Shown here: positions 1 through 64,000 of the stretch, one piece after another
Layout of the letters: every line of letters starts with the position of its first letter
How positions within the stretch are numbered: position 1 is the stretch's first letter
Notes under the pieces: generated by a model
Told to the model about the DNA's origin: nothing
The model's database searches: none
What the model saw: only the letters and a program-made list of their open reading frames with translations
Program-made: the position numbers and the translations under genes
Source of the DNA: Catellicoccus marimammalium M35/04/3
Lineage (GTDB): Bacteria; Bacillota; Bacilli; Lactobacillales; Catellicoccaceae
Direction: 5' to 3'
NCBI RefSeq assembly: GCF_000313915.1
Contig: NZ_AMYT01000022.1
Location: forward strand, 62,001 to 126,000
Length of the DNA stretch: 64,000 bases

Positions 1-1
1 T

Positions 2-670
2 TCTTTTTATGATTTAACAACAAAAGAAACTCTTTCTTTAAATGCAAACATTCCTTTTCAAGCAGGAAGTACTTTTTATATTCCTGTTGCATTAATTGTG
101 GCAGATAAAATTTATGCTAAGCAATTAGATCCAAAAGAAGAGATTCCTTATGAAGGAATTACGCCAGAAGTGAATGAAGGAGAAATTTATAAAAATCCAA
201 AAGAAAGTTATACGATTGAGGACCTTCTTCGCTTAATGTTGGCCTATAATGATTCGATTGCTTATGAAATGTTAGTCCAAGTATTAGGTGGAGAAAAAGA
301 AGTGCTGCAATATTTGCAACAATATTATGATAAAAATCAGCCAGTAAAAGAGAAAGAACCTTGCTTAACAGCAGGAACTGCTTTATATTATTTGCGTTTA
401 TTATATGAAAATCCAACGAATAATCCTGAATATATCAAAATTCAAAAATGGTTATTGAAATCAGGAAATAGTGGATTAGCAACAAAAACAACACGAGAAA
501 AAATGGCTCACCGTTCTTCTTTTAGAGAAGAAAATTATCATGATATTGGAATTTATTATGGTGCACATCCTTATATTGTAACGATTTATACTAAAGGAGA
601 TCGTGACGGAGACTATATTATTGGACAAATTTCCGATGATGTTTATAAAATGGTACAAAAGGAAGGATAA
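2..670 (+). CDS. Beta-lactamase-fold (class A-like) serine hydrolase homologue, 5' truncated, active site degenerate
   Basis: The reading frame is open from base 2, so the N-terminus lies outside the window; 222 residues are visible. The layout matches class A beta-lactamase-type serine hydrolases of Gram-positive bacteria: an AGST-x-P-V-A-L segment at the nucleophile helix, a Y-x-D-x-x-A-x-x-M-L segment where SDN should be, and a late H-x-x-x beta-strand region. All three catalytic motifs are altered. SxxK reads STFY, SDN reads NDS, and KTG reads RSS. Family knowledge says the SxxK lysine and the KTG box are needed for acylation, so I infer a non-catalytic binding or scaffold protein. It leads an operon; the next gene starts 8 bases downstream. 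A truncated view could hide an extra domain. Confidence 0.7.
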   Translation, partial: SFYDLTTKETLSLNANIPFQAGSTFYIPVALIVADKIYAKQLDPKEEIPYEGITPEVNEGEIYKNPKESYTIEDLLRLMLAYNDSIAYEMLVQVLGGEKEVLQYLQQYYDKNQPVKEKEPCLTAGTALYYLRLLYENPTNNPEYIKIQKWLLKSGNSGLATKTTREKMAHRSSFREENYHDIGIYYGAHPYIVTIYTKGDRDGDYIIGQISDDVYKMVQKEG

Positions 671-678
671 AAGAAGAC

Positions 679-924
679 ATGCATACGATTTGGTTATTAA
701 TCATTGGTACCGTTGTAGGAGCCATCGCAAGTATGATTGTAGGAGATTCTGGAGCTGGTGGATGTTTGAAAAATAGTATTGCTGGCTTAGTTGGATCTTT
801 TGTTGGTGAGCGATTATTTGGTGACTGGGGATTCCATTTGGCTGGAATTGCTATTATTCCTGCAATTTTAGGAGCAGTGATTGTGATTATTATTTTACAA
901 TTTGTAATGAATCGATTGGATTAG
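679..924 (+). CDS. GlsB/YeaQ/YmgE-family small stress membrane protein
   Basis: An 81-residue very hydrophobic protein with three predicted membrane segments and the glycine-rich pattern of the transglycosylase-associated (GlsB/YeaQ/YmgE) family: an N-terminal helix with G-x-x-x-G, a central SIAGLVGSFVG segment, and a C-terminal helix. In enterococci such proteins accompany the Gls24 envelope-stress proteins. No Gls24 or Asp23 gene is visible here; instead it sits inside an operon of hydrolase-fold proteins, 8 bases after the first and 17 before the next. A role in the envelope is inferred from this. Confidence 0.8.
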   Translation: MHTIWLLIIGTVVGAIASMIVGDSGAGGCLKNSIAGLVGSFVGERLFGDWGFHLAGIAIIPAILGAVIVIIILQFVMNRLD

Positions 925-941
925 AAATAGAGGGGAAAAAG

Positions 942-2390
942 ATGAAAGTACGTTTGAATGAAAGTCCATTTTATTTAGATGATGAAGGAATTCAGTGGGT
1001 AAAAAATAAAATTCATTCTTTAACATTAGAAGAGAAATTAGCACAATTAATTTTTTATCAGCCACAAGAAGAAGAGATTTCAGCGCTAGATAAAGAAATT
1101 ACTAGTTTTGGAGTTGGAGGACTATATTTACAAAAAGATAGTAAAGCCCATCTTTATGAAAAATGTCGTTTTTTACAGACTCATTATGCAGTACCAGCTT
1201 TTATTACTAGTAAGTTAGTAACAGGGACAAAAGAAGCTATTGAAGAAGGAACCTTTATTGGTTCTCCTCTGAAAATTAGCGCTACAGGTAAAGAAGAAAA
1301 TGCTTATACTTTAGGTTGGGTTAGTGCTTTAGAATGGGGCGCAATTGGAGGAAATATTATTCAGGGACCAAACTTTTCGACAAAAGAAGGAAAAGAAGAA
1401 ACTCGCTATTGGACAAAGAATCGTGGAGAATTTCTTTCTTCTTTTGCTCAAGGAGTTACTGAAAATGATGTTATCGCCATGGGTTATGGTTTATTCGATG
1501 AAAAAATTAGCTTAGGGGACTGGCGAAAACAAAATGGAGCTTATGCTCGTCGTTGGATTAAAGAAGGAGGAAGTGTTCTTCTTTTGGATGCTACTCCTTT
1601 CTCAGATTATATTCAAATGTATAGTGAAGAAGAAAAAGAACAACAACGTGCAAGTTATTATTCCACTTATATTACAGAGCAATTGTTGCGCAAACAATTA
1701 CAATTTTCAGGTGTAATTGTAGCAAATGTTCGTCCAGCAGAATCTGCAGATTATGCCTTAGCGATTGGTTCAGGATGTGATATGGTTTATACAGAGGAGC
1801 CGATTGAGACTGTAATTGCGGCATTAAAAGAAGGATTACATTTTGGCGTGTTTACCGAGCATCAATTGCAACAATCATTGCAACGTATTCTAGGAGTTAA
1901 AGCAATGCTTGGTTTATGTGACAATATCCCATTTTTAGAAGTGTGCAATAAAAAACAAGAATTAGCTAAGGTTCATCAAGCGAAAAATCAATTGTATCAA
2001 GGAAAAATTTCTAATGAAGCTATTGTTTTACGTAATGATCACGGAGGATTACGTCAAACGAAAGGACATAAAATTGCTTTACAACCAGCAAGTCCAAAAG
2101 AAGAATCGTTGGTACAATCGATCGTTCAGCAATGGGAAGATGCACAGTTTTATGTTTTACCTTTAGGAGAGACAACTGATGACTTTGTGATTACGGTTCG
2201 CCAAGATGGAACAACTAAAATTTCTGATGCACAATGTATTTTAACTTGTGGAAATCCAGAAGTACCGTTACAAAATGAAATTGAAGAGATCATTATTTTT
2301 GATCAAGAAGAAGAAACTTTACTTTCTTTACTAGAAAAAATAAAACAAAATACACCATTTTTAGGAACAATAGAAGAAGGAAATGAATAA
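942..2390 (+). CDS. Glycoside hydrolase family 3-like protein lacking catalytic residues
   Basis: 482 residues. The N-terminus carries the GH3 signature (WVKNKIHSLTLEEKLAQLIF) and the protein follows the NagZ-type (beta-N-acetylglucosaminidase) barrel through to R-I-L-G-V-K near residue 320, followed by a roughly 150-residue C-terminal region. In NagZ the nucleophile is the Asp of a F-x-G-V-[VI]-x-T-D motif; here this reads FSGVIVAN, Asp to Asn. The KHFPGHG loop that supplies the catalytic His is not recognisable; the region near residue 178 reads AMGYGLFDE. No signal peptide is visible. I infer a GH3-fold pseudoenzyme or a strongly diverged enzyme. Ribosome site GAGGGGAAAAAG precedes the ATG. 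Confidence 0.7.
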   Translation: MKVRLNESPFYLDDEGIQWVKNKIHSLTLEEKLAQLIFYQPQEEEISALDKEITSFGVGGLYLQKDSKAHLYEKCRFLQTHYAVPAFITSKLVTGTKEAIEEGTFIGSPLKISATGKEENAYTLGWVSALEWGAIGGNIIQGPNFSTKEGKEETRYWTKNRGEFLSSFAQGVTENDVIAMGYGLFDEKISLGDWRKQNGAYARRWIKEGGSVLLLDATPFSDYIQMYSEEEKEQQRASYYSTYITEQLLRKQLQFSGVIVANVRPAESADYALAIGSGCDMVYTEEPIETVIAALKEGLHFGVFTEHQLQQSLQRILGVKAMLGLCDNIPFLEVCNKKQELAKVHQAKNQLYQGKISNEAIVLRNDHGGLRQTKGHKIALQPASPKEESLVQSIVQQWEDAQFYVLPLGETTDDFVITVRQDGTTKISDAQCILTCGNPEVPLQNEIEEIIIFDQEEETLLSLLEKIKQNTPFLGTIEEGNE

Positions 2391-2392
2391 TT

Positions 2393-3025
2393 ATGCGATT
2401 AGAACAAGATGATAAGATATTATTTTTAGGTGGATTAAATACAGGAGCCGGTCGTAAATACGATGACTTTTCTGATATGGGACGTGGTTTTGCTATGATT
2501 ACAGCAGCTGCATTAGATGCAAGACATCCTGATTTAAGCTTACGCTTTGCAAATGCAGCACAATTAGGAGATAATTCACAAATTATGATGGAATCGATGA
2601 ATGAACGTTGTATTGAGCAAAAGCCAAATGTAGTAATTATTTTTGCTGGCCATCAAGATGCAATTTTAGCAGAACAACATCATGAGCAAGCTACATTAAA
2701 AGAATATTCTCGTTTTAACCGAAATTTACGTCAGTTAATTCAAGAAATTCAAAATACAGTTACTCGAAGAATTATCTTATTAGAACCCTTCTTATTAGAT
2801 GTCAATTCACAAACACGTGCTTTGCGTATTGATATGAATCAAAAAATTCAAATTTTACGAGAAATTGCTCGTGATTGTCAATGTGAATATGTAGCACTGG
2901 ATGGAATTATCAATGAATTAGCCATTCGTTATGGCAATCAAGCTTATATTGCTGAAGATGGAATGACTTATCATCCAGCAACACACCACATTATTGCACA
3001 ACGTTTATTAGAACATTTTGAATAG
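2393..3025 (+). CDS. SGNH/GDSL-hydrolase-like protein with degenerate catalytic blocks
   Basis: 210 residues, clearly built like the common Firmicutes SGNH hydrolases: D-x-I-L-F-x-G at the start, a central strand PNVVIIFAGHQDA, then an EPF strand and a C-terminal H-P-x-x-H-x-x-I-A helix. The catalytic blocks are changed. The GDS serine block reads GGL (Ser to Leu). Block II Gly-Asn positions read NAAQLGD. The GxND oxyanion block reads GHQD. The DxxH block has Asp and His separated by four residues instead of two. Esterase activity is therefore unlikely. The start lies 2 bases after the GH3-like stop, so the two are probably translationally coupled. Confidence 0.7.
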   Translation: MRLEQDDKILFLGGLNTGAGRKYDDFSDMGRGFAMITAAALDARHPDLSLRFANAAQLGDNSQIMMESMNERCIEQKPNVVIIFAGHQDAILAEQHHEQATLKEYSRFNRNLRQLIQEIQNTVTRRIILLEPFLLDVNSQTRALRIDMNQKIQILREIARDCQCEYVALDGIINELAIRYGNQAYIAEDGMTYHPATHHIIAQRLLEHFE

Positions 3026-3034
3026 GAGATATTT

Positions 3035-3358
3035 ATGAAAATCGAGTTCACACCAAAAGCTAAAGAATATATTACAGCAAAAAAAGGCGAAGGAAAAGAG
3101 TGCCTATCTTTACTTTATCAACCGATTGGATGCATTTGTTCCAATGATGCTGTTTTTTATTTAGAGAATAGTACAGAGTATCCAAAAGATGCTATTTTTG
3201 TAGAGTCTAATTTGGGAAAAATTGCCATGGAAAAAGATAAAATCCAATATTTAGATGAAGAAAATAAAATTGATTTTAATGAAAGAGAACATCATTTAGA
3301 ATTAAAAGGAAAAATGATGGGTTATATTACGCCAAATCTACGTTGGGTGGAAAAATAG
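3035..3358 (+). CDS. HesB/IscA-like iron-sulfur biosynthesis family protein
   Basis: 107 residues resembling the short Gram-positive HesB-like (Fe-S_biosyn) family: N-terminal F-T-P-K-A-K-E-Y-I, a mid-protein LLYQPIGCICSNDA segment with two cysteines, and an F-V-E-S-N-L-G strand. The C-terminal Cys-x-Cys of true A-type carriers is absent, as in other members of this short subfamily. It closes the operon that begins upstream (9-base gap, GGAGAT ribosome site) and is followed at once by a hairpin terminator. A direct link to the suf operon 5 kb away is not shown. Confidence 0.6.
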   Translation: MKIEFTPKAKEYITAKKGEGKECLSLLYQPIGCICSNDAVFYLENSTEYPKDAIFVESNLGKIAMEKDKIQYLDEENKIDFNEREHHLELKGKMMGYITPNLRWVEK

Positions 3359-3361
3359 AAA

Positions 3362-3396
3362 ACAAAAAAGCTTCACACTAGGTGAAGCTTTTTATG
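3362..3396. terminator. Bidirectional hairpin terminator
   Basis: A 12-base perfect inverted repeat (3365-3376 with 3382-3393) with flanking A and T runs ends the five-gene operon on the plus strand and the EIIA-like gene on the minus strand. The minus-strand gene stop at 3392 lies within the hairpin. Confidence 0.9.
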
Positions 3397-3841
3397 TTAG
3401 GGGTTGAGATTGTTGAACTTCTTGTTCGGCAATCGAAAAAGGAAGTTGCATACAATCTGGTACGGTTACAATCACGTAAGGCGCGAGATGATACTCATCA
3501 AGTAGAGAAAGGTTCATTTCACATAAAAGATCTCCTGTCTTCACGGTTTGCCCTACATGAACATGAGAAATAAATGGTTTACCTTCTAATTGAATCGTAT
3601 CAATACCTAAAGTAATCCAAATCGTTTCTTGTTCTTTTGTTTGTAACGCAAAACAATGCTTGGTAGGAAAAGTCATGGTAATTGTTCCATCACAAGGAGC
3701 AACTACTTGCGATTCTTTTGCTAAAATACAGTATCCGTCACCTAAAACACGATAAGAGAATAATGCATCTTCAACTTTAGAAAGAGAAATTAAAGTTCCG
3801 GTACTGGCCGCATGTAAGCTTGGAAGATGAGAAGTACTCAT
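3392..3841 (-). CDS. PTS EIIA-Glc-like protein lacking the phosphorylatable histidine
   Basis: About 149 residues with the EIIA-Glc (Crr) beta-sandwich pattern: A-S-T-G-x-L-I-x-L near the start, L-G-D-G, V-V-A-P-C-D-G-T-I, T-K-H-C-F-A and L-G-I-D-T-I-x-L-x-G-x-x-F. In the family the active histidine sits in H-x-G-x-D-T; here that position is Thr (WITLGID, codon ACT). The auxiliary histidine of TKH is kept. No EIIB or EIIC domain is attached or nearby. It cannot accept phosphate in the normal way, so a regulatory role is inferred. Start choice is uncertain: ATG at 3841 fits the family N-terminus; a TTG at 3886 behind an AAAGGAG would add 15 residues but sits only 2 bases from it. Confidence 0.75.
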   Translation of the reverse strand: MSTSHLPSLHAASTGTLISLSKVEDALFSYRVLGDGYCILAKESQVVAPCDGTITMTFPTKHCFALQTKEQETIWITLGIDTIQLEGKPFISHVHVGQTVKTGDLLCEMNLSLLDEYHLAPYVIVTVPDCMQLPFSIAEQEVQQSQPLT

Positions 3842-4034
3842 ATGTTCTATTTGTCTCCAAAAGAAAGGTGGAAGATAGTGAGACAAATCTCCTTTCTCTA
3901 AAATTTCATTCCTTTCTTTACATTCATTCTATCATGAATTAATCATAAGCCAAAAGATTTATCTTTATGAAGGAGAAAGGATTGTAAAAAAGTTAAGAAT
4001 CAGTGAAGAGACTGGAATTTTTTTAAGAGTATGC

Positions 4035-4040
4035 TATGCT
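4035..4040 (+). promoter_or_regulatory. Extended -10 promoter element for uppP
   Basis: TGCTATGCT gives an extended -10 (TGnTATGCT) about 30 bases before the uppP start codon. No good -35 hexamer is seen, which is usual for extended -10 promoters. Confidence 0.4.
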
Positions 4041-4071
4041 AAAAAAGCAATAAAATTAGAAAGGATCGCCT

Positions 4072-4908
4072 ATGGAAATTATGAATATAATAAAGGCTAC
4101 CATTTTGGGAATTGTAGAAGGAATTACCGAATGGTTGCCGATTAGTAGTACGGGTCACTTAATTTTAGTCGATCAGTTTATTAAGATGAGAGAATCGGCT
4201 GCTTTTATGGAAATGTTTAATGTGGTTATCCAATTGGGAGCGATTTTAGCTGTGGTTTTACTTTATTTCCATAAATTAAATCCATTTTCTCCACAAAAAA
4301 ATGAAATTGAAAAGAAAGATACTTGGACACTATGGGGAAAAGTAATTGTTGCTTGTATTCCTAGTGCTGTCATTGGATTATTATTTGATGACTGGCTAGA
4401 AGCACATTTTTATCATTTTGTTCCTGTAGCAGTGATGTTAATTGTTTATGGGGTTTTATTTATTATTATCGAAAATCGGAATAAAAATGTGACACCAAAA
4501 GTAACTACACTTCCCGGTTTAACTTGGAAAACAGCCTTCTTTATTGGAATGTTCCAAGTTTTAGCACTGATTCCTGGAACAAGTCGTTCTGGAGCTACTA
4601 TTTTAGGAGCTATTTTAATTGGCTGTTCCCGTTATGTTTCAGCAGAATTTTCTTTCTTCTTAGGAATTCCAACGATGCTTGGAGCCAGCGCTTTGAAGAT
4701 GGTAAAATTTTTCTTAAAAGGAAACACAATTACTTTTGGAAATGGAATGGTCCTTCTTGTTGGCTGTGTCGTTTCTTTTGTTGTTTCAGTTTTAGCGATT
4801 AAATTCTTAATGAAATATATTCAAAAACATGACTTTAAAGCCTTTGGTTGGTACCGTATTATTTTAGGTATTTTACTATTAGGATATTGGTTTATTGCGA
4901 TGAGATAA
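4072..4908 (+). CDS. uppP: Undecaprenyl-diphosphate phosphatase (UppP/BacA)
   Basis: 278-residue polytopic membrane protein. It dephosphorylates undecaprenyl diphosphate released during cell-wall synthesis, restoring the lipid carrier and giving bacitracin tolerance. Both signature motifs are intact: G-x-x-E-x-x-x-E-x-x-P-x-S-S-T-G-H-x at residues 13-30 and P-G-T-S-R-S-G-A-T near 167-175. Around eight membrane segments are predicted, and the length is normal. The ATG at 4072 sits 6 bases after AAGGA. It is monocistronic, flanked by its own promoter and a shared terminator. A DUF368 carrier-lipid translocase gene lies 2 kb away on the other strand. Confidence 0.95.
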
Positions 4909-4942
4909 AAAAATACGTCATCTTAAGATGGCGTATTTTTAT
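4908..4942. terminator. Bidirectional terminator between uppP and the MBL gene
   Basis: Inverted repeat AAAATACGTCATCTT / AAGATGGCGTATTTT with A and T runs on both flanks (one G-T-type mismatch), placed between convergent genes. Confidence 0.85.
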
Positions 4943-4943
4943 T

Positions 4944-5567
4944 TTATAAATATGGATTATGTTGACGCTCATGTCCAATCGTTGTTGCTTGCCCATGTCC
5001 TGGATAAACGATAATATCATCCGGTAAGGTCATAAATTTTTGACGAATAGTATTTAATAAAGTGTTTGCATCTCCAGTTGGGAAATCACTACGACCAATA
5101 CTTTCATAAAAAAGCGTATCTCCTACAATAATAAAATCATCAAATAAGAAAGAAATACTTCCTTCTGAATGTCCTGGAGTTGGAATCATTGTAAAGTGGA
5201 TATCTCCTAGGCAACGATCACAATTTTGTACATCCAAGTTAAATTCTGCTTTATCAGCATAAACTGGATGAGGACTAAAAGTATTTGATAAGTTCTTTTC
5301 AGGATCTTCTAGCCAATCAGCTTCTTTTTCACTCATAAAGACAGGAATTGCAAAAGTTTCTTTTAGAGCATTTACAGCACCAATGTGATCAAAATGTCCA
5401 TGAGTTAATAGAATAGCACGTGGTACTAATTGTTCATCATGGATATATTGAATGATTTTTTGGGCATCTGCTCCTGGATCAATAATTAAAGCGTTATGTC
5501 CATTAGAAACGATATAGCAATTTTCTTGTAAAAATCCGGTGATAATTTTTTTTACTGTATATTTCAT
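4944..5567 (-). CDS. MBL-fold hydrolase, glyoxalase II-like
   Basis: 207-residue metallo-beta-lactamase-fold protein of the YqgX/glyoxalase II-like group. The metal-binding motif THGHFDH is at about residues 56-62, followed by PTPGHSEGS, GDTLF-x-x-x-x-G-R-x-D and Y-P-G-H-G near the C-terminus, so both zinc sites look complete. It probably hydrolyses a thioester such as S-lactoylglutathione-like or bacillithiol conjugates; the substrate is not readable from sequence. The start is the ATG at 5567 behind GGGAGA; the longer frame upstream runs into the usp gene. It is in an operon with the usp gene, 19 bases downstream of it. Confidence 0.85.
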   Translation of the reverse strand: MKYTVKKIITGFLQENCYIVSNGHNALIIDPGADAQKIIQYIHDEQLVPRAILLTHGHFDHIGAVNALKETFAIPVFMSEKEADWLEDPEKNLSNTFSPHPVYADKAEFNLDVQNCDRCLGDIHFTMIPTPGHSEGSISFLFDDFIIVGDTLFYESIGRSDFPTGDANTLLNTIRQKFMTLPDDIIVYPGHGQATTIGHERQHNPYL

Positions 5568-5586
5568 AATTTCTCCCATTTCATTT

Positions 5587-6030
5587 TTATTGTTTAGTGA
5601 TAAAGACATTGTTTTTACTGTGACGAACCACATAAGAAGCCACAGAACCAATGCCAAAGTAATTTTCTAAATGTTTATCTGGAGCACCAATTACTGTTAA
5701 ATCAATATCCCAAGTTTCAGGTAAAGTTTCTGCTAATAATTTTTTAGCGGAACCAAATTGTAAATAACAATCTCCAGTAACCCCTTCGTTTGTGAAAGCT
5801 TCTTTGGCTTCATGTAATAATTTTTCTGCTCGTTCGCGTTCCAATTTGAAAAATTCTTCTGTCGCAACGAATTCATCGGTCCCTTTTGTAACTTCTTCTT
5901 CACTTAAAACGGTAACTACATATAATGTAGATTGATTTTGTTTTGCTAATTGAATTGCTTGATGTAAAGCTTTTTGTGATAATGGACCTTCATCAATACC
6001 AACTAAAATATTTTTGTATAATTGTGTCAT
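5587..6030 (-). CDS. Universal stress protein, UspA family
   Basis: 147 residues, single Usp domain beginning ILVGIDEG-x-L-S-x-K-A and ending V-I-G-A-P-x(9)-F-G-I-G-S-V-A-S-Y-V-V. The ATP-binding G-x2-G-x9-G-[ST] motif is only partly kept: the second Gly is Asp (GAPD). Nucleotide binding is therefore uncertain. The ATG at 6030 is chosen because GAGGG lies 6-7 bases upstream; an ATG two codons earlier touches the ribosome site. It is the first gene of a two-gene minus-strand operon preceded by a terminator for the DUF805 operon. Confidence 0.88.
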   Translation of the reverse strand: MTQLYKNILVGIDEGPLSQKALHQAIQLAKQNQSTLYVVTVLSEEEVTKGTDEFVATEEFFKLERERAEKLLHEAKEAFTNEGVTGDCYLQFGSAKKLLAETLPETWDIDLTVIGAPDKHLENYFGIGSVASYVVRHSKNNVFITKQ

Positions 6031-6123
6031 TTTCATCCCTCTTTTTCTTTTTACGATAGTCATCTTCCTATCTTTATCATAACTCATTTTATAAAAATAA
6101 GGAAAAAAATAGATAGATGATGA

Positions 6124-6155
6124 AAAACGCATGATACATTTCGTATCATGCGCCT
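6124..6155 (-). terminator. Minus-strand terminator downstream of the DUF805 operon
   Basis: Perfect 10-bp stem (6128-6137 with 6143-6152), 5-base loop, followed on the minus strand by TTTTT. On the plus strand there is no T run. It insulates the usp-MBL operon from the DUF368-DUF805 transcript. Confidence 0.8.
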
Positions 6156-6239
6156 GTCGAAAGAAAAATATACAAGATCTTTACACTCATTATAATAAAG
6201 GATAAATAATAAAATGTAAAGGTTTTCATCGTTATTTTT

Positions 6240-7049
6240 TTAATCTTTTTTTTCATCTGCATTTTCTTCAGTTAGATGAGAGCAAGAAGAGCAATTTTCT
6301 TCTGTTTTTTCTTCTATTTCTTGTGTAGAAATCGAATCTTTAGAAACGCTATCTTCTTGTTTTTCTTCTGTGGTAGAAGAAGTTTCGTCTTGAATAGAAG
6401 TAACTTCTGTTGTGCTTGCTACTACTTCTTTTTCTTCTGCTAAGGCTGGAACAACTTTTGTTCCATCTTCATTTTCCATTGCACGTTGAATTACAGTTGA
6501 TGGTTTAGCTTCTTTTCCTGTCAAAGGTTTTACTTCTTTTTGACGGAAGAATTTTTGTGCCCATGGATTTTGACTATCAGCTGTCAATTGGTCAGATGGT
6601 AGAAGAGTGATAACAAACTGAACTAAACCAATAACGCTTGTCGCAAAAGCAAAGAAAGTGCTATCTTCGTGAATCGAAGATACCATAGCAACAGCAATAG
6701 ATATAATATAAAATACAACAATTGCCGTTGTGGTCATTCCTGCATCACGCATACGACGACAAGTTAATGGGAATCCTGGGAAGAGGAAAATCCAAGCTAA
6801 GATTGCTCCTCCTAAAATAATCACCAAGCCTAAGATTTGATCAGAGCTATTGCTTAATATAAAACTAGCGGTAGCCGCAATAAGTCCAATTCCATATAAA
6901 AGTGTAATAATAAAAGTAAATAGTGTCGCCCACCAATAACCACCACGGGTAGAACGTCCACCAAAGTCGATGTAACCTTTATAAAAGTCTTTGATTGCTT
7001 GGATAAAAGTTACTTTTCCTTTCTCTTGAATTTTTCCTTGAATTTTCAT
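6240..7049 (-). CDS. DUF805 membrane protein with acidic Ser/Thr/Glu-rich tail
   Basis: 269 residues. Residues about 15-155 form a DUF805 domain: the F-x-G-R-S-x-R-x-x-Y-W segment near residues 29-40, then four membrane segments with an R-R-x-R-D-A-G loop. After residue 170 the sequence becomes a soluble tail very rich in Glu, Thr and Ser, with two cysteines near the end. Such tails are low-complexity and probably disordered. No function is established for DUF805. GGAGGG precedes the ATG, 2 bases after the DUF368 gene stop, so the two are coupled. Confidence 0.85.
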   Translation of the reverse strand: MKIQGKIQEKGKVTFIQAIKDFYKGYIDFGGRSTRGGYWWATLFTFIITLLYGIGLIAATASFILSNSSDQILGLVIILGGAILAWIFLFPGFPLTCRRMRDAGMTTTAIVVFYIISIAVAMVSSIHEDSTFFAFATSVIGLVQFVITLLPSDQLTADSQNPWAQKFFRQKEVKPLTGKEAKPSTVIQRAMENEDGTKVVPALAEEKEVVASTTEVTSIQDETSSTTEEKQEDSVSKDSISTQEIEEKTEENCSSCSHLTEENADEKKD

Positions 7050-7051
7050 TT

Positions 7052-7873
7052 TTATCCCTCCGGTACAACCTTATCTTCTAAGCGAGCCATAAAGTATCCT
7101 ACTAGAATTCCTAATCCTAAAAGTACTGCACACATGAAGTATCCCATAAAGGTAAATCCTTGATAATCTAATGGAATAATCATGATCGTAGATGCAGCTA
7201 CGACTCCTAAGATAAAGTGGAATAACTGACTATAAGCCACTTTAAAGATATGATCAAATAATTTTGATAACAAAATAAGAACTAATAGTCCTCCAATAGC
7301 GATAGGAATTAACACTGAAAAATCTAATCCTTTAATATGGTCAGACATTGCTTTATACATTCCCATATATAATAGGAAGTTAGAAGGACTTAAACCAGGA
7401 ACAATAATTCCTAAAGCGATTAATCCTCCAGCTAACATCCAAGTCCAAGTATTTTGAGGAACAGAAGCGCTGAATAAGTGTTTTCCGTAAATTAAAAATA
7501 AAAGTGCAAGGACAAAAGTGATGCCCATAATCCAATAATCTTTTTTATTTCTTCCTTCTTTTCCTGCTTGTTTCCATAAAGATGGTGCAGTACCTACAAT
7601 TGCTCCTACAAAGAACCACAAAATAATGGTTTGATAAGTTCCTAATAAGAAACTAACCGCAAAGGAAAGCAGATAAATTCCAGCTAATCCTCCTAGTGCA
7701 ATGGGTAGGAAAAAAGAAAAGTTTTCTTTTAATTTTTTAAATGGATGTGCCAAAAAGGCAATTAATGGTTCGTAAATGCCAAATACAGCGGCTAATGCTC
7801 CACCAGAAATTCCTGGTAAAATAAAGCCTGAGCCAATAAACATACCCTTAATGAATCGTAACAACCAATCCAT
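7052..7873 (-). CDS. DUF368 protein, probable undecaprenyl-phosphate translocase (PopT family)
   Basis: 273-residue polytopic membrane protein with the DUF368 signature G-x-x-x-P-G-x-S-G-G-x-x-A near residue 20 and a second P-G-x-S-P-S-N repeat in the second half, giving the internal two-fold symmetry of the family. DUF368 members (PopT in Staphylococcus aureus) return undecaprenyl phosphate across the membrane. This fits UppP encoded close by. The start at 7873 is fixed by GAGGAGG 6 bases upstream; an in-frame ATG 21 bases earlier has no ribosome site. First gene of a two-gene operon. Confidence 0.88.
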   Translation of the reverse strand: MDWLLRFIKGMFIGSGFILPGISGGALAAVFGIYEPLIAFLAHPFKKLKENFSFFLPIALGGLAGIYLLSFAVSFLLGTYQTIILWFFVGAIVGTAPSLWKQAGKEGRNKKDYWIMGITFVLALLFLIYGKHLFSASVPQNTWTWMLAGGLIALGIIVPGLSPSNFLLYMGMYKAMSDHIKGLDFSVLIPIAIGGLLVLILLSKLFDHIFKVAYSQLFHFILGVVAASTIMIIPLDYQGFTFMGYFMCAVLLGLGILVGYFMARLEDKVVPEG

Positions 7874-8098
7874 AAAAAACCTCCTCAATTTCATAATATA
7901 GCACTAGTGTACCATATTCTTATAAAGTTGCCTTATAAAGAATAAGGAGAAATAAAATTTTTATTCTTTTCTTATTAAAAAAGGAAGAGAAGATTCTTAT
8001 GATTTAAGCATTTTTTCGGCTTGTCTGTTTATAATGTGCTAAAATATATGCAAAAATAGAAGTATTTTTGAGAGAAAAGATGAATGAAGGAGAATGTT

Positions 8099-8851
8099 AT
8101 GCATACCTTAGAAATTATAGATTTACATGCGTCAATTCAAGGCGTAGAAATTTTAAAAGGAGTGAATTTAACTTGGAAAACAGGTGAAATTCACGCTGTG
8201 ATGGGACTAAACGGAGCAGGGAAATCTACTTTAGCTGCCGTGTTAATGGGAAATCCTCGTTATGAAGTCACAAAAGGAGATATTTTATGGGATGGAGAAA
8301 GCATCCTTGATTGGGAAGTAGATGAACGTAGTCGTAAAGGTTTATTTTTAGCAATGCAATATCCAAGCGAAATTCCAGGCGTAACGACGGCTGATTTTTT
8401 ACGTGCTGCCTTAAATGCTCGTCAACCAGAAGGAAAATCAATTTCTGTAATGAAATTTTTGAAAAAGCTAGATGAAAAATTAGCGATTTTAGACATGAAA
8501 GAAGAAATGGCAGAACGTTACTTAAATGAAGGGTTCTCTGGTGGAGAAAAGAAACGTAACGAAATTTTACAAATGTTAATGTTAGATCCAACGTTTGCTA
8601 TTTTAGATGAAATTGATTCTGGATTAGACGTAGATGCGTTAAAAGTAGTCGCAAAAGGAGTTAATGCGATGCGTAGCCCAGAATTTGGTGCTTTATTAGT
8701 AACTCACTACCGTCGTTTATTAGACTATATCGAACCTGATGTAGTTCACATTATGTTGGATGGAAAAATCATTCAAACAGGAGGTATGGAATTAGTCGAT
8801 CAATTAGAACGCGATGGTTATTCTACTTGGAAAGAAGAGGATGAAGCATAA
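8099..8851 (+). CDS. sufC: Fe-S cluster assembly ATPase SufC
   Basis: 250-residue ABC-type ATPase. Walker A GLNGAGKST, signature FSGGEKKRNE, Walker B with P-T-F-A-I-L-D-E and the D-loop S-G-L-D are intact. With SufB and SufD it forms the scaffold complex that builds Fe-S clusters. The ATG at 8099 is preferred because AAGGAG lies 6 bases upstream; the ATG at 8084 overlaps that site. First gene of the sufCDSUB operon. A TATAAT at about 8030 is a candidate -10 element. Confidence 0.97.
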   Translation: MHTLEIIDLHASIQGVEILKGVNLTWKTGEIHAVMGLNGAGKSTLAAVLMGNPRYEVTKGDILWDGESILDWEVDERSRKGLFLAMQYPSEIPGVTTADFLRAALNARQPEGKSISVMKFLKKLDEKLAILDMKEEMAERYLNEGFSGGEKKRNEILQMLMLDPTFAILDEIDSGLDVDALKVVAKGVNAMRSPEFGALLVTHYRRLLDYIEPDVVHIMLDGKIIQTGGMELVDQLERDGYSTWKEEDEA

Positions 8852-10059
8852 TGACAGGATGGACAACAAAACCGTTATGGTTAGAAGAAGCACAAGCAAA
8901 CGTTGCTTCTTGCGTAAAAGAAGCGAAAAGTCGTCATATTGCCGATTTTTCTTGGAATTCTTTACCTACAGAATATCCAGTAGAAGAAGGAGAAGTAGAA
9001 GGATCTGTTTATGATTTTTCTGCATATTCAGATGAACCATTATGGATTCAAAATGAGCAACAAGTCTATGTAGAGCAATTACCGATGTCTCTTATTGAGG
9101 CTGGAGTAGTGATGATGGACTTACAAGAAGCTCTTTGGGATGAAGTATTTAGTGAAAAACTTCGTCCTTATATGGAACAACCATTATCAAAAGACCAGCA
9201 AAGTATGGTTCACTTTTTACATAATGAAGAAGGAATGCTTTTATATATTCCTGATCATACAGTTATTCAAGAACCAATTCATTTGCAATTTTTACAAGAA
9301 CAATTGGCAAATTGGGAACATGTTATATTATTTATTGGAGAAAATTGCCAGTTATCCTTAAAAGAAAATTGGGAATATAAAGGAAATACATATAACAACC
9401 AAGCTGTACAATTAATTCTTGGCGCTAATAGCCAATTAGATTACTTTAGTCAAAGTATTGGTGAAGGAAAAGGGACTACTTTTTTACAACGTGATTTTGT
9501 TTTACAACAAGATAGTCAATTAACCTTCCGTGGTCAATTATTGAACAGTGGGGTACATGTAGAATGTATTGATGTTCATGTAGAAGGCTCTGGAGCAAAA
9601 TGTATGGTTGATTTATCAACTTATGGAGCTACTCAAGAGAAAAAAGTAGTAGATGTTCAAATTTTACAAAGTAATCATCATACAGAAAGTGATTTAGTTT
9701 TACGTGGTTTAGCTGCCAAAAAAGGAAAAGTTTTATTGAATGCAACAAGTCATATTCAAAAAAATGCTCCTTATTCTTCTGCAGTCCAAAAGAGTGATTT
9801 ATTACTAGCAGAAGAAAAAAGTGGAGGTACAGCTAACCCTATCTTATTAATTGATAATAATGAAGTAAAAGCGAACCATGCCGCGGCGATTGGTGCACTT
9901 TCTGAAGATAAATTATATTATATGCTAAGTCGTGGATTGACCTATGAAATGGCCGTCCAATTATATGCCAAAGGATTTTTAGCTCAAAACGGAAAACATG
10001 ATGAATGGTTATCTCTTTGGGCAAGAAAGGAAGAATATGTGGGACGTAGAGAAGATTAG
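8851..10059 (+). CDS. sufD: Fe-S cluster assembly protein SufD
   Basis: 402 residues, SufBD family. The C-terminal beta-helix core includes a H-x-x-S-D region, an A-x-x-K-G-K-x-L-L-N stretch, and the ending A-A-I-G-A-L-S-E-D-K-L-Y-Y-M-L-S-R-G typical of SufD. It pairs with SufB in the SufBC2D scaffold. Start and the sufC stop overlap as TAATG, and its end overlaps sufS by 23 bases, indicating coupled translation. Confidence 0.95.
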   Translation: MTGWTTKPLWLEEAQANVASCVKEAKSRHIADFSWNSLPTEYPVEEGEVEGSVYDFSAYSDEPLWIQNEQQVYVEQLPMSLIEAGVVMMDLQEALWDEVFSEKLRPYMEQPLSKDQQSMVHFLHNEEGMLLYIPDHTVIQEPIHLQFLQEQLANWEHVILFIGENCQLSLKENWEYKGNTYNNQAVQLILGANSQLDYFSQSIGEGKGTTFLQRDFVLQQDSQLTFRGQLLNSGVHVECIDVHVEGSGAKCMVDLSTYGATQEKKVVDVQILQSNHHTESDLVLRGLAAKKGKVLLNATSHIQKNAPYSSAVQKSDLLLAEEKSGGTANPILLIDNNEVKANHAAAIGALSEDKLYYMLSRGLTYEMAVQLYAKGFLAQNGKHDEWLSLWARKEEYVGRRED

Positions 10060-11272
10060 AGCAGATTTTCCTGCTTTACAACAAACCGTAAATGATGAAC
10101 CTTTAATTTATTTTGATAATGCAGCGACAACACAAAAGCCACTTTGTGTTTTAGATAAAGAAATGCAGTTTTATAAAGAAAATAATGCAAATGTCCATCG
10201 TGGAGTCCATACGTTATCAGAAGCCGCTACACAAGAATATGAAGAGGCAAGAGAAACCGTACGTCAATTCATTCATGCTGCTTCCACAAAAGAAATTTTA
10301 TTTACTCGTGGAACAACAACGAGTTTGAATTGGATTGCTCGTGGATACGCTGAAAAAGTGTTAAAAGAAGGCGATGAGATTATCCTTTCTAAAATGGAAC
10401 ATCATGCCAATATTATTCCTTGGCAGCAAGTGGCACAAAAAACAGGAGCCGTGCTACGTTATGTTCCTTTTACAAAGGAAGGATTTTTAGATGAAGAAGT
10501 GTTGGATGAGTTATTAAATGAGAAGACAAAAATCGTTGCCTTATCACAAATTTCTAACGTGTTAGGAACAGAAAATCCTATTGCTCGTTTAGCTAAAAAA
10601 GTTCATCAATATGATGCAGTATTTGTAGTCGATGGCGCACAATCTGCACCACATGAAAAAATTGATGTTCAGGCATTAGATTGTGACTTTTTTGCCTTTA
10701 GTGGCCATAAAATGTGTGGTCCTACAGGTATTGGTGTGTTATATGGAAAACAAAAATGGTTAGAAATGATGGATCCTGTCGAATTTGGTGGAGAAATGAT
10801 TGATTTTGTCTATGAAGAAGATAGTACATGGACAGAATTACCTTGGAAGTTTGAAGCAGGAACTCCTAATATTGCTGGAGCGATTGGATTAGCGACAGCG
10901 ATTCATTATTTAGAAAAATTAGGAATGGACCAAATCCAAGCTTATGAGGCAGAATTGATGGCAGATCTTTTACCTCGCTTACAAGCCATCGAAGGAGTAA
11001 CGGTTTATGGACCAAAAGATCCAAAAGACCATAAAGGAGTAATTTCTTTTAATATTGAAGGGATCCATCCACACGATGTAGCGACTGCCTTAGATATGGA
11101 AGGAGTTGCTGTTCGAGCAGGACATCATTGTGCACAACCATTGTTGCGTGAATTATCTGTTCCTGCTGCAGTGCGTGCAAGTTTATATTTCTATAACACA
11201 AAAGAAGAAATTGATCGCTTTTTAGAAGCAATTGAAAAAGTAAAGGAGTATTTCCAATATGGCATTGAGTAA
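10037..11272 (+). CDS. sufS: Cysteine desulfurase SufS
   Basis: 411-residue PLP enzyme of the class V aminotransferase fold. The PLP lysine is in S-G-H-K-M-C-G-P-T-G near residue 228 and the persulfide cysteine in R-A-G-H-H-C-A-Q-P near residue 363. It draws sulfur from cysteine and hands it to SufU. The ATG at 10037 has GAAAGGAAG ahead of it and lies inside the sufD end; longer in-frame starts are not supported by the family. Confidence 0.96.
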   Translation: MWDVEKIRADFPALQQTVNDEPLIYFDNAATTQKPLCVLDKEMQFYKENNANVHRGVHTLSEAATQEYEEARETVRQFIHAASTKEILFTRGTTTSLNWIARGYAEKVLKEGDEIILSKMEHHANIIPWQQVAQKTGAVLRYVPFTKEGFLDEEVLDELLNEKTKIVALSQISNVLGTENPIARLAKKVHQYDAVFVVDGAQSAPHEKIDVQALDCDFFAFSGHKMCGPTGIGVLYGKQKWLEMMDPVEFGGEMIDFVYEEDSTWTELPWKFEAGTPNIAGAIGLATAIHYLEKLGMDQIQAYEAELMADLLPRLQAIEGVTVYGPKDPKDHKGVISFNIEGIHPHDVATALDMEGVAVRAGHHCAQPLLRELSVPAAVRASLYFYNTKEEIDRFLEAIEKVKEYFQYGIE

Positions 11273-11702
11273 ATTAGATCAACTATATCGTCAAGTGATT
11301 TTAGATCATTCTAGTCATCCTCATCATTATGGAACGTTAGAAGAAGAAACAGATGCTTTGGAATTAAACAATCCTACTTGCGGAGATGTCATTCAAATTC
11401 AATGGAAAATGAAAGATGGAGTCATTTCAGATATTGCTTTTGAAGGAGAAGGATGTTCAATTAGCAAAGCAAGTGCAAGTATGATGTGTGATGTATTAAT
11501 TGGTAAAACTTTACCAGAAGCAGAAGCACTATTAGAAGATTTCTTATCTCTTGTTCAAGGACAAGAAGTAGAAAATGAAGAATTAGAAGATGCTCAATTA
11601 TTATCTGGAGTATCAAAATTTCCAGCGCGTGTGAAATGTGCGACGTTAGCTTGGAAAGCAGTAGAATCAATGATTGAAAAAAATAAGGAAGGAAAAGAAT
11701 AA
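11259..11702 (+). CDS. sufU: SufU, zinc-dependent sulfurtransferase of the Suf system
   Basis: 147 residues, IscU-like fold. Ligands of the SufU zinc site are visible: Cys in N-P-T-C-G-D, Asp in the same motif, Cys in G-E-G-C-S-I-S, and Cys in V-K-C-A-T-L-A-W. The insertion between the second and third cysteines distinguishes SufU from IscU. It takes persulfide sulfur from SufS. It overlaps sufS by 14 bases and sufB by the TAATG junction. Confidence 0.96.
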
Positions 11703-13078
11703 TGGAAGATTACCGTTATGGATTTTCAGATGATGTATCTCCCGTATATACAACCGGTACTGGATTAAATGAAGATGTAATCCGTGCACTTTCAAAAGCA
11801 AAAGAAGAACCAGAATGGATGTTAGAATTTCGCTTAAAAGCATATGAATCTTTTAAAAAGCAAGCTTTACCGGATTGGGGTCCAGATTTATCTGAAATCG
11901 ATTTTGATAAAATTAAATATTACCAAAAAGCCAGTGATCGTCCCGTACGTGATTGGGAAGACGTACCAGAAAAAATTAAAGATACTTTTGAAAAAATTGG
12001 GGTACCAGAAGCGGAACGTGCCTTTTTAGCAGGAGCTTCTGCTCAATATGAATCAGAAGTGGTTTATCATAATATGAAAGAAGAATTTGATAAACATGGA
12101 ATTATCTTTACCGATACAGACTCTGCGTTAAAGGAATATCCAGAGTTATTTAAAAAATACTTTGGTAAATTAGTTCCTCCAAGTGATAATAAATTAGCAG
12201 CGTTGAACTCTGCCGTTTGGTCTGGAGGAACCTTTATTTATGTTCCAGAAGGAGTGCAACTAGAAGTTCCATTGCAAACCTATTTCCGTATTAATTCAGA
12301 AAATGCAGGGCAATTTGAACGAACATTAATTATTGTCGATAAAGGAGCAAGTGTTCACTATATTGAAGGATGTACCGCTCCTACTTATTCCAGTGAAAGC
12401 TTGCATGCAGCGATTGTAGAAATCTATGCACATGAAGATGCAAGCATTCGTTATAGTACAATTCAAAACTGGTCTGACAATGTTTATAACCTTGTAACCA
12501 AACGTGCAAAAGCTTATAAAAATGCTTCGGTTGAATGGGTAGATGGAAATATCGGTTCTAAAGTAACTATGAAATATCCAGCCGTAATTTTAGCGGAAGA
12601 AGGAGCAAAAGGAATGATGCTTTCTGTTGCGATGGCAACAGAAGGACAAGTGCAAGATACTGGAGCAAAAATGATTCATTTAGCGCCGAATACATCAAGC
12701 TCTATTGTTTCTAAATCAATTGCAAAAGATGGAGGAGCAACGAACTATCGTGGAATTGTTCATTTTGGCCGCCATGCTCATGGTAGTCAAGGACATATTG
12801 AATGTGACACGATGTTAATGGATGATCGTTCGAAGAGTGATACAATTCCAATTAATGAAGCGCATTGTCAAGATGTGGTATTAGAACATGAAGCAACCGT
12901 TTCTAAAGTTTCAGAAGAACAATTGTACTACTTAATGAGTCGTGGATTATCTGAAGACGAAGCGACAGAATTGATTGTTATGGGCTTTGTAGAACCATTT
13001 AGTCGTGAGTTACCAATGGAATATGCAGTAGAATTAAACCGCTTAATTGGCTATGAAATGAAGGATGCGATTGGATAG
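11702..13078 (+). CDS. sufB: Fe-S cluster assembly protein SufB
   Basis: 458 residues, SufB-type scaffold. The core contains the G-G-x-F-I-Y-V-P-x-G-V region, the Y-I-E-G-C-T-A-P segment, and the late [18 protein letters not shown] region with conserved Cys and Glu implicated in cluster assembly. It is the last gene of the operon and is followed by a strong terminator. Confidence 0.97.
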
Positions 13079-13082
13079 AATA

Positions 13083-13119
13083 ACAAAAAGGTAAGAGAAC
13101 TTCTCTTGCCTTTTTTATT
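13083..13119 (+). terminator. Terminator of the suf operon
   Basis: Hairpin of AAAAAGGTAAGAG and TCTCTTGCCTTTTT (one G-T pair) followed by a T run, 5 bases after the sufB stop. Confidence 0.9.
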
Positions 13120-13270
13120 TTTTGAAAAGAACAATGTTGTCTTTGTATAAGGTTTAACTTTCAATTAAATAAGAATAAAAATAAAATTTTTAAGTTATTT
13201 ATGATGATGTTTAAAGGAATGAGGGAGTTTTCTATTTTATCAAGTCCTATTTTTTATTTTTTTTGTTTGC

Positions 13271-13367
13271 TACAATAAATCCCGTACTAAAAAACACAAG
13301 CGGTGCAAGATGGAAAGAACGGAATATGGTCTTGCATGAAAGCTATTAATGTAAAGGGGATTATTAA
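13271..13367 (+). promoter_or_regulatory. Candidate structured leader of pnuC
   Basis: A -10-like TACAAT (13271-13276) is followed by roughly 85 untranslated bases. These contain a 7-bp stem (TGCAAGA near 13304-13310, TCTTGCA near 13330-13336) enclosing a purine-rich 19-base loop, then AAAGGGG before the pnuC ATG. pnuC genes in Lactobacillales are known to be preceded by NAD-II (pnuC-motif) riboswitches. I could not confirm that consensus by eye. The 13120-13260 stretch upstream is AT-rich with nothing recognised. Confidence 0.35.
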
Positions 13368-14123
13368 ATGAGTAGTACAACAAAAGAAGTTACAATGTTT
13401 AACCAACCATGGACTTGGTTTAAACAACAAATTACAGGATGGCATACCGCCAATTATTGTTTATTTTGGTTTGCAGTCGGATCACAGTTGATGATTTATG
13501 TGACTCAACCAATTACGCTATTATCAACAATTACTTTTATCGGAACGATTTTAGGAACGTTATGTATTGTAAGTATCAATGCCGCAAAATCTGTGAATGG
13601 AATTTTAGGATTGATTTCAGCAGCATGTAAAATTTATGTCGGGTATAGTGCCCATAACTATTTAGTGATGTTAGAAGAATTAGCTTATATTATTACATTA
13701 GACTTACCGGTGATTTTCTCAGTAAAATCTTGGAATGAAGATACCGTGCACCATTTGAAGAAGTTTACAAAGAAAAATTGGGTAATCAGTTTATGTTCTG
13801 TTTTAGTCGTTTGGGGAATTTCTACTTATTTAATTGGTACTTTTACCAATGATCCCCGTCCAGTTATCGATGGATTAAGTTTTGCAGTAAGTGTCACTGG
13901 AGGAATTATTTGTTTCTTACGCTATAATAATCAATATTTCTGGTGGACATTTTCTAGCATTTTCCAAATTATATTATGGGCATTAACCTATGCTCAAGGC
14001 GATGCAACAATCGCGATGTTAGTTTCTAGTTCTGTTTACTTGGTCAATGATATCATTGCCTTTACTGTATCTCCATGGTTTAACATGGGACGCAAAAAAA
14101 TGGGTCTAGAAAAAATTGAATAA
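13368..14123 (+). CDS. pnuC: PnuC-family vitamin/nucleoside transporter
   Basis: 251-residue polytopic membrane protein with the PnuC fold: about seven membrane segments, an early W-F-x-x-G region, a central N-x-A-x-S-V-N-G-I-L-G segment, and W-W-x-x-S-S-x-x-Q near residue 200. PnuC proteins facilitate uptake of nicotinamide riboside, which is trapped by intracellular phosphorylation; relatives carry thiamin, riboflavin or nucleosides. Substrate is not readable here. It stands alone between two terminators, with a possible regulatory leader. Confidence 0.85.
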   Translation: MSSTTKEVTMFNQPWTWFKQQITGWHTANYCLFWFAVGSQLMIYVTQPITLLSTITFIGTILGTLCIVSINAAKSVNGILGLISAACKIYVGYSAHNYLVMLEELAYIITLDLPVIFSVKSWNEDTVHHLKKFTKKNWVISLCSVLVVWGISTYLIGTFTNDPRPVIDGLSFAVSVTGGIICFLRYNNQYFWWTFSSIFQIILWALTYAQGDATIAMLVSSSVYLVNDIIAFTVSPWFNMGRKKMGLEKIE

Positions 14124-14125
14124 AT

Positions 14126-14156
14126 AAAAGAGCAATGGTTTCATTGCTCTTTTTTG
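14126..14156 (+). terminator. Terminator after pnuC
   Basis: AAAAGAGCAATG / CATTGCTCTTTT perfect stem with 4-base loop and T run. Confidence 0.92.
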
Positions 14157-14209
14157 TTACTGATTTTTTGTAAAAAAAGAAGCGTATTCTAAGGAAAACG
14201 AAAAAAACA

Positions 14210-14223
14210 TGAAATCGATTACA
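14210..14223 (+). promoter_or_regulatory. Candidate cre (CcpA) site upstream of groESL
   Basis: TGAAATCGATTACA matches every position of the strict cre consensus TGWAANCGNTNWCA. It ends 18 bases before the groES -35 hexamer. Placement upstream of the promoter would suit activation rather than roadblock. Only sequence agreement is shown. Confidence 0.45.
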
Positions 14224-14241
14224 AAAAATGAGGTGATATTC

Positions 14242-14269
14242 TTGCATTATATTAGAATCATGATATTAT
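14242..14269 (+). promoter_or_regulatory. SigA-type promoter of groESL
   Basis: TTGCAT (14242-14247), 16-base spacer, TATTAT (14264-14269). The CIRCE-like operator begins 12 bases after the -10, so it overlaps or follows the transcription start. Confidence 0.7.
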
Positions 14270-14280
14270 TATAAATGTAG

Positions 14281-14306
14281 TTAGCACTTGATAAAGAGAG
14301 TGCTAA
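14281..14306 (+). promoter_or_regulatory. CIRCE-like HrcA operator with shortened spacer
   Basis: TTAGCACTT-N8-GAGTGCTAA. The canonical CIRCE is TTAGCACTC-N9-GAGTGCTAA, so this copy has one left-arm change (C to T) and a spacer one base shorter. Position between promoter and groES is standard for HrcA control. hrcA and dnaK are not in the window. Confidence 0.85.
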
Positions 14307-14329
14307 AAATAGAAGTGGAGGGGTTCATC

Positions 14330-16259
<1,930 letters not shown>

Positions 16260-16272
16260 AAAATAAAAAAGA

Positions 16273-16303
16273 AAACTGAGTTCATTTGAACTCAGTTTTT
16301 TTT
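16273..16303. terminator. Bidirectional terminator between groEL and the amidase gene
   Basis: AAAACTGAGTTC / GAACTCAGTTTT perfect 12-bp stem with ATTT loop, A run before and T run after, between convergent genes. Confidence 0.93.
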
Positions 16304-17615
16304 ATTGGTTTGAAAAATAGTTTAGTAATCCTTTTGTGACTGCATTGGCTACGTCTTGTTGATATTCTTTAGAGAAAATATATTTTTCATCTTTTTTTGT
16401 ACTCATATAGCCTAGTTCTAGTAATACAGCAGGTTCATTATTTTCACGAGTTACTTGATAATCTCCAAATTGAACTCCACGATTTGGTAATGGTAATTTT
16501 TTAATTTGTTGATTAATCTTATTCGCTAATCCTTTACTATTTTCATGATAGTAATAGGTTGTAGTCCCACTGGCTACATTAGAAGAGGCTGTAGAGTCAA
16601 AGTGAATACAGATAAAAGCATCTGCTTCATTTTTATTAGAAATATCTGTTCGTTCTTCTAAGCTAACATATTCATCATCGTTTCTAGTCATGATGACTTT
16701 AGCTCCTTGTTTCTTCAATTCTTTTTCTAAGCATTTACTTGTCGCTAAAGTAGCATCTTTTTCATAGCGATTATCTTGAGAAACAGATCCTGCATCTTGT
16801 CCACCATGTCCAGGGTCAATGACAATGACTGCTCCTTTGAGGTTATTTTTTCGCTTATTATCATGACTTAAGTTTTCTGTAGTTAATAGCCAACTTGCGA
16901 TATATCCTTTTTCTCCACTAGCTGTCTGTACATAGTACCATTGATCGGTTTTGTTTTTTAACACGGTTACTTTGGCACCAGCACGTAGCGTTTGTTTAGA
17001 TTCGCTCTTAGTACTTGGTTTTGTTCGTAATTTTGTATCTTGTTGACGAACATAAAGGATACGAGGATTTACTTTATTTTTTTGTTCTTCTGTTTGTACA
17101 GGATTGGTGTTGTATTTCAATTCACTTAGGTTACTACTTGGAATCCAACCATAATCATCTTTTACTTTAACAAAAGACCAATTCCATTTTTCTTTTAAAA
17201 TTTCGACTTTTTCTCCTTTGCTTAAGGAGGTCAGCGTTGGACTTGTTTCATAATCATTTTCTTTTAACGCTACCTTTTTCATCGTGTAGGCAGTTTTTTC
17301 TTTTGTATTTGGTTTTTCTTTTGTATCTGCAATCCAACTTGGTACCCAGCCTTCTTTTCCTTGATAGGAGATTTGATACCAGTAATCTAATTTTTTCAAA
17401 ATTTTAATTTTTTTTCCATAAGGAATTTGTGTAATACGAGAACTATGGAGATTTGGTTTTTCATAAATCGTCCAAGCTAAATTTTCTACTGTCGCAGATT
17501 CTTGCTTTTGACATAGAAAAATAGATAGACCGCAAAGTAAGATGATTCCTAGATGAAACAGAAAAATAAAAAAAGATTTTTTCTTTATTTTCTTTTTCAG
17601 TTGCAAAAAGGACAT
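16302..17615 (-). CDS. N-acetylmuramoyl-L-alanine amidase with three SH3b domains
   Basis: 437 residues. A hydrophobic N-terminal segment (about residues 15-35) acts as signal peptide or anchor. Three bacterial SH3 (SH3b) repeats follow at roughly 45-100, 108-165 and 185-250, each ending with a G-W-[VI]-P or G-Y-I-A-S-W motif. Amidase_3 domain from about 262: zinc ligands in DPGHGG, the YEKD glutamate, CIHFDS histidine and the L-L-E-L-G-Y catalytic glutamate are all present, so it should be active. It cleaves stem peptides from muramic acid. ATG at 17615 is chosen by its GGAGGAGG site. It lies divergent to hisS, a common synteny in enterococci. Confidence 0.92.
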   Translation of the reverse strand: MSFLQLKKKIKKKSFFIFLFHLGIILLCGLSIFLCQKQESATVENLAWTIYEKPNLHSSRITQIPYGKKIKILKKLDYWYQISYQGKEGWVPSWIADTKEKPNTKEKTAYTMKKVALKENDYETSPTLTSLSKGEKVEILKEKWNWSFVKVKDDYGWIPSSNLSELKYNTNPVQTEEQKNKVNPRILYVRQQDTKLRTKPSTKSESKQTLRAGAKVTVLKNKTDQWYYVQTASGEKGYIASWLLTTENLSHDNKRKNNLKGAVIVIDPGHGGQDAGSVSQDNRYEKDATLATSKCLEKELKKQGAKVIMTRNDDEYVSLEERTDISNKNEADAFICIHFDSTASSNVASGTTTYYYHENSKGLANKINQQIKKLPLPNRGVQFGDYQVTRENNEPAVLLELGYMSTKKDEKYIFSKEYQQDVANAVTKGLLNYFSNQ

Positions 17616-17830
17616 TCCTCCTCCGTTAACGTTTTCCTTTATTATTCTATCATTTTTTAATAAAGAACGATACCATAAAAAGAGGAGATAGGATAGAAAA
17701 AACAACGGATTTCGTGCTATACTATAAGACATAATAAGAAGAAAAGATCGGAAAAATAAAAGGGAAAAGAAAAAAAGAATGCTTTTTTCCCGATAAATTT
17801 AATTTTTTGATTTTACTAGAGGAGGAAATT

Positions 17831-19123
17831 ATGGCTTTACAAAAACCAAAAGGAACCCAAGATATTTTGCCAGGAAAAGTGGAAGCTTGGCAATACGTAG
17901 AGCAAGTAGCTCGTGACTTATTTGCAGATTATGCAGTAAAAGAAGTAAGAACTCCTATTTTTGAACATTATGAAGTGGTTTGCCGTGTAGGAGATTCTAC
18001 AGATATCGTACAAAAAGAAATGTATGATTTTTATGATAAAGGAGATCGCCATATTACTCTTCGCCCAGAAGGAACTTCTCCTGTTGTTCGTGCTTATGTT
18101 GAACATAAATTATTTGGGAATGACTTTTTAAAACCATATAAAACGTATTACATTGGACCAATGTTCCGTTATGAACGCCCACAAGCAGGACGTCTACGTC
18201 AATTCCATCAAATTGGAGTCGAAATGTTTGGTTCAGAAAATCCAGCTACCGATGTAGAGGGAATTAGCATGGCATTAGAATATTTCTCTCGTTTGGGAAT
18301 TAAAGATTTGAAATTGGTTATTAATACTTTAGGAGATAAAGATAGTCGTTTACGCTACCGTGAAGCATTAATTGCTTATTTAGAACCTTTACAAGATAAA
18401 ATGAGTGAAGATTCAAAACGTCGTCTTTATCAAAATCCTTTACGTGTCTTAGATAGTAAAGAACCAGAAGATAAAGAAATTGTAGCGAACGCACCTTCTA
18501 TTTTGGATTATCTAAATGAAGAAAGTGCAGCTCACTTTGCAGAAGTAAAAGCGATGTTAGAAGAATTAAATATTGACTATATTATCGACACGAATATGGT
18601 ACGTGGGTTAGACTACTACAATCATACTATTTTTGAAATTATGAGTGATAGTAAAGCTTTTGATGGAAAATTAACTACAGTTTGTGCAGGGGGTCGCTAT
18701 AATGGATTAGTGGAAGAATTAGGTGGACCGGAAGTACCAAGCTTTGGTTTTGCTTCAGGAGTTGAACGTATACTATTGACATTAGAAGCAGAAAATATCG
18801 AATTACCGATTGATGATTCATTAGATGTCTATATTGTTGGAATTGGTCAAGAAGTAAACGTAGAAACATTAAAATTAGCGCTTGCTTTACGTCACCAAGG
18901 ATACAAGGTAGAACGCGATTATTTAAATCGTAAACCAAAAGCACAGTTTAAAACAGCAAACAAAATGAATGCTCGTTTTGTATTGACCCTAGGATTAGAT
19001 GAATTAGAAAAACAAGAAATTAACTTGAAAAATATGAATACTGGGGAACAAAAAACAGTGCCATTAGCTTCAATTTATGAAGATTTTAACGCATTGTATA
19101 TGGAAATGATGGAGGAAGCATAA
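17831..19123 (+). CDS. hisS: Histidyl-tRNA synthetase
   Basis: 430 residues, class II synthetase. Motif 1 region, motif 2 ([10 protein letters not shown]-x-R-Q-F-H-Q near 110-125), the histidine-specific A-G-G-R-Y-N-G-L motif and motif 3 (G-F-A-S-G-V-E-R) are clear. The ATG at 17831 follows GAGGAGGAAATT; an upstream frame extension of eight codons overlaps that site. aspS overlaps by TAATG. No T-box is visible in the short space upstream; a TATACT near 17720 may be the -10. Confidence 0.97.
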
Positions 19124-20886
19124 TGATTCGAACAGCATATTGTGGAGAAATTACAGAAAGATATGTAGGAGAAGAAGTAACCGTTCAAGGTTGGGTCCAA
19201 AAACGACGTGACCTAGGTGGATTAATCTTTATTGATTTACGTGACCGCGAAGGAATTGTACAAATTGTTTTTGATCCAAAACGAAATGAAGAGCAATGGG
19301 AAATTGCCAATGAATGTCGTGGGGAATATGTATTAGAAATTCGTGGTACAGTCCAAAAACGTGAAAAAGAAAATCCGGAATTAAAAACAGGAGCAGTAGA
19401 AATTATTGCTTCAGAAATTCATATTTTAAATCGTGCAAAAACTACACCGATTGAAATTACAGAAGAAACAAAAGTTAATGATGAATTACGTTTGAAATAT
19501 CGTTATTTAGATTTACGTCGCAAACCAATGTATGAGAATTTAGCTTTACGTTCTAAATTAACTCATAGCATTCGTGAATATATGGATCAACAAGGATTTA
19601 TCGACATTGAAACTCCATATATGACAAAATCAACACCAGAAGGAGCGCGTGACTATTTAGTACCTTCTCGTGTTCATGAAGGACATTTCTATGCTTTACC
19701 ACAAAGTCCGCAAATTACAAAACAATTATTAATGGCTGCTGGATTTGACCGTTATTACCAAATCGTACGTTGCTTCCGTGACGAAGATTTACGTGGAGAC
19801 CGTCAACCAGAATTTACGCAAGTAGACTTAGAAACTTCTTTCTTAAGTGCAGAACAAATCCAAACTTTAGTAGAAGGCATGATTCAAAAAGCAATGCGTG
19901 ATGTGAAAGGTATCGAAGTGACTTTACCATTCCCACGTATGAGCTATCATGAAGCGATGAGTCGTTATGGTAGTGATAAACCAGATACTCGCTTTGGTAT
20001 GGAATTAATTGCTTTAAATGATGTTTTAAAAGATATCGACTTCAAAGTATTTGCAGATGCTATTCATAATGGAGGAGAAGTAAAAGCTATTTGTGCTCCA
20101 CAAGCAGCTAATCGTTATTCTCGCAAAGACTTAGATAAAATTGCAGAACACTTAAAACAATTTGGTGCTAAAGGATTAGCTTGGTTGAAAGTCGATGCTG
20201 AAGGTGTGAAAGGTCCTGTAGCGAAATTCTTTAATGAAGAATTACAAACTTCTTTATTAGAAGCAACAGGAGCAAAAGAAGGCGACTTATTATTATTTGT
20301 GGCAGATAAAAAAGATGTGGTTGCCGCAAGTCTAGGAGCACTTCGTTTACAATTAGGAGAAGAATTAGGATTAATCGATCATGATGCCTTTAATTTCTTA
20401 TGGATTGTAGATTGGCCATTACTAGAATTTGATGAAGAAGCAAACCGTTATGTAGCAATGCACCATCCATTTACGATGCCAAAAGCAGAAGATGTAGAAT
20501 TATTAGCTTCTGCTCCAGAAAAAGTTCATGCAGATGCCTATGATATCGTTTTAAATGGATATGAATTAGGTGGTGGTTCTTTACGTATTTATCAACGTGA
20601 AGTTCAAGAACAAATGTTTACTGCTTTAGGCTTTACAAAAGAAGAAGCAGAAGAACAATTCGGTTTCTTACTAGAAGCAATGGATTATGGCTTCCCTCCA
20701 CATGGTGGATTAGCGATTGGATTAGACCGCTTTGCGATGTTATTAGCAGGAGAAGATAATATTCGTGAAGTGATTGCTTTCCCTAAAAATAGTAAAGCGA
20801 TGGATGTAATGACACAAGCTCCAAGTTTAGTGTCTCCACAACAATTAGAAGAATTAGCGTTAGAAGTTCAAACTAAAGAAGGATAA
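19123..20886 (+). CDS. aspS: Aspartyl-tRNA synthetase
   Basis: 587 residues, bacterial-type AspRS: N-terminal OB-fold anticodon domain ([13 protein letters not shown]), class II core with [16 protein letters not shown], a GAD insertion domain around 290-400, and motif 3 G-L-A-I-G-L-D-R-F near 525. Translation coupled to hisS by the overlapping stop and start. Confidence 0.97.
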
Positions 20887-20890
20887 AATC

Positions 20891-21775
20891 ATGAATATAC
20901 AGCGCAATGATGGGAAGATTATGCAGTCAGATTATGCTCAGAAATTTTCTGCTTCGATTACTTATGGATTAGTTTCTGCGATTGCCTTGAATGTTTTTTG
21001 GCAACCAGGAAATATTTATGCTAGTGGAATTACTGGGTTTGCTCAGTTAATTGATAATTTTCTTTCTCATATGCTTCATATCAATGTTCCTATTTCTATG
21101 GTCATTTATGGAATTAATATCCCCTTATTTATCTTAGCTTGGTTTAAATTAGGGCGAAAATTTACTTTATTTACGATTTTAAGTGTTACGATTTCTGCAG
21201 TGATGATTCAGATTGTTCCTGAAGTGCCATTAATCAATGATCCACTAATTTGTGCGATCTTTGGTGGGGCGATTAACGGAATTGGTGTTGGATTTGCGAT
21301 GCGAAACGGAGTATCTTCAGGTGGATTGGACATCATTTCTCTTTATATCCGGAAAAAGACAGGAAAGAGTGTCGGATCGATTTCTGTACTCTTTAATGCT
21401 TGTATTATTTTAGCGGCTGGATTTTTATTCGGTTGGCCACATGCATTTTATAGTATGTTCTCCATCTTTATTAGTGGAAAAATGACAGATTCAATTTATA
21501 CTCGCCAACAAAAAATGCAAGTCATGATTGTAACTCGTCACCCACAACGAGTAATCGATACCATTCAAGCACAATTGCGTCGTGGAATTACGATTATTCA
21601 TGGAGCAGAAGGAGCTTATCGTCATGATAGTCAAACGATTTTAATTACAGTTATTACACGCTATGAATTACCGCAATTATCTAAAGCAATGAAACAAGCG
21701 GATGACCAAGCGTTCGTATCGATTGCGGATAATATTAAAATTTTGGGTAATTTCTATGATCCTGGAATGGAATAA
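20891..21775 (+). CDS. YitT-family membrane protein with DUF2179 domain
   Basis: 294 residues: about six membrane segments (residues 20-205) of the YitT type, including the N-x-F-W-Q-P-G-N-I-Y-A-S-G-I-T-G loop and the N-G-V-S-S-G-G-L-D-I-I motif, then a soluble DUF2179 domain from about 215. Function unknown; related proteins are common in Firmicutes. It starts 4 bases after aspS and probably shares its transcript. A 33-base shorter start exists but has no better ribosome site. Confidence 0.88.
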   Translation: MNIQRNDGKIMQSDYAQKFSASITYGLVSAIALNVFWQPGNIYASGITGFAQLIDNFLSHMLHINVPISMVIYGINIPLFILAWFKLGRKFTLFTILSVTISAVMIQIVPEVPLINDPLICAIFGGAINGIGVGFAMRNGVSSGGLDIISLYIRKKTGKSVGSISVLFNACIILAAGFLFGWPHAFYSMFSIFISGKMTDSIYTRQQKMQVMIVTRHPQRVIDTIQAQLRRGITIIHGAEGAYRHDSQTILITVITRYELPQLSKAMKQADDQAFVSIADNIKILGNFYDPGME

Positions 21776-21779
21776 ACAA

Positions 21780-21820
21780 AAGACCTTTACATTTTCTTTG
21801 TAAAGGTCTCTTTTTTTTGA
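21780..21820 (+). terminator. Terminator of the hisS-aspS operon
   Basis: AGACCTTTACA / TGTAAAGGTCT stem followed by eight T residues. Confidence 0.93.
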
Positions 21821-21866
21821 CAGTTTTTTTTCTTTCCCTTACTGTTATAAAGGAGAGGAGTTTAGT

Positions 21867-22397
21867 ATGAAAATAAAATCAATGCGTAAGCAAATCCAAA
21901 TGATTGTCTTTAGTGCCCTAGCTACAATTTTAATGTTTATCGCCATCCCGATTATCCCCTTGGCTCCTTTTTTGACGGTAGACATTAGCGATGTGTCCTT
22001 ACTTTTATTAGCACAGATGACAAAGCGTCGATATGCCCTTGTTGGTAGTATCTTAAGTGCGTTGTTATATTGGAGTATACAAGCTTTTTCTTTGCCTGTA
22101 TTGATCGGTTTAGTGGGTCATCTAGTCTTTACCTGGACTTATATTTGTAGCTATCCAAAAATCAAATCATTATGGAAACAAATCATCTTGCAATTTATCG
22201 TCTCAGTATTGGCCAATATTTTCTTTTTATTGCCAGCGTACGAGATGTTATTACATTTTGAACTACCATATTCACTATGTATTTACTTATTCTGTGCGTT
22301 ATTGCCATATTTAATCGTCAAAACAGCACTTGTCCATTGGATTGTCCATGAATGTCAAAAATTACCTTTTGTTTCTAAAAAGGAACGCATTGGATAG
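21867..22397 (+). CDS. ECF transporter S component, RibU-like
   Basis: 176 residues, about six membrane segments. The early ALATILMFIAIP segment and the P-F-L-T-V-D-I-S-D-V loop match the riboflavin-type S components of energy-coupling factor transporters (RibU: P-x-L-K-V-D-F-S-D). Length is typical. No FMN riboswitch is seen upstream, and no EcfA or EcfT genes are nearby, as expected for group II systems with a shared module. Riboflavin as substrate is inferred. The 3' end overlaps the convergent yazA gene by 43 bases. Confidence 0.65.
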   Translation: MKIKSMRKQIQMIVFSALATILMFIAIPIIPLAPFLTVDISDVSLLLLAQMTKRRYALVGSILSALLYWSIQAFSLPVLIGLVGHLVFTWTYICSYPKIKSLWKQIILQFIVSVLANIFFLLPAYEMLLHFELPYSLCIYLFCALLPYLIVKTALVHWIVHECQKLPFVSKKERIG

Positions 22398-22648
22398 TAT
22401 TGTTGAATATATTGTATTTTTTGTGCTCTCGTTTTTTGTTTAAAGGCATATTCCGCTTTTAAAGCACTAGAAGCATTTGGATATTCTTCATAGTAACGTA
22501 AAATAACTGGTCTGCGAGCACGAGTATATTTGGCTCCTTTTCCGGAGTTATGTTGTTTGATTCTTCGTTCTAAATTTGTAGTATATCCAGTATAAAGAGA
22601 GTGATCTTTACATTCGACAACATAAAGGTAGTGAATTTTATTTTCCAT
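22355..22648 (-). CDS. yazA: GIY-YIG nuclease-fold protein, YazA/UPF0213 family
   Basis: 97 residues. GIY-YIG core: Y-L-Y-V-V-E-C-K-D-H-S-L-Y-T-G-Y-T at the N-terminus, the R-R-I-K-Q-H-N helix with its arginine, and a G-A-K-Y-T-R-A-R-R-P segment. A single-domain member of uncertain role. It overlaps the upstream methyltransferase gene by 11 bases, matching the yabB-yazA order of Bacillus subtilis, and overlaps the convergent ECF gene by 43 bases. Confidence 0.92.
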   Translation of the reverse strand: MENKIHYLYVVECKDHSLYTGYTTNLERRIKQHNSGKGAKYTRARRPVILRYYEEYPNASSALKAEYAFKQKTRAQKIQYIQQYYPMRSFLETKGNF

Positions 22649-23360
22649 GGAAAATATCCATCATTTCTTTAGTGTATTCATTATTTTCGTTTTGGATGAT
22701 AAATGGAGGCTCAACGATAAATCCTTCTTTACTTCCATTTTTGATTCCTTCAATAATCATCGCTTTTGCAGGACGGTCCATTTTTGAATAAATAAAGCGA
22801 ACCTTTTTAGGAGTAATTTGGTGTCTTTGCATCGCTTCTAAAATGGGAAGGAAACGATCTGGACGATGGACTAAAGAAAGATGCCCTTTCGTTTTTAAAA
22901 CATAACTGGCTTGTTGCATAATATCCTCAATTTCGGCATAAATTTCATGACGAGCAATCGCTAAATGCGGATTAGGATTTTGTAACTGTTGCTCTCTTAC
23001 AGGAAAATATGGTGGATTACATAAAATAGCATCAATGGTATCATGAGCAAAATATTGAGAGAGTTCTTTTAAATCAGCACAGTGGACATGGCACTGTGCT
23101 TCTTTTTTATTTAAAGCAATACTTTGTTCGGCCATTTCTGCCAAGCGGGGTTGTAATTCTATAAAATCAATGCTCGCTTTTGTTTTTTCAGTACAAAGTA
23201 AGCCAACTGCGCCATTTCCTGCACATAAGTCAATGATTTTTCCTTTTTTAGGGACATAACCAAAATGAGCTAAAAGAACCGCATCGATAGAAAAAGAAAA
23301 TACTTCATTACTTTGAATAATTTTTAATCCATTGAAATTTAAATCATCTATTCGTTCCAT
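22638..23360 (-). CDS. tRNA1(Val) A37 N6-methyltransferase family (TrmN6/YabB)
   Basis: 240 residues, class I SAM-dependent methyltransferase. The SAM loop reads DLCAGNGAVGLL near residue 45 and the N6-adenine motif NPPYF is near residue 117. E. coli TrmN6 methylates A37 of tRNA1Val; Firmicutes YabB is the homologue. Divergent from plsC, with about 140 bases between starts. Confidence 0.88.
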   Translation of the reverse strand: MERIDDLNFNGLKIIQSNEVFSFSIDAVLLAHFGYVPKKGKIIDLCAGNGAVGLLCTEKTKASIDFIELQPRLAEMAEQSIALNKKEAQCHVHCADLKELSQYFAHDTIDAILCNPPYFPVREQQLQNPNPHLAIARHEIYAEIEDIMQQASYVLKTKGHLSLVHRPDRFLPILEAMQRHQITPKKVRFIYSKMDRPAKAMIIEGIKNGSKEGFIVEPPFIIQNENNEYTKEMMDIFHGK

Positions 23361-23498
23361 AAAATTAGTATCCTTCCTTCTTTTACATTCTTTCTTATGG
23401 TACCATAATCAAAAAAGGAAAAGGAAGAGCACTCCGAAGAAATCATGAAAAGTTGAAATAAATATGGTATTCTAACAGAGAAAAGAACGGAGGAAATT

Positions 23499-24083
23499 AT
23501 GTTTTACAAAGTTGCATTTTCCTTTATTAAAGGAATTTTTTATATTTTAAATGGCAAAATTAAAGTTGAAAATAAAGAGAAGTTACCAGAAGGGAATTAT
23601 ATTTTAGCGGCTCCCCATAAAACTTGGTGGGATCCATTAGTGCTAGCGATTGCTTGTTTACCTAAACAATTTACTTTTATGGCGAAAAAAGAATTATTTA
23701 AAAATAAATTCTTCTCTTGGGTATTAGGCAAAGTGAATGTTTTCCCAGTAGACCGTAAAAATCCAGGACCTAGTGCGATTAAACTTCCAGTTCAACGTTT
23801 GAAAAAAACAGATTTGAGCTTAATGATTTTTCCTTCTGGCACACGTCATTCAGAAGAGTTAAAAGGTGGGATTGCTTTGATTGCTAAAATGAGTCGTGTA
23901 CCGATTGTTCCTGCCGTATATGAAGGACCACTTACTATTAAAGATATTTTGTTACGTCATAAAATGACGATTCGCTTTGGTGATCCTATTGATACAAAGA
24001 CAGTAACCACAGATGAAGCAGGGCGTGAACAATTGATGGAACAGTTAAATGAAGCCTTTTCTGAATTACATAAGGAAAAATAG
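23499..24083 (+). CDS. plsC: 1-acyl-sn-glycerol-3-phosphate acyltransferase (PlsC family)
   Basis: 194 residues. The HX4D catalytic motif reads HKTWWD near residue 41. The block usually written FPEGTRS appears as FPSGTRH; as I recall, streptococcal relatives share this Ser, so it is probably subgroup-specific and not a defect. Adds the second acyl chain in phosphatidic acid synthesis at the membrane. First of a five-gene plus-strand run ending at queH. Confidence 0.88.
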   Translation: MFYKVAFSFIKGIFYILNGKIKVENKEKLPEGNYILAAPHKTWWDPLVLAIACLPKQFTFMAKKELFKNKFFSWVLGKVNVFPVDRKNPGPSAIKLPVQRLKKTDLSLMIFPSGTRHSEELKGGIALIAKMSRVPIVPAVYEGPLTIKDILLRHKMTIRFGDPIDTKTVTTDEAGREQLMEQLNEAFSELHKEK

Positions 24084-24089
24084 AAAGAG

Positions 24090-24569
24090 ATGAATACGAT
24101 GAAAGAAGAAAAAGAACCAATTCAAGAAGCGCCACTATGGCAGCTTTCGACGGTAGAAGGAAAGACTTTTGTCTACCAAGAAGATGTTGTTTTTCAATTA
24201 GTAGAAAATTATCGCGATGCGTTTCAACTAGAAGTATTTCAAGAAAAATTCATTGATCTTTTATTAAAATACGATTTTATCGTGGGAGATTGGGGATTTG
24301 AACAATTACGTCTTCGTGGTTTTTTCTATGATGATGTGAAAAATACACCAAAAGAATGGAAAATTTCTACTTTAGAAGATTATTTATATGAATATTGTAA
24401 TTTTGGTTGTCCTTATTTTGTTTTAGAACGTTTAAGTGGAGAAAAAGGTCGTTATATTCCACCGAAAAAACGCAACCATAAGAAACAAGAAGAAAAGAAA
24501 CCAAATTATAAAAATAAGAAAAAACCAAATCCAAAGAAAAGAAAAAAAAGAGGAGAACGCAATGTATAA
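24090..24569 (+). CDS. YutD-family protein
   Basis: 159 residues. The core (about 25-120) has the YutD pattern V-V-F-Q-L-V-E-N-Y-R-D-A-F and F-x-E-K-F-I-D-L-L-x-K-Y-D-x-I-V-G-D-W-G, with the C-N-F-G-C-P-Y-F segment. The last 35 residues are a Lys-rich basic tail. Function unknown. It overlaps the downstream HAD gene by 8 bases, as yutD and yutF neighbour each other in bacilli. Confidence 0.85.
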   Translation: MNTMKEEKEPIQEAPLWQLSTVEGKTFVYQEDVVFQLVENYRDAFQLEVFQEKFIDLLLKYDFIVGDWGFEQLRLRGFFYDDVKNTPKEWKISTLEDYLYEYCNFGCPYFVLERLSGEKGRYIPPKKRNHKKQEEKKPNYKNKKKPNPKKRKKRGERNV

Positions 24570-25323
24570 AGGATATTTGATTGATTTAGATGGAACCATC
24601 TATTTAGGAGATGAAATTATTCCAGCAGGGAAACGTTTTGTAGAACGTTTACAAGAAGAAAAAATTCCTTTTTTATTTGTGACGAATAATAGTAGTCGTA
24701 CACCAGAAGAAGTTGTTCGGATGTTAGCGACGAAATTTTCTATCCAAGTAACGACAGACCACGTTTATACTTCTGCCCAAGCGACAGCAGATTATATGGA
24801 TCGCTTAGGAAAAGAAAAAACGGTTTATTGGATTGGTCATGAAGGAATTAAACAAAGTTTGAGTGCTCATGGATATTCTTATGAAGAAAAAAATCCATCT
24901 TTTGTCGTGGTTGGTTTAGACCGTGAATTAACATACCAAAAATTAAGTACCGCATCTTTAGCGATTCAAAAAGGAGCGACTTTTATTGGAACGAATCCAG
25001 ATCGCAATATTCCTACCCATGAAGGATTAATGCCAAGTGCTGGCCCATCCATTGCCTACTTGGAAACTGCGACAGGACAAAAAGCCACTGTCATTGGAAA
25101 ACCAGAAGCGATTATGATGGAAGGGGCTGTTCAACGATTAGGACTAGATAAACAAGAAGTCGCAATGGTAGGGGATAATTATGAAACCGATATTTTAGCA
25201 GGAATTCATAATGATATTCCATCGATTTTAGTATTGACAGGCTTTACTAAAAAAGAACAAGTACCTACTTTACCAGAACAACCGACTCATGTTTTAAATT
25301 CATTAGATGAATGGAAACTATAA
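24562..25323 (+). CDS. HAD hydrolase, NagD/YutF-type (HAD-IIA)
   Basis: 253 residues. Motif I LIDLDGTIYLG, motif II FVTNNSS, and late motifs with the N-P-D-x-N segment and the AMVGDNYETDILAG motif match the HAD-IIA NagD-like group that dephosphorylates small sugar or nucleotide phosphates. The ATG at 24562 follows AGGAGAACGCA; longer in-frame starts lie within yutD. It overlaps the next gene by 13 bases. Confidence 0.92.
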   Translation: MYKGYLIDLDGTIYLGDEIIPAGKRFVERLQEEKIPFLFVTNNSSRTPEEVVRMLATKFSIQVTTDHVYTSAQATADYMDRLGKEKTVYWIGHEGIKQSLSAHGYSYEEKNPSFVVVGLDRELTYQKLSTASLAIQKGATFIGTNPDRNIPTHEGLMPSAGPSIAYLETATGQKATVIGKPEAIMMEGAVQRLGLDKQEVAMVGDNYETDILAGIHNDIPSILVLTGFTKKEQVPTLPEQPTHVLNSLDEWKL

Positions 25324-25976
25324 AAACTTATTTTAAAAGAAAACAATCGACAAAGCAGGCTCTATTTTGGGTCACTCTCTTTGTCTTTTGTTTTTGTAAT
25401 TTTTTGGTGTGGAATAGTTATTTTTGCTTTGATTTCTTTTTTGCCTCTGATATTGCTCAGAAAACACATACTTCTGTAGGCGAATTAGAAAGCTTATTTC
25501 GTCATCTATTATTTTATCTTCAAGGATGGCAATCTACATTACCACTCGCTCCTTTTTCTGCTTCTTTAGCAGCAAAGCAACATTTTGCAGAGGTGCGTTT
25601 TTGGTTTATATTAAACAATAGTGTAGGTCTTTTATTAAGTTTACCAGCCTATTGGAGCCTTTTTCGTTTGAAATATCAATGGTATTGGATTAAACAGTGG
25701 ATTTCTTCATTACAAAAAGGATTTTTCCTTCTTTTTGGCTTAATGATTTTAGCATTTGGACCGTTATTTACGGTATTCCATTTGTTACTTTTTCCTAATC
25801 AAAAATGGCTTTTTCATTTACCAGAAGATTCAATTATTTACCTTTTACCAGAATCGTTATTCCAATTTTATTTCTGTTATTGGGGAATGCTGCTTTTGAT
25901 AATCAGTATAGCATTAAAAATTTATATTAAGAGAAAGGAAAACTATAGTGATAGAAGCAAAAGAAGTGCTAGATAA
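25311..25976 (+). CDS. TIGR01906-type integral membrane protein
   Basis: 221 residues, four membrane segments (about 18-40, 98-118, 135-158, 193-212). It has the family pattern H-F-A-E-V-R-x-W early in the second half, F-H-x-L-L-F-P-N-Q-K-W-L-F, and L-L-P-E-S-L-F-Q. Function unknown. Its position between the HAD gene and queH, overlapping both, is consistent with this family in enterococci. Confidence 0.8.
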   Translation: METIKTYFKRKQSTKQALFWVTLFVFCFCNFLVWNSYFCFDFFFASDIAQKTHTSVGELESLFRHLLFYLQGWQSTLPLAPFSASLAAKQHFAEVRFWFILNNSVGLLLSLPAYWSLFRLKYQWYWIKQWISSLQKGFFLLFGLMILAFGPLFTVFHLLLFPNQKWLFHLPEDSIIYLLPESLFQFYFCYWGMLLLIISIALKIYIKRKENYSDRSKRSAR

Positions 25977-26706
25977 AATGCACAAAAATCAAAAGATTAA
26001 CTATGATCGAGTACTACAAAAAATGGTTCAAGAATGGGAGAAAGAAGCATTTCGACCTAAAATTTTACTACATAGTTGTTGTGCTCCTTGTAGTACATAT
26101 ACTCTAGAATATTTAACAAAATATGCCGATGTGGATATTTACTTTGCGAATTCTAATATTCATCCTGCAACGGAGTATGAACGTCGTCGCTTAGTACAAG
26201 AAAAATTTGTCCAAGATTTTAATCGTGATTATGGAACAAATATTCAATTGATTTCTGCTCCTTATGAGCCACAAAAATTTGTCCAAATGGTTCAAGAAGC
26301 TAAATTAGAAGAAGCACCAGAAGGCGGAGATCGCTGTCATTTATGTTTTGATATGCGTCTTTCTTCTGTAGCGGATAAAGCAGCAGAATTAGGTTATGAC
26401 TATTTTGCTAGTGCATTGACAGTTTCTCCGCACAAAAATAGCCAAGTGATCAATGAAGTGGGATTAGATGTAGAAGAAGAGCGTGCTGTCTCTTATCTAC
26501 CTAGTGATTTTAAAAAGAATAATGGCTATCGTAGAACAGTAGAGATGTGTGAAATTTATGATATTTACCGTCAATGTTATTGTGGTTGTGTCTTTGCGGC
26601 AAGACAACAAGAATTAGATTTAAAAGCAATTAGCAAAGAAGCAAAAGAAGCCATTCCTAAATTACGAGAACAAATTGAATGGAATATTCAACAGAATCAA
26701 AAATAG
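25948..26706 (+). CDS. queH: Epoxyqueuosine reductase QueH
   Basis: 252 residues, QueH (formerly DUF208). Last step of queuosine synthesis on tRNA: reduction of epoxyqueuosine. Metal and Fe-S cysteines are in HSCCAPCS, R-C-H-L-C-F and Q-C-Y-C-G-C. The start is GTG at 25948 behind GAAAGGAAAA; an ATG ten codons later lacks a site. Final gene of its run, followed by a terminator. Confidence 0.93.
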   Translation: MIEAKEVLDKMHKNQKINYDRVLQKMVQEWEKEAFRPKILLHSCCAPCSTYTLEYLTKYADVDIYFANSNIHPATEYERRRLVQEKFVQDFNRDYGTNIQLISAPYEPQKFVQMVQEAKLEEAPEGGDRCHLCFDMRLSSVADKAAELGYDYFASALTVSPHKNSQVINEVGLDVEEERAVSYLPSDFKKNNGYRRTVEMCEIYDIYRQCYCGCVFAARQQELDLKAISKEAKEAIPKLREQIEWNIQQNQK

Positions 26707-26707
26707 A

Positions 26708-26743
26708 AAATAGCTCAGTCAAAGATCGACTGAGCTTTTTAAT
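26708..26743 (+). terminator. Terminator after queH
   Basis: AGCTCAGTC / GACTGAGCT stem (26712-26720, 26728-26736) with T run. Confidence 0.9.
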
Positions 26744-26883
26744 TTTCCTTTAATTTCCGTGTTTATTAATAGTATTTTTTTGAAAAATATCTAAAGTATG
26801 AGAAAATATTGATAACACATTTTATTGTGAATCTTGTACTATTGAATTAATAAATGACACGTATAAAGGAGAACATACCCCAA

Positions 26884-29800
26884 ATGAAAAAGAAAACACT
26901 ATATACAACAGTCGCAAGTTGCTTATTTAGCGTTGGTTTATTAACAAACGTCGATGCATTTGCTGCAGAAGAAGAAAATGATAAAAAACATACAGTAGAT
27001 GCAGTTAAAGAACATAAAGATGAACGTATTTCTTTAACAAAACTAACCCCTTGTTATACAAAAATTGGTTGGGGCGAATTGAAAGTCAATAAAAACTTGG
27101 ACAATCAGCCAATCCGCTTGAAGTTGGATAATGATGAAGTATTTACTTTTGATGAAGGAATTGTTGCTCATGCCTATTCAAAAGTAGAATATAATATCTC
27201 AGAATATTCAGAAAAATATCCAATTTTCCAAACGTATGTCGGTGTAGATTATTCACGTGGAAATCGTGGTTCTGTTTCGTTTAAAGTATATACATCAGAA
27301 GATAATAAAAATTGGAAAGAAGTCGATCATACCGAAGTATTAAGTGCTGATTCTAAAGCAAAATTAATTCGCGTAAACGTTAAAGGAGCAAAATATATTC
27401 GTTTAGAAGCAAATGATAACCATGGAAATGGCGATGATCATGCTGCTTACGGAAATCCAATGTTAACAACAGAAGAGTATAGTGATGCACCTGGAGAATC
27501 ATTAGCTGTGGTGAAACCAGTTAGCGTTTATGATGAAGAAATTAAAAAAGCATACGCAGCAAATAACAATACTTTAAATGAATCGATTAAAAAATTGATC
27601 TTACAACGTACTTTTATTGCTCGTTGTGGATATCATACAATCAATAAATTAACTAAAAATAGCCAAGAAACAACCGAAGCATTAAACTGGTTATTAAATA
27701 ACTACAATGCCTTATCTCATTTTATCCATGCAGGAGAAATGGACCGTGCAGCTTCAACAGATAAAGTAATCAAATCTTGGACTGAATTATATAAAAATTA
27801 CCATGATGATTTCACAAGTCCAGTCTTATTAAAATTAGCAATCGCGACAGCGATTACTCATGGTAGTGATATTTATTTCTGGACAGGTTCTGGACAACCT
27901 TCTGTAGCTACAGAGCGTTATGCTTCATTCAAAAAATTATATAAGAATGGAACAATGGCCAAAGGAATCCGTACAGGAAATATTAAAGACTTTGAAACAT
28001 TACCACCTGTATTATTACGTTGGGTTGTCAATGCTAAAATGCACACTCCAGAAATTAATTGGTTTGCAAATTATGCCTTAAAAGAAAAAGATAAAGGTCG
28101 TAATTACCTAGATGCCTATAATTACATTAACTATACAGATGGCTATAACTATGGTAAAGAAGAATATCATGATTTAAAACAAGCAGAAAAATGGAATAAA
28201 AAATACGATTTCAAAGAATTATATGCGAGTGAAGAAGAATATACCAACCGAAACATTCAACACTTATGGCAAGTCTTTGAGGAAGGTTCTGTTTGTGGTG
28301 GATTAGCAAAAACTTACACTAATGTCCAACAAGTATTTGGTTTACCTGCTGCAGTTTGTGGACAACCAGGACATGCTGCATCTTTTGTCTATGATAAAAA
28401 AGATGGAAAACCAGTATGGAATATTTATAATGATATCTTTGGCTTTATGAAATCAGATCGTGGAGATTTCTTATTCTGGGGACCTAAATATTCTTCTACA
28501 AATTATAATGGTAGTTATGTATTATTAGCTCAAGCAGCATTAAATGATTATCGTGCCTTTATGAATGCAAACTACTACAATTTATTAGCAAATAGCTTTA
28601 ACTCACCAGAAGATAAAGTGAAAGCATATCAAAAAGCATTAGAAGTTGAAGGACTAAATATGGACTCCATTATGGGCTTATTAAAAAATATGAAATCATT
28701 AAATGTTTCTGATGCAGATTACTTACGCTTTGCAAAAGAAGTAGCGAAAAACTTGAAATATTATCCACTACCATTTGTTGATGTGATGAATGAAATTCGT
28801 TCTCAAATGAAATCTGCAAATGATAAAGCAGCGATTGATTCTTTACGCTTACGCACATTGAAAGATATGAAGAAAGTAAGTGATTCAGAATATATCCAAG
28901 CGAACGTTTGTCGTGGAATGGCTGATTTCTTATTAGGAGATCGTGATATGACTGTAGCTACTTTCTCTTTTGATGGAAAAGATGCAGGTACTATCGTAAT
29001 GAATGAACGTTATCAAGATTCTGATATTCGTTGGGAATATTCATTAGATGGTGGCAAAACGAAAAAAGAAGTAAATGATAAAAAATTAAAATTATCATCA
29101 GAAGAAATTGCTAAAATCAATGCAAAAGATGGAATTCAAATTTCATTTGTAGGAACGGATGAAATTCATAAAATTGAAATTGAAGATGGAAACTTAGATA
29201 AGAAATTCCATGTCAATGATTTAGAAAACCGTTTATTAGGCTCAAACCAACCATTAGAATATCAAGATCAAGATGGTCAATGGAAACCGTATACAAATAC
29301 AGTTCGTTTTGCTGGGGATCAAAAAGTGAAATTCCGTTCTGCAGCTCATGGTCAACAAATGGCAAGTTCAGCACAAGAATTTAACTTTACGGCAAGTACA
29401 GACCAAAAAACATATATTCCAGTTTCTGATATTTCCTTATACAAATTCTGTTCCGAACACAACAATACAGATGAAGCTGCGAAAAATATGATTGATGGTG
29501 ATAAAAACACATTATGGCACAATGATTGGGGCGGAAATGATAACTTATTCTACAGTGTAGAATTTAACCAAGTGAAAAACTTAAAAACTATCCAATATTT
29601 ACCTCGTCAAGCGGGAAATGATAATGGTAAATTAAAAGAAGTTTCTATTTACACAAGTTTAGATGGTAAAGAGTGGAAATTAGCACAAACCTTTACTAAT
29701 ATTTCTGCTAGTCGTGAAATGAAAACATTTACGTTAGACAAACCAGTCCAAGCTAAATATGTAGCATTAAAAGCAAACCAAACTTATGGTAAAATATTAA

Positions 29801-30312
29801 ATCGCTTCTTCTCTGGTCAATTATTAAACTTCTTTGAAGCAGATACGAAAGTAGCAGATAAAGAGCAATCAAAAGAAGAATTAGCAAAAGAAGTGAAAGG
29901 TTTAGAAGTCAATCATTACCAAAAAGCAGCTTTATTAAAAGCAGTAAAATATGATGCTGTGAAAAAAGTGCAAGAAATGATTGAAAAAGTAAAAGAGCAA
30001 CATAGAAATGTAGCTGTCGTTCGTACACAATTAATCAACCAATTAGAAGATTTAGCTTTAGTAGATACAGATCAAGCCAAAACAGAAATTGAAAAGGCAC
30101 ATTCTGTAGATAAAATGAATGAAATTTTCAACCAAGTATATGCAGAAAATCAAAAAGAAATGAAACGTTTCCAAGAATCTGGATTGAAAAAATTAGAAGC
30201 TTGTTCAAATCTTTCAAAAGAAGATAAAGAATACTACAAAGATAGTATTTTGATGGCAACAAGTCCAGTTGAAGTTTCTATGCTTGTCGGTGAAGCTCGT
30301 CAGAAAAATTAA
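26884..30312 (+). CDS. Large secreted protein: NPCBM, transglutaminase-like and F5/8C domains
   Basis: 1142 residues. Signal peptide of about 28 residues ending ADAFAA-like (VDAFAAEE). An NPCBM carbohydrate-binding domain spans about 50-195. The central region holds a papain/transglutaminase-like segment: Cys471 in G-S-V-C-G-G, His497 in G-Q-P-G-H-A-A, and N-D at 516-517 in W-N-I-Y-N-D. A discoidin-like F5/8C domain spans about 847-985, and the last 150 residues are helical and charged. No LPxTG or membrane anchor, so it is likely released or loosely bound. A role on host or wall glycoconjugates is inferred. Start ATG at 26884 follows AAGGAG at a long spacing of 12; an ATG ten codons earlier lies before that site. 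Confidence 0.75.
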   Translation: MKKKTLYTTVASCLFSVGLLTNVDAFAAEEENDKKHTVDAVKEHKDERISLTKLTPCYTKIGWGELKVNKNLDNQPIRLKLDNDEVFTFDEGIVAHAYSKVEYNISEYSEKYPIFQTYVGVDYSRGNRGSVSFKVYTSEDNKNWKEVDHTEVLSADSKAKLIRVNVKGAKYIRLEANDNHGNGDDHAAYGNPMLTTEEYSDAPGESLAVVKPVSVYDEEIKKAYAANNNTLNESIKKLILQRTFIARCGYHTINKLTKNSQETTEALNWLLNNYNALSHFIHAGEMDRAASTDKVIKSWTELYKNYHDDFTSPVLLKLAIATAITHGSDIYFWTGSGQPSVATERYASFKKLYKNGTMAKGIRTGNIKDFETLPPVLLRWVVNAKMHTPEINWFANYALKEKDKGRNYLDAYNYINYTDGYNYGKEEYHDLKQAEKWNKKYDFKELYASEEEYTNRNIQHLWQVFEEGSVCGGLAKTYTNVQQVFGLPAAVCGQPGHAASFVYDKKDGKPVWNIYNDIFGFMKSDRGDFLFWGPKYSSTNYNGSYVLLAQAALNDYRAFMNANYYNLLANSFNSPEDKVKAYQKALEVEGLNMDSIMGLLKNMKSLNVSDADYLRFAKEVAKNLKYYPLPFVDVMNEIRSQMKSANDKAAIDSLRLRTLKDMKKVSDSEYIQANVCRGMADFLLGDRDMTVATFSFDGKDAGTIVMNERYQDSDIRWEYSLDGGKTKKEVNDKKLKLSSEEIAKINAKDGIQISFVGTDEIHKIEIEDGNLDKKFHVNDLENRLLGSNQPLEYQDQDGQWKPYTNTVRFAGDQKVKFRSAAHGQQMASSAQEFNFTASTDQKTYIPVSDISLYKFCSEHNNTDEAAKNMIDGDKNTLWHNDWGGNDNLFYSVEFNQVKNLKTIQYLPRQAGNDNGKLKEVSIYTSLDGKEWKLAQTFTNISASREMKTFTLDKPVQAKYVALKANQTYGKILNRFFSGQLLNFFEADTKVADKEQSKEELAKEVKGLEVNHYQKAALLKAVKYDAVKKVQEMIEKVKEQHRNVAVVRTQLINQLEDLALVDTDQAKTEIEKAHSVDKMNEIFNQVYAENQKEMKRFQESGLKKLEACSNLSKEDKEYYKDSILMATSPVEVSMLVGEARQKN

Positions 30313-30344
30313 ATGTCCCTAATAAGATAGCTTTATATTATAAA

Positions 30345-30379
30345 GGTAAAATCTCAGGTCTATGACCTGGGATTTTTTA
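30345..30379 (+). terminator. Terminator after the secreted protein gene
   Basis: AAAATCTCAGGTC / GACCTGGGATTTT stem with TAT loop and T run. Confidence 0.92.
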
Positions 30380-30389
30380 TTGCACAAAG

Positions 30390-30405
30390 TTGCAATCGAT
30401 TGCAA
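30390..30405 (+). promoter_or_regulatory. LacI-family/cre-like operator, upstream copy
   Basis: Perfect 16-base palindrome TTGCAATCGATTGCAA. It fits the relaxed cre pattern TGNAANCGNTNNCA and MalR-type operators. Its centre lies 70 bases upstream of the second copy. Confidence 0.75.
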
Positions 30406-30454
30406 AAATATCGCAGTGTATTTTAGTTATTATCTATAAATATTGAATATAGAT

Positions 30455-30483
30455 TTGACATGCAATCGGTTGCATGATAATCT
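30455..30483 (+). promoter_or_regulatory. Promoter of the maltose phosphorylase operon with operator in its spacer
   Basis: TTGACA (30455-30460), exactly 17 bases, TAATCT (30478-30483). The spacer is occupied by a second operator, TGCAATCGGTTGCA (30461-30474), directly adjoining the -35. Repressor binding would block RNA polymerase. The start codon is 30 bases after the -10. Confidence 0.85.
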
Positions 30484-30512
30484 GAAAAAGAAGAAAAGAG
30501 AGGAGGATCACG

Positions 30513-32768
30513 ATGAAACGAAAATTTGCAGTAGATCCATGGAAGGTTTATACAACAACATTAGATAAAGAAGATAAACGATTACAAGAAAGCATTACTT
30601 CCTTAGGGAATGGATATATGGGAATGCGTGGTAATTTTGAAGAAACGTATTCTGCAGATCATCATCAAGGAATTTATTTAGGTGGTGTTTGGTATCCTGA
30701 TAAAACTCGTGTCGGCTGGTGGAAAAATGGATATCCAGAATACTTTGGAAAAGTGATCAACGCAATGAACTTTTTACGCCTACAAATTACCATTGATGGC
30801 AAAGAAGTTGATTTAGCTACAGAACAATATGAAGATTTCTATTTAGGCTTAGATTTACAGCATGGAATTTTACAACGTCACTATACGATTTTACGTGGAG
30901 GCAAAAAAATTACATTAGCGTTTGAGCGTTTTGTTTCTCTAACAACAAAAGAATTATGTGCTGTGAATGTAAAAATCACAAGTAATCAAAAAGCAAAGGT
31001 TGAAATCATTTCTTATTTAGATAATGAAGTGACAAATGAAGATGCGAACTATGATGAAATGTTTTGGCAATCGATCGCGAAAGAAGAAGGTGGCTTAGTC
31101 GTGCAAACGATTCCTAATGCCTTTGGTATTGAGCAATTTACGGTCGCTGCAAATATGGATCATCGTGTCCAAAACTTAAGCTATAGCGGACATAATGAAG
31201 AAGAACTTCAAGTAACAATGAACTTCTTTGGAGAAGTGGATGTTGATACAGCAATTGAATTTGAAAAACGTATTATTGTGACGACTTCTCGTGATTATAA
31301 AGAAAAGGAAGTATTAGCAAAAGCAAAAGAAAAACAAGCAAGCTTACAATCTCTTTCTTATCAAGAATTAAAAGAGCAACAAGAAAATGCTTGGTTAGAA
31401 CGTTGGAAATATGCAGATGTAGAAATTGAAGGATCTGTCGAAGACCAACAAGGAATTCGTTTTAATTTATTCCAATTATTCTCTACTTATTATGGAGAAG
31501 ATGCACGATTAAATATTGGACCTAAAGGATTTACTGGAGAAAAATATGGTGGGGCAACGTATTGGGACACAGAAGCTTATTGCTTACCTTTATATTTAGC
31601 ACTAACTGATCAAAAAGTTGCTCGTAATTTATTGGAATATCGTTTCCAACAATTGCCACAAGCTTATCATAATGCTCGCCAACAAGGTTTAAAAGGTGCG
31701 TTATACCCAATGGTAACCTTTACTGGAGTAGAGTGTCATAATGAATGGGAAATTACGTTTGAAGAAATTCACCGTAATGCCGCAATGGTCTACGCTATTT
31801 ATCGCTATACGCTATATACAGGAGATACAAGCTATCTAGAACATGAAGGATTAGAAGTGATGACAGGAGTTGCTCGATTCTGGGCAGATCGTGTTCATTA
31901 TGCAAAAAATAAAGGTGTATACATGATTCATGGGGTAACAGGACCTAATGAATATGAAAATAATGTCAACAATAACTGGTTAACCAACCGCTTAGCCAAA
32001 TGGGTGTTATCTTACACCAAAGAAACATTAAATACTTATGCATATCGTAAAGAAGAGCTAGGAATTTCTGAAGCTGAACTAGCAAAATGGACAGATATTA
32101 TTGAACATATGTATGAACCAAAAGATGAAGAAAAAGGAATCTTTGTCCAACATGATACGTTTTTAGATAAAGATTTAATGCCAGTTTCTGATTTAGCCAA
32201 AGAAGATTTGCCATTAAATCAAAACTGGTCTTGGGATAAAATTTTACGTTCTTGCTTTATTAAACAAGCCGATGTATTACAAGGACTATATTATTTCAAT
32301 AATGAATTTACGCTAGAAGAAAAACGTCGTAACTTTGAATTTTATGAACCAATGACAGTACATGAATCAAGTTTATCTCCATGTATTCATGCGATTTTAG
32401 CCGCTGAATTGAAGAAAAATGAAAAAGCAGTGGAATTATATAAACGTACAGCTCGTCTAGATTTAGATAATTATAACAATGACACAGAAGATGGCCTACA
32501 TATCACTTCAATGACAGGAAGTTGGTTATCTATTGTCGAAGGTTTTGCTGGAATGCGTACTTTTGATGGACTGCATTTCCAACCTTTCTTACCAACAGAA
32601 TGGAAACAATATGCGTTCCATATCAACTATCGTGGACGTTTATTGTTCATCAAAGTTAGTGAAGCGGGCGTTGAAGTACAATTATTAGAAGGAAAACCAA
32701 TGGTACTTTCTATTTATGATAAAGAATATTCATTAGAAAATGAATTATATGTTCCATTAGAAAAATAA
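30513..32768 (+). CDS. Maltose phosphorylase (GH65)
   Basis: 751 residues, usual length. N-terminus D-P-W-K-V, R-L-Q-E-S[17 protein letters not shown] and G-V-W[15 protein letters not shown] match lactobacillal maltose phosphorylases closely. The general acid Glu is in [12 protein letters not shown]. It converts maltose and phosphate to glucose and beta-glucose-1-phosphate in the cytoplasm. Trehalose or kojibiose phosphorylase is less likely given the N-terminal match. AGAGAGGAGG ribosome site. A terminator hairpin follows within the operon. Confidence 0.88.
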
Positions 32769-32799
32769 AAAAAGAGCTGCTCGGTCAGCTCTTTTTTGC
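32769..32799 (+). terminator. Intercistronic terminator/attenuator inside the maltose operon
   Basis: AAAAGAGCTG / CAGCTCTTTT stem with T run directly after the GH65 stop and only about 13 bases before the next start codon. No separate promoter fits between, so the GH13 genes probably depend on read-through. Confidence 0.85.
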
Positions 32800-32811
32800 T
32801 AGGAGGAAAAG

Positions 32812-34419
32812 ATGAACGATTTATGGTGTCAACAAGCAATCATTTACCAAATTTATCCTAAAAGTTTTATGGATCAAAATAAAGATGGTGTAGGAGATCT
32901 TCAAGGAATTATTGCCAATCTAGATACGCTAAAAGAACTGGGAGTGAATACGTTATGGTTGAATCCTATTTTTTTATCAGCACAAGTAGATAATGGGTAT
33001 GATATTATCGATTATCAAACGATTGATCCTTTATTTGGCACAATGGCAGATGTTGAACAATTCATCAAGGAAGTGCATGCTCGGGATATGAAATTGATTT
33101 TTGATTTTGTACTCAACCACACTTCTGACCAACATCCATGGTTCCAAGAAGCGATTAAAGATACAAAGAGTCCTTATCATTCTTACTATTATTTTACTAA
33201 AGAGCGTCCGAATGCTTGGGCTTCCTTTTTTGGCGGTTCTACTTTTGACCAAACAAAGAATGGAGAATATTATTTCCATCTTTTTGATAAAAAAATGCCC
33301 GATTTAAATTGGAAGGAACCAAAGGTAAGAGAAGAAATGTTAGAAATTGCTCGCTTTTGGGCAAAAAAAGGAATTGATGGCTTGCGCTTAGATGCTTTTA
33401 TTCATTTAGGAAAAGCAAATTTTACAGAAGGAAAACAAAAAGGAGAGTATGAAATTCAAGAAGAATGTTATGCCCATCTTCCAGAAGTTCATACGTATTT
33501 AGAAGAGTTTTGCCAAACGTTACGCCAAGAATTTCCAAACCTCTTTTTTGTAGGAGAAGCGGCGAGTGCTGGAGTAGAACAGGCAAAAAGCTATGTATTT
33601 CCCAAGAAAACAGAATGTGATAGTGTAATTTCTTTTCGTTATTTTCCTGATGAAAAAGAGGGAAGTCGAGCGTTTTGGGAAAAATTTGCACAAACGATGG
33701 ATGAGTGGCAAGAAGAGATTGGAACCAAAGGATATCCTACTTTATATTGGAATAATCATGATATGCCACGGATGGTCAGTCGTTTTGGAAGTGAAACGTA
33801 TCGAGCAGAGAGTCAAAAAACGCTGGCAACTTTAATGTATTTACAAAAAGGAATTCCGATTTTATTGTATGGGGAAGAAATTGGCATGAAAAATTATGAA
33901 CTTTCTTCCATCGATGAGTTAGAAGAAAAAGAGTTACAAAAAGAAGCGACAGTGCGAATTGCCAACGGAGAACAAAAAGAAAAAGTATTAGCTGAACTGG
34001 CTAAAAAAACAAGAAATGCTAGTCGAGGCATTATGCAATGGAAGGATGCAGAAGATTTAGGATTTGGTTCGTCTTCCTTTTGGCTTGGAGGCAATCAAGA
34101 AAAAATCTATAATGTCCACGATCAAAAGACAGAAGTCGATAGCATTTGGCATTATTATCAACAGTTATTAGCATTGAAAAAGACGGAATTATTTACGAAA
34201 GGAACTTATCAACGTTTACATTACCCAGAACTTTATGCGTATCAAAGAGAATATCAAGGAAAAAAAGCGTATGTTCTTTGTAATGTAAGTGAAAAAGAAG
34301 TAATGACTTCTAAATTTACAGGAAAAGTTCTGTTAGAGCAAGGAATAAAAAGAGAAGGGAAAACTTGGATTTTTGCCCCATGGGCAAGTGTAGTGATTGA
34401 GGAGGAAGAAGATGAATAA
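32812..34419 (+). CDS. Alpha-glucosidase, oligo-1,6-glucosidase-like (GH13)
   Basis: 535 residues, GH13 barrel. Conserved regions: D-F-V-L-N-H-T, catalytic nucleophile Asp in G-L-R-L-D-A-F, acid/base Glu in F-V-G-E-A, and transition-state Asp in N-N-H-D. The N-terminal A-I-I-Y-Q-I-Y-P-K-S-F and the D-x-N-x-D-G-x-G-D calcium-type loop are those of MalL, DexB and related intracellular alpha-glucosidases. It acts on short maltodextrins or isomalto-oligosaccharides. No signal peptide. Overlaps the following GH13 gene by 8 bases. Confidence 0.88.
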   Translation: MNDLWCQQAIIYQIYPKSFMDQNKDGVGDLQGIIANLDTLKELGVNTLWLNPIFLSAQVDNGYDIIDYQTIDPLFGTMADVEQFIKEVHARDMKLIFDFVLNHTSDQHPWFQEAIKDTKSPYHSYYYFTKERPNAWASFFGGSTFDQTKNGEYYFHLFDKKMPDLNWKEPKVREEMLEIARFWAKKGIDGLRLDAFIHLGKANFTEGKQKGEYEIQEECYAHLPEVHTYLEEFCQTLRQEFPNLFFVGEAASAGVEQAKSYVFPKKTECDSVISFRYFPDEKEGSRAFWEKFAQTMDEWQEEIGTKGYPTLYWNNHDMPRMVSRFGSETYRAESQKTLATLMYLQKGIPILLYGEEIGMKNYELSSIDELEEKELQKEATVRIANGEQKEKVLAELAKKTRNASRGIMQWKDAEDLGFGSSSFWLGGNQEKIYNVHDQKTEVDSIWHYYQQLLALKKTELFTKGTYQRLHYPELYAYQREYQGKKAYVLCNVSEKEVMTSKFTGKVLLEQGIKREGKTWIFAPWASVVIEEEEDE

Positions 34420-36157
34420 AGCAGCAATTGAACATCGACCAGAAAGTGAATATGCATATCTTTATCGAAAAGGAGAAGTTCATCTTCGATTAAAAACTGG
34501 AAAAGAGATTCAGGAAGTTTTTCTCTTATGGGGAGACCCTTATGAATTAGACGGAGAACAATGGCTACAAGAAAAAAGAAAGATGAAACTTGTCGCTAAA
34601 ACCAATGAACATTTTTATTGGCAAGTTTCTGTTCATCCTCCGTATCGCCGTTTAAAATATGCCTTTGAGGTTTGTGATGAAACCGAATGTATTTTTTATG
34701 GAGATCGAGGAATTTATCCTTTAAAAAAAGAATATTACACCATTCCAAATTTTTATTTCTCTTTGCCTTATTTACATGAAGTGGATGCCTATCAAGCACC
34801 AGTGTGGGTTAAAGAAACGGTTTGGTATCAAATTTTTCCAGAGCGTTTTGCGAATGGTGATTCTAGTAATGATCCAGAAGGGACCTTACCTTGGGGCTCT
34901 ACAGCTCCTACACGAGAAAACTTTTTTGGTGGAGATTTACAAGGAATTATAGATCATCTCGATGATTTAGAAAAATTAGGAGTTAACGGATTATATCTTT
35001 GTCCGATTTTTTGTGCCTCTTCTAATCATAAATATGATACTTGGAACTATTTTATGATTGACCCTCAATTTGGGACAAAAGAAGATCTTCAACGTTTAGT
35101 TCAAGAAGCCCATCAACGAGGGATGAAAGTGATGTTGGATGCTGTCTTTAATCATTCAGGAGATCAAGTGGCATTTTGGCAAGAAGTACAACATTATGGA
35201 AAAGATTCTCTTTATTATTCTTGGTATCATATTGAAGGAGAAAAACCAGAATATCAAGTAACAGAAAATGCAGAAGTAGGGAAAAACTTAAATTATGATA
35301 CATTTGCCTTTAATCCACACATGCCAAAATGGAACACAGCTCATCCTAAAGTACAAGAATATTTATTACAAGCCGCAACCTATTGGATTGAAGAAGCAGA
35401 TATCGATGCTTGGCGGTTAGATGTAGCCAATGAAGTAGATCACCGATTTTGGCGAAAATTTCAAGAGGCTTGTGTCAAAGAAAAAAAGGATATCTATTTA
35501 TTAGGTGAGATTTGGCATAGTGCTCAACCTTGGCTACAAGGGGATCAATTCCACGGCACGATGAACTATGCTTATTGTGAGAGTATTGTCCAATATTTTG
35601 TACAAAAAGAAATCGATGAAGAACAGTTCATCTCTGTTTTGTATCAACAACTCATGCTTTATCAGGATGAGGTAAATCGCTATCAATTGAATTTACTAGA
35701 TTCTCATGACACAGAGCGAATTTTAACGCAGATGAAAGGAAACGTTGAATTACTAGAAAAAGTATTTGCTTTTTTATTTTTACAACCTGGAACTCCTTGC
35801 TTATATTATGGAACAGAAATTGGGATGGAAGGTGGACCAGATCCATTGAATCGAGCTTGTATGAATTGGGATAAAAGTACTTGGAATCAATCGTTGTGGG
35901 AAAAGATGCATGAGATGATTTTATGGCGGAAAAAATACGCGATGATTTTAAGTGATGGCACGATTGAATTTCAATATGATAAGGAACGAGAACAAATTAC
36001 TGTAGTTCGAGCAAGAAATAAAGAAAAAATCATCGGCTGTTTTGCTCAAGGAAAAGAAGGAATTGTAGTAGAAAAAGACAATAAAATCGCTGGGGAAAAA
36101 AGAAGTGATGGAACTTGGGATTATATCCTTTGGCAAGAAAAAGAAAAGAACCGCTAA
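34412..36157 (+). CDS. Neopullulanase/cyclomaltodextrinase-type GH13 enzyme
   Basis: 581 residues. An N-terminal CBM34-like domain (about 1-120) precedes the barrel, which starts W-Y-Q-I-F-P-E-R-F-A-N-G-D. Catalytic residues: Asp in D-A-W-R-L-D-V-A-N-E-V, Glu in L-L-G-E-I-W-H, Asp in L-L-D-S-H-D-T-E-R. This is the maltogenic amylase, neopullulanase and cyclomaltodextrinase group. No signal peptide, so cytoplasmic. The ATG at 34412 follows GAGGAGGAAG. The TAA stop codon is the loop of its own terminator. Confidence 0.88.
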   Translation: MNKAAIEHRPESEYAYLYRKGEVHLRLKTGKEIQEVFLLWGDPYELDGEQWLQEKRKMKLVAKTNEHFYWQVSVHPPYRRLKYAFEVCDETECIFYGDRGIYPLKKEYYTIPNFYFSLPYLHEVDAYQAPVWVKETVWYQIFPERFANGDSSNDPEGTLPWGSTAPTRENFFGGDLQGIIDHLDDLEKLGVNGLYLCPIFCASSNHKYDTWNYFMIDPQFGTKEDLQRLVQEAHQRGMKVMLDAVFNHSGDQVAFWQEVQHYGKDSLYYSWYHIEGEKPEYQVTENAEVGKNLNYDTFAFNPHMPKWNTAHPKVQEYLLQAATYWIEEADIDAWRLDVANEVDHRFWRKFQEACVKEKKDIYLLGEIWHSAQPWLQGDQFHGTMNYAYCESIVQYFVQKEIDEEQFISVLYQQLMLYQDEVNRYQLNLLDSHDTERILTQMKGNVELLEKVFAFLFLQPGTPCLYYGTEIGMEGGPDPLNRACMNWDKSTWNQSLWEKMHEMILWRKKYAMILSDGTIEFQYDKEREQITVVRARNKEKIIGCFAQGKEGIVVEKDNKIAGEKRSDGTWDYILWQEKEKNR

Positions 36158-36170
36158 GCGGTTCTTTTTA
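36143..36170. terminator. Terminator whose loop is the TAA stop codon
   Basis: AAAAGAACCGC-TAA-GCGGTTCTTTT. The left arm is the last four codons of the GH13 gene. The convergent DUF1189 gene ends at 36168, also within the structure. Confidence 0.9.
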
Positions 36171-36977
36171 ATTGGATCGATTTGGCCGTTGTGCCATATT
36201 GACAACAAAAATGAAAATAATAATCGTCAAGACTGAAATGTAGTTGGCAAATAAAAATTGTGGGAAGAAGATTTGACTCACAATCGTTAAAATCGTTGGC
36301 CATGTACTACATAAAGTCACTAATTTAAAGACAGGTAAAAAACGAACTTGAATGCGGACCATCTTACAATAGAAAAACGCGATTGCCGCAGTAATCACTA
36401 AGTTCACCAATAATTGAATAAGCATTGGGAAAATCCCGATTACAATCCCAAATAAAATCAATGGGATAGTTGGCTCAACGCTGTCTACTAAGTTTTCTAG
36501 TTTATTTTTTGTAATTCCATTCCAGTCGAGTTGCTTATAAGAAACCTTTGTTGGATTTTCTGGTAGCATCGAACTAGCAATAGAGTTATTAGGAAAAGCA
36601 AAAATAATGTTCTTTTTTTGTAAACTAATACCAACTTCATCGTTGTTTAATTCTTTTTGTAATTGTTTTTCGGACTGTTTATTATCTGGGTCAAAAGAAA
36701 GGGTGAAGTTTCCATTTTGATAAATGAATCCACTGTCTGAAGGAGCGTCTAATTCATTATCTTTAATCTTCATTTCTTTTGGCAGATTTTCCACATAGTT
36801 TTGCATCGTTTCTTTCATCTCATGAGTTAAAGAGACACCATAATTAAGTAAAGGTAATAGTGAAAGAAACGCCAATAAAAATAAATATAAAATCCATTGC
36901 GAAGTTTTTATTGATTTTTGTTGGGCAAGACGTGTGGGATGAAACAGAGCATTTTTAATGATGGTAAAAAAGTTCAT
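36168..36977 (-). CDS. DUF1189 membrane protein (YvdJ-like)
   Basis: 269 residues. One membrane segment at about 30-50, an extracytoplasmic region of 110 residues, then three more membrane segments to the C-terminus. F-F-x-x-I-x-x-A-L-F-x-P at the start and the general layout match DUF1189, whose Bacillus member YvdJ lies in the maltodextrin cluster. Here it is also next to maltodextrin genes but convergent to them. Function is not known. Confidence 0.8.
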   Translation of the reverse strand: MNFFTIIKNALFHPTRLAQQKSIKTSQWILYLFLLAFLSLLPLLNYGVSLTHEMKETMQNYVENLPKEMKIKDNELDAPSDSGFIYQNGNFTLSFDPDNKQSEKQLQKELNNDEVGISLQKKNIIFAFPNNSIASSMLPENPTKVSYKQLDWNGITKNKLENLVDSVEPTIPLILFGIVIGIFPMLIQLLVNLVITAAIAFFYCKMVRIQVRFLPVFKLVTLCSTWPTILTIVSQIFFPQFLFANYISVLTIIIFIFVVNMAQRPNRSN

Positions 36978-37088
36978 AATAACCTCCCATATTTCTTATT
37001 AACAAAATTTATTATATCATCGATAGCTTTTATTTTAAAAAATAATCCTCTTGTTATAAAATAAGGATAGAAAGAAAAGGAGTGATTG

Positions 37089-37766
37089 ATGATGAAAAAT
37101 GTATTATTAATCGATTTTAAAAATGAAGCCGATGCTTATGAAGGATTTTCTAAATTACAAAATGTTCAAGTAGAACAAAGTAGTGTAGAAGAAGCTGCAT
37201 TGGTGAAAGAAGACAACGGAAACTTAGAAATCAAAGAATCTTTTGGTATTGCGGAAGACTCTACATCTAATACTTTATTTGGTGGTTTCATTGGTCTATT
37301 GTTTGGCTTATTCACTGGTGGTTTAGGTTGGGCATTATGGACTTCTGTTGGGATTTTAGTTGGTGCAATGGTAGATGACCACGAAGATAATAAAGATAAT
37401 TCTTTATTAACCGATATGAGTAAAAAATTACATGATAATCATTTATCTATTATCGCTGTAGTTGATGAAGATAACTACGATGTCATTAATCATACTATTG
37501 ATGGCTTAGATGCGATGATTACTCGTTATTCTATGGAAGATATTAAAGAAGAAATCGAAGAAACAAAAGAATTAAATAAAAAAATTGCTAAAGAAGCAAA
37601 AGAACAACTTCGCTTAAAGAAAAAAGAAGCACGTGAACAAAAACGTGAAGCTCGTAAAGAAGAATGGCATGCAAAATATTCTCAATACGAAAAAGAAAGA
37701 GCTGAGAAAAAAGAAGCGAAAGAAGAAGCAAAAGAAGAAAAAGCGAAAGAAAAAGAAGATAAATAA
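37089..37766 (+). CDS. DUF1269-like protein with glycine-zipper segment and charged coiled-coil tail
   Basis: 225 residues. An N-terminal alpha/beta domain (1-60) is followed by a hydrophobic glycine-rich segment G-G-F-I-G-L-L-F-G-L-F-T-G-G (about 72-100) and an alpha/beta domain (110-145), as in DUF1269 proteins. From about 150 on it is almost wholly Lys, Glu, Ala and Arg, a long charged helix. Role unknown; membrane association is inferred. Ribosome site GGAG is 6 bases before ATG 37089; the next codon is also ATG. Confidence 0.65.
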   Translation: MMKNVLLIDFKNEADAYEGFSKLQNVQVEQSSVEEAALVKEDNGNLEIKESFGIAEDSTSNTLFGGFIGLLFGLFTGGLGWALWTSVGILVGAMVDDHEDNKDNSLLTDMSKKLHDNHLSIIAVVDEDNYDVINHTIDGLDAMITRYSMEDIKEEIEETKELNKKIAKEAKEQLRLKKKEAREQKREARKEEWHAKYSQYEKERAEKKEAKEEAKEEKAKEKEDK

Positions 37767-37774
37767 TTGAAACC

Positions 37775-37808
37775 AAAAAAGGTGAGGAGTAGTTCCTCAT
37801 CTTTTTTT
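37775..37808 (+). terminator. Terminator after the DUF1269-like gene
   Basis: AAAGGTGAGGA / TCCTCATCTTT (one G-T pair) with a long T run. Confidence 0.88.
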
Positions 37809-37887
37809 TCTTTCTAGAGAAAAAAAGTAGAGGTAAATATGGTAAGATAAAACTACATTCAAAGAGCAGAAAAGAAAGGAGGAAATG

Positions 37888-39171
37888 ATGAACGAAAGTT
37901 GTTACCAAGTATTTAAAAATTATCGCTTTCAAGATTTTAAAGAAGAAGTATTAACCTTACTTTATCAACCGATGTTAGAGCCTTTTGATCTTAGCGTCTA
38001 TCGTTTTTTACTTGTGTTACCTGAAGAAAATAATTTCTTACATGAGGCGATGTTTTCTTTCTTATCTTGTAGCCAAGAGGAATTTTTGACCGCTCGATCT
38101 CATTTAGAAGCCATGGGTCTATTAAAAACGTATCAAGAGGAAGAAGGTCAAAATTATCGTTATGAATTATTCTCGCCCTTATCAGCGAAGCAGTTTTTTG
38201 CGGATGATATTTTAAGCTTTTTACTTTTTCATAAAATTGGCGAGTATAGCTTCCAACGATTGAAAAATTATTTCCTACCCAAAAAGGAATTCACGGGATA
38301 TCAAGAAATTACGAAACGATTTGATGAGGTATATGAATTTTCTGAACAGCAGTTCCAAGAAGCACAACCTTATCTATATCAAGAATCTACTCCTTGTGTA
38401 GAGCCATTATTTAAAACGACAAAAGAAGATGATCAATGGTTCCAACAATGGCTAGAATTGCTTCCAGAAATGGAAGTTGATTTATCTTCAGTACAACGCG
38501 AGCGAAAACGAATTTTGTTTTTACATCGCTCGTTTCAGTTTTCTGACTTTTATTGGGTAGAATTAATTAAAGCTTCTTGTGATCCAATGGATGGAGTTTT
38601 AGATGGAGAAAAATTACAAAAATTAGTTCTTCAATTACAACAAGAAGGCAAAAAAGAACCGCAAGAAGTAAAAGACAGTATTTCTATTCCCAAAATGAAA
38701 GATCAACGATTACAAAAGATGTTTGAAATTGCAAAACAATTGAAACCTTTGGAATTTCTATCTTCCATCAAAAAGCAAACACACGGTAGTATTATCACTA
38801 CAGAGAAATTTGCGATTACAGATTTATTACAACAAGAAATCCATCCTTTCTTGATTAACATTGTTTTGTATTATTTATTGATTGTAGAAAAAGAACCAGA
38901 ATTGCCTCGGAATCGATTTGAACGCATCATCAATCAACTAGGAAAGCATCAATACACAGATGTTTTAGAAATTTGGCAAGCATTACCAAACCTAGATCCA
39001 AAACATAAAAAGACAGTAGCTAAAAAAGCTTCTTATACGAAAAATAAAGAAGAAAAGAAAGTGATTCGTCCAGAGTGGGAAGGAAAAGAGAAAAAACCAG
39101 TTCAAGAAGCTTCTGAGGAAGAAAAAGCAGATTTATTGGCACAATTAGAAGCGTTGAGGAATAAGAAATGA
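37888..39171 (+). CDS. dnaB: Replication initiation and membrane attachment protein DnaB (Gram-positive)
   Basis: 427 residues. This is the Gram-positive DnaB, not the helicase. Two DnaB/DnaD-type helical domains: N-terminal winged-helix part (Y-R-F-x-x-x-L-V-L-P region) and a C-terminal segment with the Y-Y-L-L-I-V-E-K-E-P-E-L-P motif. It loads the replicative helicase with DnaD and DnaI. ATG at 37888 preferred over 37885 because AGGAGG is then 5 bases away. It overlaps dnaI by 4 bases (ATGA). Confidence 0.9.
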   Translation: MNESCYQVFKNYRFQDFKEEVLTLLYQPMLEPFDLSVYRFLLVLPEENNFLHEAMFSFLSCSQEEFLTARSHLEAMGLLKTYQEEEGQNYRYELFSPLSAKQFFADDILSFLLFHKIGEYSFQRLKNYFLPKKEFTGYQEITKRFDEVYEFSEQQFQEAQPYLYQESTPCVEPLFKTTKEDDQWFQQWLELLPEMEVDLSSVQRERKRILFLHRSFQFSDFYWVELIKASCDPMDGVLDGEKLQKLVLQLQQEGKKEPQEVKDSISIPKMKDQRLQKMFEIAKQLKPLEFLSSIKKQTHGSIITTEKFAITDLLQQEIHPFLINIVLYYLLIVEKEPELPRNRFERIINQLGKHQYTDVLEIWQALPNLDPKHKKTVAKKASYTKNKEEKKVIRPEWEGKEKKPVQEASEEEKADLLAQLEALRNKK

Positions 39172-40100
39172 GAAAAGTGACAGAAATGATACAACCTTTG
39201 CCACCTTTTTTACAAGAAAAGATGGCCGAGCAAAAAGAAAAAATTTTGACTGCCCCATGCATTCAAGAATTTTTACAAAAAGAACAATTAACTGCATCAC
39301 AAATCAATGATAATTTCTTAGTGTTGCAACAATATTATGAAGAAAAAAAAGAAATAGAAGCAAAAGGGAAATTGACTCATTTTCCAGGTTATGTACCTGT
39401 ATTAGTTTGGCAGGAAGGTCATGCTTTAGTCGAGTATCAATTATCAGAACAAGAAAAGAGACGTCAAAAACAAGAAAAAGAGCAATCTTATATGAATTGT
39501 CTTTATCTACCACGTTCTTTACAAACCGTCTCTTTAGAACAAGTGAATTTTAAAGGCAATAAAAGCAAACTTTTCCCTAAAATTTTACATATGATTGAAG
39601 CCTTAGATGAAAGACAAGGAAATTATGTACCTGGTTTATACCTTTATGGTGAATTTGGTGTGGGTAAAACCTTTATGATGGCAGCTCTTTGTAATGAACT
39701 AGCCAAAAAACATATTTCTTCTTTATTGATTAATCTTTCAATGTTTATTAGTGAATTAAAAGAAAAAATGGGGACTCCTGAATATCGCAGTTATAGTCAG
39801 CATATTTTGCAAAAAATGAAGACGGTATCGGTATTAGTAATGGATGATATTGGGATGGAATCAATGAGTGATTGGGTACGCGATGATATATTAATGCCTG
39901 TATTACAATATCGCATGCAAGAGGAAAAGACGACTTGTTTTACTTCAAATTTAAGTCCTCAAAAACTAGAAGAGCATTTTGCCGACACAAGAACGAGTAC
40001 GAATCATTTAAAAGCCAAACGCTTAATGGAACGTATCCTATTTTTAGCCGATCCATTCTTAGTGGAAGATAAAAATAATCGTCAGGTGTCAAGAAAATAA
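39168..40100 (+). CDS. dnaI: Primosomal helicase loader DnaI
   Basis: 310 residues, AAA+ ATPase. N-terminal helicase-binding region, then Walker A G-E-F-G-V-G-K-T near residue 165, Walker B V-L-V-M-D-D-I-G, and the C-terminal S-N-L-S and M-E-R-I motifs. Loads the replicative helicase at oriC. The dnaB-dnaI pair is the usual Firmicutes order. Confidence 0.94.
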   Translation: MRKVTEMIQPLPPFLQEKMAEQKEKILTAPCIQEFLQKEQLTASQINDNFLVLQQYYEEKKEIEAKGKLTHFPGYVPVLVWQEGHALVEYQLSEQEKRRQKQEKEQSYMNCLYLPRSLQTVSLEQVNFKGNKSKLFPKILHMIEALDERQGNYVPGLYLYGEFGVGKTFMMAALCNELAKKHISSLLINLSMFISELKEKMGTPEYRSYSQHILQKMKTVSVLVMDDIGMESMSDWVRDDILMPVLQYRMQEEKTTCFTSNLSPQKLEEHFADTRTSTNHLKAKRLMERILFLADPFLVEDKNNRQVSRK

Positions 40101-40103
40101 CGT

Positions 40104-40132
40104 TGACAAATAAAAAAACAATGCTTATAATA
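40104..40132 (+). promoter_or_regulatory. Consensus sigA promoter for DUF177-rpmF
   Basis: TTGACA (40104-40109), 17-base spacer, TATAAT (40127-40132): both hexamers perfect. It begins 4 bases after the dnaI stop and gives a short untranslated region of about 20 bases to the DUF177 start. It separates ribosomal-protein expression from dnaBI. Confidence 0.93.
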
Positions 40133-40159
40133 ATTTTTGTTATAGGTAGAGGTGATTGT

Positions 40160-40720
40160 ATGAAATGGTCGATTCAAGAATTACGAAAAAAAAATGAGGC
40201 TGTGGTACACATTGATGAAACAATGGATGTCAAAGCGAGTTTATTAGCTCGTGATGATGAACTTATCGATGTATCACCGATACATGTTCAAGGAGATTTA
40301 GTCATTGAAGATAGTGACTTTCTTTTGAACGCTAATGTTACTTGTGAAGTGACTTTACCTTCAAGTCGTTCTTTGACTCCCGTGACGGTTCCTTTAGATT
40401 TCGATTTTCAAGAAATCTATATGACACCCGAACAAGATCGTAATCGTCCAGAATCTTTACAAGATGAAATTGTTTTTGTCTTAGAAAAAGATTTAATTGA
40501 CATTACAGAAGCAGTAGAGGATAATCTCTTATTGAACCTACCCATTCAAGTATTATCTCCAGAAGAAGAAGCAGGAGAAGATTTACCAATGGGACAAGGT
40601 TGGGAAGTCATTTTAGAAAGTGATTACGAAGAACAGAAGAAACGAACACAAGAAGAAACTGTTGATCCCCGTCTTGCTAAATTATCAACTTTGTTTGCAG
40701 AAACAGAGGAAGAAGAGTAA
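40160..40720 (+). CDS. DUF177/YceD-family protein
   Basis: 186 residues, DUF177 (YceD) family, linked in bacteria to 23S rRNA maturation and nearly always placed before rpmF. The core has W-S-I-Q-E-L, a V-x-G-D-L-x-I strand, and an acidic central region. The ATG at 40160 follows GAGGTGATTGT; the reading frame extends 19 codons further upstream but across the promoter. Cys residues of zinc-binding members are largely missing. Confidence 0.88.
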   Translation: MKWSIQELRKKNEAVVHIDETMDVKASLLARDDELIDVSPIHVQGDLVIEDSDFLLNANVTCEVTLPSSRSLTPVTVPLDFDFQEIYMTPEQDRNRPESLQDEIVFVLEKDLIDITEAVEDNLLLNLPIQVLSPEEEAGEDLPMGQGWEVILESDYEEQKKRTQEETVDPRLAKLSTLFAETEEEE

Positions 40721-40767
40721 GATGGTTTGGAATACATGACTTTTGTCATGAATAAATAAGGAGGTAT

Positions 40768-40776
40768 ATGGACTAA
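40768..40776 (+). other. Two-codon start-stop ORF (Met-Asp) overlapping the rpmF start
   Basis: ATG-GAC-TAA, whose stop overlaps the rpmF start codon as TAATG. The AAGGAGGT site is 2 bases from this ATG and 10 from the rpmF ATG. It may be neutral or support re-initiation. Confidence 0.4.
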
Positions 40777-40955
40777 TGGCAGTACCAGCTAGAAGAACTT
40801 CTAAAGCTAAAAAAGCAAAACGTCGTACACATTATAAATTACAAATGCCAGGTTTAAGCGCTTGCCCTAACTGTGGTGAAATGAAACGTAGTCACCATGC
40901 ATGCCCAGCTTGTGGAACTTATAAAGGTCAAGACGTTCGTGGCAACGAAGCGTAA
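40776..40955 (+). CDS. rpmF: Ribosomal protein bL32
   Basis: 59 residues: [19 protein letters not shown] start, then a four-cysteine zinc ribbon (C-P-N-C and C-P-A-C). Large ribosomal subunit protein of the zinc-binding C+ type, so it should be zinc-dependent. Co-transcribed with the DUF177 gene. Confidence 0.97.
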
Positions 40956-40985
40956 TAATAAGATACTGAATTATAGTGGAGTATC

Positions 40986-41026
40986 AAAACCTCAAGGCAA
41001 CCATGGAGTCTTGAGGTTTTTTTTTA
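40986..41026 (+). terminator. Terminator between rpmF and the two-component system
   Basis: AAAACCTCAAG / CTTGAGGTTTT stem (40986-40996, 41010-41020), 13-base loop, T run. Only about 25 bases separate it from the next start codon. Confidence 0.88.
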
Positions 41027-41049
41027 AATAAACATAGGGGGAAACTACA

Positions 41050-41742
41050 ATGCATCGAATTTTAATTATTGAAGATGAAAAGAATTTAGCTCGTTTTGTT
41101 GTATTGGAGTTAAAACATGAAGGATATGAGACAGAAGTTCATTACAATGGACGTACAGGATTAGAAGCAGCGTTGAATGAAGATTGGGACGCAATCTTAT
41201 TAGATTTAATGTTACCAGAATTAAATGGATTGGAAGTTTGCCGTCGCATTCGCCAAGTGAAAGATACTCCAATTATTATGATGACTGCACGTGATTCTGT
41301 GATTGATCGTGTTTCTGGTTTAGATCATGGAGCCGATGATTATATCGTAAAACCTTTTGCGATTGAAGAATTATTAGCCCGTTTACGTGCTTTATTACGT
41401 CGAATTGATATTGAAGTAGATAAAAATGTACACAAAAAGACAACCTTAACTTATCGTGATTTAGTGGTAGAAAAGGAAAATCGCATTGTTCGTCGCAATA
41501 ATGAGATTATTGAACTCACTAAACGAGAATATGAACTATTAGTAATGTTGATGGAAAATGTAAATGTGGTTCTATCACGTGAAGTATTACTAAAAAATGT
41601 TTGGGGCTACGAAAGTGTCTCTGAAACCAATGTAGTAGATGTTTATATTCGTTATTTACGTAATAAAATCGATGTCTATGGCGCAGAAAGCTATATTCAA
41701 ACGATTCGTGGTACCGGCTATGTAATGCGTACGAATGAATAA
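41050..41742 (+). CDS. OmpR-family response regulator (LisR/CsrR/ArlR type)
   Basis: 230 residues. Receiver domain with E-D-E acidic pocket, phospho-acceptor Asp in I-L-L-D-L-M-L-P, and Lys in Y-I-V-K-P-F-A. C-terminal winged helix ends R-G-T-G-Y-V-M-R. The sequence is closest in feel to the LisR/CsrR/ArlR group controlling envelope stress and virulence; exact orthology is not proven. The kinase gene overlaps by 8 bases. Confidence 0.9.
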   Translation: MHRILIIEDEKNLARFVVLELKHEGYETEVHYNGRTGLEAALNEDWDAILLDLMLPELNGLEVCRRIRQVKDTPIIMMTARDSVIDRVSGLDHGADDYIVKPFAIEELLARLRALLRRIDIEVDKNVHKKTTLTYRDLVVEKENRIVRRNNEIIELTKREYELLVMLMENVNVVLSREVLLKNVWGYESVSETNVVDVYIRYLRNKIDVYGAESYIQTIRGTGYVMRTNE

Positions 41743-43207
41743 GGAACATTCCTTTAAAAAATTTCGTATTAAATCTTTACGGGTCAAATGGGTCACATTA
41801 ACATTAACATTTATTTTAGGGATGTTTTTAATTTTTTCTACCTTTATTTATTACAATGCGACACAAATGATGTCCATTGAAGGAAGAAAAAATATTGAGT
41901 TGACAATTGAGGATATGGTACGTCAATTATCACAATCGGACCAGTCTCTTGATAAAAAAACATCGAATACTCTATTGTCTAAAGCGGTTAAAATTTCTGG
42001 TGGAAAAGGAAACTATACCGTAAATGTTGGAAATTTAATCGCTGAATTAGGACAAGATGAGCTCTATGCTTATGTTTATTCTGCAGATAAAAAATTGGTA
42101 GTGGAAACAAGACCAAAAAAAGACTACCAGTCAAAACCATTGGTTCAAAATATTCACTTACGCCGCGTAAATGGAATGCCAGGGTTTGTTGTAGGAAAGG
42201 AAGTTCGTTCGAAAAAAACAAATAAAGTAGTCGGTTACGTCCAGCTATTTTATGAATTGGATGATTTGAACCATATTCGCAAAGATATTGTTCATAACAT
42301 TGAAATTTTTGTGGTTATTGGTTTAATTATTTCTTTCCTAGGAGCAATTTTAATCTCGCATTACTTCTTAGATCCACTACAAAAACTCGTGAATACGATG
42401 AAAATAATGCAAGAAGACCCAATGACCGATGAAAGAACGCCGTTACCTAAAGATAAAAATGAATTATGGGAATTAACCAAATCAAGTAATCATATGATGG
42501 ATCAAGTTCAGCGCTATATCCATCAACAAGAGCAGTTTGTTGAAGATGTATCTCATGAATTGCGAACGCCGGTAGCGATTATTGAAGGGCATCTTCAAAT
42601 GTTAAACCGTTGGGGAAAAGATGATCCAGAAATTTTATCTGAATCATTAGAGGCGTCCTTACAAGAGATTGACCGAATGAAAGCATTAGTCCAAGAAATG
42701 CTTGATTTAACAAGAATTGACCAAGAAGAATTACAATATCAAAATGAAACTTGTGTGGCTCGCAGTTTAGTGCAACAAGTTTTAAATAATTTCCAAATTT
42801 TATATCCAGACTTTTCATTTGTTTTAAATGATGAATTACTCGAGCCTGTAGAAGTTTGTATTTGTCATCGTCATTTAGAACAATTGTTAGTCATTTTAAT
42901 TGATAATGCCGTGAAATATTCAACGGATAAAAAAGTCGTTCATGTGACTTTATCTGCGAATACTCGTCATTTAGAAATTGCCGTTCAAGACTTTGGAGAA
43001 GGAATTTCTAAAGAAGATTTACAAAAAATCTTTGATCGTTTCTATCGAGTAGACAAAGCAAGAAGTCGTCAAAAGGGTGGAAATGGATTAGGATTAGCTA
43101 TTGCGCAAAAATTAGTCGAGGTTTATCACGGAAAATTATCTGTGGATAGCATTTTGGATGAAGGTACGGTTTTCCATATCGAATTACCAATTAAAAAGGA
43201 AAAATAA
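41735..43207 (+). CDS. Sensor histidine kinase (LisK/CsrS/ArlS type)
   Basis: 490 residues. Two membrane segments (about 20-40 and 188-208) flank an extracytoplasmic sensor of about 145 residues. HAMP at about 210-265, HisKA with H in D-V-S-H-E-L-R-T-P-V near 272, and an HATPase domain with N box (L-I-D-N-A-V-K-Y), G1 D-F-G-E-G-I and G2 G-N-G-L-G-L-A-I. No ribosome site of its own, so it is probably translationally coupled to the regulator. Confidence 0.92.
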   Translation: MNKEHSFKKFRIKSLRVKWVTLTLTFILGMFLIFSTFIYYNATQMMSIEGRKNIELTIEDMVRQLSQSDQSLDKKTSNTLLSKAVKISGGKGNYTVNVGNLIAELGQDELYAYVYSADKKLVVETRPKKDYQSKPLVQNIHLRRVNGMPGFVVGKEVRSKKTNKVVGYVQLFYELDDLNHIRKDIVHNIEIFVVIGLIISFLGAILISHYFLDPLQKLVNTMKIMQEDPMTDERTPLPKDKNELWELTKSSNHMMDQVQRYIHQQEQFVEDVSHELRTPVAIIEGHLQMLNRWGKDDPEILSESLEASLQEIDRMKALVQEMLDLTRIDQEELQYQNETCVARSLVQQVLNNFQILYPDFSFVLNDELLEPVEVCICHRHLEQLLVILIDNAVKYSTDKKVVHVTLSANTRHLEIAVQDFGEGISKEDLQKIFDRFYRVDKARSRQKGGNGLGLAIAQKLVEVYHGKLSVDSILDEGTVFHIELPIKKEK

Positions 43208-43242
43208 AAGCAGAGAGAATTTTGTTCTCTCTGCTTTTTTGT
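43206..43242. terminator. Bidirectional terminator between the kinase and yidC genes
   Basis: AAAAGCAGAGAGAA / TTCTCTCTGCTTTT perfect stem with flanking A and T runs. Confidence 0.93.
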
Positions 43243-43251
43243 TTGAACTTC

Positions 43252-44304
43252 TTAATGTGGATGATTTTGTTTTCCAGCATTACGACGATGATCTTCGTTA
43301 GAGGTTGATTCGTCAGAAGTTGGTTCGTTATTTTGATTTACAACGTCATGAGTATCATGACGATGTCTTTGTTTTCCGGCATTACGACGATGATCTTCTG
43401 TCTGTCCTTGAGCTTGCACTTGTTGACGCTCTTGACGTTCACGGTGACGGTCAATCATGTCTTGTGGGATGATTTCATCCACATCAATCGTTGTTTTTGG
43501 TGGGTTTTTCTTCAATTGTTCTGCCACTTGTTTTTTGATACGTGGTTTGTGGTAGAAATTGATGATTAATGTTTGAATACAACTGAAAATACCACCAATA
43601 ATCCAATATAAAGTTACTCCAGCAGGAGCGTTAAAGGACATCATACCAATCATAATTGGACTTACCATCATTGGCATCATCATCTGTTTACGTTGCTCTT
43701 TTGGTACAGATAGAGAACTTAAGTAACTTTGTAAGAAATAAGCACCCATCGCGATTAAAGCAAATAGCATACTTGCTTTTCCTAATGAGAAACCTAAAAA
43801 GACCGATTGATCAATCCCTGGTGTGTAACGAGCAGAGAAGTATAACGCAGTAAAGAATGGCATTTGGATGATTAATGGTAAACATCCCATTCCACCAAAT
43901 AAACTGATGTTATTTTCTTTCATCAACGCTCCATAGGCAATGGTCAATTTTTGTTTTTCTTCTTCGGTTTGAGCTAAACGCATTTTTTCTTGAATTCGTT
44001 GCATCTCTGGCTGGATGGCTTGCATTTTTTCTTGTTGTAGCATCATTTTTTTGGATTGACTTAATCCTAATGGCAAGATACATAGACGAACAATTAAGGT
44101 AATAACGATAATTGCTAATCCATATCCTAGGTGTAGGTTATTCGCAAAGAAATGAATGGCTGCACTCATTGGGCGAACTAATAAGTTATATACCCAACCG
44201 TCTCCTGTAGGATGTCCAGAAGCATCCGTCTGTACACATCCTGTTAAAAGGACCGCTAAAAACAATAAGCCACCAAAAAGATATAATTTTTTGCGTTGTT
44301 TCAT
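43252..44304 (-). CDS. yidC: Membrane protein insertase YidC2, lipoprotein type, with His-rich tail
   Basis: 350 residues. Lipobox L-L-T-G-C at residues 19-23 marks it as a lipoprotein. Five membrane segments follow, with the family segments G-Y-G-L-A-I-I-V-I-T-L-I-V-R, G-G-M-G-C-L-P-L-I-I-Q-M-P and A-P-A-G-V-x-L-Y-W. The long basic C-terminal tail is that of YidC2, which binds ribosomes. The tail contains a duplicated E-D-H-R-R-N-A-G-K-Q motif and many His residues. Single gene, own ribosome site AAAGGGG. Confidence 0.93.
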   Translation of the reverse strand: MKQRKKLYLFGGLLFLAVLLTGCVQTDASGHPTGDGWVYNLLVRPMSAAIHFFANNLHLGYGLAIIVITLIVRLCILPLGLSQSKKMMLQQEKMQAIQPEMQRIQEKMRLAQTEEEKQKLTIAYGALMKENNISLFGGMGCLPLIIQMPFFTALYFSARYTPGIDQSVFLGFSLGKASMLFALIAMGAYFLQSYLSSLSVPKEQRKQMMMPMMVSPIMIGMMSFNAPAGVTLYWIIGGIFSCIQTLIINFYHKPRIKKQVAEQLKKNPPKTTIDVDEIIPQDMIDRHRERQERQQVQAQGQTEDHRRNAGKQRHRHDTHDVVNQNNEPTSDESTSNEDHRRNAGKQNHPH

Positions 44305-44396
44305 ATGTTTCCCCTTTCTAAATATACAGATTAACTATAAAGGAAACAGGAAGAATAATCAATATTCATCCCAAGAAAGAAAGGGGAAAATTAAAT

Positions 44397-44669
44397 TTAT
44401 AGTACGGAAAAATGAGTGTATTGTGGCTCATTGGAAACGACTTCTTTCGTATAAGAAGTAACAAATCCAGCGGGACTGGGACAACGTTGAACGATGGTCG
44501 CTAGGTCATCTACCTCTTCCTCATTGCCTTGAAGAATGACTTCTACAGAACCATCATTTAAATTTTTAGCATAACCATGGACATTTCGTTCATCTGCTTT
44601 CATTTTTGTTGTGTAACGAAAAGCAACTCCTTGGACACAACCTTGAACATTCATCTTTATTGTCTTCAT
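44397..44669 (-). CDS. acyP: Acylphosphatase
   Basis: 90 residues. The phosphate loop G-C-V-Q-G-V-A-F-R with its catalytic Arg and the Asn in Y-A-K-N-L-N-D-G-S-V-E-V are both present. Hydrolyses acyl phosphates in the cytoplasm. Convergent arrangement is absent; it is divergent from the trmH-family gene, as is frequent in enterococci. Confidence 0.94.
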   Translation of the reverse strand: MKTIKMNVQGCVQGVAFRYTTKMKADERNVHGYAKNLNDGSVEVILQGNEEEVDDLATIVQRCPSPAGFVTSYTKEVVSNEPQYTHFSVL

Positions 44670-44760
44670 AAAAATCCCTCCTAGTGTTATTATAGCAAAG
44701 AAAGAGTGCAGTTTATTTGAGAATGAATATCAATAAAGACTATACTAAAGGAGGAAAAAG

Positions 44761-45510
44761 ATGGAGATTATTACTTCAACGAAAAATCAATGGGTGAAAA
44801 CCGTAAAGACTTTATATAAAAGAAAAGGACGTAAAGAATCGGGCTGTTTTATTTTAGAAGGATGGCATTTGCTAGAAGAAGCGTTAAAAGCAGGAGCCAA
44901 AATTGAACAAATTTTTGTTTTAGAAAGTCAACAAGAACGGTTACAAGAAGTAGAAGGAATTCCTGTCTATTGTGTGACAGAATCTGTTTTAAAAGCAATG
45001 AGTAGTGCAGAAAAACCACAAGGAGTATTAGCGATTGCTAAACAATGGGAATATCCAGAATTAACGTTAGAGGGAGCTTGGGTCTTTTTAGATCGAGTTC
45101 AAGATCCAGGAAATGTGGGAACCATTATTCGTACTGCAGATGCGGCAGGATATCAAGGTGTGATTTTAGGCGAAGGATGTGCGGACCTTTATAATGATAA
45201 AGTATTGCGTTCGATGCAAGGAAGCCAATATCACATTCCGGTTTACGAAAAATCATTAACCGAAATTATCCCACAATTTAAAGCTCAAGGTGGAAAAGTT
45301 TATGGCACAAAATTAGATAAAAATGCTCAAGATTATCGAGAAGTACATCCACAAGGAGATTATGCCATCTTAATGGGGAATGAAGGAAAAGGCGTTGCGA
45401 AAGAATTATTGGATCAAACCAATCAAAATGTTTTTATTCCAATGAGAGGGCAAGCGGAAAGTTTGAATGTCGCCATCGCAACTGCCATTTTATTATTTGC
45501 TTGGCAATAA
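44761..45510 (+). CDS. TrmH/SpoU-family RNA 2'-O-methyltransferase
   Basis: 249 residues. N-terminal substrate-binding domain (S-T-K-N-Q-W-V-K, F-I-L-E-G) and a C-terminal SPOUT knot with D-R-V-Q-D-P-G-N-V-G-T-I-I-R-T-A-D-A, G-N-E-G-K-G and I-P-M-R-G-Q-A-E-S-L-N-V-A. All three SpoU motifs are intact. Target RNA cannot be told; likely 23S rRNA. Strong GGAGG site. Followed by an HD-domain gene in the same direction. Confidence 0.92.
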   Translation: MEIITSTKNQWVKTVKTLYKRKGRKESGCFILEGWHLLEEALKAGAKIEQIFVLESQQERLQEVEGIPVYCVTESVLKAMSSAEKPQGVLAIAKQWEYPELTLEGAWVFLDRVQDPGNVGTIIRTADAAGYQGVILGEGCADLYNDKVLRSMQGSQYHIPVYEKSLTEIIPQFKAQGGKVYGTKLDKNAQDYREVHPQGDYAILMGNEGKGVAKELLDQTNQNVFIPMRGQAESLNVAIATAILLFAWQ

Positions 45511-45525
45511 GAAAGAAGGATAAAA

Positions 45526-46116
45526 ATGGGAAAAAGAGATTGGTGTTATGATGCAGAATATCGAACTTATGTCGATGATTTACTAGAAAAACCACAAGTA
45601 CAAGAATTAAAAAATTATAAACATCATCATTATACAAATCGTTTAGATCACTCGATTGCGGTATCGTATTATAGTTATTTACTTGCAAAAAAGATGCATG
45701 CTAATGCTCGAGCTGTCGCAAGAGCAGGTTTGCTTCATGATATGTATTACTATGATAATGAAACCGCAAAAGAAGTATTGAATGGGGAAAATCATTATAA
45801 AGTGCATCCACAAATTGCAGCGATAAATGCCGCTCAAATTACAGATTTAAGTGATCTTGAAAAAGATATTATTCATAGCCATATGTTTGGAGCTACAATG
45901 ACGGTTCCTCATTACAAAGAAAGCTATATTGTTACGTTAATGGATAAGTATTGTTCGATTAAAGATGTGAGCTCTCCATTTTGGCAAAAGACAAAAGATA
46001 AGACAAAATCCTTTGTGCAAAATCATGAGACAACATTGAAATGTAAAGAGAAATTTGATAAAATCAAAAAAGAAAAAATGAAACCATTAGCGAAAAATGT
46101 TGAGGGAAAAGAGTAG
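45526..46116 (+). CDS. HD-domain phosphohydrolase
   Basis: 196 residues. The metal-binding H...HD...D pattern is visible: H-H-H-Y-T-N-R-L-D-H-S near residue 36, L-L-H-D-M near 71, and D-K-Y near 146. Substrate unknown. It ends at the T-box leader of pheS. Confidence 0.85.
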   Translation: MGKRDWCYDAEYRTYVDDLLEKPQVQELKNYKHHHYTNRLDHSIAVSYYSYLLAKKMHANARAVARAGLLHDMYYYDNETAKEVLNGENHYKVHPQIAAINAAQITDLSDLEKDIIHSHMFGATMTVPHYKESYIVTLMDKYCSIKDVSSPFWQKTKDKTKSFVQNHETTLKCKEKFDKIKKEKMKPLAKNVEGKE

Positions 46117-46120
46117 TTTT

Positions 46121-46308
46121 CCAACTCCGAATCCAGAGACTTCTACCTTGGCTGAAAGTAGAAGAGACGAGGGAAAATGAAGTTCACTTCCTGAATTGTT
46201 GATAAAACCGGTGGGAGCCGTTATCTTCTTTGAGTGTATGAGTGATCATAAATAAGGATGGTACCACGGGTGTCTTCGTTCCTTTACGGAATGAGGACTT
46301 TTTTTTTG
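46121..46308 (+). promoter_or_regulatory. T-box riboswitch, phenylalanine-specific, controlling pheST
   Basis: T-box sequence AAGGATGGTACCACGG at 46254-46269 is followed by a terminator hairpin (46272-46282 with 46288-46298) and nine T residues. In Stem I, an apical hairpin (CTTCTAC / GTAGAAG) is followed by the specifier TTC at 46183-46185 with an A after it, matching Phe. Stem I looks short, about 80 bases. Uncharged tRNA-Phe should prevent termination. Confidence 0.92.
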
Positions 46309-46328
46309 CCAAAGAAAGGAGATTTGTC

Positions 46329-47372
46329 ATGAAAGAAAAATTAGAAGCGCTACGTGACGAAACGCTACAAGCGATTTTAGCAGCGAAAAATTTAAAAGAA
46401 TTAGATGAAATTCGCGTAAATACGTTAGGGAAAAAAGGGCCAATTACAGAAGTATTACGTGGAATGCGTGATGTTGATCCAAAAGAACGTCCAATCATTG
46501 GAGCTTTTGCAAACGAAATTCGCGATGTATTAAATGATGCATTAGAAGCGAAAAAAGAAGATTTAGAACAATTAGCCTTAGAAGAACAATTAAAAGCAGA
46601 AACGATTGATGTTACTTTACCAAGTGCAAATGGATTTATTGGCGGTTCTCATGTCTTAACAAAAGTTATTACTGAAATTGAAGATCTATTTTTAGGAATG
46701 GGTTATCAAGTGGTCGATGGACGTGAAGTGGAAGAAGATTACTATAACTTTGAACGTATGAACTTACCACAAGATCACCCAGCTCGTGATATGCAAGATT
46801 CATTCTATATTACAAAAGATACTTTATTACGTACGCATACTTCTCCAATCCAAGCTCGTACAATGGAAAAACATGACTTTAGTAAAGGGGCTTTACGTAT
46901 GATTAGCCCAGGGAAAGTATATCGTCGTGATACCGATGATGCGACTCATAGTCATCAATTTCACCAAATTGAAGGATTAGTGATTGATAAAAATATTACA
47001 ATGGCGGATTTAAAAGGGACCTTAGAATTAGTCTTGAAAAAAATGTTTGGGGAAGACCGCAGTATTCGTTTACGTCCTTCTTACTTCCCATTTACAGAAC
47101 CTTCTGTAGAAGTAGATATTAGCTGCTTTAAGTGCGGTGGTAAAGGATGCTCTGTATGTAAGCATACCGGATGGATTGAAATTTTAGGTGCAGGTATGGT
47201 ACATCCAAATGTTTTAGAAATGTCTGGAATTGATTCTAGCGTTTATAGTGGATTTGCCTTTGGTATTGGACCAGACCGTATCGCAATGTTGCGTTATGGG
47301 GTAAATGATATTCGTAACTTCTATACGAATGATATCCGTTTCTTAGAACAATTTAACAAGGAGGAAGAATAG
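46329..47372 (+). CDS. pheS: Phenylalanyl-tRNA synthetase alpha subunit
   Basis: 347 residues. Class II core: [11 protein letters not shown] motif, [16 protein letters not shown], and motif 3 [14 protein letters not shown]. The ATG at 46329 follows AAAGGAGA; frames further upstream run into the T-box terminator. Forms an alpha2beta2 enzyme with PheT, 1 base downstream. Confidence 0.97.
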
Positions 47373-47373
47373 A

Positions 47374-49773
47374 ATGTACGTTTCTTACCAATGGTTAAAA
47401 GAGTGGGTTTCTCTAGATGGCATTACTCCAGAAGAATTAGGAGAAAAAATGTCTCGTACAGGAATCGAGATTGAAGAAGTCAAAGAATTAAGTGCTGGCT
47501 TGAAAAAAATTGTGGTTGGTGAAGTAAAAGAATGTATCGACCATCCAAATAGTGACCACCTACATATCTGCCAAGTAGATACAGGAGAAGAAGTTACACA
47601 AATTGTTTGTGGAGCACCTAATGTGGCTGCAGGACAAAAAGTAATTGTTGCTTTACCAGGAGCTCGCATTGTCGATAATATTAAAATCAAAAAAGGTAAA
47701 ATGCGTGGAGAAGTATCTAATGGAATGCTTTGTGCGTTAGAAGAAATCAATATTCCACAAGCAGTAACACCAAAAGAATATGCCGATGGAATTTACATCT
47801 TACCAGAAGATGCTGTAAACGGAGATTCTGTCTTCCCATATTTAGGAATGGAAGATGCAATTTTAGAATTAGCGATTACACCAAACCGTGCGGATGCTTT
47901 AAGCATGTATGGTGTAGCGTATGAAGTAGGCGCAATTTACAATAAAGAAGTTACTGTACCAAGCTTTACTGGACAAGAAACAGGACCAAAAACAGCGTTA
48001 GAAGTAAAGGCTACTGTGAAAGAAACAGAAGCAGTTTCTGATTTTTATTTACGTAAAGTAAAAGGAGTCACTGTAGCTTCAAGTCCTCGTTGGTTACAAA
48101 ATCGTTTAATGCATATGGGAATTCGTCCAATGAACAACGTAGTTGATGCTGTAAACTACATGATGTTAACCTTTGGTGAACCAATGCATGCTTATGATGC
48201 AAGTAAAGTTGGAAACATGGAAGTTTGCTTTGCTAAAGAAGGAGAATCTTTCCAAGCATTAAATGAAGAAGAATATACATTAACAGCGGAAGACTTAGTC
48301 ATTCGCGATGAACATCAAATTTTAAGTTTAGCTGGTGTTATGGGTGGCGAAAGTAGTGCCGTACAAGATACAACTACAGATGTAATCTTAGAAGCAGGAA
48401 TCTTTGCACCAAGTATGATTCGCAAAACAAGCCAACGTCATCACTTACGTACAGAATCTAGCCAACGCTTTGAAAAAGGGGTAAATGCCGCAATGCCAAA
48501 ACAAGCGATTGATGCGTTAGCCTTCTTTATTCAAAAATTAGCTGGTGGAGAAGTTTGTGAAGGCCGTTTAGATGTTGTGGAAACAGAAGTAAAACCAGAA
48601 GAAATTACAATTACTACAGATCGTATTAATCATGTATTAGGCACAAGCTTAAGTACAGAAGAAGTGGTTGAAATTTTTGGTGCATTACAATTCCCAACAG
48701 AAGTAATGGCAGAGGAAATTCATGTTCATGTTCCTGCTCGTCGTTTTGATATCCATATCGAAGCAGACTTAATTGAAGAAGTAGCTCGTATTTATGGTTA
48801 TGATCGCTTACCAAGCACCTTACCAAGTGGGGCTGTTGAAAGCGGACAATTAACACCAAAACAAAAAATGATTCGTCAATTCCGTCATCAATTAGAGGGA
48901 CAAGGTTGTCAGGAAGTGATAAGTTATGCACTATTGACAGAAGACGAAGCGAATCGTTATGCTTTAGCTGAAGGAAAAAATGTCGCTTTAGACTTCCCAA
49001 TGAGTCAAGAACATGCCTTTTTACGTCAAAGCTTAGTTACAGGCTTATTAAATGACTTACAATTTAACATGGCTCGTCAAAATAAAGACTTAGCATTCTA
49101 CGAAGTAGGAACAGTCTTTGAACAAGGAGCAGATCGTTTACCAATCGAACGTACACATTTAGCATTTGCCTTAACAGGAAAGCAAACTCCAGATACATGG
49201 CAAGAAAAAGGAAAAGAAGTGGACTTCTTCTATGCAAAAGGATTGGTAGAAGGAATTCTTGCTTACTTAAATCCAGTAGAAACTGTACAATATGTAGCGA
49301 GTCAACGTGAAGGAATGCATCCAGGACGTTGTGCCGATATCGTAATTGGTGATATCATCATCGGTTATGTAGGAGAAATTCACCCAACAGATGCAAAACG
49401 CCGTGACTTATCTCGTGTTTATGTCGCAGAATTAGATGTCGATGCTTTAAATGATATCGCAAAAGCAGGTATTCAATTTGCAGAAGTATCTAAATTCCCA
49501 ACCGTTACTCGTGATATTGCGATTTTAGTAGATCGTACAGTTACTAACGGAGAAATCGAAGCGTTAATCCAAGAAAAAGGCGGAAAATGGTTACGTTCAG
49601 TCACATTATTTGATGTGTACATGGGTGAAAATATTGCGGAAGATAAAAAATCTATGGCGTATCAATGTGCCTTTAATAAACAAGATGCCACATTAACGGA
49701 TGAAGAAATTGAACAAGCAATGAATAAAATTATTGCGGCACTGGAAGAAACGTATCAAGCAGTCATTCGTTAA
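47374..49773 (+). CDS. pheT: Phenylalanyl-tRNA synthetase beta subunit
   Basis: 799 residues, full length. N-terminal tRNA-binding OB domain (residues 40-150, V-V-G-E-V-K-E and C-G-A-P-N-V), B3/B4 editing domain, B5 domain, and C-terminal anticodon-binding ferredoxin-like domain (P-T-V-T-R-D-I-A). Controlled with pheS by the T-box. AGGAGG site before the ATG. Confidence 0.97.
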   Translation: MYVSYQWLKEWVSLDGITPEELGEKMSRTGIEIEEVKELSAGLKKIVVGEVKECIDHPNSDHLHICQVDTGEEVTQIVCGAPNVAAGQKVIVALPGARIVDNIKIKKGKMRGEVSNGMLCALEEINIPQAVTPKEYADGIYILPEDAVNGDSVFPYLGMEDAILELAITPNRADALSMYGVAYEVGAIYNKEVTVPSFTGQETGPKTALEVKATVKETEAVSDFYLRKVKGVTVASSPRWLQNRLMHMGIRPMNNVVDAVNYMMLTFGEPMHAYDASKVGNMEVCFAKEGESFQALNEEEYTLTAEDLVIRDEHQILSLAGVMGGESSAVQDTTTDVILEAGIFAPSMIRKTSQRHHLRTESSQRFEKGVNAAMPKQAIDALAFFIQKLAGGEVCEGRLDVVETEVKPEEITITTDRINHVLGTSLSTEEVVEIFGALQFPTEVMAEEIHVHVPARRFDIHIEADLIEEVARIYGYDRLPSTLPSGAVESGQLTPKQKMIRQFRHQLEGQGCQEVISYALLTEDEANRYALAEGKNVALDFPMSQEHAFLRQSLVTGLLNDLQFNMARQNKDLAFYEVGTVFEQGADRLPIERTHLAFALTGKQTPDTWQEKGKEVDFFYAKGLVEGILAYLNPVETVQYVASQREGMHPGRCADIVIGDIIIGYVGEIHPTDAKRRDLSRVYVAELDVDALNDIAKAGIQFAEVSKFPTVTRDIAILVDRTVTNGEIEALIQEKGGKWLRSVTLFDVYMGENIAEDKKSMAYQCAFNKQDATLTDEEIEQAMNKIIAALEETYQAVIR

Positions 49774-49776
49774 TGA

Positions 49777-49809
49777 TAAAAGGAGGACTTTGGTCTTCCT
49801 TTTTTATTG
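49777..49809 (+). terminator. Terminator after pheT
   Basis: AAAAGGAGGAC / GTCTTCCTTTT (one G-T pair) with T run. Confidence 0.88.
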
Positions 49810-49825
49810 AGAAAGGAGGAAGAAT

Positions 49826-50557
49826 ATGGGCAGTATTCTTTTGATGGTCATCGTTGTATTTATTGCGGCCATTGTCCAAAGTACGAGTGGCTTTGGTTTT
49901 GGTATTGTTTGTACAGCGATTTTACCTATGGTTATGCCTTATAAACAGGCTGTACCATTGATTTTACTTACTTGTATGTTTTTACAAGTTGTCGTGATGG
50001 TACGACTTTGGAAACATATTTCGTGGAAATTATTAATTTTACCAGCGATTGGTTCAATCATTTGTAGCAGTATTAGTGTGAATTTCATGTTAGGCCTAAG
50101 TGACCGCACGTTACACTTAATTTTAGGAATTTTCCTTTGGGTGCTTGCGTTATACATGATTTTCCTTGCACCAAAAGTAAAATTAAAAGGGGATAATCCT
50201 TGGATTGGACTTGTTGCAGGTTCGCTTAGTGGATTTATGAGTGGAATGTTTACGATTGGTGGACCACCAATGGTTGCTTATTTTGATGCGATTGTGGATG
50301 ATTCATTAACTTATCAATCTACATTACAAGTGTATTTCTTTTTAACTTGTAGCAGTACGCTCGTGAATAATATTTTACATGGAAACTTTACTAGTTCCCT
50401 TGTTTTACCTGCTTGTTTCACGATTGTTTCTTGCTTAGTGGGAACTCTTGTAGGAATGAAGATTTTACATAAAATTTCTATGTCTATGGTCCGCCGCTTA
50501 GCCTATTTAATGATGATGGTCGCAGGTACTTATAATTTAATCCAATTATTCTTTTAA
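49826..50557 (+). CDS. TSUP-family (TauE/SafE-like) permease
   Basis: 243 residues, about seven to eight membrane segments. The internal repeat of the family is visible: an early Q-S-T-S-G-F-G-F-G-I segment and the second-half G-S-L-S-G-F-M-S-G-M-F-T-I-G-G-P-P motif. Family members export sulfite, sulfoacetate or related anions; substrate unknown here. Single gene between two terminators. Confidence 0.85.
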   Translation: MGSILLMVIVVFIAAIVQSTSGFGFGIVCTAILPMVMPYKQAVPLILLTCMFLQVVVMVRLWKHISWKLLILPAIGSIICSSISVNFMLGLSDRTLHLILGIFLWVLALYMIFLAPKVKLKGDNPWIGLVAGSLSGFMSGMFTIGGPPMVAYFDAIVDDSLTYQSTLQVYFFLTCSSTLVNNILHGNFTSSLVLPACFTIVSCLVGTLVGMKILHKISMSMVRRLAYLMMMVAGTYNLIQLFF

Positions 50558-50561
50558 TTTA

Positions 50562-50593
50562 GACGTCACTCTTTGCGAGTGGCGTTTTTTTCT
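50562..50593 (+). terminator. Terminator after the TSUP gene
   Basis: ACGTCACTC / GAGTGGCGT stem (one G-T pair) followed by a T run. Confidence 0.85.
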
Positions 50594-50650
50594 TTTAAAT
50601 GATTTATATTTTCGTTATGATAAGTAAGAAGAATACATAGGAGAACAAGA

Positions 50651-51874
50651 ATGAAACCAAAGTTACGTTTTAAAGAATTTACCGACGACTGGGAAGAGAA
50701 GAAATTAGGGGAGATTGCAGAAAATTTTATTGGTGGTGGAACACCTAATACAAAAGTACCAGAATATTGGAATGGAGATATTGCTTGGATTCAAAGTTCT
50801 GATATTGATAAAAACAGTGGAAAAGTAAATGTTGAGAAGCATATATCTGATAAGGCATTAAAAAATAGTGCAGCTAAATTGATTCCTAGTTCATCAATTG
50901 CTGTAGTTACAAGAGTTGGAGTTGGAAAAGTTGCGTTATTAAATCATGAATATAGTACGAGTCAAGATTTTTTATCCTTTGTAAATGTATATGGAAATCC
51001 TCAATATTGGTTTTATGAAATATCTAAATTGATGTATAAGCAATCTTTTTATCTACAAGGAACATCCATCAAAGGAATTACAAAATCAGAAATTCTTAAT
51101 ATAAGTACGTTTTGTCCATCTCTACCAGAACAAGAAAAAATAGGAAAATTTTTCTCTTTGCTAGATCAACGAATTGAGAAACAAGAACGAAAAGTAGCTT
51201 TATTGGAAGAAGAGAAAAAGGGATATATGCAACAGATATTCAATCAAGAGCTACGCTTTAAAGATGAAGAAGGAAATAACTATCCAGACTGGGAAGAGAA
51301 GAAATTCCTAGATTCTTTTTCATTAATCATAGATTATCGAGGGAAAACTCCTAAGAAATTAGGATTAGATTGGGGAAATGGAAATATTAAAGCATTATCT
51401 GCATTAAATGTAAAGAAAGGATATATTGATTGGAATGCAGATGTACATATGGGGTCTGAAGACCTTTATAGTGCATGGATGAAGAAGGGAGATTTAAAAC
51501 AAGATGATATTTTATTTACAACAGAAGCTCCTTTAGGAAATACAGCTTTAATTCCAGATAATAAAAAATATATTTTAAGTCAGCGTGTTATTGCTTTAAG
51601 AACAAATGAAAACTGTAATCCTAAATTTATTTTTCAATGTATGAATGATTTTACTTTTGAAAATCAAATTCAAAAAAGAAGTACAGGAACAACAGCGAAA
51701 GGTATTAATCAAAAAGGATTATCAAAAATTAAAATCCAACTTCCTTCTTTACCAGAACAAGAAAAAATTGCGAACTTTTTAAGTCTGTTAGATCAACGAA
51801 TTGAAAAGGAACAAGAAAAATTACATTTATTAAAACAAGAGAAAAAAGGCTTATTGCAACAAATGTTTGTCTAA
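50651..51874 (+). CDS. hsdS: Orphan type I restriction-modification specificity subunit HsdS
   Basis: 407 residues with the two-half layout of HsdS: target recognition domain 1 (about 10-155), central conserved region with L-P-E-Q-E-K-I-x-x-F-x-S-L-L-D-Q-R-I-E-K, target recognition domain 2 (about 205-365), and a distal conserved region with the same repeat. Both halves begin D-W-E-E-K-K. It directs methyltransferase and nuclease subunits to bipartite DNA sites, but no hsdM or hsdR lies in this window. More AT-rich than its neighbours, suggesting transfer. Ribosome site AGGAGAACA. The end abuts a relic of another gene. Confidence 0.9.
   Translation: MKPKLRFKEFTDDWEEKKLGEIAENFIGGGTPNTKVPEYWNGDIAWIQSSDIDKNSGKVNVEKHISDKALKNSAAKLIPSSSIAVVTRVGVGKVALLNHEYSTSQDFLSFVNVYGNPQYWFYEISKLMYKQSFYLQGTSIKGITKSEILNISTFCPSLPEQEKIGKFFSLLDQRIEKQERKVALLEEEKKGYMQQIFNQELRFKDEEGNNYPDWEEKKFLDSFSLIIDYRGKTPKKLGLDWGNGNIKALSALNVKKGYIDWNADVHMGSEDLYSAWMKKGDLKQDDILFTTEAPLGNTALIPDNKKYILSQRVIALRTNENCNPKFIFQCMNDFTFENQIQKRSTGTTAKGINQKGLSKIKIQLPSLPEQEKIANFLSLLDQRIEKEQEKLHLLKQEKKGLLQQMFV
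50687..50706 (+). repeat. Direct repeat at the start of HsdS half 1
   Basis: These 20 bases recur exactly at 51287-51306, a distance of 600 bases. They encode the D-W-E-E-K-K start of each HsdS half. Confidence 0.95.
51287..51306 (+). repeat. Direct repeat at the start of HsdS half 2
   Basis: Second copy of 50687-50706. A further 19-base pair of repeats (51123-51141 and 51750-51768) marks the L-P-E-Q-E-K motifs. Such repeats are crossover points for domain exchange between hsdS genes. Confidence 0.95.
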
Positions 51875-51888
51875 AAGTAAAGATAAAG

Positions 51889-51999
51889 GACGAGAGCTAT
51901 AGAATTAAGTTCTTTTTGGGGATAAAATTATCAAATATTTATTGGTTGTAGCTTAGCTATCTGTAATACTTTGTTCCAAAGAACAGAGATAGCTCGTCC
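51889..51999 (+). other. Stretch with nested inverted repeats after hsdS
   Basis: GGACGAGAGCTAT at 51889-51901 and ATAGCTCGTCC at 51989-51999 form an imperfect inverted repeat. Inside, AGCTATCT and AGATAGCT with an inner TGTTC-CAAA-GAACA make a long hairpin (about 51953-51996) without a T run. It may be a recombination end or a structured 3' untranslated region. No gene seen. Confidence 0.45.
51896..51925 (+). pseudogene. 3'-terminal relic of an immunity-like gene
   Basis: The last nine codons read A-I-E-L-S-S-F-W-G-stop. The intact gene at 52568-52858 ends D-I-A-L-G-P-F-W-G-stop, and 16 bases across the stop (TTTTTGGGGATAAAAT) are identical. An upstream in-frame stop at 51884 leaves only about 13 codons. 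It lies 21 bases after the hsdS stop. Confidence 0.55.
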
Positions 52000-52036
52000 T
52001 TGCTTTTTGAAATGTGTATGGTAACATATAAGTGTA

Positions 52037-52156
52037 AAAGCAATAAAAAAACCAGGTGCTACCAACACCTGGCATAGTAAACTAGTAACAAACACTAGTT
52101 CTCAAGACTTCTCGAGCACTAACGTCTTCGCAACAACATTAAGTGCTCTTTTTTTA
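52037..52156 (+). ncRNA. Candidate antisense antitoxin RNA
   Basis: A predicted plus-strand RNA of about 120 bases from a weak promoter (TATAAG at 52027-52032) to a terminator (GAGCACT 52114-52120 / AGTGCTC 52142-52148, then seven T). It contains TTCTCAAGACT (52099-52109), an exact direct repeat of 52297-52307, and so can pair in trans with the ribosome-binding region of the toxin mRNA as well as with its 3' end. This matches Fst/par-type type I antitoxins. Boundaries are estimates. Confidence 0.55.
52044..52072 (-). terminator. Terminator of the toxin mRNA
   Basis: CCAGGTG / CACCTGG stem (52052-52058, 52066-52072) followed on the minus strand by seven T residues. Confidence 0.85.
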
Positions 52157-52170
52157 TGTCCTAAAAGACA

Positions 52171-52281
52171 TTAATTACCACTTTTGATAATCATTGCTAG
52201 TACGATAAGTGAAATAATCACGAATCCACTAGCGAATGGATGTTCGGCAGTTATTAGAATTAGCTCGCAAAGCCAATCCAT
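52171..52281 (-). CDS. Small hydrophobic peptide, candidate type I (Fst/Ldr-like) toxin
   Basis: 36 residues: M-D-W-L-C-E-L-I-L then a hydrophobic helix with P-F-A-S-G, the PxxxG motif found in Fst/Ldr toxins, and a short S-G-N end. One membrane segment covers most of it. Ribosome site AAAGGA lies 11 bases upstream inside the TTCTCAAGACT repeat. The mRNA would run from an extended -10 at 52404-52412 to the terminator near 52044, with an untranslated region of about 115 bases. Unlike Fst it lacks a charged C-terminal tail. Toxicity is inferred from size, motif and RNA layout. Confidence 0.6.
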   Translation of the reverse strand: MDWLCELILITAEHPFASGFVIISLIVLAMIIKSGN

Positions 52282-52299
52282 CAGAACACTTTTCCTTTC

Positions 52300-52338
52300 T
52301 CAAGACTCGAAAAAAGATTTATATACGTATAAACTCAT
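52300..52338 (-). CDS. 12-residue leader ORF upstream of the candidate toxin
   Basis: ATG at 52338 (or two codons earlier at 52344) behind a perfect AAAAGGAG (52347-52354, spacing 8). It encodes M-S-L-Y-V-Y-K-S-F-F-E-S and stops at TGA 52300-52302, immediately before the toxin AAAGGA. This ribosome site is stronger than that of the toxin, so translation coupling like hok/mok is possible. Confidence 0.45.
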   Translation of the reverse strand: MSLYVYKSFFES

Positions 52339-52403
52339 ACGCATCACTCCTTTTCCTGTTATTTGAGAACTAGGAATTGTTGTTTATTTAGTTTACTTTT
52401 AAA

Positions 52404-52412
52404 AGTATATCA
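52404..52412 (-). promoter_or_regulatory. Extended -10 promoter of the toxin mRNA
   Basis: Minus-strand TGATATACT (TGnTATACT). The predicted start is about 52397. No convincing -35. Confidence 0.5.
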
Positions 52413-52457
52413 TATGGATATTGAAAATGTTAGTTGATAATAATGATTTTATATAAA

Positions 52458-52495
52458 CTAAAAAAGCACTGGAGATTTTTCTTGGTGCTTTTATT
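52458..52495 (+). terminator. Possible weak terminator
   Basis: AAAAGCACT / GGTGCTTTT imperfect stem with a short T-rich tail, downstream of the toxin promoter region. Confidence 0.35.
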
Positions 52496-52567
52496 TTCAT
52501 AGATAGAAAAAAATTTTTAAAAAAGCAGTTTAAAATACATGTAAGGGTACAGAGGATGGGATTAAAA

Positions 52568-52858
52568 ATGAGTAATAAAAAAGATGAAGTAGTAACATTA
52601 TTGCATGCTGCATATGAAGAAGTAAAAGATACAGATAATGATTTTGCAAAAATGTTATTAGAAGCATATCAAAAGATTCAAAAGGGAGAAAATTATAAAA
52701 TTATTTGTGCTAAAATTGCGCTTCCTTGTAACCATTATGTATTGGCTCATTTGAAAAATATTCCTAAAAATGTTGGGAAATTAAATACATTAGTACAAGA
52801 AATTAGAAAACAATATTTGATGATGGAAGATATAGCACTAGGTCCTTTTTGGGGATAA
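52568..52858 (+). CDS. Enterocin A immunity-like protein
   Basis: 96 residues, wholly helical in appearance: A-A-Y-E-E-V-K, L-L-E-A-Y-Q-K-I-Q-K-G and a P-K-N-V-G-K-L-N-T-L segment, the pattern of EntA-type bacteriocin immunity proteins. These cytosolic four-helix bundles protect against pediocin-like bacteriocins. No bacteriocin or transporter gene is adjacent. ATG 52568 is preferred; ATG 52556 touches its AGAGG. Its last codons match the relic at 51896-51925. Confidence 0.5.
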   Translation: MSNKKDEVVTLLHAAYEEVKDTDNDFAKMLLEAYQKIQKGENYKIICAKIALPCNHYVLAHLKNIPKNVGKLNTLVQEIRKQYLMMEDIALGPFWG

Positions 52859-52881
52859 AATCGATAATTGATAGTTATAAA

Positions 52882-52925
52882 AGAGAAGGAGGTTCCAACT
52901 AAAATAGTGGGACCTTCTTTATTTT
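52882..52925 (+). terminator. Terminator after the immunity-like gene
   Basis: AGAAGGAGGTTCC / GGGACCTTCT imperfect stem with T run. Confidence 0.75.
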
Positions 52926-53044
52926 GTTCATTTTGATAAAGATAAGAAAAAATAATAAAAGGTTGCTGGTCAGTAAAAAAAATAGGAATATAGTAGACTA
53001 AAATAGAGGGATATGTAGGGCTATAACATAAGGAGTAATAAATA

Positions 53045-53377
53045 ATGATTAGATATTTCAAAAATAAGAAGAGGAAAAAAGAAGAAGATAAACAAACAAT
53101 CATTTCAGAAATAAAAAAAGTACATCAAAAAGTTCAACCATTGGATCCAGAAGTAGAAAAAATTTTTATTAAAGGAATAAGAAATTTAGAAAAAGGGAAA
53201 AATCCTGAATACATTGCTTATCAAATAGAACGAGAGCTACTTCATGTAGCATCCACTCGTTATGATGACACAAATAATGAATATTATCATTTTCCAGAGC
53301 CTATTGAAGAGTTGATGGAGAAGTTTGCAGAAATAGGAGCGTATTTTATACGAATTGAACGTGGAGGAATGATGTAA
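53045..53377 (+). CDS. Immunity-like helical protein, array copy 1
   Basis: 110 residues: basic N-terminus rich in Lys and Arg (residues 5-16), then I-S-E-I-K-K-V-H-Q-K-V-Q-P-L-D-P, F-I-K-G-I-R-N-L-E-K-G-K-N-P-E, and a C-terminal helix P-I-E-E-L-M-E-K-F-A-E-I-G. The middle-C-terminal pattern is like EntA-type immunity proteins; the basic N-terminus is unusual for them. Copy 1 differs from copies 2 and 3 around residues 58-78. AAGGAG site. Function unproven. Confidence 0.5.
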   Translation: MIRYFKNKKRKKEEDKQTIISEIKKVHQKVQPLDPEVEKIFIKGIRNLEKGKNPEYIAYQIERELLHVASTRYDDTNNEYYHFPEPIEELMEKFAEIGAYFIRIERGGMM

Positions 53378-53449
53378 AAATAGACAATATCTCTAAGTCT
53401 ACGCCTAAAATAAGAATGATAAATGTTTTTGACGCATATCAAAATCCAT

Positions 53450-53689
53450 TTATTTTTTCTTATTTCTTTTTTTCATTCGTAAAGGAAAAGAAAGATCTAA
53501 TTGTTTAGAAAACTGTTGATGAAATGCTTTTTTCGCAGCAGGTAGGTCATATTTGAACCAATTTTTGAAAAAAGAAAACACAGCGATACAAAAATCAAGT
53601 CCCACATCAACAATCGATTGACTAAAAAATTCATAAACCACTACAGCGATGATAATAATCGCAGTAATAATCATCCCTAAAATAAACAT
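53450..53689 (-). CDS. 79-residue membrane peptide, copy 1
   Basis: 79 residues: one N-terminal membrane helix (about 2-22), a second amphipathic or membrane region F-C-I-A-V-F-S-F-F-K-N-W-F, and a strongly basic end K-K-R-N-K-K-K. ATG at 53689 follows AGAGGGG. Divergent from immunity-like copy 2, with 84 bases between start codons. No family recognised. It may be a partner or target of the immunity-like protein. Confidence 0.6.
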   Translation of the reverse strand: MFILGMIITAIIIIAVVVYEFFSQSIVDVGLDFCIAVFSFFKNWFKYDLPAAKKAFHQQFSKQLDLSFPLRMKKRNKKK

Positions 53690-53773
53690 TTTTACCCCTC
53701 TTTTACCTTTTACTTTATCTTTATTATAAAGGAAAAGAAAAAAAGTAAGAAAGAAAATGAAAGGAGATAAAAG

Positions 53774-54103
53774 ATGGATTTCTTCAAGAAAAAGAGAAAG
53801 AAGAGAAAAGAAGATAAACAAATAATCATTTCAGAAATAAAAAGAGTACATCAAAAGGTTCAACCATTGGATCCAGAAGTAGAAAAGATTTTTATTAAAG
53901 GGATACGAAATTTAGAAAAAGGAAAAAATCCTGAATATGTTGTCTATCAAATTTGGGGAGAATTAGTAGATTTTTCTAGTCGTCATTTTGATTATGTTCA
54001 TGATGAATATTATCATTTTCCAGAGCTTATTGAAGAGTTGATGGAGAAGTTTGCAGAAATAGGAGCGTATTTTATACGAATTGAACGTGGAGGAATGATG
54101 TAA
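53774..54103 (+). CDS. Immunity-like helical protein, array copy 2
   Basis: 109 residues. Begins M-D-F-F-K-K-K-R-K-K-R-K-E-D-K and is otherwise as copy 1, with Y-Q-I-W-G-E-L-V-D-F-S-S-R-H-F-D-Y in the middle. Its 3' end is identical to copy 1, its 5' and middle to copy 3, showing how the duplication joined them. GAAAGGAGA site. Confidence 0.5.
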   Translation: MDFFKKKRKKRKEDKQIIISEIKRVHQKVQPLDPEVEKIFIKGIRNLEKGKNPEYVVYQIWGELVDFSSRHFDYVHDEYYHFPELIEELMEKFAEIGAYFIRIERGGMM

Positions 54104-54175
54104 AAATAGACAATATCTCTAAGTCTACGCCTAAAATAAGAATGATAAATGTTTTTGACGCATATCAAAATCCAT

Positions 54176-54415
54176 TTATTTTTTCTTATTTCTTTTTTTC
54201 ATTCGTAAAGGAAAAGAAAGATCTAATTGTTTAGAAAACTGTTGATGAAATGCTTTTTTCGCAGCAGGTAGGTCATATTTGAACCAATTTTTGAAAAAAG
54301 AAAACACAGCGATACAAAAATCAAGTCCCACATCAACAATCGATTGACTAAAAAATTCATAAACCACTACAGCGATGATAATAATCGCAGTAATAATCAT
54401 CCCTAAAATAAACAT
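54176..54415 (-). CDS. 79-residue membrane peptide, copy 2
   Basis: Same 79 residues as the gene at 53450-53689, without a difference. It again lies divergent to an immunity-like gene (copy 3), keeping the pair layout. Confidence 0.6.
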   Translation of the reverse strand: MFILGMIITAIIIIAVVVYEFFSQSIVDVGLDFCIAVFSFFKNWFKYDLPAAKKAFHQQFSKQLDLSFPLRMKKRNKKK

Positions 54416-54499
54416 TTTTACCCCTCTTTTACCTTTTACTTTATCTTTATTATAAAGGAAAAGAAAAAAAGTAAGAAAGAAAATGAAAGGAGATAAAAG

Positions 54500-54829
54500 A
54501 TGGATTTCTTCAAGAAAAAAAGAAAGAAGAGAGAAGAAGATAAACAAATAATCATTTCAGAAATAAAAAGAGTACATCAAAAGGTTCAACCATTGGATCT
54601 AGAAGTGGAAAAGATTTTTATTAAAGGGATACGAAATTTAGAAAAAGGGAAAAATCCTGAATATGTTGCCTATCAAATTTGGGGAGAATTAGTAGATTTT
54701 TCTAGTCGTCATTTTGATTATGTCCATGATGAATATTATCATTTTCCAGAGCCCATTGAAGAGTTGATGGAAAAATTTAAAAACATAGGAGCGTATTTCA
54801 TACGAATTGATCAAGGAGGAATGATGTAA
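54500..54829 (+). CDS. Immunity-like helical protein, array copy 3
   Basis: 109 residues, nearly as copy 2. Differences include Pro to Leu near residue 36, and its end reads F-K-N-I-G-A-Y-F-I-R-I-D-Q-G-G-M-M where copies 1 and 2 have F-A-E-I-G and R-I-E-R. Followed by a terminator. Confidence 0.5.
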   Translation: MDFFKKKRKKREEDKQIIISEIKRVHQKVQPLDLEVEKIFIKGIRNLEKGKNPEYVAYQIWGELVDFSSRHFDYVHDEYYHFPEPIEELMEKFKNIGAYFIRIDQGGMM

Positions 54830-54832
54830 AAG

Positions 54833-54862
54833 AAAAAGGACTGTACTCAGTCCTTTTTTTGC
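54833..54862. terminator. Bidirectional terminator at the array end
   Basis: AAAAAGGACTG / CAGTCCTTTTT stem with TACT loop. The stop of the minus-strand gene at 54847 lies in the hairpin. Confidence 0.92.
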
Positions 54863-55053
54863 TTGAATTTTTCAATGACCCAAAAAATACAATAAGATCC
54901 TACATTCCAAAGTAAAACCCATCCTAGTCCGTTTCTAATAAATGTAACAAGTGGGTGATGAAGAAAAAGATTCACCACGCCTAAGATAAGAATCAGTATA
55001 ATTGGTAAATAAAACCCGTATTTCCCACTCAATTCAAAAATTTTTTTGTCCAT
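54847..55053 (-). CDS. Small two-helix membrane protein, unknown
   Basis: 68 residues with two membrane segments (about 15-33 and 40-60) and a basic K-F-K-Q-K-K-D end. ATG at 55053 is about 8 bases after AAAGGA; an ATG three codons earlier touches that site. No family recognised. Similar in size to membrane-type bacteriocin immunity proteins, but this is only a size argument. Confidence 0.55.
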   Translation of the reverse strand: MDKKIFELSGKYGFYLPIILILILGVVNLFLHHPLVTFIRNGLGWVLLWNVGSYCIFWVIEKFKQKKD

Positions 55054-55207
55054 ACAATCCATCCTTTAAGTTTGCTTCTAAGCTTTTTATTTTATTGTAC
55101 TTCTTTATTTTGAAAGTTGTAAAAAGATAAAGACCGAGAGTAGAAAAAAGATAAAAAAAAAACAGCGTATAATGATAGATGAATGAAAAAGAAAGCGAGA
55201 GTATAAA

Positions 55208-55531
55208 ATGCTAAAAGAGAAATTGAATGTAAAGAAAAAGGTTGAAAAATTAAAAGATCTCGATGATGATGAAATTGAACTAATGGGAATTCAATTTATT
55301 AACAAAGGAAAGCATCTTCGCGCCCAAGCCTTTGTTTTGAAATTATTGTTCATTTTTAATGCGATTATTCTTCCATCTAATTTATTTACAAATATTCATT
55401 GGATTGACTATATAGGTACCCATGCATATATTTTCAATATTTTACTTATTTTATTTGGAGAACTCTTCTATTATCTATATTCTAAATTTGTGACAAAAGA
55501 GCCAAAAGAAGAAGAAGAAAATCAAAAATAA
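55208..55531 (+). CDS. Small two-helix membrane protein with charged ends, unknown
   Basis: 107 residues: Lys/Asp-rich N-terminus (1-25), two membrane segments (about 42-60 and 70-92), acidic tail ending E-E-E-E-N-Q-K. No family recognised. Single gene with its own terminator. Confidence 0.6.
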   Translation: MLKEKLNVKKKVEKLKDLDDDEIELMGIQFINKGKHLRAQAFVLKLLFIFNAIILPSNLFTNIHWIDYIGTHAYIFNILLILFGELFYYLYSKFVTKEPKEEEENQK

Positions 55532-55532
55532 A

Positions 55533-55581
55533 AAAGCCTTGAACTTTCTTTGACTTTTTTGTCGTTTGAGAAAATTCAAGG
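55533..55581. terminator. Terminator between the small membrane gene and nitroreductase
   Basis: GCCTTGAA / TTCAAGGC outer stem with A run before; T tracts occur inside and, on the minus strand, after it. Confidence 0.65.
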
Positions 55582-55587
55582 CATATA

Positions 55588-56334
55588 TTAGTGGAAAGAG
55601 AATCCTTGTCCTTCTAACGTCGAACGTACTGCGTTTTGACGTTTATTTTTTTGTGAATATAAAGCGGTAACTTGTTGTGAATAATTTGGTAGATGAGATA
55701 AGTTACGAGCTTCATTATATTCATCTAGCTGAGCATCATAAGTTTGGATTGCTTCTAGCATTCCTTCACTTTGGTAAGTTTCTTGATGAATAAATGTTTC
55801 TTTTGGTAAACGAATTTTTGGATTGCCTAATTCTCCTTCTGGATATCCTAACATAACTCCAATTAAAGGATAAGTGTGCATAGGTAATTGACATAGATCA
55901 ATCATAAATTGTGGTTGATTGCGGATGGCACCAATAATTGTACTTCCAATACCAAAGCTTTCTGCCGCAACAGAAATTGCTTCTGACATAATTCCTGCAT
56001 CCACAGCACCTACCAATAATCCTTCTAAATGATTATGAATTTCTTGTTCTTCTCCTTGTGCTTGAATCGCAACTTCTGTTTTATGGAAATCCATTGCGAT
56101 AACAATAAAAGCTTGCGCATGAGCGACTTTAGCAAATCCTCCACAAACTTCTTCAATTTTTTGTAAAGTTTCTTTATCTTGAATCACAATCAATGAGGTT
56201 TGTTGGGCATTAATAGAATTAGGAGCTTGTTGTGCTGCTTTTAAAATTTCATCTAACACTTCTTTTTCGATAGGTTGTTCATTAAATACACGCGTTGAGC
56301 GACGGTTTTGTAGTAATTGAATCGTTTCGTTCAT
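55588..56334 (-). CDS. NfsA/FRP-type NADPH nitroreductase
   Basis: 248 residues. FMN-binding R-R-S-T-R-V-F at residues 11-17, A-P-N-S-I-N-A-Q-Q-T, and G-x-G-S-T-I-I-G-A-I-R-N match the NfsA/FRP flavin reductase group. C-terminal 50 residues are a variable extension typical of the group. Reduces quinones, nitro compounds or free flavin. Controlled by the MerR-type promoter just upstream. Confidence 0.88.
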   Translation of the reverse strand: MNETIQLLQNRRSTRVFNEQPIEKEVLDEILKAAQQAPNSINAQQTSLIVIQDKETLQKIEEVCGGFAKVAHAQAFIVIAMDFHKTEVAIQAQGEEQEIHNHLEGLLVGAVDAGIMSEAISVAAESFGIGSTIIGAIRNQPQFMIDLCQLPMHTYPLIGVMLGYPEGELGNPKIRLPKETFIHQETYQSEGMLEAIQTYDAQLDEYNEARNLSHLPNYSQQVTALYSQKNKRQNAVRSTLEGQGFSFH

Positions 56335-56356
56335 CGATGATTCCTCCTTTTTTTCA

Positions 56357-56387
56357 AGTATAGTACTTCAAGTACACTTGAAGTAAA
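56357..56387 (-). promoter_or_regulatory. MerR-type promoter with 19-base spacer and dyad operator
   Basis: On the minus strand: TTTACT, 19-base spacer, TATACT. The spacer contains a perfect 9-bp dyad (56365-56373 with 56376-56384, two bases between). Over-long spacers with a central dyad are the mark of MerR-family activation. It serves the nitroreductase gene and lies directly after the merR-type gene. Confidence 0.88.
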
Positions 56388-56392
56388 GAGGA

Positions 56393-56737
56393 TTACTTTC
56401 TTTTTTCTAATTCTTTTTCAATAAAGTGAATGTGTCGTTCCATTTCTTCTTTTTGTTGGTATAAAAATTGTAAATGTTCTTGTAAAATCCCTTCCACATC
56501 GCATAATTTTCCTTCGTGTTCTTGAATATACGCTTTGATTTTTTTCGTAGACATTCCTAGTTGTTTAAAACATTGAATGAGACGAATGCGCTCTAAATCT
56601 GTCGTAGTGTATTGACGACGTTGATATTGATTTCTTTTAATGGGGGGAAGAAGTCCTTCTTGTTCATAATAACGAAGGGTAGAAGTAGGGAGATGTGTTT
56701 TTTGACTAATTTCAGTAATTGAATATTCTTTTTCCAT
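56393..56737 (-). CDS. MerR-family transcriptional regulator
   Basis: 114 residues. N-terminal winged helix Y-S-I-T-E-I-S-Q-K-T-x-L-x-x-S-T-L-R-Y-Y-E-Q-E-G-L-L, then a coiled-coil dimerisation helix (85-114). One cysteine in K-L-C-D near residue 79 could sense electrophiles or metals; there is no full metal-binding loop. It should act on the promoter immediately downstream. Confidence 0.9.
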   Translation of the reverse strand: MEKEYSITEISQKTHLPTSTLRYYEQEGLLPPIKRNQYQRRQYTTTDLERIRLIQCFKQLGMSTKKIKAYIQEHEGKLCDVEGILQEHLQFLYQQKEEMERHIHFIEKELEKRK

Positions 56738-56753
56738 CGGTATCCTTTCTCAA

Positions 56754-56779
56754 CAAAAAAGAGTAGGAAACCTACTCTT
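56754..56779 (-). terminator. Terminator of the Cof-type gene
   Basis: AAGAGTAGG / CCTACTCTT stem with 3-base loop, then T run on the minus strand. The stop codon of the HAD gene overlaps its first base pairs. Confidence 0.88.
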
Positions 56780-57560
56780 AAATTAAATGAAAATGTTTTA
56801 GTGCGTGACGAATGCCACCTTCTGTATTTTTCTTTGTAATGTAAATTGCTTGTTCTTTTAATGCTTCTACAGCATTTCCCATCGCAACAGGATAATCTAC
56901 TTGGGCAAACATTGAAAAGTCATTCGTTCCATCACCAAAACCAAAAGTTGGAATATCGCGTAAGTCTAATGCTTTTTTGACGATTTGAATGGCAGTTCCT
57001 TTAGATTGTCCACGAGCAACAATATCCATCGCTTTTAATCCATTACGATAAAATTCAAATTCTGGGAAAGTATTTCGATACTCATCATCCACAGGATCTT
57101 CATCACGGAAGATTAACATCATAGAAATTTCTTTTTCTTCTGGGAAGTTGGCATTCACTTCTGGCATTGGTGAATGTAAAATTTCAAAACAATCTTCTAC
57201 GGCTTGATTGACACCAGAAAGATAAATTTCATCAGCGGTATAAAATCCTACCTCATCTTGATGCTCTTTGGCAAAAGCAACAAAACGTTGTACTTCTTCT
57301 TTTGGAAAATGATGTTGATAAATCACTTCTCCTTCAATTTCAATGCGTTGTCCATTTAAAGTAATCGCACTATCGATTTTTGCTTCTTTTTGGATTTCTG
57401 TAATTTCGCAGTTTGTACGTCCAGTACAAATAATAGGTAGAACTTGATTTTCTTTTAATTCTTGAATCGTTTCAATCACTTCTTGATCTAAAGTAGATTG
57501 GTCGTTTAATAACGTACCATCTAAATCAAAAAAAGCGACTGCTTTATAATCTTGATGCAT
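56778..57560 (-). CDS. Cof-type HAD phosphatase
   Basis: 260 residues. Motif I F-F-D-L-D-G-T-L-L, motif II I-C-T-G-R, Lys in A-R-G-Q-S-K-G-T-A, and motif IV F-G-D-G-T-N-D-F-S-M define HAD-IIB (Cof) sugar or flavin phosphatases. ATG at 57560 follows GGGAGGAAAA; longer frames are not supported. Divergent from deoC. Confidence 0.92.
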   Translation of the reverse strand: MHQDYKAVAFFDLDGTLLNDQSTLDQEVIETIQELKENQVLPIICTGRTNCEITEIQKEAKIDSAITLNGQRIEIEGEVIYQHHFPKEEVQRFVAFAKEHQDEVGFYTADEIYLSGVNQAVEDCFEILHSPMPEVNANFPEEKEISMMLIFRDEDPVDDEYRNTFPEFEFYRNGLKAMDIVARGQSKGTAIQIVKKALDLRDIPTFGFGDGTNDFSMFAQVDYPVAMGNAVEALKEQAIYITKKNTEGGIRHALKHFHLI

Positions 57561-57640
57561 GTATTTTCCTCCCGTTTTTGTTTTATTATAACATAAAGCC
57601 AAAGAAAGCGTAGTAACGTGCCTTTTTTTGAAAAGAGTAT

Positions 57641-57648
57641 GGTACAAT
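57641..57648 (+). promoter_or_regulatory. Extended -10 promoter of deoC-pdp
   Basis: TGGTACAAT (TGnTACAAT) 31 bases before the deoC start, no clear -35. Confidence 0.4.
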
Positions 57649-57678
57649 GAGGGTAACAACAGTGAAAAGAGGGATATT

Positions 57679-58323
57679 ATGAAACTAAATCAGTATATTG
57701 ATCACACTATTTTGAAAGCCGATGCAACAAAAGAACAAGTAGAGCAATTAATTGCGGAAGCAAAAAAATATGAATTTGCCTCTGTTTGTATCAATCCATT
57801 TTGGGTTCATTTAGCAGCAGAAGAATTAAAAGATTCTCCCGTTGAAGTTTGTACTGTAATTGGCTTCCCATTAGGAGCAAATACAACTGCAACGAAAGCG
57901 TTTGAAGCTCGTGATGCCGTAGCTAACGGAGCAGATGAAGTGGATATGGTTATCAATATCGGAGCGTTAAAATCAAAAGAATACGGAATCGTGAAAAACG
58001 ATATTGAAGAAGTTGTTAAAGCAAGTAAACCAGCTTTAGTAAAAGTCATTATTGAAACTGCATTATTAACCGATGAAGAAAAAGTAAAAGCTTGTGAATT
58101 AGCGGTTGAAGCAGGGGCAGACTTTGTTAAAACTTCTACTGGTTTTTCAACAGCTGGAGCAAAAGTAGAAGATATTCGTTTAATGCGTGAAACCGTAGGC
58201 CCAGAAATTGGTGTAAAAGCTTCTGGTGGAATTCATAGTTATGAAGATGCGGTAGCGTTAATTGAAGCAGGCGCAACTCGTTTAGGAGCTAGTGCAAGCG
58301 TTAAAATTATTGGTGAAGAATAA
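57679..58323 (+). CDS. deoC: Deoxyribose-phosphate aldolase
   Basis: 214 residues. Starts Y-I-D-H-T-I-L-K; Schiff-base Lys in D-F-V-K-T-S-T-G-F and second Lys in G-V-K-A-S-G-G. Cleaves deoxyribose-5-phosphate to acetaldehyde and glyceraldehyde-3-phosphate. ATG at 57679 follows AGAGGGAT. Operon with pdp. Confidence 0.96.
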
Positions 58324-58374
58324 AAACAAAAGATAGATAGATAAAAGTAATAAACAAGAAAAGAGGACCTTTCT

Positions 58375-59676
58375 ATGCGCATGGTAGATTTAATCATTAA
58401 AAAACGTGATGGAAAAGCATTATCTACAGAGGAAATCCAGTATATTATTGAAGGATATACCAAAGGAGAAATTCCTGATTATCAAATGAGTGCATTAACA
58501 ATGGCGATTTATATGAAAGGAATGAACACCCGCGAACAAGGGGATTTAACAATGGCTATGGTTCATTCTGGAGATGTCATTGATTTATCAGCGATTGAAG
58601 GAATTAAAGTAGATAAACACTCTACAGGTGGAGTAGGAGATACTACTACATTAATCTTAGCTCCTTTAGTGGCATCTGCAGGGGCCAAGGTCGCAAAAAT
58701 GAGTGGACGTGGTCTAGGTCATACGGGAGGAACGTTAGATAAGTTAGAATCGATTCCTGGTTTCCATATTGAATTAACAGAAGAACAATTCATCGACCAA
58801 GTGAATACACATAATATTGCGGTTATGGGTCAAAGTGGAGATTTAACGCCAGCAGATAAAAAATTATATGCGTTGCGCGATGTTACAGGAACGGTAGAAT
58901 CGATTCCTTTAATTGCTAGCAGTATTATGAGTAAAAAAATTGCGGCAGGGGCAGATGCGATTGTTTTAGATGTAAAAACAGGAGCCGGTGCCTTTATGAA
59001 GACAAAAGAAGATGCAGAAGCATTAGCACATGCCATGGTAAATATCGGAAATGCGGTAGGTCGTAAAACAATGGCCATTATTTCAGATATGAGTCAGCCT
59101 TTAGGAAAAGCTATCGGAAATGCGTTAGAAGTAGAAGAAGCAATTTTAACGTTACAAGGAAAAGGCCCAAAAGACTTAACTGATTTAGTTTTAACCTTGG
59201 GATCTCAAATGCTCGTATTAGCACAAAAAGCAGATTCATTAGAAGAAGCAAGAGAAATTTTAGAAGCGTCTTTACATAATGGAAAAGCCATTGAGAAATT
59301 CAAAGAATGGATTCGTCTTCAAGGAGGAGATGATTCTGTTGTTGAAGATATGAGTCGCTTACCACAAGCTCCTTACACTATTGATGTTCCTGCTTGGGAT
59401 AGTGGATATGTCACAAAAGAAATCGCAGACCATTTAGGACAAATTGCGATGAAATTAGGAGCAGGACGTGCAACAAAAGAAGAAGAAATTGATCCAAGTG
59501 TTGGCATTTATCTTCATAAAAAAGTGGGAGACCCAGTGACAAAAGGAGAACCACTATTAACGTTATATGCGCATGACCAAGAGGTTTCAGAATTAGTGGA
59601 TGAAGTCAAAGAATGCATTACCATTGGTAGCAGAATTGAAGATCCAATTTTAATTCATGAAGTAATTGTCGATTAA
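58375..59676 (+). CDS. pdp: Pyrimidine-nucleoside phosphorylase
   Basis: 433 residues. Phosphate-binding [10 protein letters not shown] and the [13 protein letters not shown]-x-D-K-L-E signature are intact, with the C-terminal domain complete. Splits thymidine, uridine and deoxyuridine. Feeds deoxyribose-1-phosphate towards DeoC; phosphopentomutase is not in the window. Confidence 0.95.
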
Positions 59677-59683
59677 GAAAAAG

Positions 59684-59717
59684 AAAACCCGTTTCGAAAG
59701 GAAACGGGTTTTTTTAC
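59684..59717 (+). terminator. Terminator after pdp
   Basis: AAAACCCGTTTC / GAAACGGGTTTT stem followed by T run. The 210 bases beyond, to 59927, are AT-rich with nothing recognised. Confidence 0.93.
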
Positions 59718-59927
59718 CTCTGAGTTAAAGAGGTAGACCAAGTATGTGTATAAAGGAAAAATTAATATAGTGTTAGTAACAATTCAGTAACCTATCACCA
59801 ATTTCATTAAAACATAATTAAAAAATGTTGTCTATATGATTAGAAAAGAAATAGTGAAAAAAGTTACTTTTTGACGTTTTTTCCTAAGAAAATTTTTAAA
59901 AATTGTATTTTTTGTACAAAGTTGTAC

Positions 59928-60668
59928 CTATTTCACGTTCCGATGTTGAAATGCCTTATTTTCTAAAAAGTTAATAATATAGTTTGTATACTGAGTGGGT
60001 TTTTGGCGAGCAAACATATGTCCTACCAAAGGTTCCACTAGTAATAGAGCATTGGGAAATAAAGAACAAAGTTTGCGAGAAAATTCGATATCCACAATGT
60101 CATTTTCTCCAACCATAATCAATACTGGAACATTAAGATTTTGTAATACTTTTTCTTGTAATGGAATTTCCGCAAATGCTAATTGGAAATAATGATGACG
60201 ACGACGCATTTCTGGAATAAACTGACCTAGTTTTTTAGTAACAAAGCTAAAAGTACGGAAACGTTCTTGTGCTTCTTTTGTTAAATCAGAAAAACGACGG
60301 TTCGCCGCATTTAAAATTAAACTATGGATGCGGTGTGGATATTTTTGAGCATAACACAATGCTAAATTCGCACCATCAGAAAAACCTAATAGATTTACTT
60401 TCCCCAAATTTTCATGGCGAATAATCGCTTCTAAGTCTTCAACCATTAAATCATACGTAATATGATGAGAGCAATCTGAAGAATGACCTCGTCCCCGACA
60501 ATCAACGACAATTAAATGATAATACTTTTTAAGCGTTTTCACTTGGGAAGCAAAAAAATGGCTCGAGCCTCCATTCCCATGTAATAAAATGAGAGGTTGT
60601 CCCTTGCCCATGGTTTCATAATATAAACAAGAACCATCTTTTACGGTTAAATGATGGATTTTTTTCAT
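59928..60668 (-). CDS. Alpha/beta hydrolase
   Basis: 246 residues. Oxyanion H-G-N-G-G-S, nucleophile elbow G-F-S-D-G (Ser near 98), Asp in G-E-N-D-I-V-D and His in V-G-H-M-F. The catalytic triad appears complete. Substrate unknown. Single gene with AAGGTGAC site. Confidence 0.9.
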   Translation of the reverse strand: MKKIHHLTVKDGSCLYYETMGKGQPLILLHGNGGSSHFFASQVKTLKKYYHLIVVDCRGRGHSSDCSHHITYDLMVEDLEAIIRHENLGKVNLLGFSDGANLALCYAQKYPHRIHSLILNAANRRFSDLTKEAQERFRTFSFVTKKLGQFIPEMRRRHHYFQLAFAEIPLQEKVLQNLNVPVLIMVGENDIVDIEFSRKLCSLFPNALLLVEPLVGHMFARQKPTQYTNYIINFLENKAFQHRNVK

Positions 60669-60784
60669 AACGTCACCTTCTCTATCAAACTACTTTCATT
60701 ATAGCACTTTGGGGCTAAAAAATAGGAAGGAAAGAGAAATATTTTTTCTTTTTCCTCGTATAGATAAGATAGGGAGGGATCAAA

Positions 60785-61411
60785 ATGAATGTAAGAGAAA
60801 AATTACAGCAGTTTGGAGTAAAAAGTTTAAGCGATTTTGAATTGCTTTATTTATTATCCGATGAAAAAATTCTTCGTTCAATGTTACCAATTCCAATTTC
60901 TTGGAGTCAAATTTATCGTTGGACAAAAGAAGATTGGCTTCAATTAAATGGACTCACAGAAAAAGAAATTGCTCGTCTACAGTGCGCCTTAGAGATTGGA
61001 TTGCGTTTAAGAAAAGAAAAGAGTCAATCTAAAGAAAGTATTACCCATCCAGATCAATTACGAGAGCTATTGATTAGTGAGCTTGGATATAGTAAACAAG
61101 AACATTTATTTTTACTATGCTTCAATATTAAAAACCAAATTATTGCGCAGCGTCATATTTTTGTAGGAGGATTTGATGAGTCAATTGCTCAACCAAGAGA
61201 AATTTTTTATTATGCCATCCAACATCAGGCCAAAAAAATTATGATTGCTCATAATCATCCAAGTGGAATGCTTACACCCAGTGAAAGTGATTTATATATT
61301 ACAAAAAAGATTCAAACTTGCGGAGAACTATTAGGGATTGAATTACTTGATCATTTTATTGTTTCTTCGACCGATGTTTTAAGTCTTCGCAAAGAAGGAG
61401 AAATGGAATAA
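60785..61411 (+). CDS. RadC-like JAB/MPN-domain protein
   Basis: 208 residues. Helix-hairpin-helix-like N-terminus (about 10-75) and a JAMM domain with A-H-N-H-P-S-G-x-L-T-P-S-E-S-D near residue 158. Historically called RadC; DNA repair role is doubtful. GGGAGGG site. Ends at a shared terminator. Confidence 0.9.
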   Translation: MNVREKLQQFGVKSLSDFELLYLLSDEKILRSMLPIPISWSQIYRWTKEDWLQLNGLTEKEIARLQCALEIGLRLRKEKSQSKESITHPDQLRELLISELGYSKQEHLFLLCFNIKNQIIAQRHIFVGGFDESIAQPREIFYYAIQHQAKKIMIAHNHPSGMLTPSESDLYITKKIQTCGELLGIELLDHFIVSSTDVLSLRKEGEME

Positions 61412-61440
61412 AAAAAGAAGCCTCAAAAGGCTTCTTTTTT
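61411..61440. terminator. Bidirectional terminator after radC-like gene
   Basis: AAAAAAGAAGCC / GGCTTCTTTTTT perfect stem, 6-base loop, ends 2 bases before the stop of the minus-strand small gene. Confidence 0.92.
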
Positions 61441-61441
61441 C

Positions 61442-61600
61442 TTATTTATCTTTGTTTTTGCAGTGACAGTGGCAACCACATTTGCCTTCTTTTTCTGCAC
61501 GTTCTTTTTCTAAGTTTTCGCGAGCTTCTGCTTCATGAATTTTTTCTTTTGCTAAAGCAGCGTCTACTTTTTTGTTGTCTTCCATTAATTTATGATCCAT
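61442..61600 (-). CDS. 52-residue charged peptide with CGCHCHC tail
   Basis: Residues 1-40 form one highly charged helix (A-K-E-K-I-H-E-A-E-A-R-E-N-L-E-K-E-R). Residues 41-47 are C-G-C-H-C-H-C, then K-N-K-D-K. ATG at 61600 follows AGGTGAG with a 5-base gap. Four Cys and two His within seven residues suggest metal binding. The family is unknown to me. It sits between radC-like and rnjA genes with its own terminator. Confidence 0.75.
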   Translation of the reverse strand: MDHKLMEDNKKVDAALAKEKIHEAEARENLEKERAEKEGKCGCHCHCKNKDK

Positions 61601-61668
61601 TACTCTCACCTCATTTTTTCTTTGACTATATTATAACAAAAAGAGGAGAGAGAAGGAATTAAAATGAC

Positions 61669-63345
61669 TTATTCTGATACGCGCATCACAATAGGTAAAA
61701 TCATTGGATGACGTTCTGTCTGTTCAATTAAGAACGGTTGTAAAGCATCAACCATTGCTTTATTTAAGGAACTTTCTGTAAAGTGTGGTTTTTTCATTTC
61801 TTTACGTAAAGCGGTGAATAGAATGCGTTGTGCATCATGAATTAATTTACCAGATTCACGCATGTAAATAAAACCACGAGATAAAATATCCGGTCCTGCA
61901 ATAATTTCTTTGGTTTCAAAATTAATTGTCGCTACTGCTAAAACTAATCCTTCTTCGGATAAGATGTGGCGGTCACGTAAGACGATATTTCCAATATCTC
62001 CAATACCATTTCCATCAACATAAACATCATTCGCTTGGAAGTGTCCAGCGATACGAGCAGAGTCTTTAGTTAAAGCTAAAATGTCTCCATTTTCCATAAT
62101 GAAACAATTTTCTTTTGGTACACCGACCGATTGAGCGGTACGAGCATGGATTTGTAACATACGGAATTCTCCGTGTACGGGAACGAAGAATTTTGGCTTA
62201 ATTAAACGTAACATTAATTTTTGTTCTTGTTGTCCACCATGTCCAGAAGTATGGATATTATTGATTTTACCGTGGATAACATGAGCTCCTGCTTCAATTA
62301 ACATATTGATTAAATGATTGACTGCTGCTGTGTTTCCAGGAATAGGAGAGCTTGAAAAGACAACCGTATCTCCTGGCTGAATGTTGATTTGACGGTGTGT
62401 ACCGTTGGCAATACGACTTAAAGCAGCCATTGGTTCTCCTTGAGAACCAGTACATAAAATCAAAATCTCATTCGCTGGATATTGATTGACTTCTTTTGCA
62501 TCAATAAAAGTATCTTCTGGTACGTTGATGTAACCTAATTTTTGTCCATTTACGATCGCATTTTCCATACTACGACCAAATACCGCAATTTTACGTCCCA
62601 TATGAACGGCTGCTTCTACAGTTTGTTGTAAACGAGAAATGTTAGAAGCAAAGGTCGCAAAAATAATTCGTCCTTCAATTTTTTCAAAAATTTGACGGAT
62701 TGATTTTCCGATTAATGCCTCTGAATTAGTGAAGTGAGGTACTTCTGCATTGGTGCTGTCTGATAAAAGACAAAGAACGCCTTCTTCTCCTAATTGTGCC
62801 ATACGATGTAAGTTAGCTGGTTCTTGAACAGGAGTAAAGTCAAATTTGAAATCTCCTGTTAAAACAATGTTTCCAGGAGGAGTTTTTACTACAACTCCTA
62901 AAGATTCAGGAATACTGTGAGTCGTACGGAAGAAACTAATCGTTGTTTTTCTAAATTTAATGACGGTATCTTCATTAATTTCATGTAATTCTGCATCGCG
63001 CAATAATCCATGTTCTTCTAATTTATTAGAAATTAGAGCTAATGCTAATGGAGTTGCGTAAATCGGAATATTGATTTGTTTTAATAAAAAAGGAATCCCA
63101 CCAATATGATCTTCATGTCCGTGGGTAATAATCAATGCTTTTACTTTATTCGCATTTTGGATTAAGTAGGAATAGTCTGGGATTACATAATCAATTCCTA
63201 AAAGGTCATCTTCAGGAAACTTGATTCCTGCATCGACGACGATAATTTCATCTTGGAATTGAACGCCATACATATTTTTCCCAATTTCGCCTAAACCACC
63301 AATCCCAAAGACGCCAGCCTCATTATTTTTAATGACTGGTTTCAT
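61669..63345 (-). CDS. rnjA: Ribonuclease J1
   Basis: 558 residues. Metallo-beta-lactamase motif [10 protein letters not shown] near residue 77, beta-CASP domain, C-terminal H-V-S/G-H-G region P-V-H-G-E and H-T-S-G-H-G. Acts as 5'-3' exonuclease and endonuclease in mRNA decay and rRNA maturation. ATG at 63345; the rpoY stop is 2 bases upstream. The rpoY neighbour identifies it as J1 rather than J2. Confidence 0.95.
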
Positions 63346-63346
63346 C

Positions 63347-63559
63347 TTAGAACTCCACAAGTTGGAAATCCGCATGTTCTTGTTCGTATGCTAATGAATT
63401 TCCTTCCAATAATTGAATGTATTCTACATTATATGGAGTATGGTCTTCGATTGCAGTTAAGGCATCTACCTTACTATCTGCTTCAATGTATAGTGATTTT
63501 GTTTGTTCGCGTTTTGGATTACGAATTTTATCTTCTTGATAGTATACTTTATAAATCAT
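63347..63559 (-). CDS. rpoY: RNA polymerase epsilon subunit
   Basis: 70 residues, DUF1447: M-I-Y-K-V-x-Y-Q, N-P-x-R-E-x-T-K-S-L-Y-I-E, and A-D-F-Q-L-V-E-F end. Small subunit of Firmicutes RNA polymerase. AAGGAG site. In an operon with rnjA. Confidence 0.95.
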
Positions 63560-63729
63560 TATTAAATCTCCTTACTTTCTAATTTGTCTACAATAGTATA
63601 CCACAAATTTTCAGAAAGTTAGGAATGAATTCATGAAAGTAAATTAAATTCAGAGTTTTCTTTGTGGATTTAATCTCTTGATATAAAAATTTTAACTCTG
63701 TACAATGATACAGCAAGGAGGGAAAGAAA

Positions 63730-63999
63730 ATGAAATGGTTATTTTCATATTTGAAAAAATACCCGGGATTACTCATCTTAAATTTAATAGGTATTTCTGG
63801 ATTTATTTTGACCGAATTGGGATTACCAAAATTTCTATCTTATATGGTAGATAACGGAATTTTACCCCATCATAAAACGGTAATTATGCAATGTTTTATC
63901 GGCATGATTTTGTGTATGGTAGTAGGAATTTCTTTAAGTATTTTACTCGAGTGGGTCGTGGCAAAAATTTCAACCACCATCGTTACTAAAATTCGAGGA
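63730..63999 (+). CDS. ABC exporter, N-terminal membrane part (cut by window end)
   Basis: 90 codons visible: M-K-W-L-F-S-Y-L-K-K-Y start, first membrane helix, L-P-K-F-L-S-Y-M-V-D-N-G-I-L-P motif typical of type IV ABC exporters, second helix, then I-S-T-T-I-V-T-K-I-R-G (intracellular loop with the T-x-I-R-x pattern). AAGGAGGG site. The ATPase domain lies beyond the window. Confidence 0.88.
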   Translation, partial: MKWLFSYLKKYPGLLILNLIGISGFILTELGLPKFLSYMVDNGILPHHKTVIMQCFIGMILCMVVGISLSILLEWVVAKISTTIVTKIRG

Positions 64000-64000
64000 G

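Follow-up and report, generated by a model that had tools for sequence, protein, structure and literature searches.

Single pseudoenzymes are known in bacteria. The LytM domains of EnvC, NlpD and ActS are inactive, and these relatives of wall hydrolases are kept for regulation. They are described as activators of amidases (PMC12440217). For the three hydrolase folds considered here, the nearest described proteins are the enterococcal PF13354 protein of structure 3cjm ("putative beta-lactamase"), the beta-glucoside phosphorylase BglP/BglX (5vqd) followed by NagZ/YbbD (3bmx), and the Geobacillus stearothermophilus acetylxylan esterase Axe2 (3w7v/4jhl) together with EstSL3 from Alkalibacterium. 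EstSL3 is active, with a putative triad of Ser15, Asp189 and His192 and the oxyanion-hole residues Gly59/Asn88 (PMC4768246). The catalytic residues of Axe2 are Ser15-His194-Asp191 (PMC6282417), and one of the references in that paper, Lansky et al. 2014, calls the enzyme intracellular in its title.

We analysed a window of 64,000 nucleotides from Catellicoccus marimammalium M35/04/3 (contig NZ_AMYT01000022.1, positions 62,001 to 126,000). At its start lies an operon of five genes, all on the + strand and separated by 8, 17, 2 and 9 bases:

1-670, + strand: beta-lactamase-fold protein (PF13354), residues 89-310 of 310
679-924, + strand: GlsB/YeaQ-type small membrane protein (PF04226)
942-2390, + strand: GH3-fold protein, 482 aa, no signal
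2393-3025, + strand: SGNH-fold protein (PF13472) of Axe2/EstSL3 type, 210 aa, no signal
3035-3358, + strand: HesB-like PF01521 protein that keeps C33-x-C35, on a long branch
3365-3393, listed on the - strand: terminator-like stem after the fifth gene, with runs of A and T on either side

In gene order, the Pfam assignments were PF13354, PF04226, PF00933, PF13472/PF00657 and PF01521. The open reading frames, the gaps of 2-17 bases and these assignments bear out the layout given in the initial annotation, namely five co-directional, tightly spaced genes with three hydrolase folds among them. Shine-Dalgarno-like sequences precede the gene starts, and none of the three hydrolase folds reached its NCBIfam equivalog cut-off. 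Just upstream of the operon and pointing away from it, a secreted protein of collagen-binding type (PF17961, PF05737) that contains KPDQPS-type repeats is encoded on the - strand at L002:4682-7397, an interval that also holds a GT2 glycosyltransferase.

Several other features were observed elsewhere in the window. The large secreted protein encoded at 26854-30312 (1152 aa) contains NPCBM and F5/8 type C domains, and a T-box leader (RF00230) lies at 46091-46286, upstream of the phenylalanyl-tRNA synthetase genes. The HsdS specificity subunit of a type I restriction system (PF01420, two halves), encoded at 50651-51874, stands alone: neither a methylase nor an endonuclease gene can be seen next to it in the window. 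At 53045-54829, a 726-base unit is repeated in tandem in three partial or full copies (84-97% identical), each unit encoding a soluble protein of ~109 aa and a convergent small membrane ORF. Since the neighbouring ORF at 52556-52858 matches the enterocin A immunity family (PF08951), although below threshold (E=3e-4), the repeat may represent an amplified bacteriocin-immunity array.

For comparison, we collected relatives of the three hydrolase-fold proteins from 296 genomes of the order and aligned them, about 30 per family. As controls, we used UppP and a GH13 enzyme, both encoded in the same window.

The beta-lactamase-fold gene begins 262 bases upstream of the window. With the upstream flank fetched, the complete ORF (G000:C20:61738-62670) was found to encode 310 aa from a GTG start, with AGGAGG just before it. 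A profile search assigned the product to PF13354 (E=2.7e-24), and the closest relative with a solved structure was 3cjm (E=5.5e-27), which shows ~30% identity over the whole domain and the same N-terminal anchor layout. The membrane anchor of the Catellicoccus protein spans residues 9-27 (mean Kyte-Doolittle value 2.79), and the domain behind it is predicted to sit outside the cell. Against the class A equivalog NF033103, the 222 residues within the window alone scored 49 bits, below the cut-off of 200. All three motif sites are altered:

68-79, + strand: SxxK site changed to S-T-F-Y (Lys to Tyr, Ser kept); Ser and Lys in 31/31 relatives
248-256, + strand: SDN site changed to N-D-S; Ser and Asn in 31/31 relatives
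512-520, + strand: K[T/I]G site changed to R-S-S; Lys and Gly in 31/31 relatives

The patterns S..K, S.N and K.G, the last in the form K[IYP]G, are common to every one of the 31 aligned relatives, and the Catellicoccus copy has S..Y, N.S and R.S; the class A motifs SxxK, SDN and K[TS]G accordingly read SxxY, NDS and RSS. Compared with the 3cjm protein, in which the third motif is KIG, only Ser111 and the central Asp172 are retained.

The GH3-fold protein matched the GH3 N-terminal domain (PF00933, E=6e-14) and 5vqd (E=3.7e-16). By sequence its nearest kin are BglP/BglX and next NagZ/YbbD; the alignment with these covers the N-terminal barrel and a portion of the C-terminal domain. The protein derives from cytoplasmic-type sugar enzymes of this BglP/NagZ-like group. 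Two sites distinguish it from both:

1479-1505, + strand: acid/base loop KHFPGDG...ERD[QH]H changed to AM-GYGLFDEK-IS, with ~15 residues gone
1722-1727, + strand: nucleophile site Thr-Asp changed to Ala-Asn (D262N)

Every full-length GH3 relative aligned has both KHFPGDG...(D/E)RD[QH]H and the Thr-Asp pair. An active GH3 enzyme would be expected to carry an Asp nucleophile with an Asp-His or acidic acid/base; here residue 262 is Asn and the His/Asp loop is deleted. The protein is also shorter than its relatives (482 vs about 565-620 aa).

The SGNH-fold protein matches Axe2 and EstSL3 over its whole length with near-identical residue numbering, and it derives from cytoplasmic-type sugar enzymes of this kind. 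The positions that we scored are the same as the catalytic sites of EstSL3 (PMC4768246), and three of them are replaced:

2435-2437, + strand: catalytic Ser15 changed to Leu (GDSITD to GGLNTG)
2654-2656, + strand: oxyanion-hole Asn88 changed to Gln (GxND to GHQD)
2966-2968, + strand: catalytic His192 changed to Thr (DGVHPT to DGMTYH)

The catalytic Ser and His and the oxyanion Asn are present in 29/29 aligned SGNH relatives. We extended the comparison to 80 named relatives, ranging from Desemzia, Carnobacterium and Enterococcus to Paenibacillus and beyond, in which Ser and His occurred in 80/80 and Asn in 79/80 (one has Ser), although the His motif was part of one of the search patterns, which biases this wider set. 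With Leu15, Thr192 and Gln88, neither the Ser15-Asp189-His192 triad nor the Gly59/Asn88 oxyanion hole of an active enzyme is complete; Gly59, Asp189 and His198 are retained, and a His194 adjoins the lost His192. An AlphaFold2 model built on an alignment of 57 relatives reached a pLDDT of 94.4, and Foldseek matched it to Axe2 with E~1e-15 and a TM score of 0.86.

These comparisons agree with the initial annotation in that several catalytic motifs, not one, are replaced in each protein; aligned relatives keep them in every case apart from the single Asn exception in the wider SGNH set. The further statement that the catalytic residues themselves are lost holds for the SxxK lysine, the SDN and K[T/I]G sites and the GH3 and SGNH sites, but the beta-lactamase-fold serine is kept. 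Likewise, the frames are open as described and the SGNH fold is well modelled, but "full length" does not apply to the shortened GH3 protein. Of the structural overlays that had been proposed as a check, the SGNH protein superposed on Axe2, and the beta-lactamase-fold model, made without an alignment, reached a pLDDT of only 43. Taken together, the alignments support catalytic losses that are real, multiple and derived in all three families. Sequencing or assembly error was ruled out as a source, because the losses are multiple, in frame and spread across separate genes; a genome-wide loss of catalytic residues was also considered and is absent from both control proteins.

The retained residues bear on the idea that at least one of the proteins is still an enzyme whose catalytic residues have been re-sited. 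In the beta-lactamase-fold protein, Ser111 and Asp172 persist, and Ser111 with Tyr114 and Arg259 would form a candidate set. In the SGNH protein, Asp189 and His198 persist, and His194 is a candidate for a catalytic His shifted by two positions; the protein nevertheless lacks a Ser at 15 and has no obvious substitute nucleophile. The GH3 protein lacks both the acid/base loop and the nucleophile, and the intact relatives show no such alternative arrangements. We therefore regard new chemistry of this kind as quite unlikely.

We then analysed how far the proteins have diverged outside their active sites. The three hydrolase-fold proteins retain just 41-62% of otherwise invariant columns: the GH3 protein keeps 41% of strictly invariant columns (left-out relatives at least 96% each), the SGNH protein 62% (at least 86% each) and the beta-lactamase-fold protein 56% of the columns invariant among enterococcal-type relatives (at least 69% each). 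The controls UppP and GH13 keep 99% and 95%. End branches were 3.07 changes per column for the GH3 protein and 1.99 for the SGNH protein, compared with 0.24 for UppP and 0.48 for GH13. Many non-catalytic invariant positions are therefore gone as well, and some loosened constraint contributes to the losses.

Such divergence could mean that the genes are decaying during genome reduction, on their way out under relaxed selection because their activity is no longer needed. The small genome (about 1.28 Mb), the long branches, the lost non-catalytic invariant positions and the shortened GH3 protein are all in keeping with this. Against it, the frames remain open across 310 (beta-lactamase fold), 482 (GH3) and 210 (SGNH) codons despite near-saturated divergence; under saturating neutral change, the chance of an open frame would be 7.6e-12, 1.6e-16 and 1.1e-7, respectively. 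Synonymous codon preference was 0.211 for SGNH, 0.151 for GH3 and 0.122 for the beta-lactamase-fold gene, within the range of the controls (0.056-0.27), and codon-position GC, including that at third positions, resembles that of housekeeping neighbours in a window of 33.9% GC. Open frames, normal codon use and ribosome-binding sites make ordinary decay unlikely, as do the confident SGNH fold and the functional appearance of the HesB-like and GlsB genes in the same operon. The open-frame odds, the codon use and the SGNH fold indicate that coding selection has acted on the frames through most of their history, and open frames with normal codon use, as read from this one genome, would fit genes that may still be maintained. 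The proposal that non-catalytic roles are likelier than decay is thus upheld.

To examine the distribution of the operon, we searched genome_contigs, plasmids and phages, viral contigs and 396 genomes of the order; none of them yielded a close relative. The search for the same gene set in other Lactobacillales, suggested in the initial annotation, returned none among up to 396 genomes of the order; the five-gene set was found in no other genome, and the source is the sole member of its family among the genomes searched. Orthologues with intact motifs had been named as evidence that would overturn the reading. Relatives with intact motifs do exist and in this literal sense were found, but solely at 25-35% identity and at loci that are not linked. 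In the flanks fetched for these relatives, the three families never lay side by side, and an ancestral pathway operon is for this reason unsupported.

The remaining two genes look ordinary and functional. GlsB occurs in 114/148 genomes of the order with identity up to 59%. The HesB-like protein has an end branch of 1.53, yet it keeps the C-x-C pair as well as all six columns that are strictly invariant in its set. Canonical A-type carriers have a C-terminal Cys pair. This protein (3035-3358) and most of its relatives carry a C-x-C near residue 33 and no C-terminal Cys pair, and the whole subfamily may be something other than ordinary iron-sulphur carriers.

Membrane segments are confined to GlsB and the first protein. 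In the GH3 and SGNH proteins, no stretch of 19 residues exceeds 1.31 on the Kyte-Doolittle scale, and no signal is visible. These results bear on the earlier suggestion that the three proteins, with GlsB as anchor, make up a single membrane complex for sensing or binding wall fragments. The genes do share an operon, and two of the products carry membrane segments. Since the GH3 and SGNH proteins lack an export signal and the beta-lactamase-fold domain is predicted to lie outside, the complex would have to draw on both sides of the membrane, and a single extracellular wall-fragment complex is unsupported; both proteins are moreover of cytoplasmic-type descent, like the intracellular Axe2, and the three families were co-located in none of the flanks fetched. 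GlsB is widespread without these partners as a conserved protein of most genomes in the order, and the beta-lactamase-fold protein has an N-terminal anchor of its own. We consider such a complex very unlikely. Signalling across the membrane by the operon proteins is compatible with this topology.

All three proteins have lost catalytic residues that the rest of their family retains, as pseudoenzymes do. We therefore consider it probable that this is a pseudoenzyme operon, in which three folds without catalysis are kept for non-catalytic work. Their ancestors would have been a serine hydrolase of family PF13354 with a membrane anchor and two cytoplasmic enzymes, a GH3 glycosidase or phosphorylase and an Axe2-type acetyl-esterase; catalysis would have been lost and the folds retained, the fold being shown directly for the SGNH protein alone. 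To judge from their residues, all three would lack activity completely and presumably still bind something, so that they would, for example, bind ligands, exert allosteric control or serve as scaffolds for partner proteins. The most likely arrangement is a binding domain outside and two proteins inside, rather than one extracellular complex. The beta-lactamase-fold domain outside may have kept the ability to bind a ligand, wall-like or other. Sensing or sequestering a metabolite, or modulating a partner, may be the role of the two cytoplasmic sugar-enzyme folds. That the genes lie in one operon suggests a shared process, which co-transcription would mirror. That the three folds form one co-expressed module and gave up catalysis when it acquired a new non-catalytic function, linking for example a ligand signal from outside to control of the envelope or of cytoplasmic sugar, is possible but doubtful.

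If the pseudoenzyme reading is correct, the automatic labels (class A beta-lactamase-like, beta-hexosaminidase and GDSL esterase) would probably be wrong three times in this operon, which offers a compact test case of whether pseudoenzymes can evolve as a set. We know of no report of an operon with three unrelated hydrolase folds, each disabled at several catalytic positions. EnvC, NlpD and ActS may offer a parallel in mechanism, not in kinship: they are wall-hydrolase relatives, whereas the Catellicoccus operon would bring together three unrelated folds.

Follow-up and report, generated by a model that had tools for sequence, protein, structure and literature searches.

The 52-residue open reading frame (ORF) between radC and rnjA in Catellicoccus marimammalium is supported, by sequence statistics and a structural model, as a genuine small gene whose product has a likely metal-binding tail. 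The frame lies on the minus strand of the window, which here means the whole 64,000-nucleotide stretch of DNA analysed, in contig C20 of the 23-contig, 1,284,694-base genome. The best explanation, for which the balance stands at about even, is a lineage-specific cytosolic buffer or carrier of a soft metal (Cu(I)/Zn), in which a charged helix would hold a tail of the CXC type; we infer translation, metal binding, the identity of the metal and the buffering function. If binding of Cu(I)/Zn(II) is true, the peptide would amount to a metal-binding tail that is very small and stands alone, and would show how a lineage whose genome is pared down may deal with metals when the usual chaperone and sensor are missing. 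The gene itself is a complete-looking small one, beyond what homology searches alone would support.

Coding potential and expression signals of the small gene

A sequence-only reading of this DNA had placed a 52-residue peptide with a CGCHCHC cluster at this site, and translation bore out its position, length and motif, the strand being minus (Table 1). The peptide (about 6.0 kDa, pI about 6.9) contains 11 Lys, 9 Glu, 6 Ala, 4 Cys and 4 His among its 52 residues and ends in KCGCHCHCKNKDK, with four Cys and two His packed within seven residues. An alternative GTG start three codons upstream of the ATG would lengthen it to 55 residues. A codon model built from 42 long ORFs in the window gave the frame 0.54 bits per codon, a value exceeded by none of the sampled wrong-frame segments and higher than that of 76% of the real-gene segments; when synonymous choice alone was scored, the frame ranked at the 39th percentile of the real segments and was surpassed by about 1% of those read in a wrong frame. 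Across the window's six frames, moreover, there was one cluster of at least four Cys and at least six Cys/His per seven residues, and none arose in 100 Markov-1 simulations of the window; the DNA pattern for CxCHCxC had a single occurrence in the 1.28 Mb genome.

Table 1. Positions in the window of the peptide gene, its parts, its expression signals and its two neighbours
Feature	Position	Strand	Evidence
52-aa ORF, MDHK...KCGCHCHCKNKDK (peptide MDHKLMEDNKKVDAALAKEKIHEAEARENLEKERAEKEGKCGCHCHCKNKDK)	61442..61600	-	translation and coding statistics
CGCHCHC cluster codons, residues 41-47	61460..61480	-	translation
Predicted charged helix codons, residues 3-40	61481..61594	-	AlphaFold single-sequence model
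Shine-Dalgarno GAGGTGA, 5 nt before ATG	61606..61612	-	sequence
Extended -10 promoter motif TGTTATAAT, 29 nt upstream of ATG	61630..61638	-	no good -35 by eye
Intrinsic terminator-like hairpin, 14 pairs and T-run, directly after stop codon	61410..61441	-	terminator scan
rnjA (RNase J1), 68 nt upstream of the peptide gene, same strand	61669..63375	-	family match
radC, convergent neighbour of the peptide gene	60785..61411	+	family match

AlphaFold modelling of the single sequence predicted a helix over residues 3-40 followed by a low-confidence tail (mean pLDDT 77.1, pTM 0.39), with block pLDDT values of 84, 86, 85 and 75 and then 62 and 54 in the tail. Mean hydrophobicity was below zero in all ten windows computed over residues 3-40, and muH across these windows ranged from 0.02 to 0.25, indicating weak amphipathicity without a clear interface.

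Judged from its promoter motif, ribosome site, terminator and codon use, the gene looks complete. The ribosome site and the gene's own terminator, both claimed by the sequence-only reading, were present, and a plus-strand hairpin overlapping the terminator serves radC; the 2.4 kb scanned held four terminator-like sites against a mean of 1.3 in shuffles. The extended -10 box, by contrast, was absent from that reading. Its motif was found six times in the window against a mean of 5.4 expected, that is, without enrichment, and a sigma-70 scan, which requires a -35 element too, did not list the site at 61630-61638, so position is the sole argument for this box. Because the scan listed no terminator-like site on the same strand in the gap between rnjA and the peptide gene, read-through from rnjA is possible. 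On this sequence evidence, transcription would proceed from the gene's own extended -10 promoter, possibly joined by such read-through. In addition, the CopY-type operator TACANNTGTA, allowing up to one mismatch, was not found in 61601-61720, which makes a copper induction of the CopY type unlikely for this gene.

Relatives and look-alike tails

On the best reading of the sequence searches, the peptide gene is lineage-specific, with no detectable relative beyond its own genome in the samples searched. Among 60 relatives it matched only itself at E <= 0.001. In the samples of the order (395 genomes), class (398) and phylum (398), which overlap and in which a short peptide that changes fast may escape notice, no relative was detected at E <= 0.001. 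At looser cut-offs and with its own genome included, matches were obtained in 17 order genomes at E <= 1 (best other 0.0092), 10 class genomes at E <= 0.1 and two phylum genomes at E <= 0.01 (best other 0.0055). A pattern scan, which requires close similarity over a short piece and may leave out records of the same or very near genomes, yielded 387 stretches in the contigs of 84,980 species and 23 in viral contigs, none of either being confirmed by tblastn. No match to the peptide was obtained in plasmids and phages, and a PHROG match at E 0.38 was disregarded. In the literature searched, the strings CGCHCHC and CGCHCH were not found, and among the works listed on small proteins, metallothionein, CXC motifs and Catellicoccus with metal terms, nothing on the peptide was seen.

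The sequence-only reading had held that its metal-tail idea would fail if the Cys/His cluster were not conserved, and had pointed to the interval between radC and rnjA in Lactobacillales. Conservation was looked for there and not found as far as sampled, which by that measure counts against the metal tail, in an order sample whose only member of Catellicoccaceae is Catellicoccus marimammalium itself. Because the order sample holds no second member of the family, the strongest rival is a young orphan gene that arose de novo and is translated, with a Cys/His tail that would have no specific metal job or would bind metal only incidentally. We regard this reading as rather unlikely. The lack of relatives in the samples searched agrees with it, as does the low-complexity composition, in which Lys, Glu and Ala make up 11, 9 and 6 of the 52 residues, whereas the codon use resembles that of established genes and the cluster was reproduced in none of the 100 window simulations. 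Taken by its sequence, the product is probably an orphan metal-binding small protein.

Three kinds of look-alike, namely CopY-type, NfnA-like and FeoB-associated proteins, are real genes, none of which is significantly homologous to the peptide by sequence comparison. At locus L004, the first encodes a repressor of the CopY type (39% over 38 residues, E 0.043; PF03965, 116 bits) that ends in KCGCTPGQCTCKH; immediately downstream lies the gene for an ATPase with HMA domains. The second, which ends in GGCGCHCHQ (E 0.0055), is a FAD/NAD subunit resembling NfnA/dihydroorotate dehydrogenase, with a relative ending in GGGCGCGCHQ in one of three other genomes of its class searched. In two genomes of one Bacillota family, a charged stretch and a CGCHCH or CGCGCH tail were observed on NfnA-like FAD/NAD subunits (L211 and L212), the CGCHCH tail of L211 lying past the point where the NCBIfam match ends; a third genome of this family (78% complete) gave no match. 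The third, from Blautia (L107), is a FeoB-associated Cys-rich membrane protein (PF12669, 59.7 bits) containing CGCHCHC. By analogy, these cases point to the CGCxC tail as a solution that unrelated genes may have reached repeatedly.

A genome scan for CGCHCHC gave at least 119 loci, and all 119 were read in frame; among the matches listed, 16 of the 119 had an in-frame ATG ahead of the motif. Of these, the only short ORF in which a charged stretch immediately precedes a terminal motif, in Metabacillus (L110), is 33 aa long, runs into the beginning of a TetR gene and was attributed to chance; one further locus (L088) looks like a Cys-rich protein, the remaining frames being judged by eye at most. 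DNA words for CHCHC were present in 131 of the 395 order genomes (own included), and a reversed-pattern control also matched many; 29 of the 30 loci read had no ATG before the motif, and these loci were treated as noise. Of the weak protein matches, those at 15 order loci were translated, out of 17 when its own is not counted (L011 and L014, near-duplicates of L010, being omitted), together with those at all nine further class loci. Beyond L004 they mostly had a wrong-frame look; five (L008, L009, L013, L015 and L202) were charged stretches without a Cys/His tail, and one with CACHCHC (L200), overlapped by several other open frames, was taken as chance.

The rnjA neighbourhood

A match to rnjA was present in all 118 genomes searched, and the best 30 of these loci were examined, one being the window's own and the other 29 being read over 1.5 kb downstream. 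A cold-shock gene (csp) followed rnjA in 17 of the 29 other loci, and a radC motif was found downstream in at least 12 of them by a strict search that missed a radC-like ORF in L041; the proximity of radC to rnjA is thus common to relatives. The Cys/His cluster was absent in any frame from all 29, one of which was mostly masked (28 readable). The peptide gene occupies the place where many relatives have csp. Positions 61412-61668 of the window hold no cold-shock gene, and the peptide gene fills the gap between radC and rnjA on the strand opposite radC. A degenerate csp was also considered for this gap and rejected, tblastn with a csp protein having given no match in 61301-61800. None of the neighbours radC, rnjA and rpoY belongs to metal homeostasis, which counts against the metal reading.

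The position of the gene raises another alternative, in which the small peptide would act together with RNase J1 or in mRNA decay, for example by helping to load RNase J1 with zinc or by modulating it, comparable to the action of SR1P through GapA in Bacillus. Position is the only hint of such a partnership: the gene follows rnjA by 68 nt on the same strand with no terminator-like site listed between. A sub-threshold Rfam SR1 match of the stretch (30.5 bits, E 0.00025) was rejected, since it compares with a gathering score of 45, skips about 95 positions of the model and draws on A-rich sequence and the terminator for its score. SR1P, a small protein of Bacillales that acts on GapA and RNase J1, is likewise small, and here the gene sits beside rnjA; the peptide, however, has no match to PF13790, nor has the genome at E up to 10, while seven of 14 controls match, one of them over the cut-off. 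SR1P is described as confined to Bacillales (PMC8152036). With no such tail downstream of rnjA in the 28 readable other loci either, we consider this partnership decidedly unlikely.

Tail chemistry and metal context

By the tests made on its sequence, the peptide is not a CopY, CopZ, metallothionein or SR1P, and its tail chemistry resembles the CXC motifs of CopY; against Pfam and NCBIfam, no family was matched at E up to 10. With four Cys in all and no match in either collection, the label metallothionein-like, proposed by the sequence-only reading, is an analogy only, while the rest of that proposal, a small gene with a metal-binding tail after a charged helix, gained from the coding statistics, the gene signals and the single-sequence model. 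Bacterial metallothioneins (SmtA, Pseudomonas MT and MymT) are likewise very small with closely packed Cys/His ligands, but the peptide lacks a many-Cys cluster, having 4 Cys, all in one tail, and 4 His, two of them in the tail, whereas Cys9His clusters are described for Pseudomonas MT (PMC7387436). As in the Gram-positive copper repressors CopR-CopY, a charged stretch is followed by KCGC...CxC near the C-terminus, and the peptide has the C-terminal motifs C41-G-C43, C43-H-C45 and C45-H-C47. It differs from them in standing alone without a DNA-binding domain (no Penicillinase_R match, PF03965), in lying away from any copper ATPase, and in the spacing CxCxCxC against CxCxxxxCxC in the L004 repressor. 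In contrast to the chaperone CopZ, the peptide has no HMA domain (PF00403) and is predicted to be a single helix. The FeoB-associated Cys-rich membrane proteins (PF12669) share a length of about 50 residues and, in L107, the same CGCHCHC, but have a membrane helix before the Cys-rich part, whereas the peptide is highly charged and has no PF12669 match. The NfnA-like subunits (L210/L211 and L212) share a charged stretch before a C-terminal GCGCHCH, though there the tail belongs to an enzyme of about 290-330 residues, and the similarity to the peptide is not significant.

As we picture the favoured buffer or carrier, a lineage-specific small gene would encode a soluble cytosolic peptide whose residues 3-40 would form a single highly charged helix, as in the single-sequence model, and whose tail C41-G-C-H-C-H-C47 would present four thiolates and two imidazoles to a soft metal; to judge from CXC chemistry, Cu(I) or Zn(II) would be the likeliest. 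Because no CopY-type operator precedes the gene, the peptide is probably a constitutive low-capacity metal buffer or carrier and not a copper-induced detoxifier. Such a role would be analogous to that of glutathione in Streptococcus pyogenes, which buffers excess copper and is described as a transcriptionally unresponsive component (PMC7733945).

The genome encodes a CopA-type ATPase whose score of 542 bits against the NCBIfam copper-ATPase model TIGR01511 clears the cut-off of 397; this ATPase contains the one HMA match in the genome. Single-family searches of this one draft (99.3% complete) gave no match to PF03965 (CopY), which seven of 14 control genomes match, or to PF02583 (CsoR), and found no stand-alone HMA protein. 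A CopA-type ATPase without CopY, CsoR or a stand-alone HMA protein fits the metal-buffer reading but proves nothing. In a more specific version, a newly evolved helix with a CxCHCHC tail would serve in the reduced genome of this one lineage as a minimal, non-HMA metallochaperone, a cytosolic Cu(I) carrier or buffer feeding CopA, to which we give little chance of being right. Elsewhere in the genome (L209:7052-10615, on G000:C19), the first ORF after the CopA-type ATPase encodes a 142-aa protein that matched nothing in NCBIfam or Pfam at E up to 0.01, and the second a lipoprotein-like protein with four NHDMG units, a possible copper-binding surface protein.

The tail could also make a structural zinc site, at least two peptides being bridged by their tails into a zinc-linked oligomer that would regulate something via the helix. 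For CopR-CopY, a CXC motif is described as binding copper 1:1 and two motifs as binding one zinc (PMC7253601), which is consistent with such bridging, as is the long predicted helix; the weak amphipathicity of that helix (muH 0.02-0.25), with no clear interface, speaks against it, and we hold this arrangement to be very unlikely. Highly improbable is an untranslated stretch acting as RNA (a small RNA or the rnjA 3' UTR) with a fortuitous ORF, since, despite a folding z-score of -2.73 with two of 200 shuffles folding as well, the stable pairing is mostly the terminator hairpin, no Rfam match reaches the gathering score, and the coding statistics and Shine-Dalgarno sequence argue for a peptide.

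The published genome of Catellicoccus marimammalium is given a size of 1,290,194, 31 large contigs and 42.0% G+C (PMC3569323). The G+C content was 33.9% in the window and 33.4% in a 14-kb stretch elsewhere, against that printed value of 42.0%.
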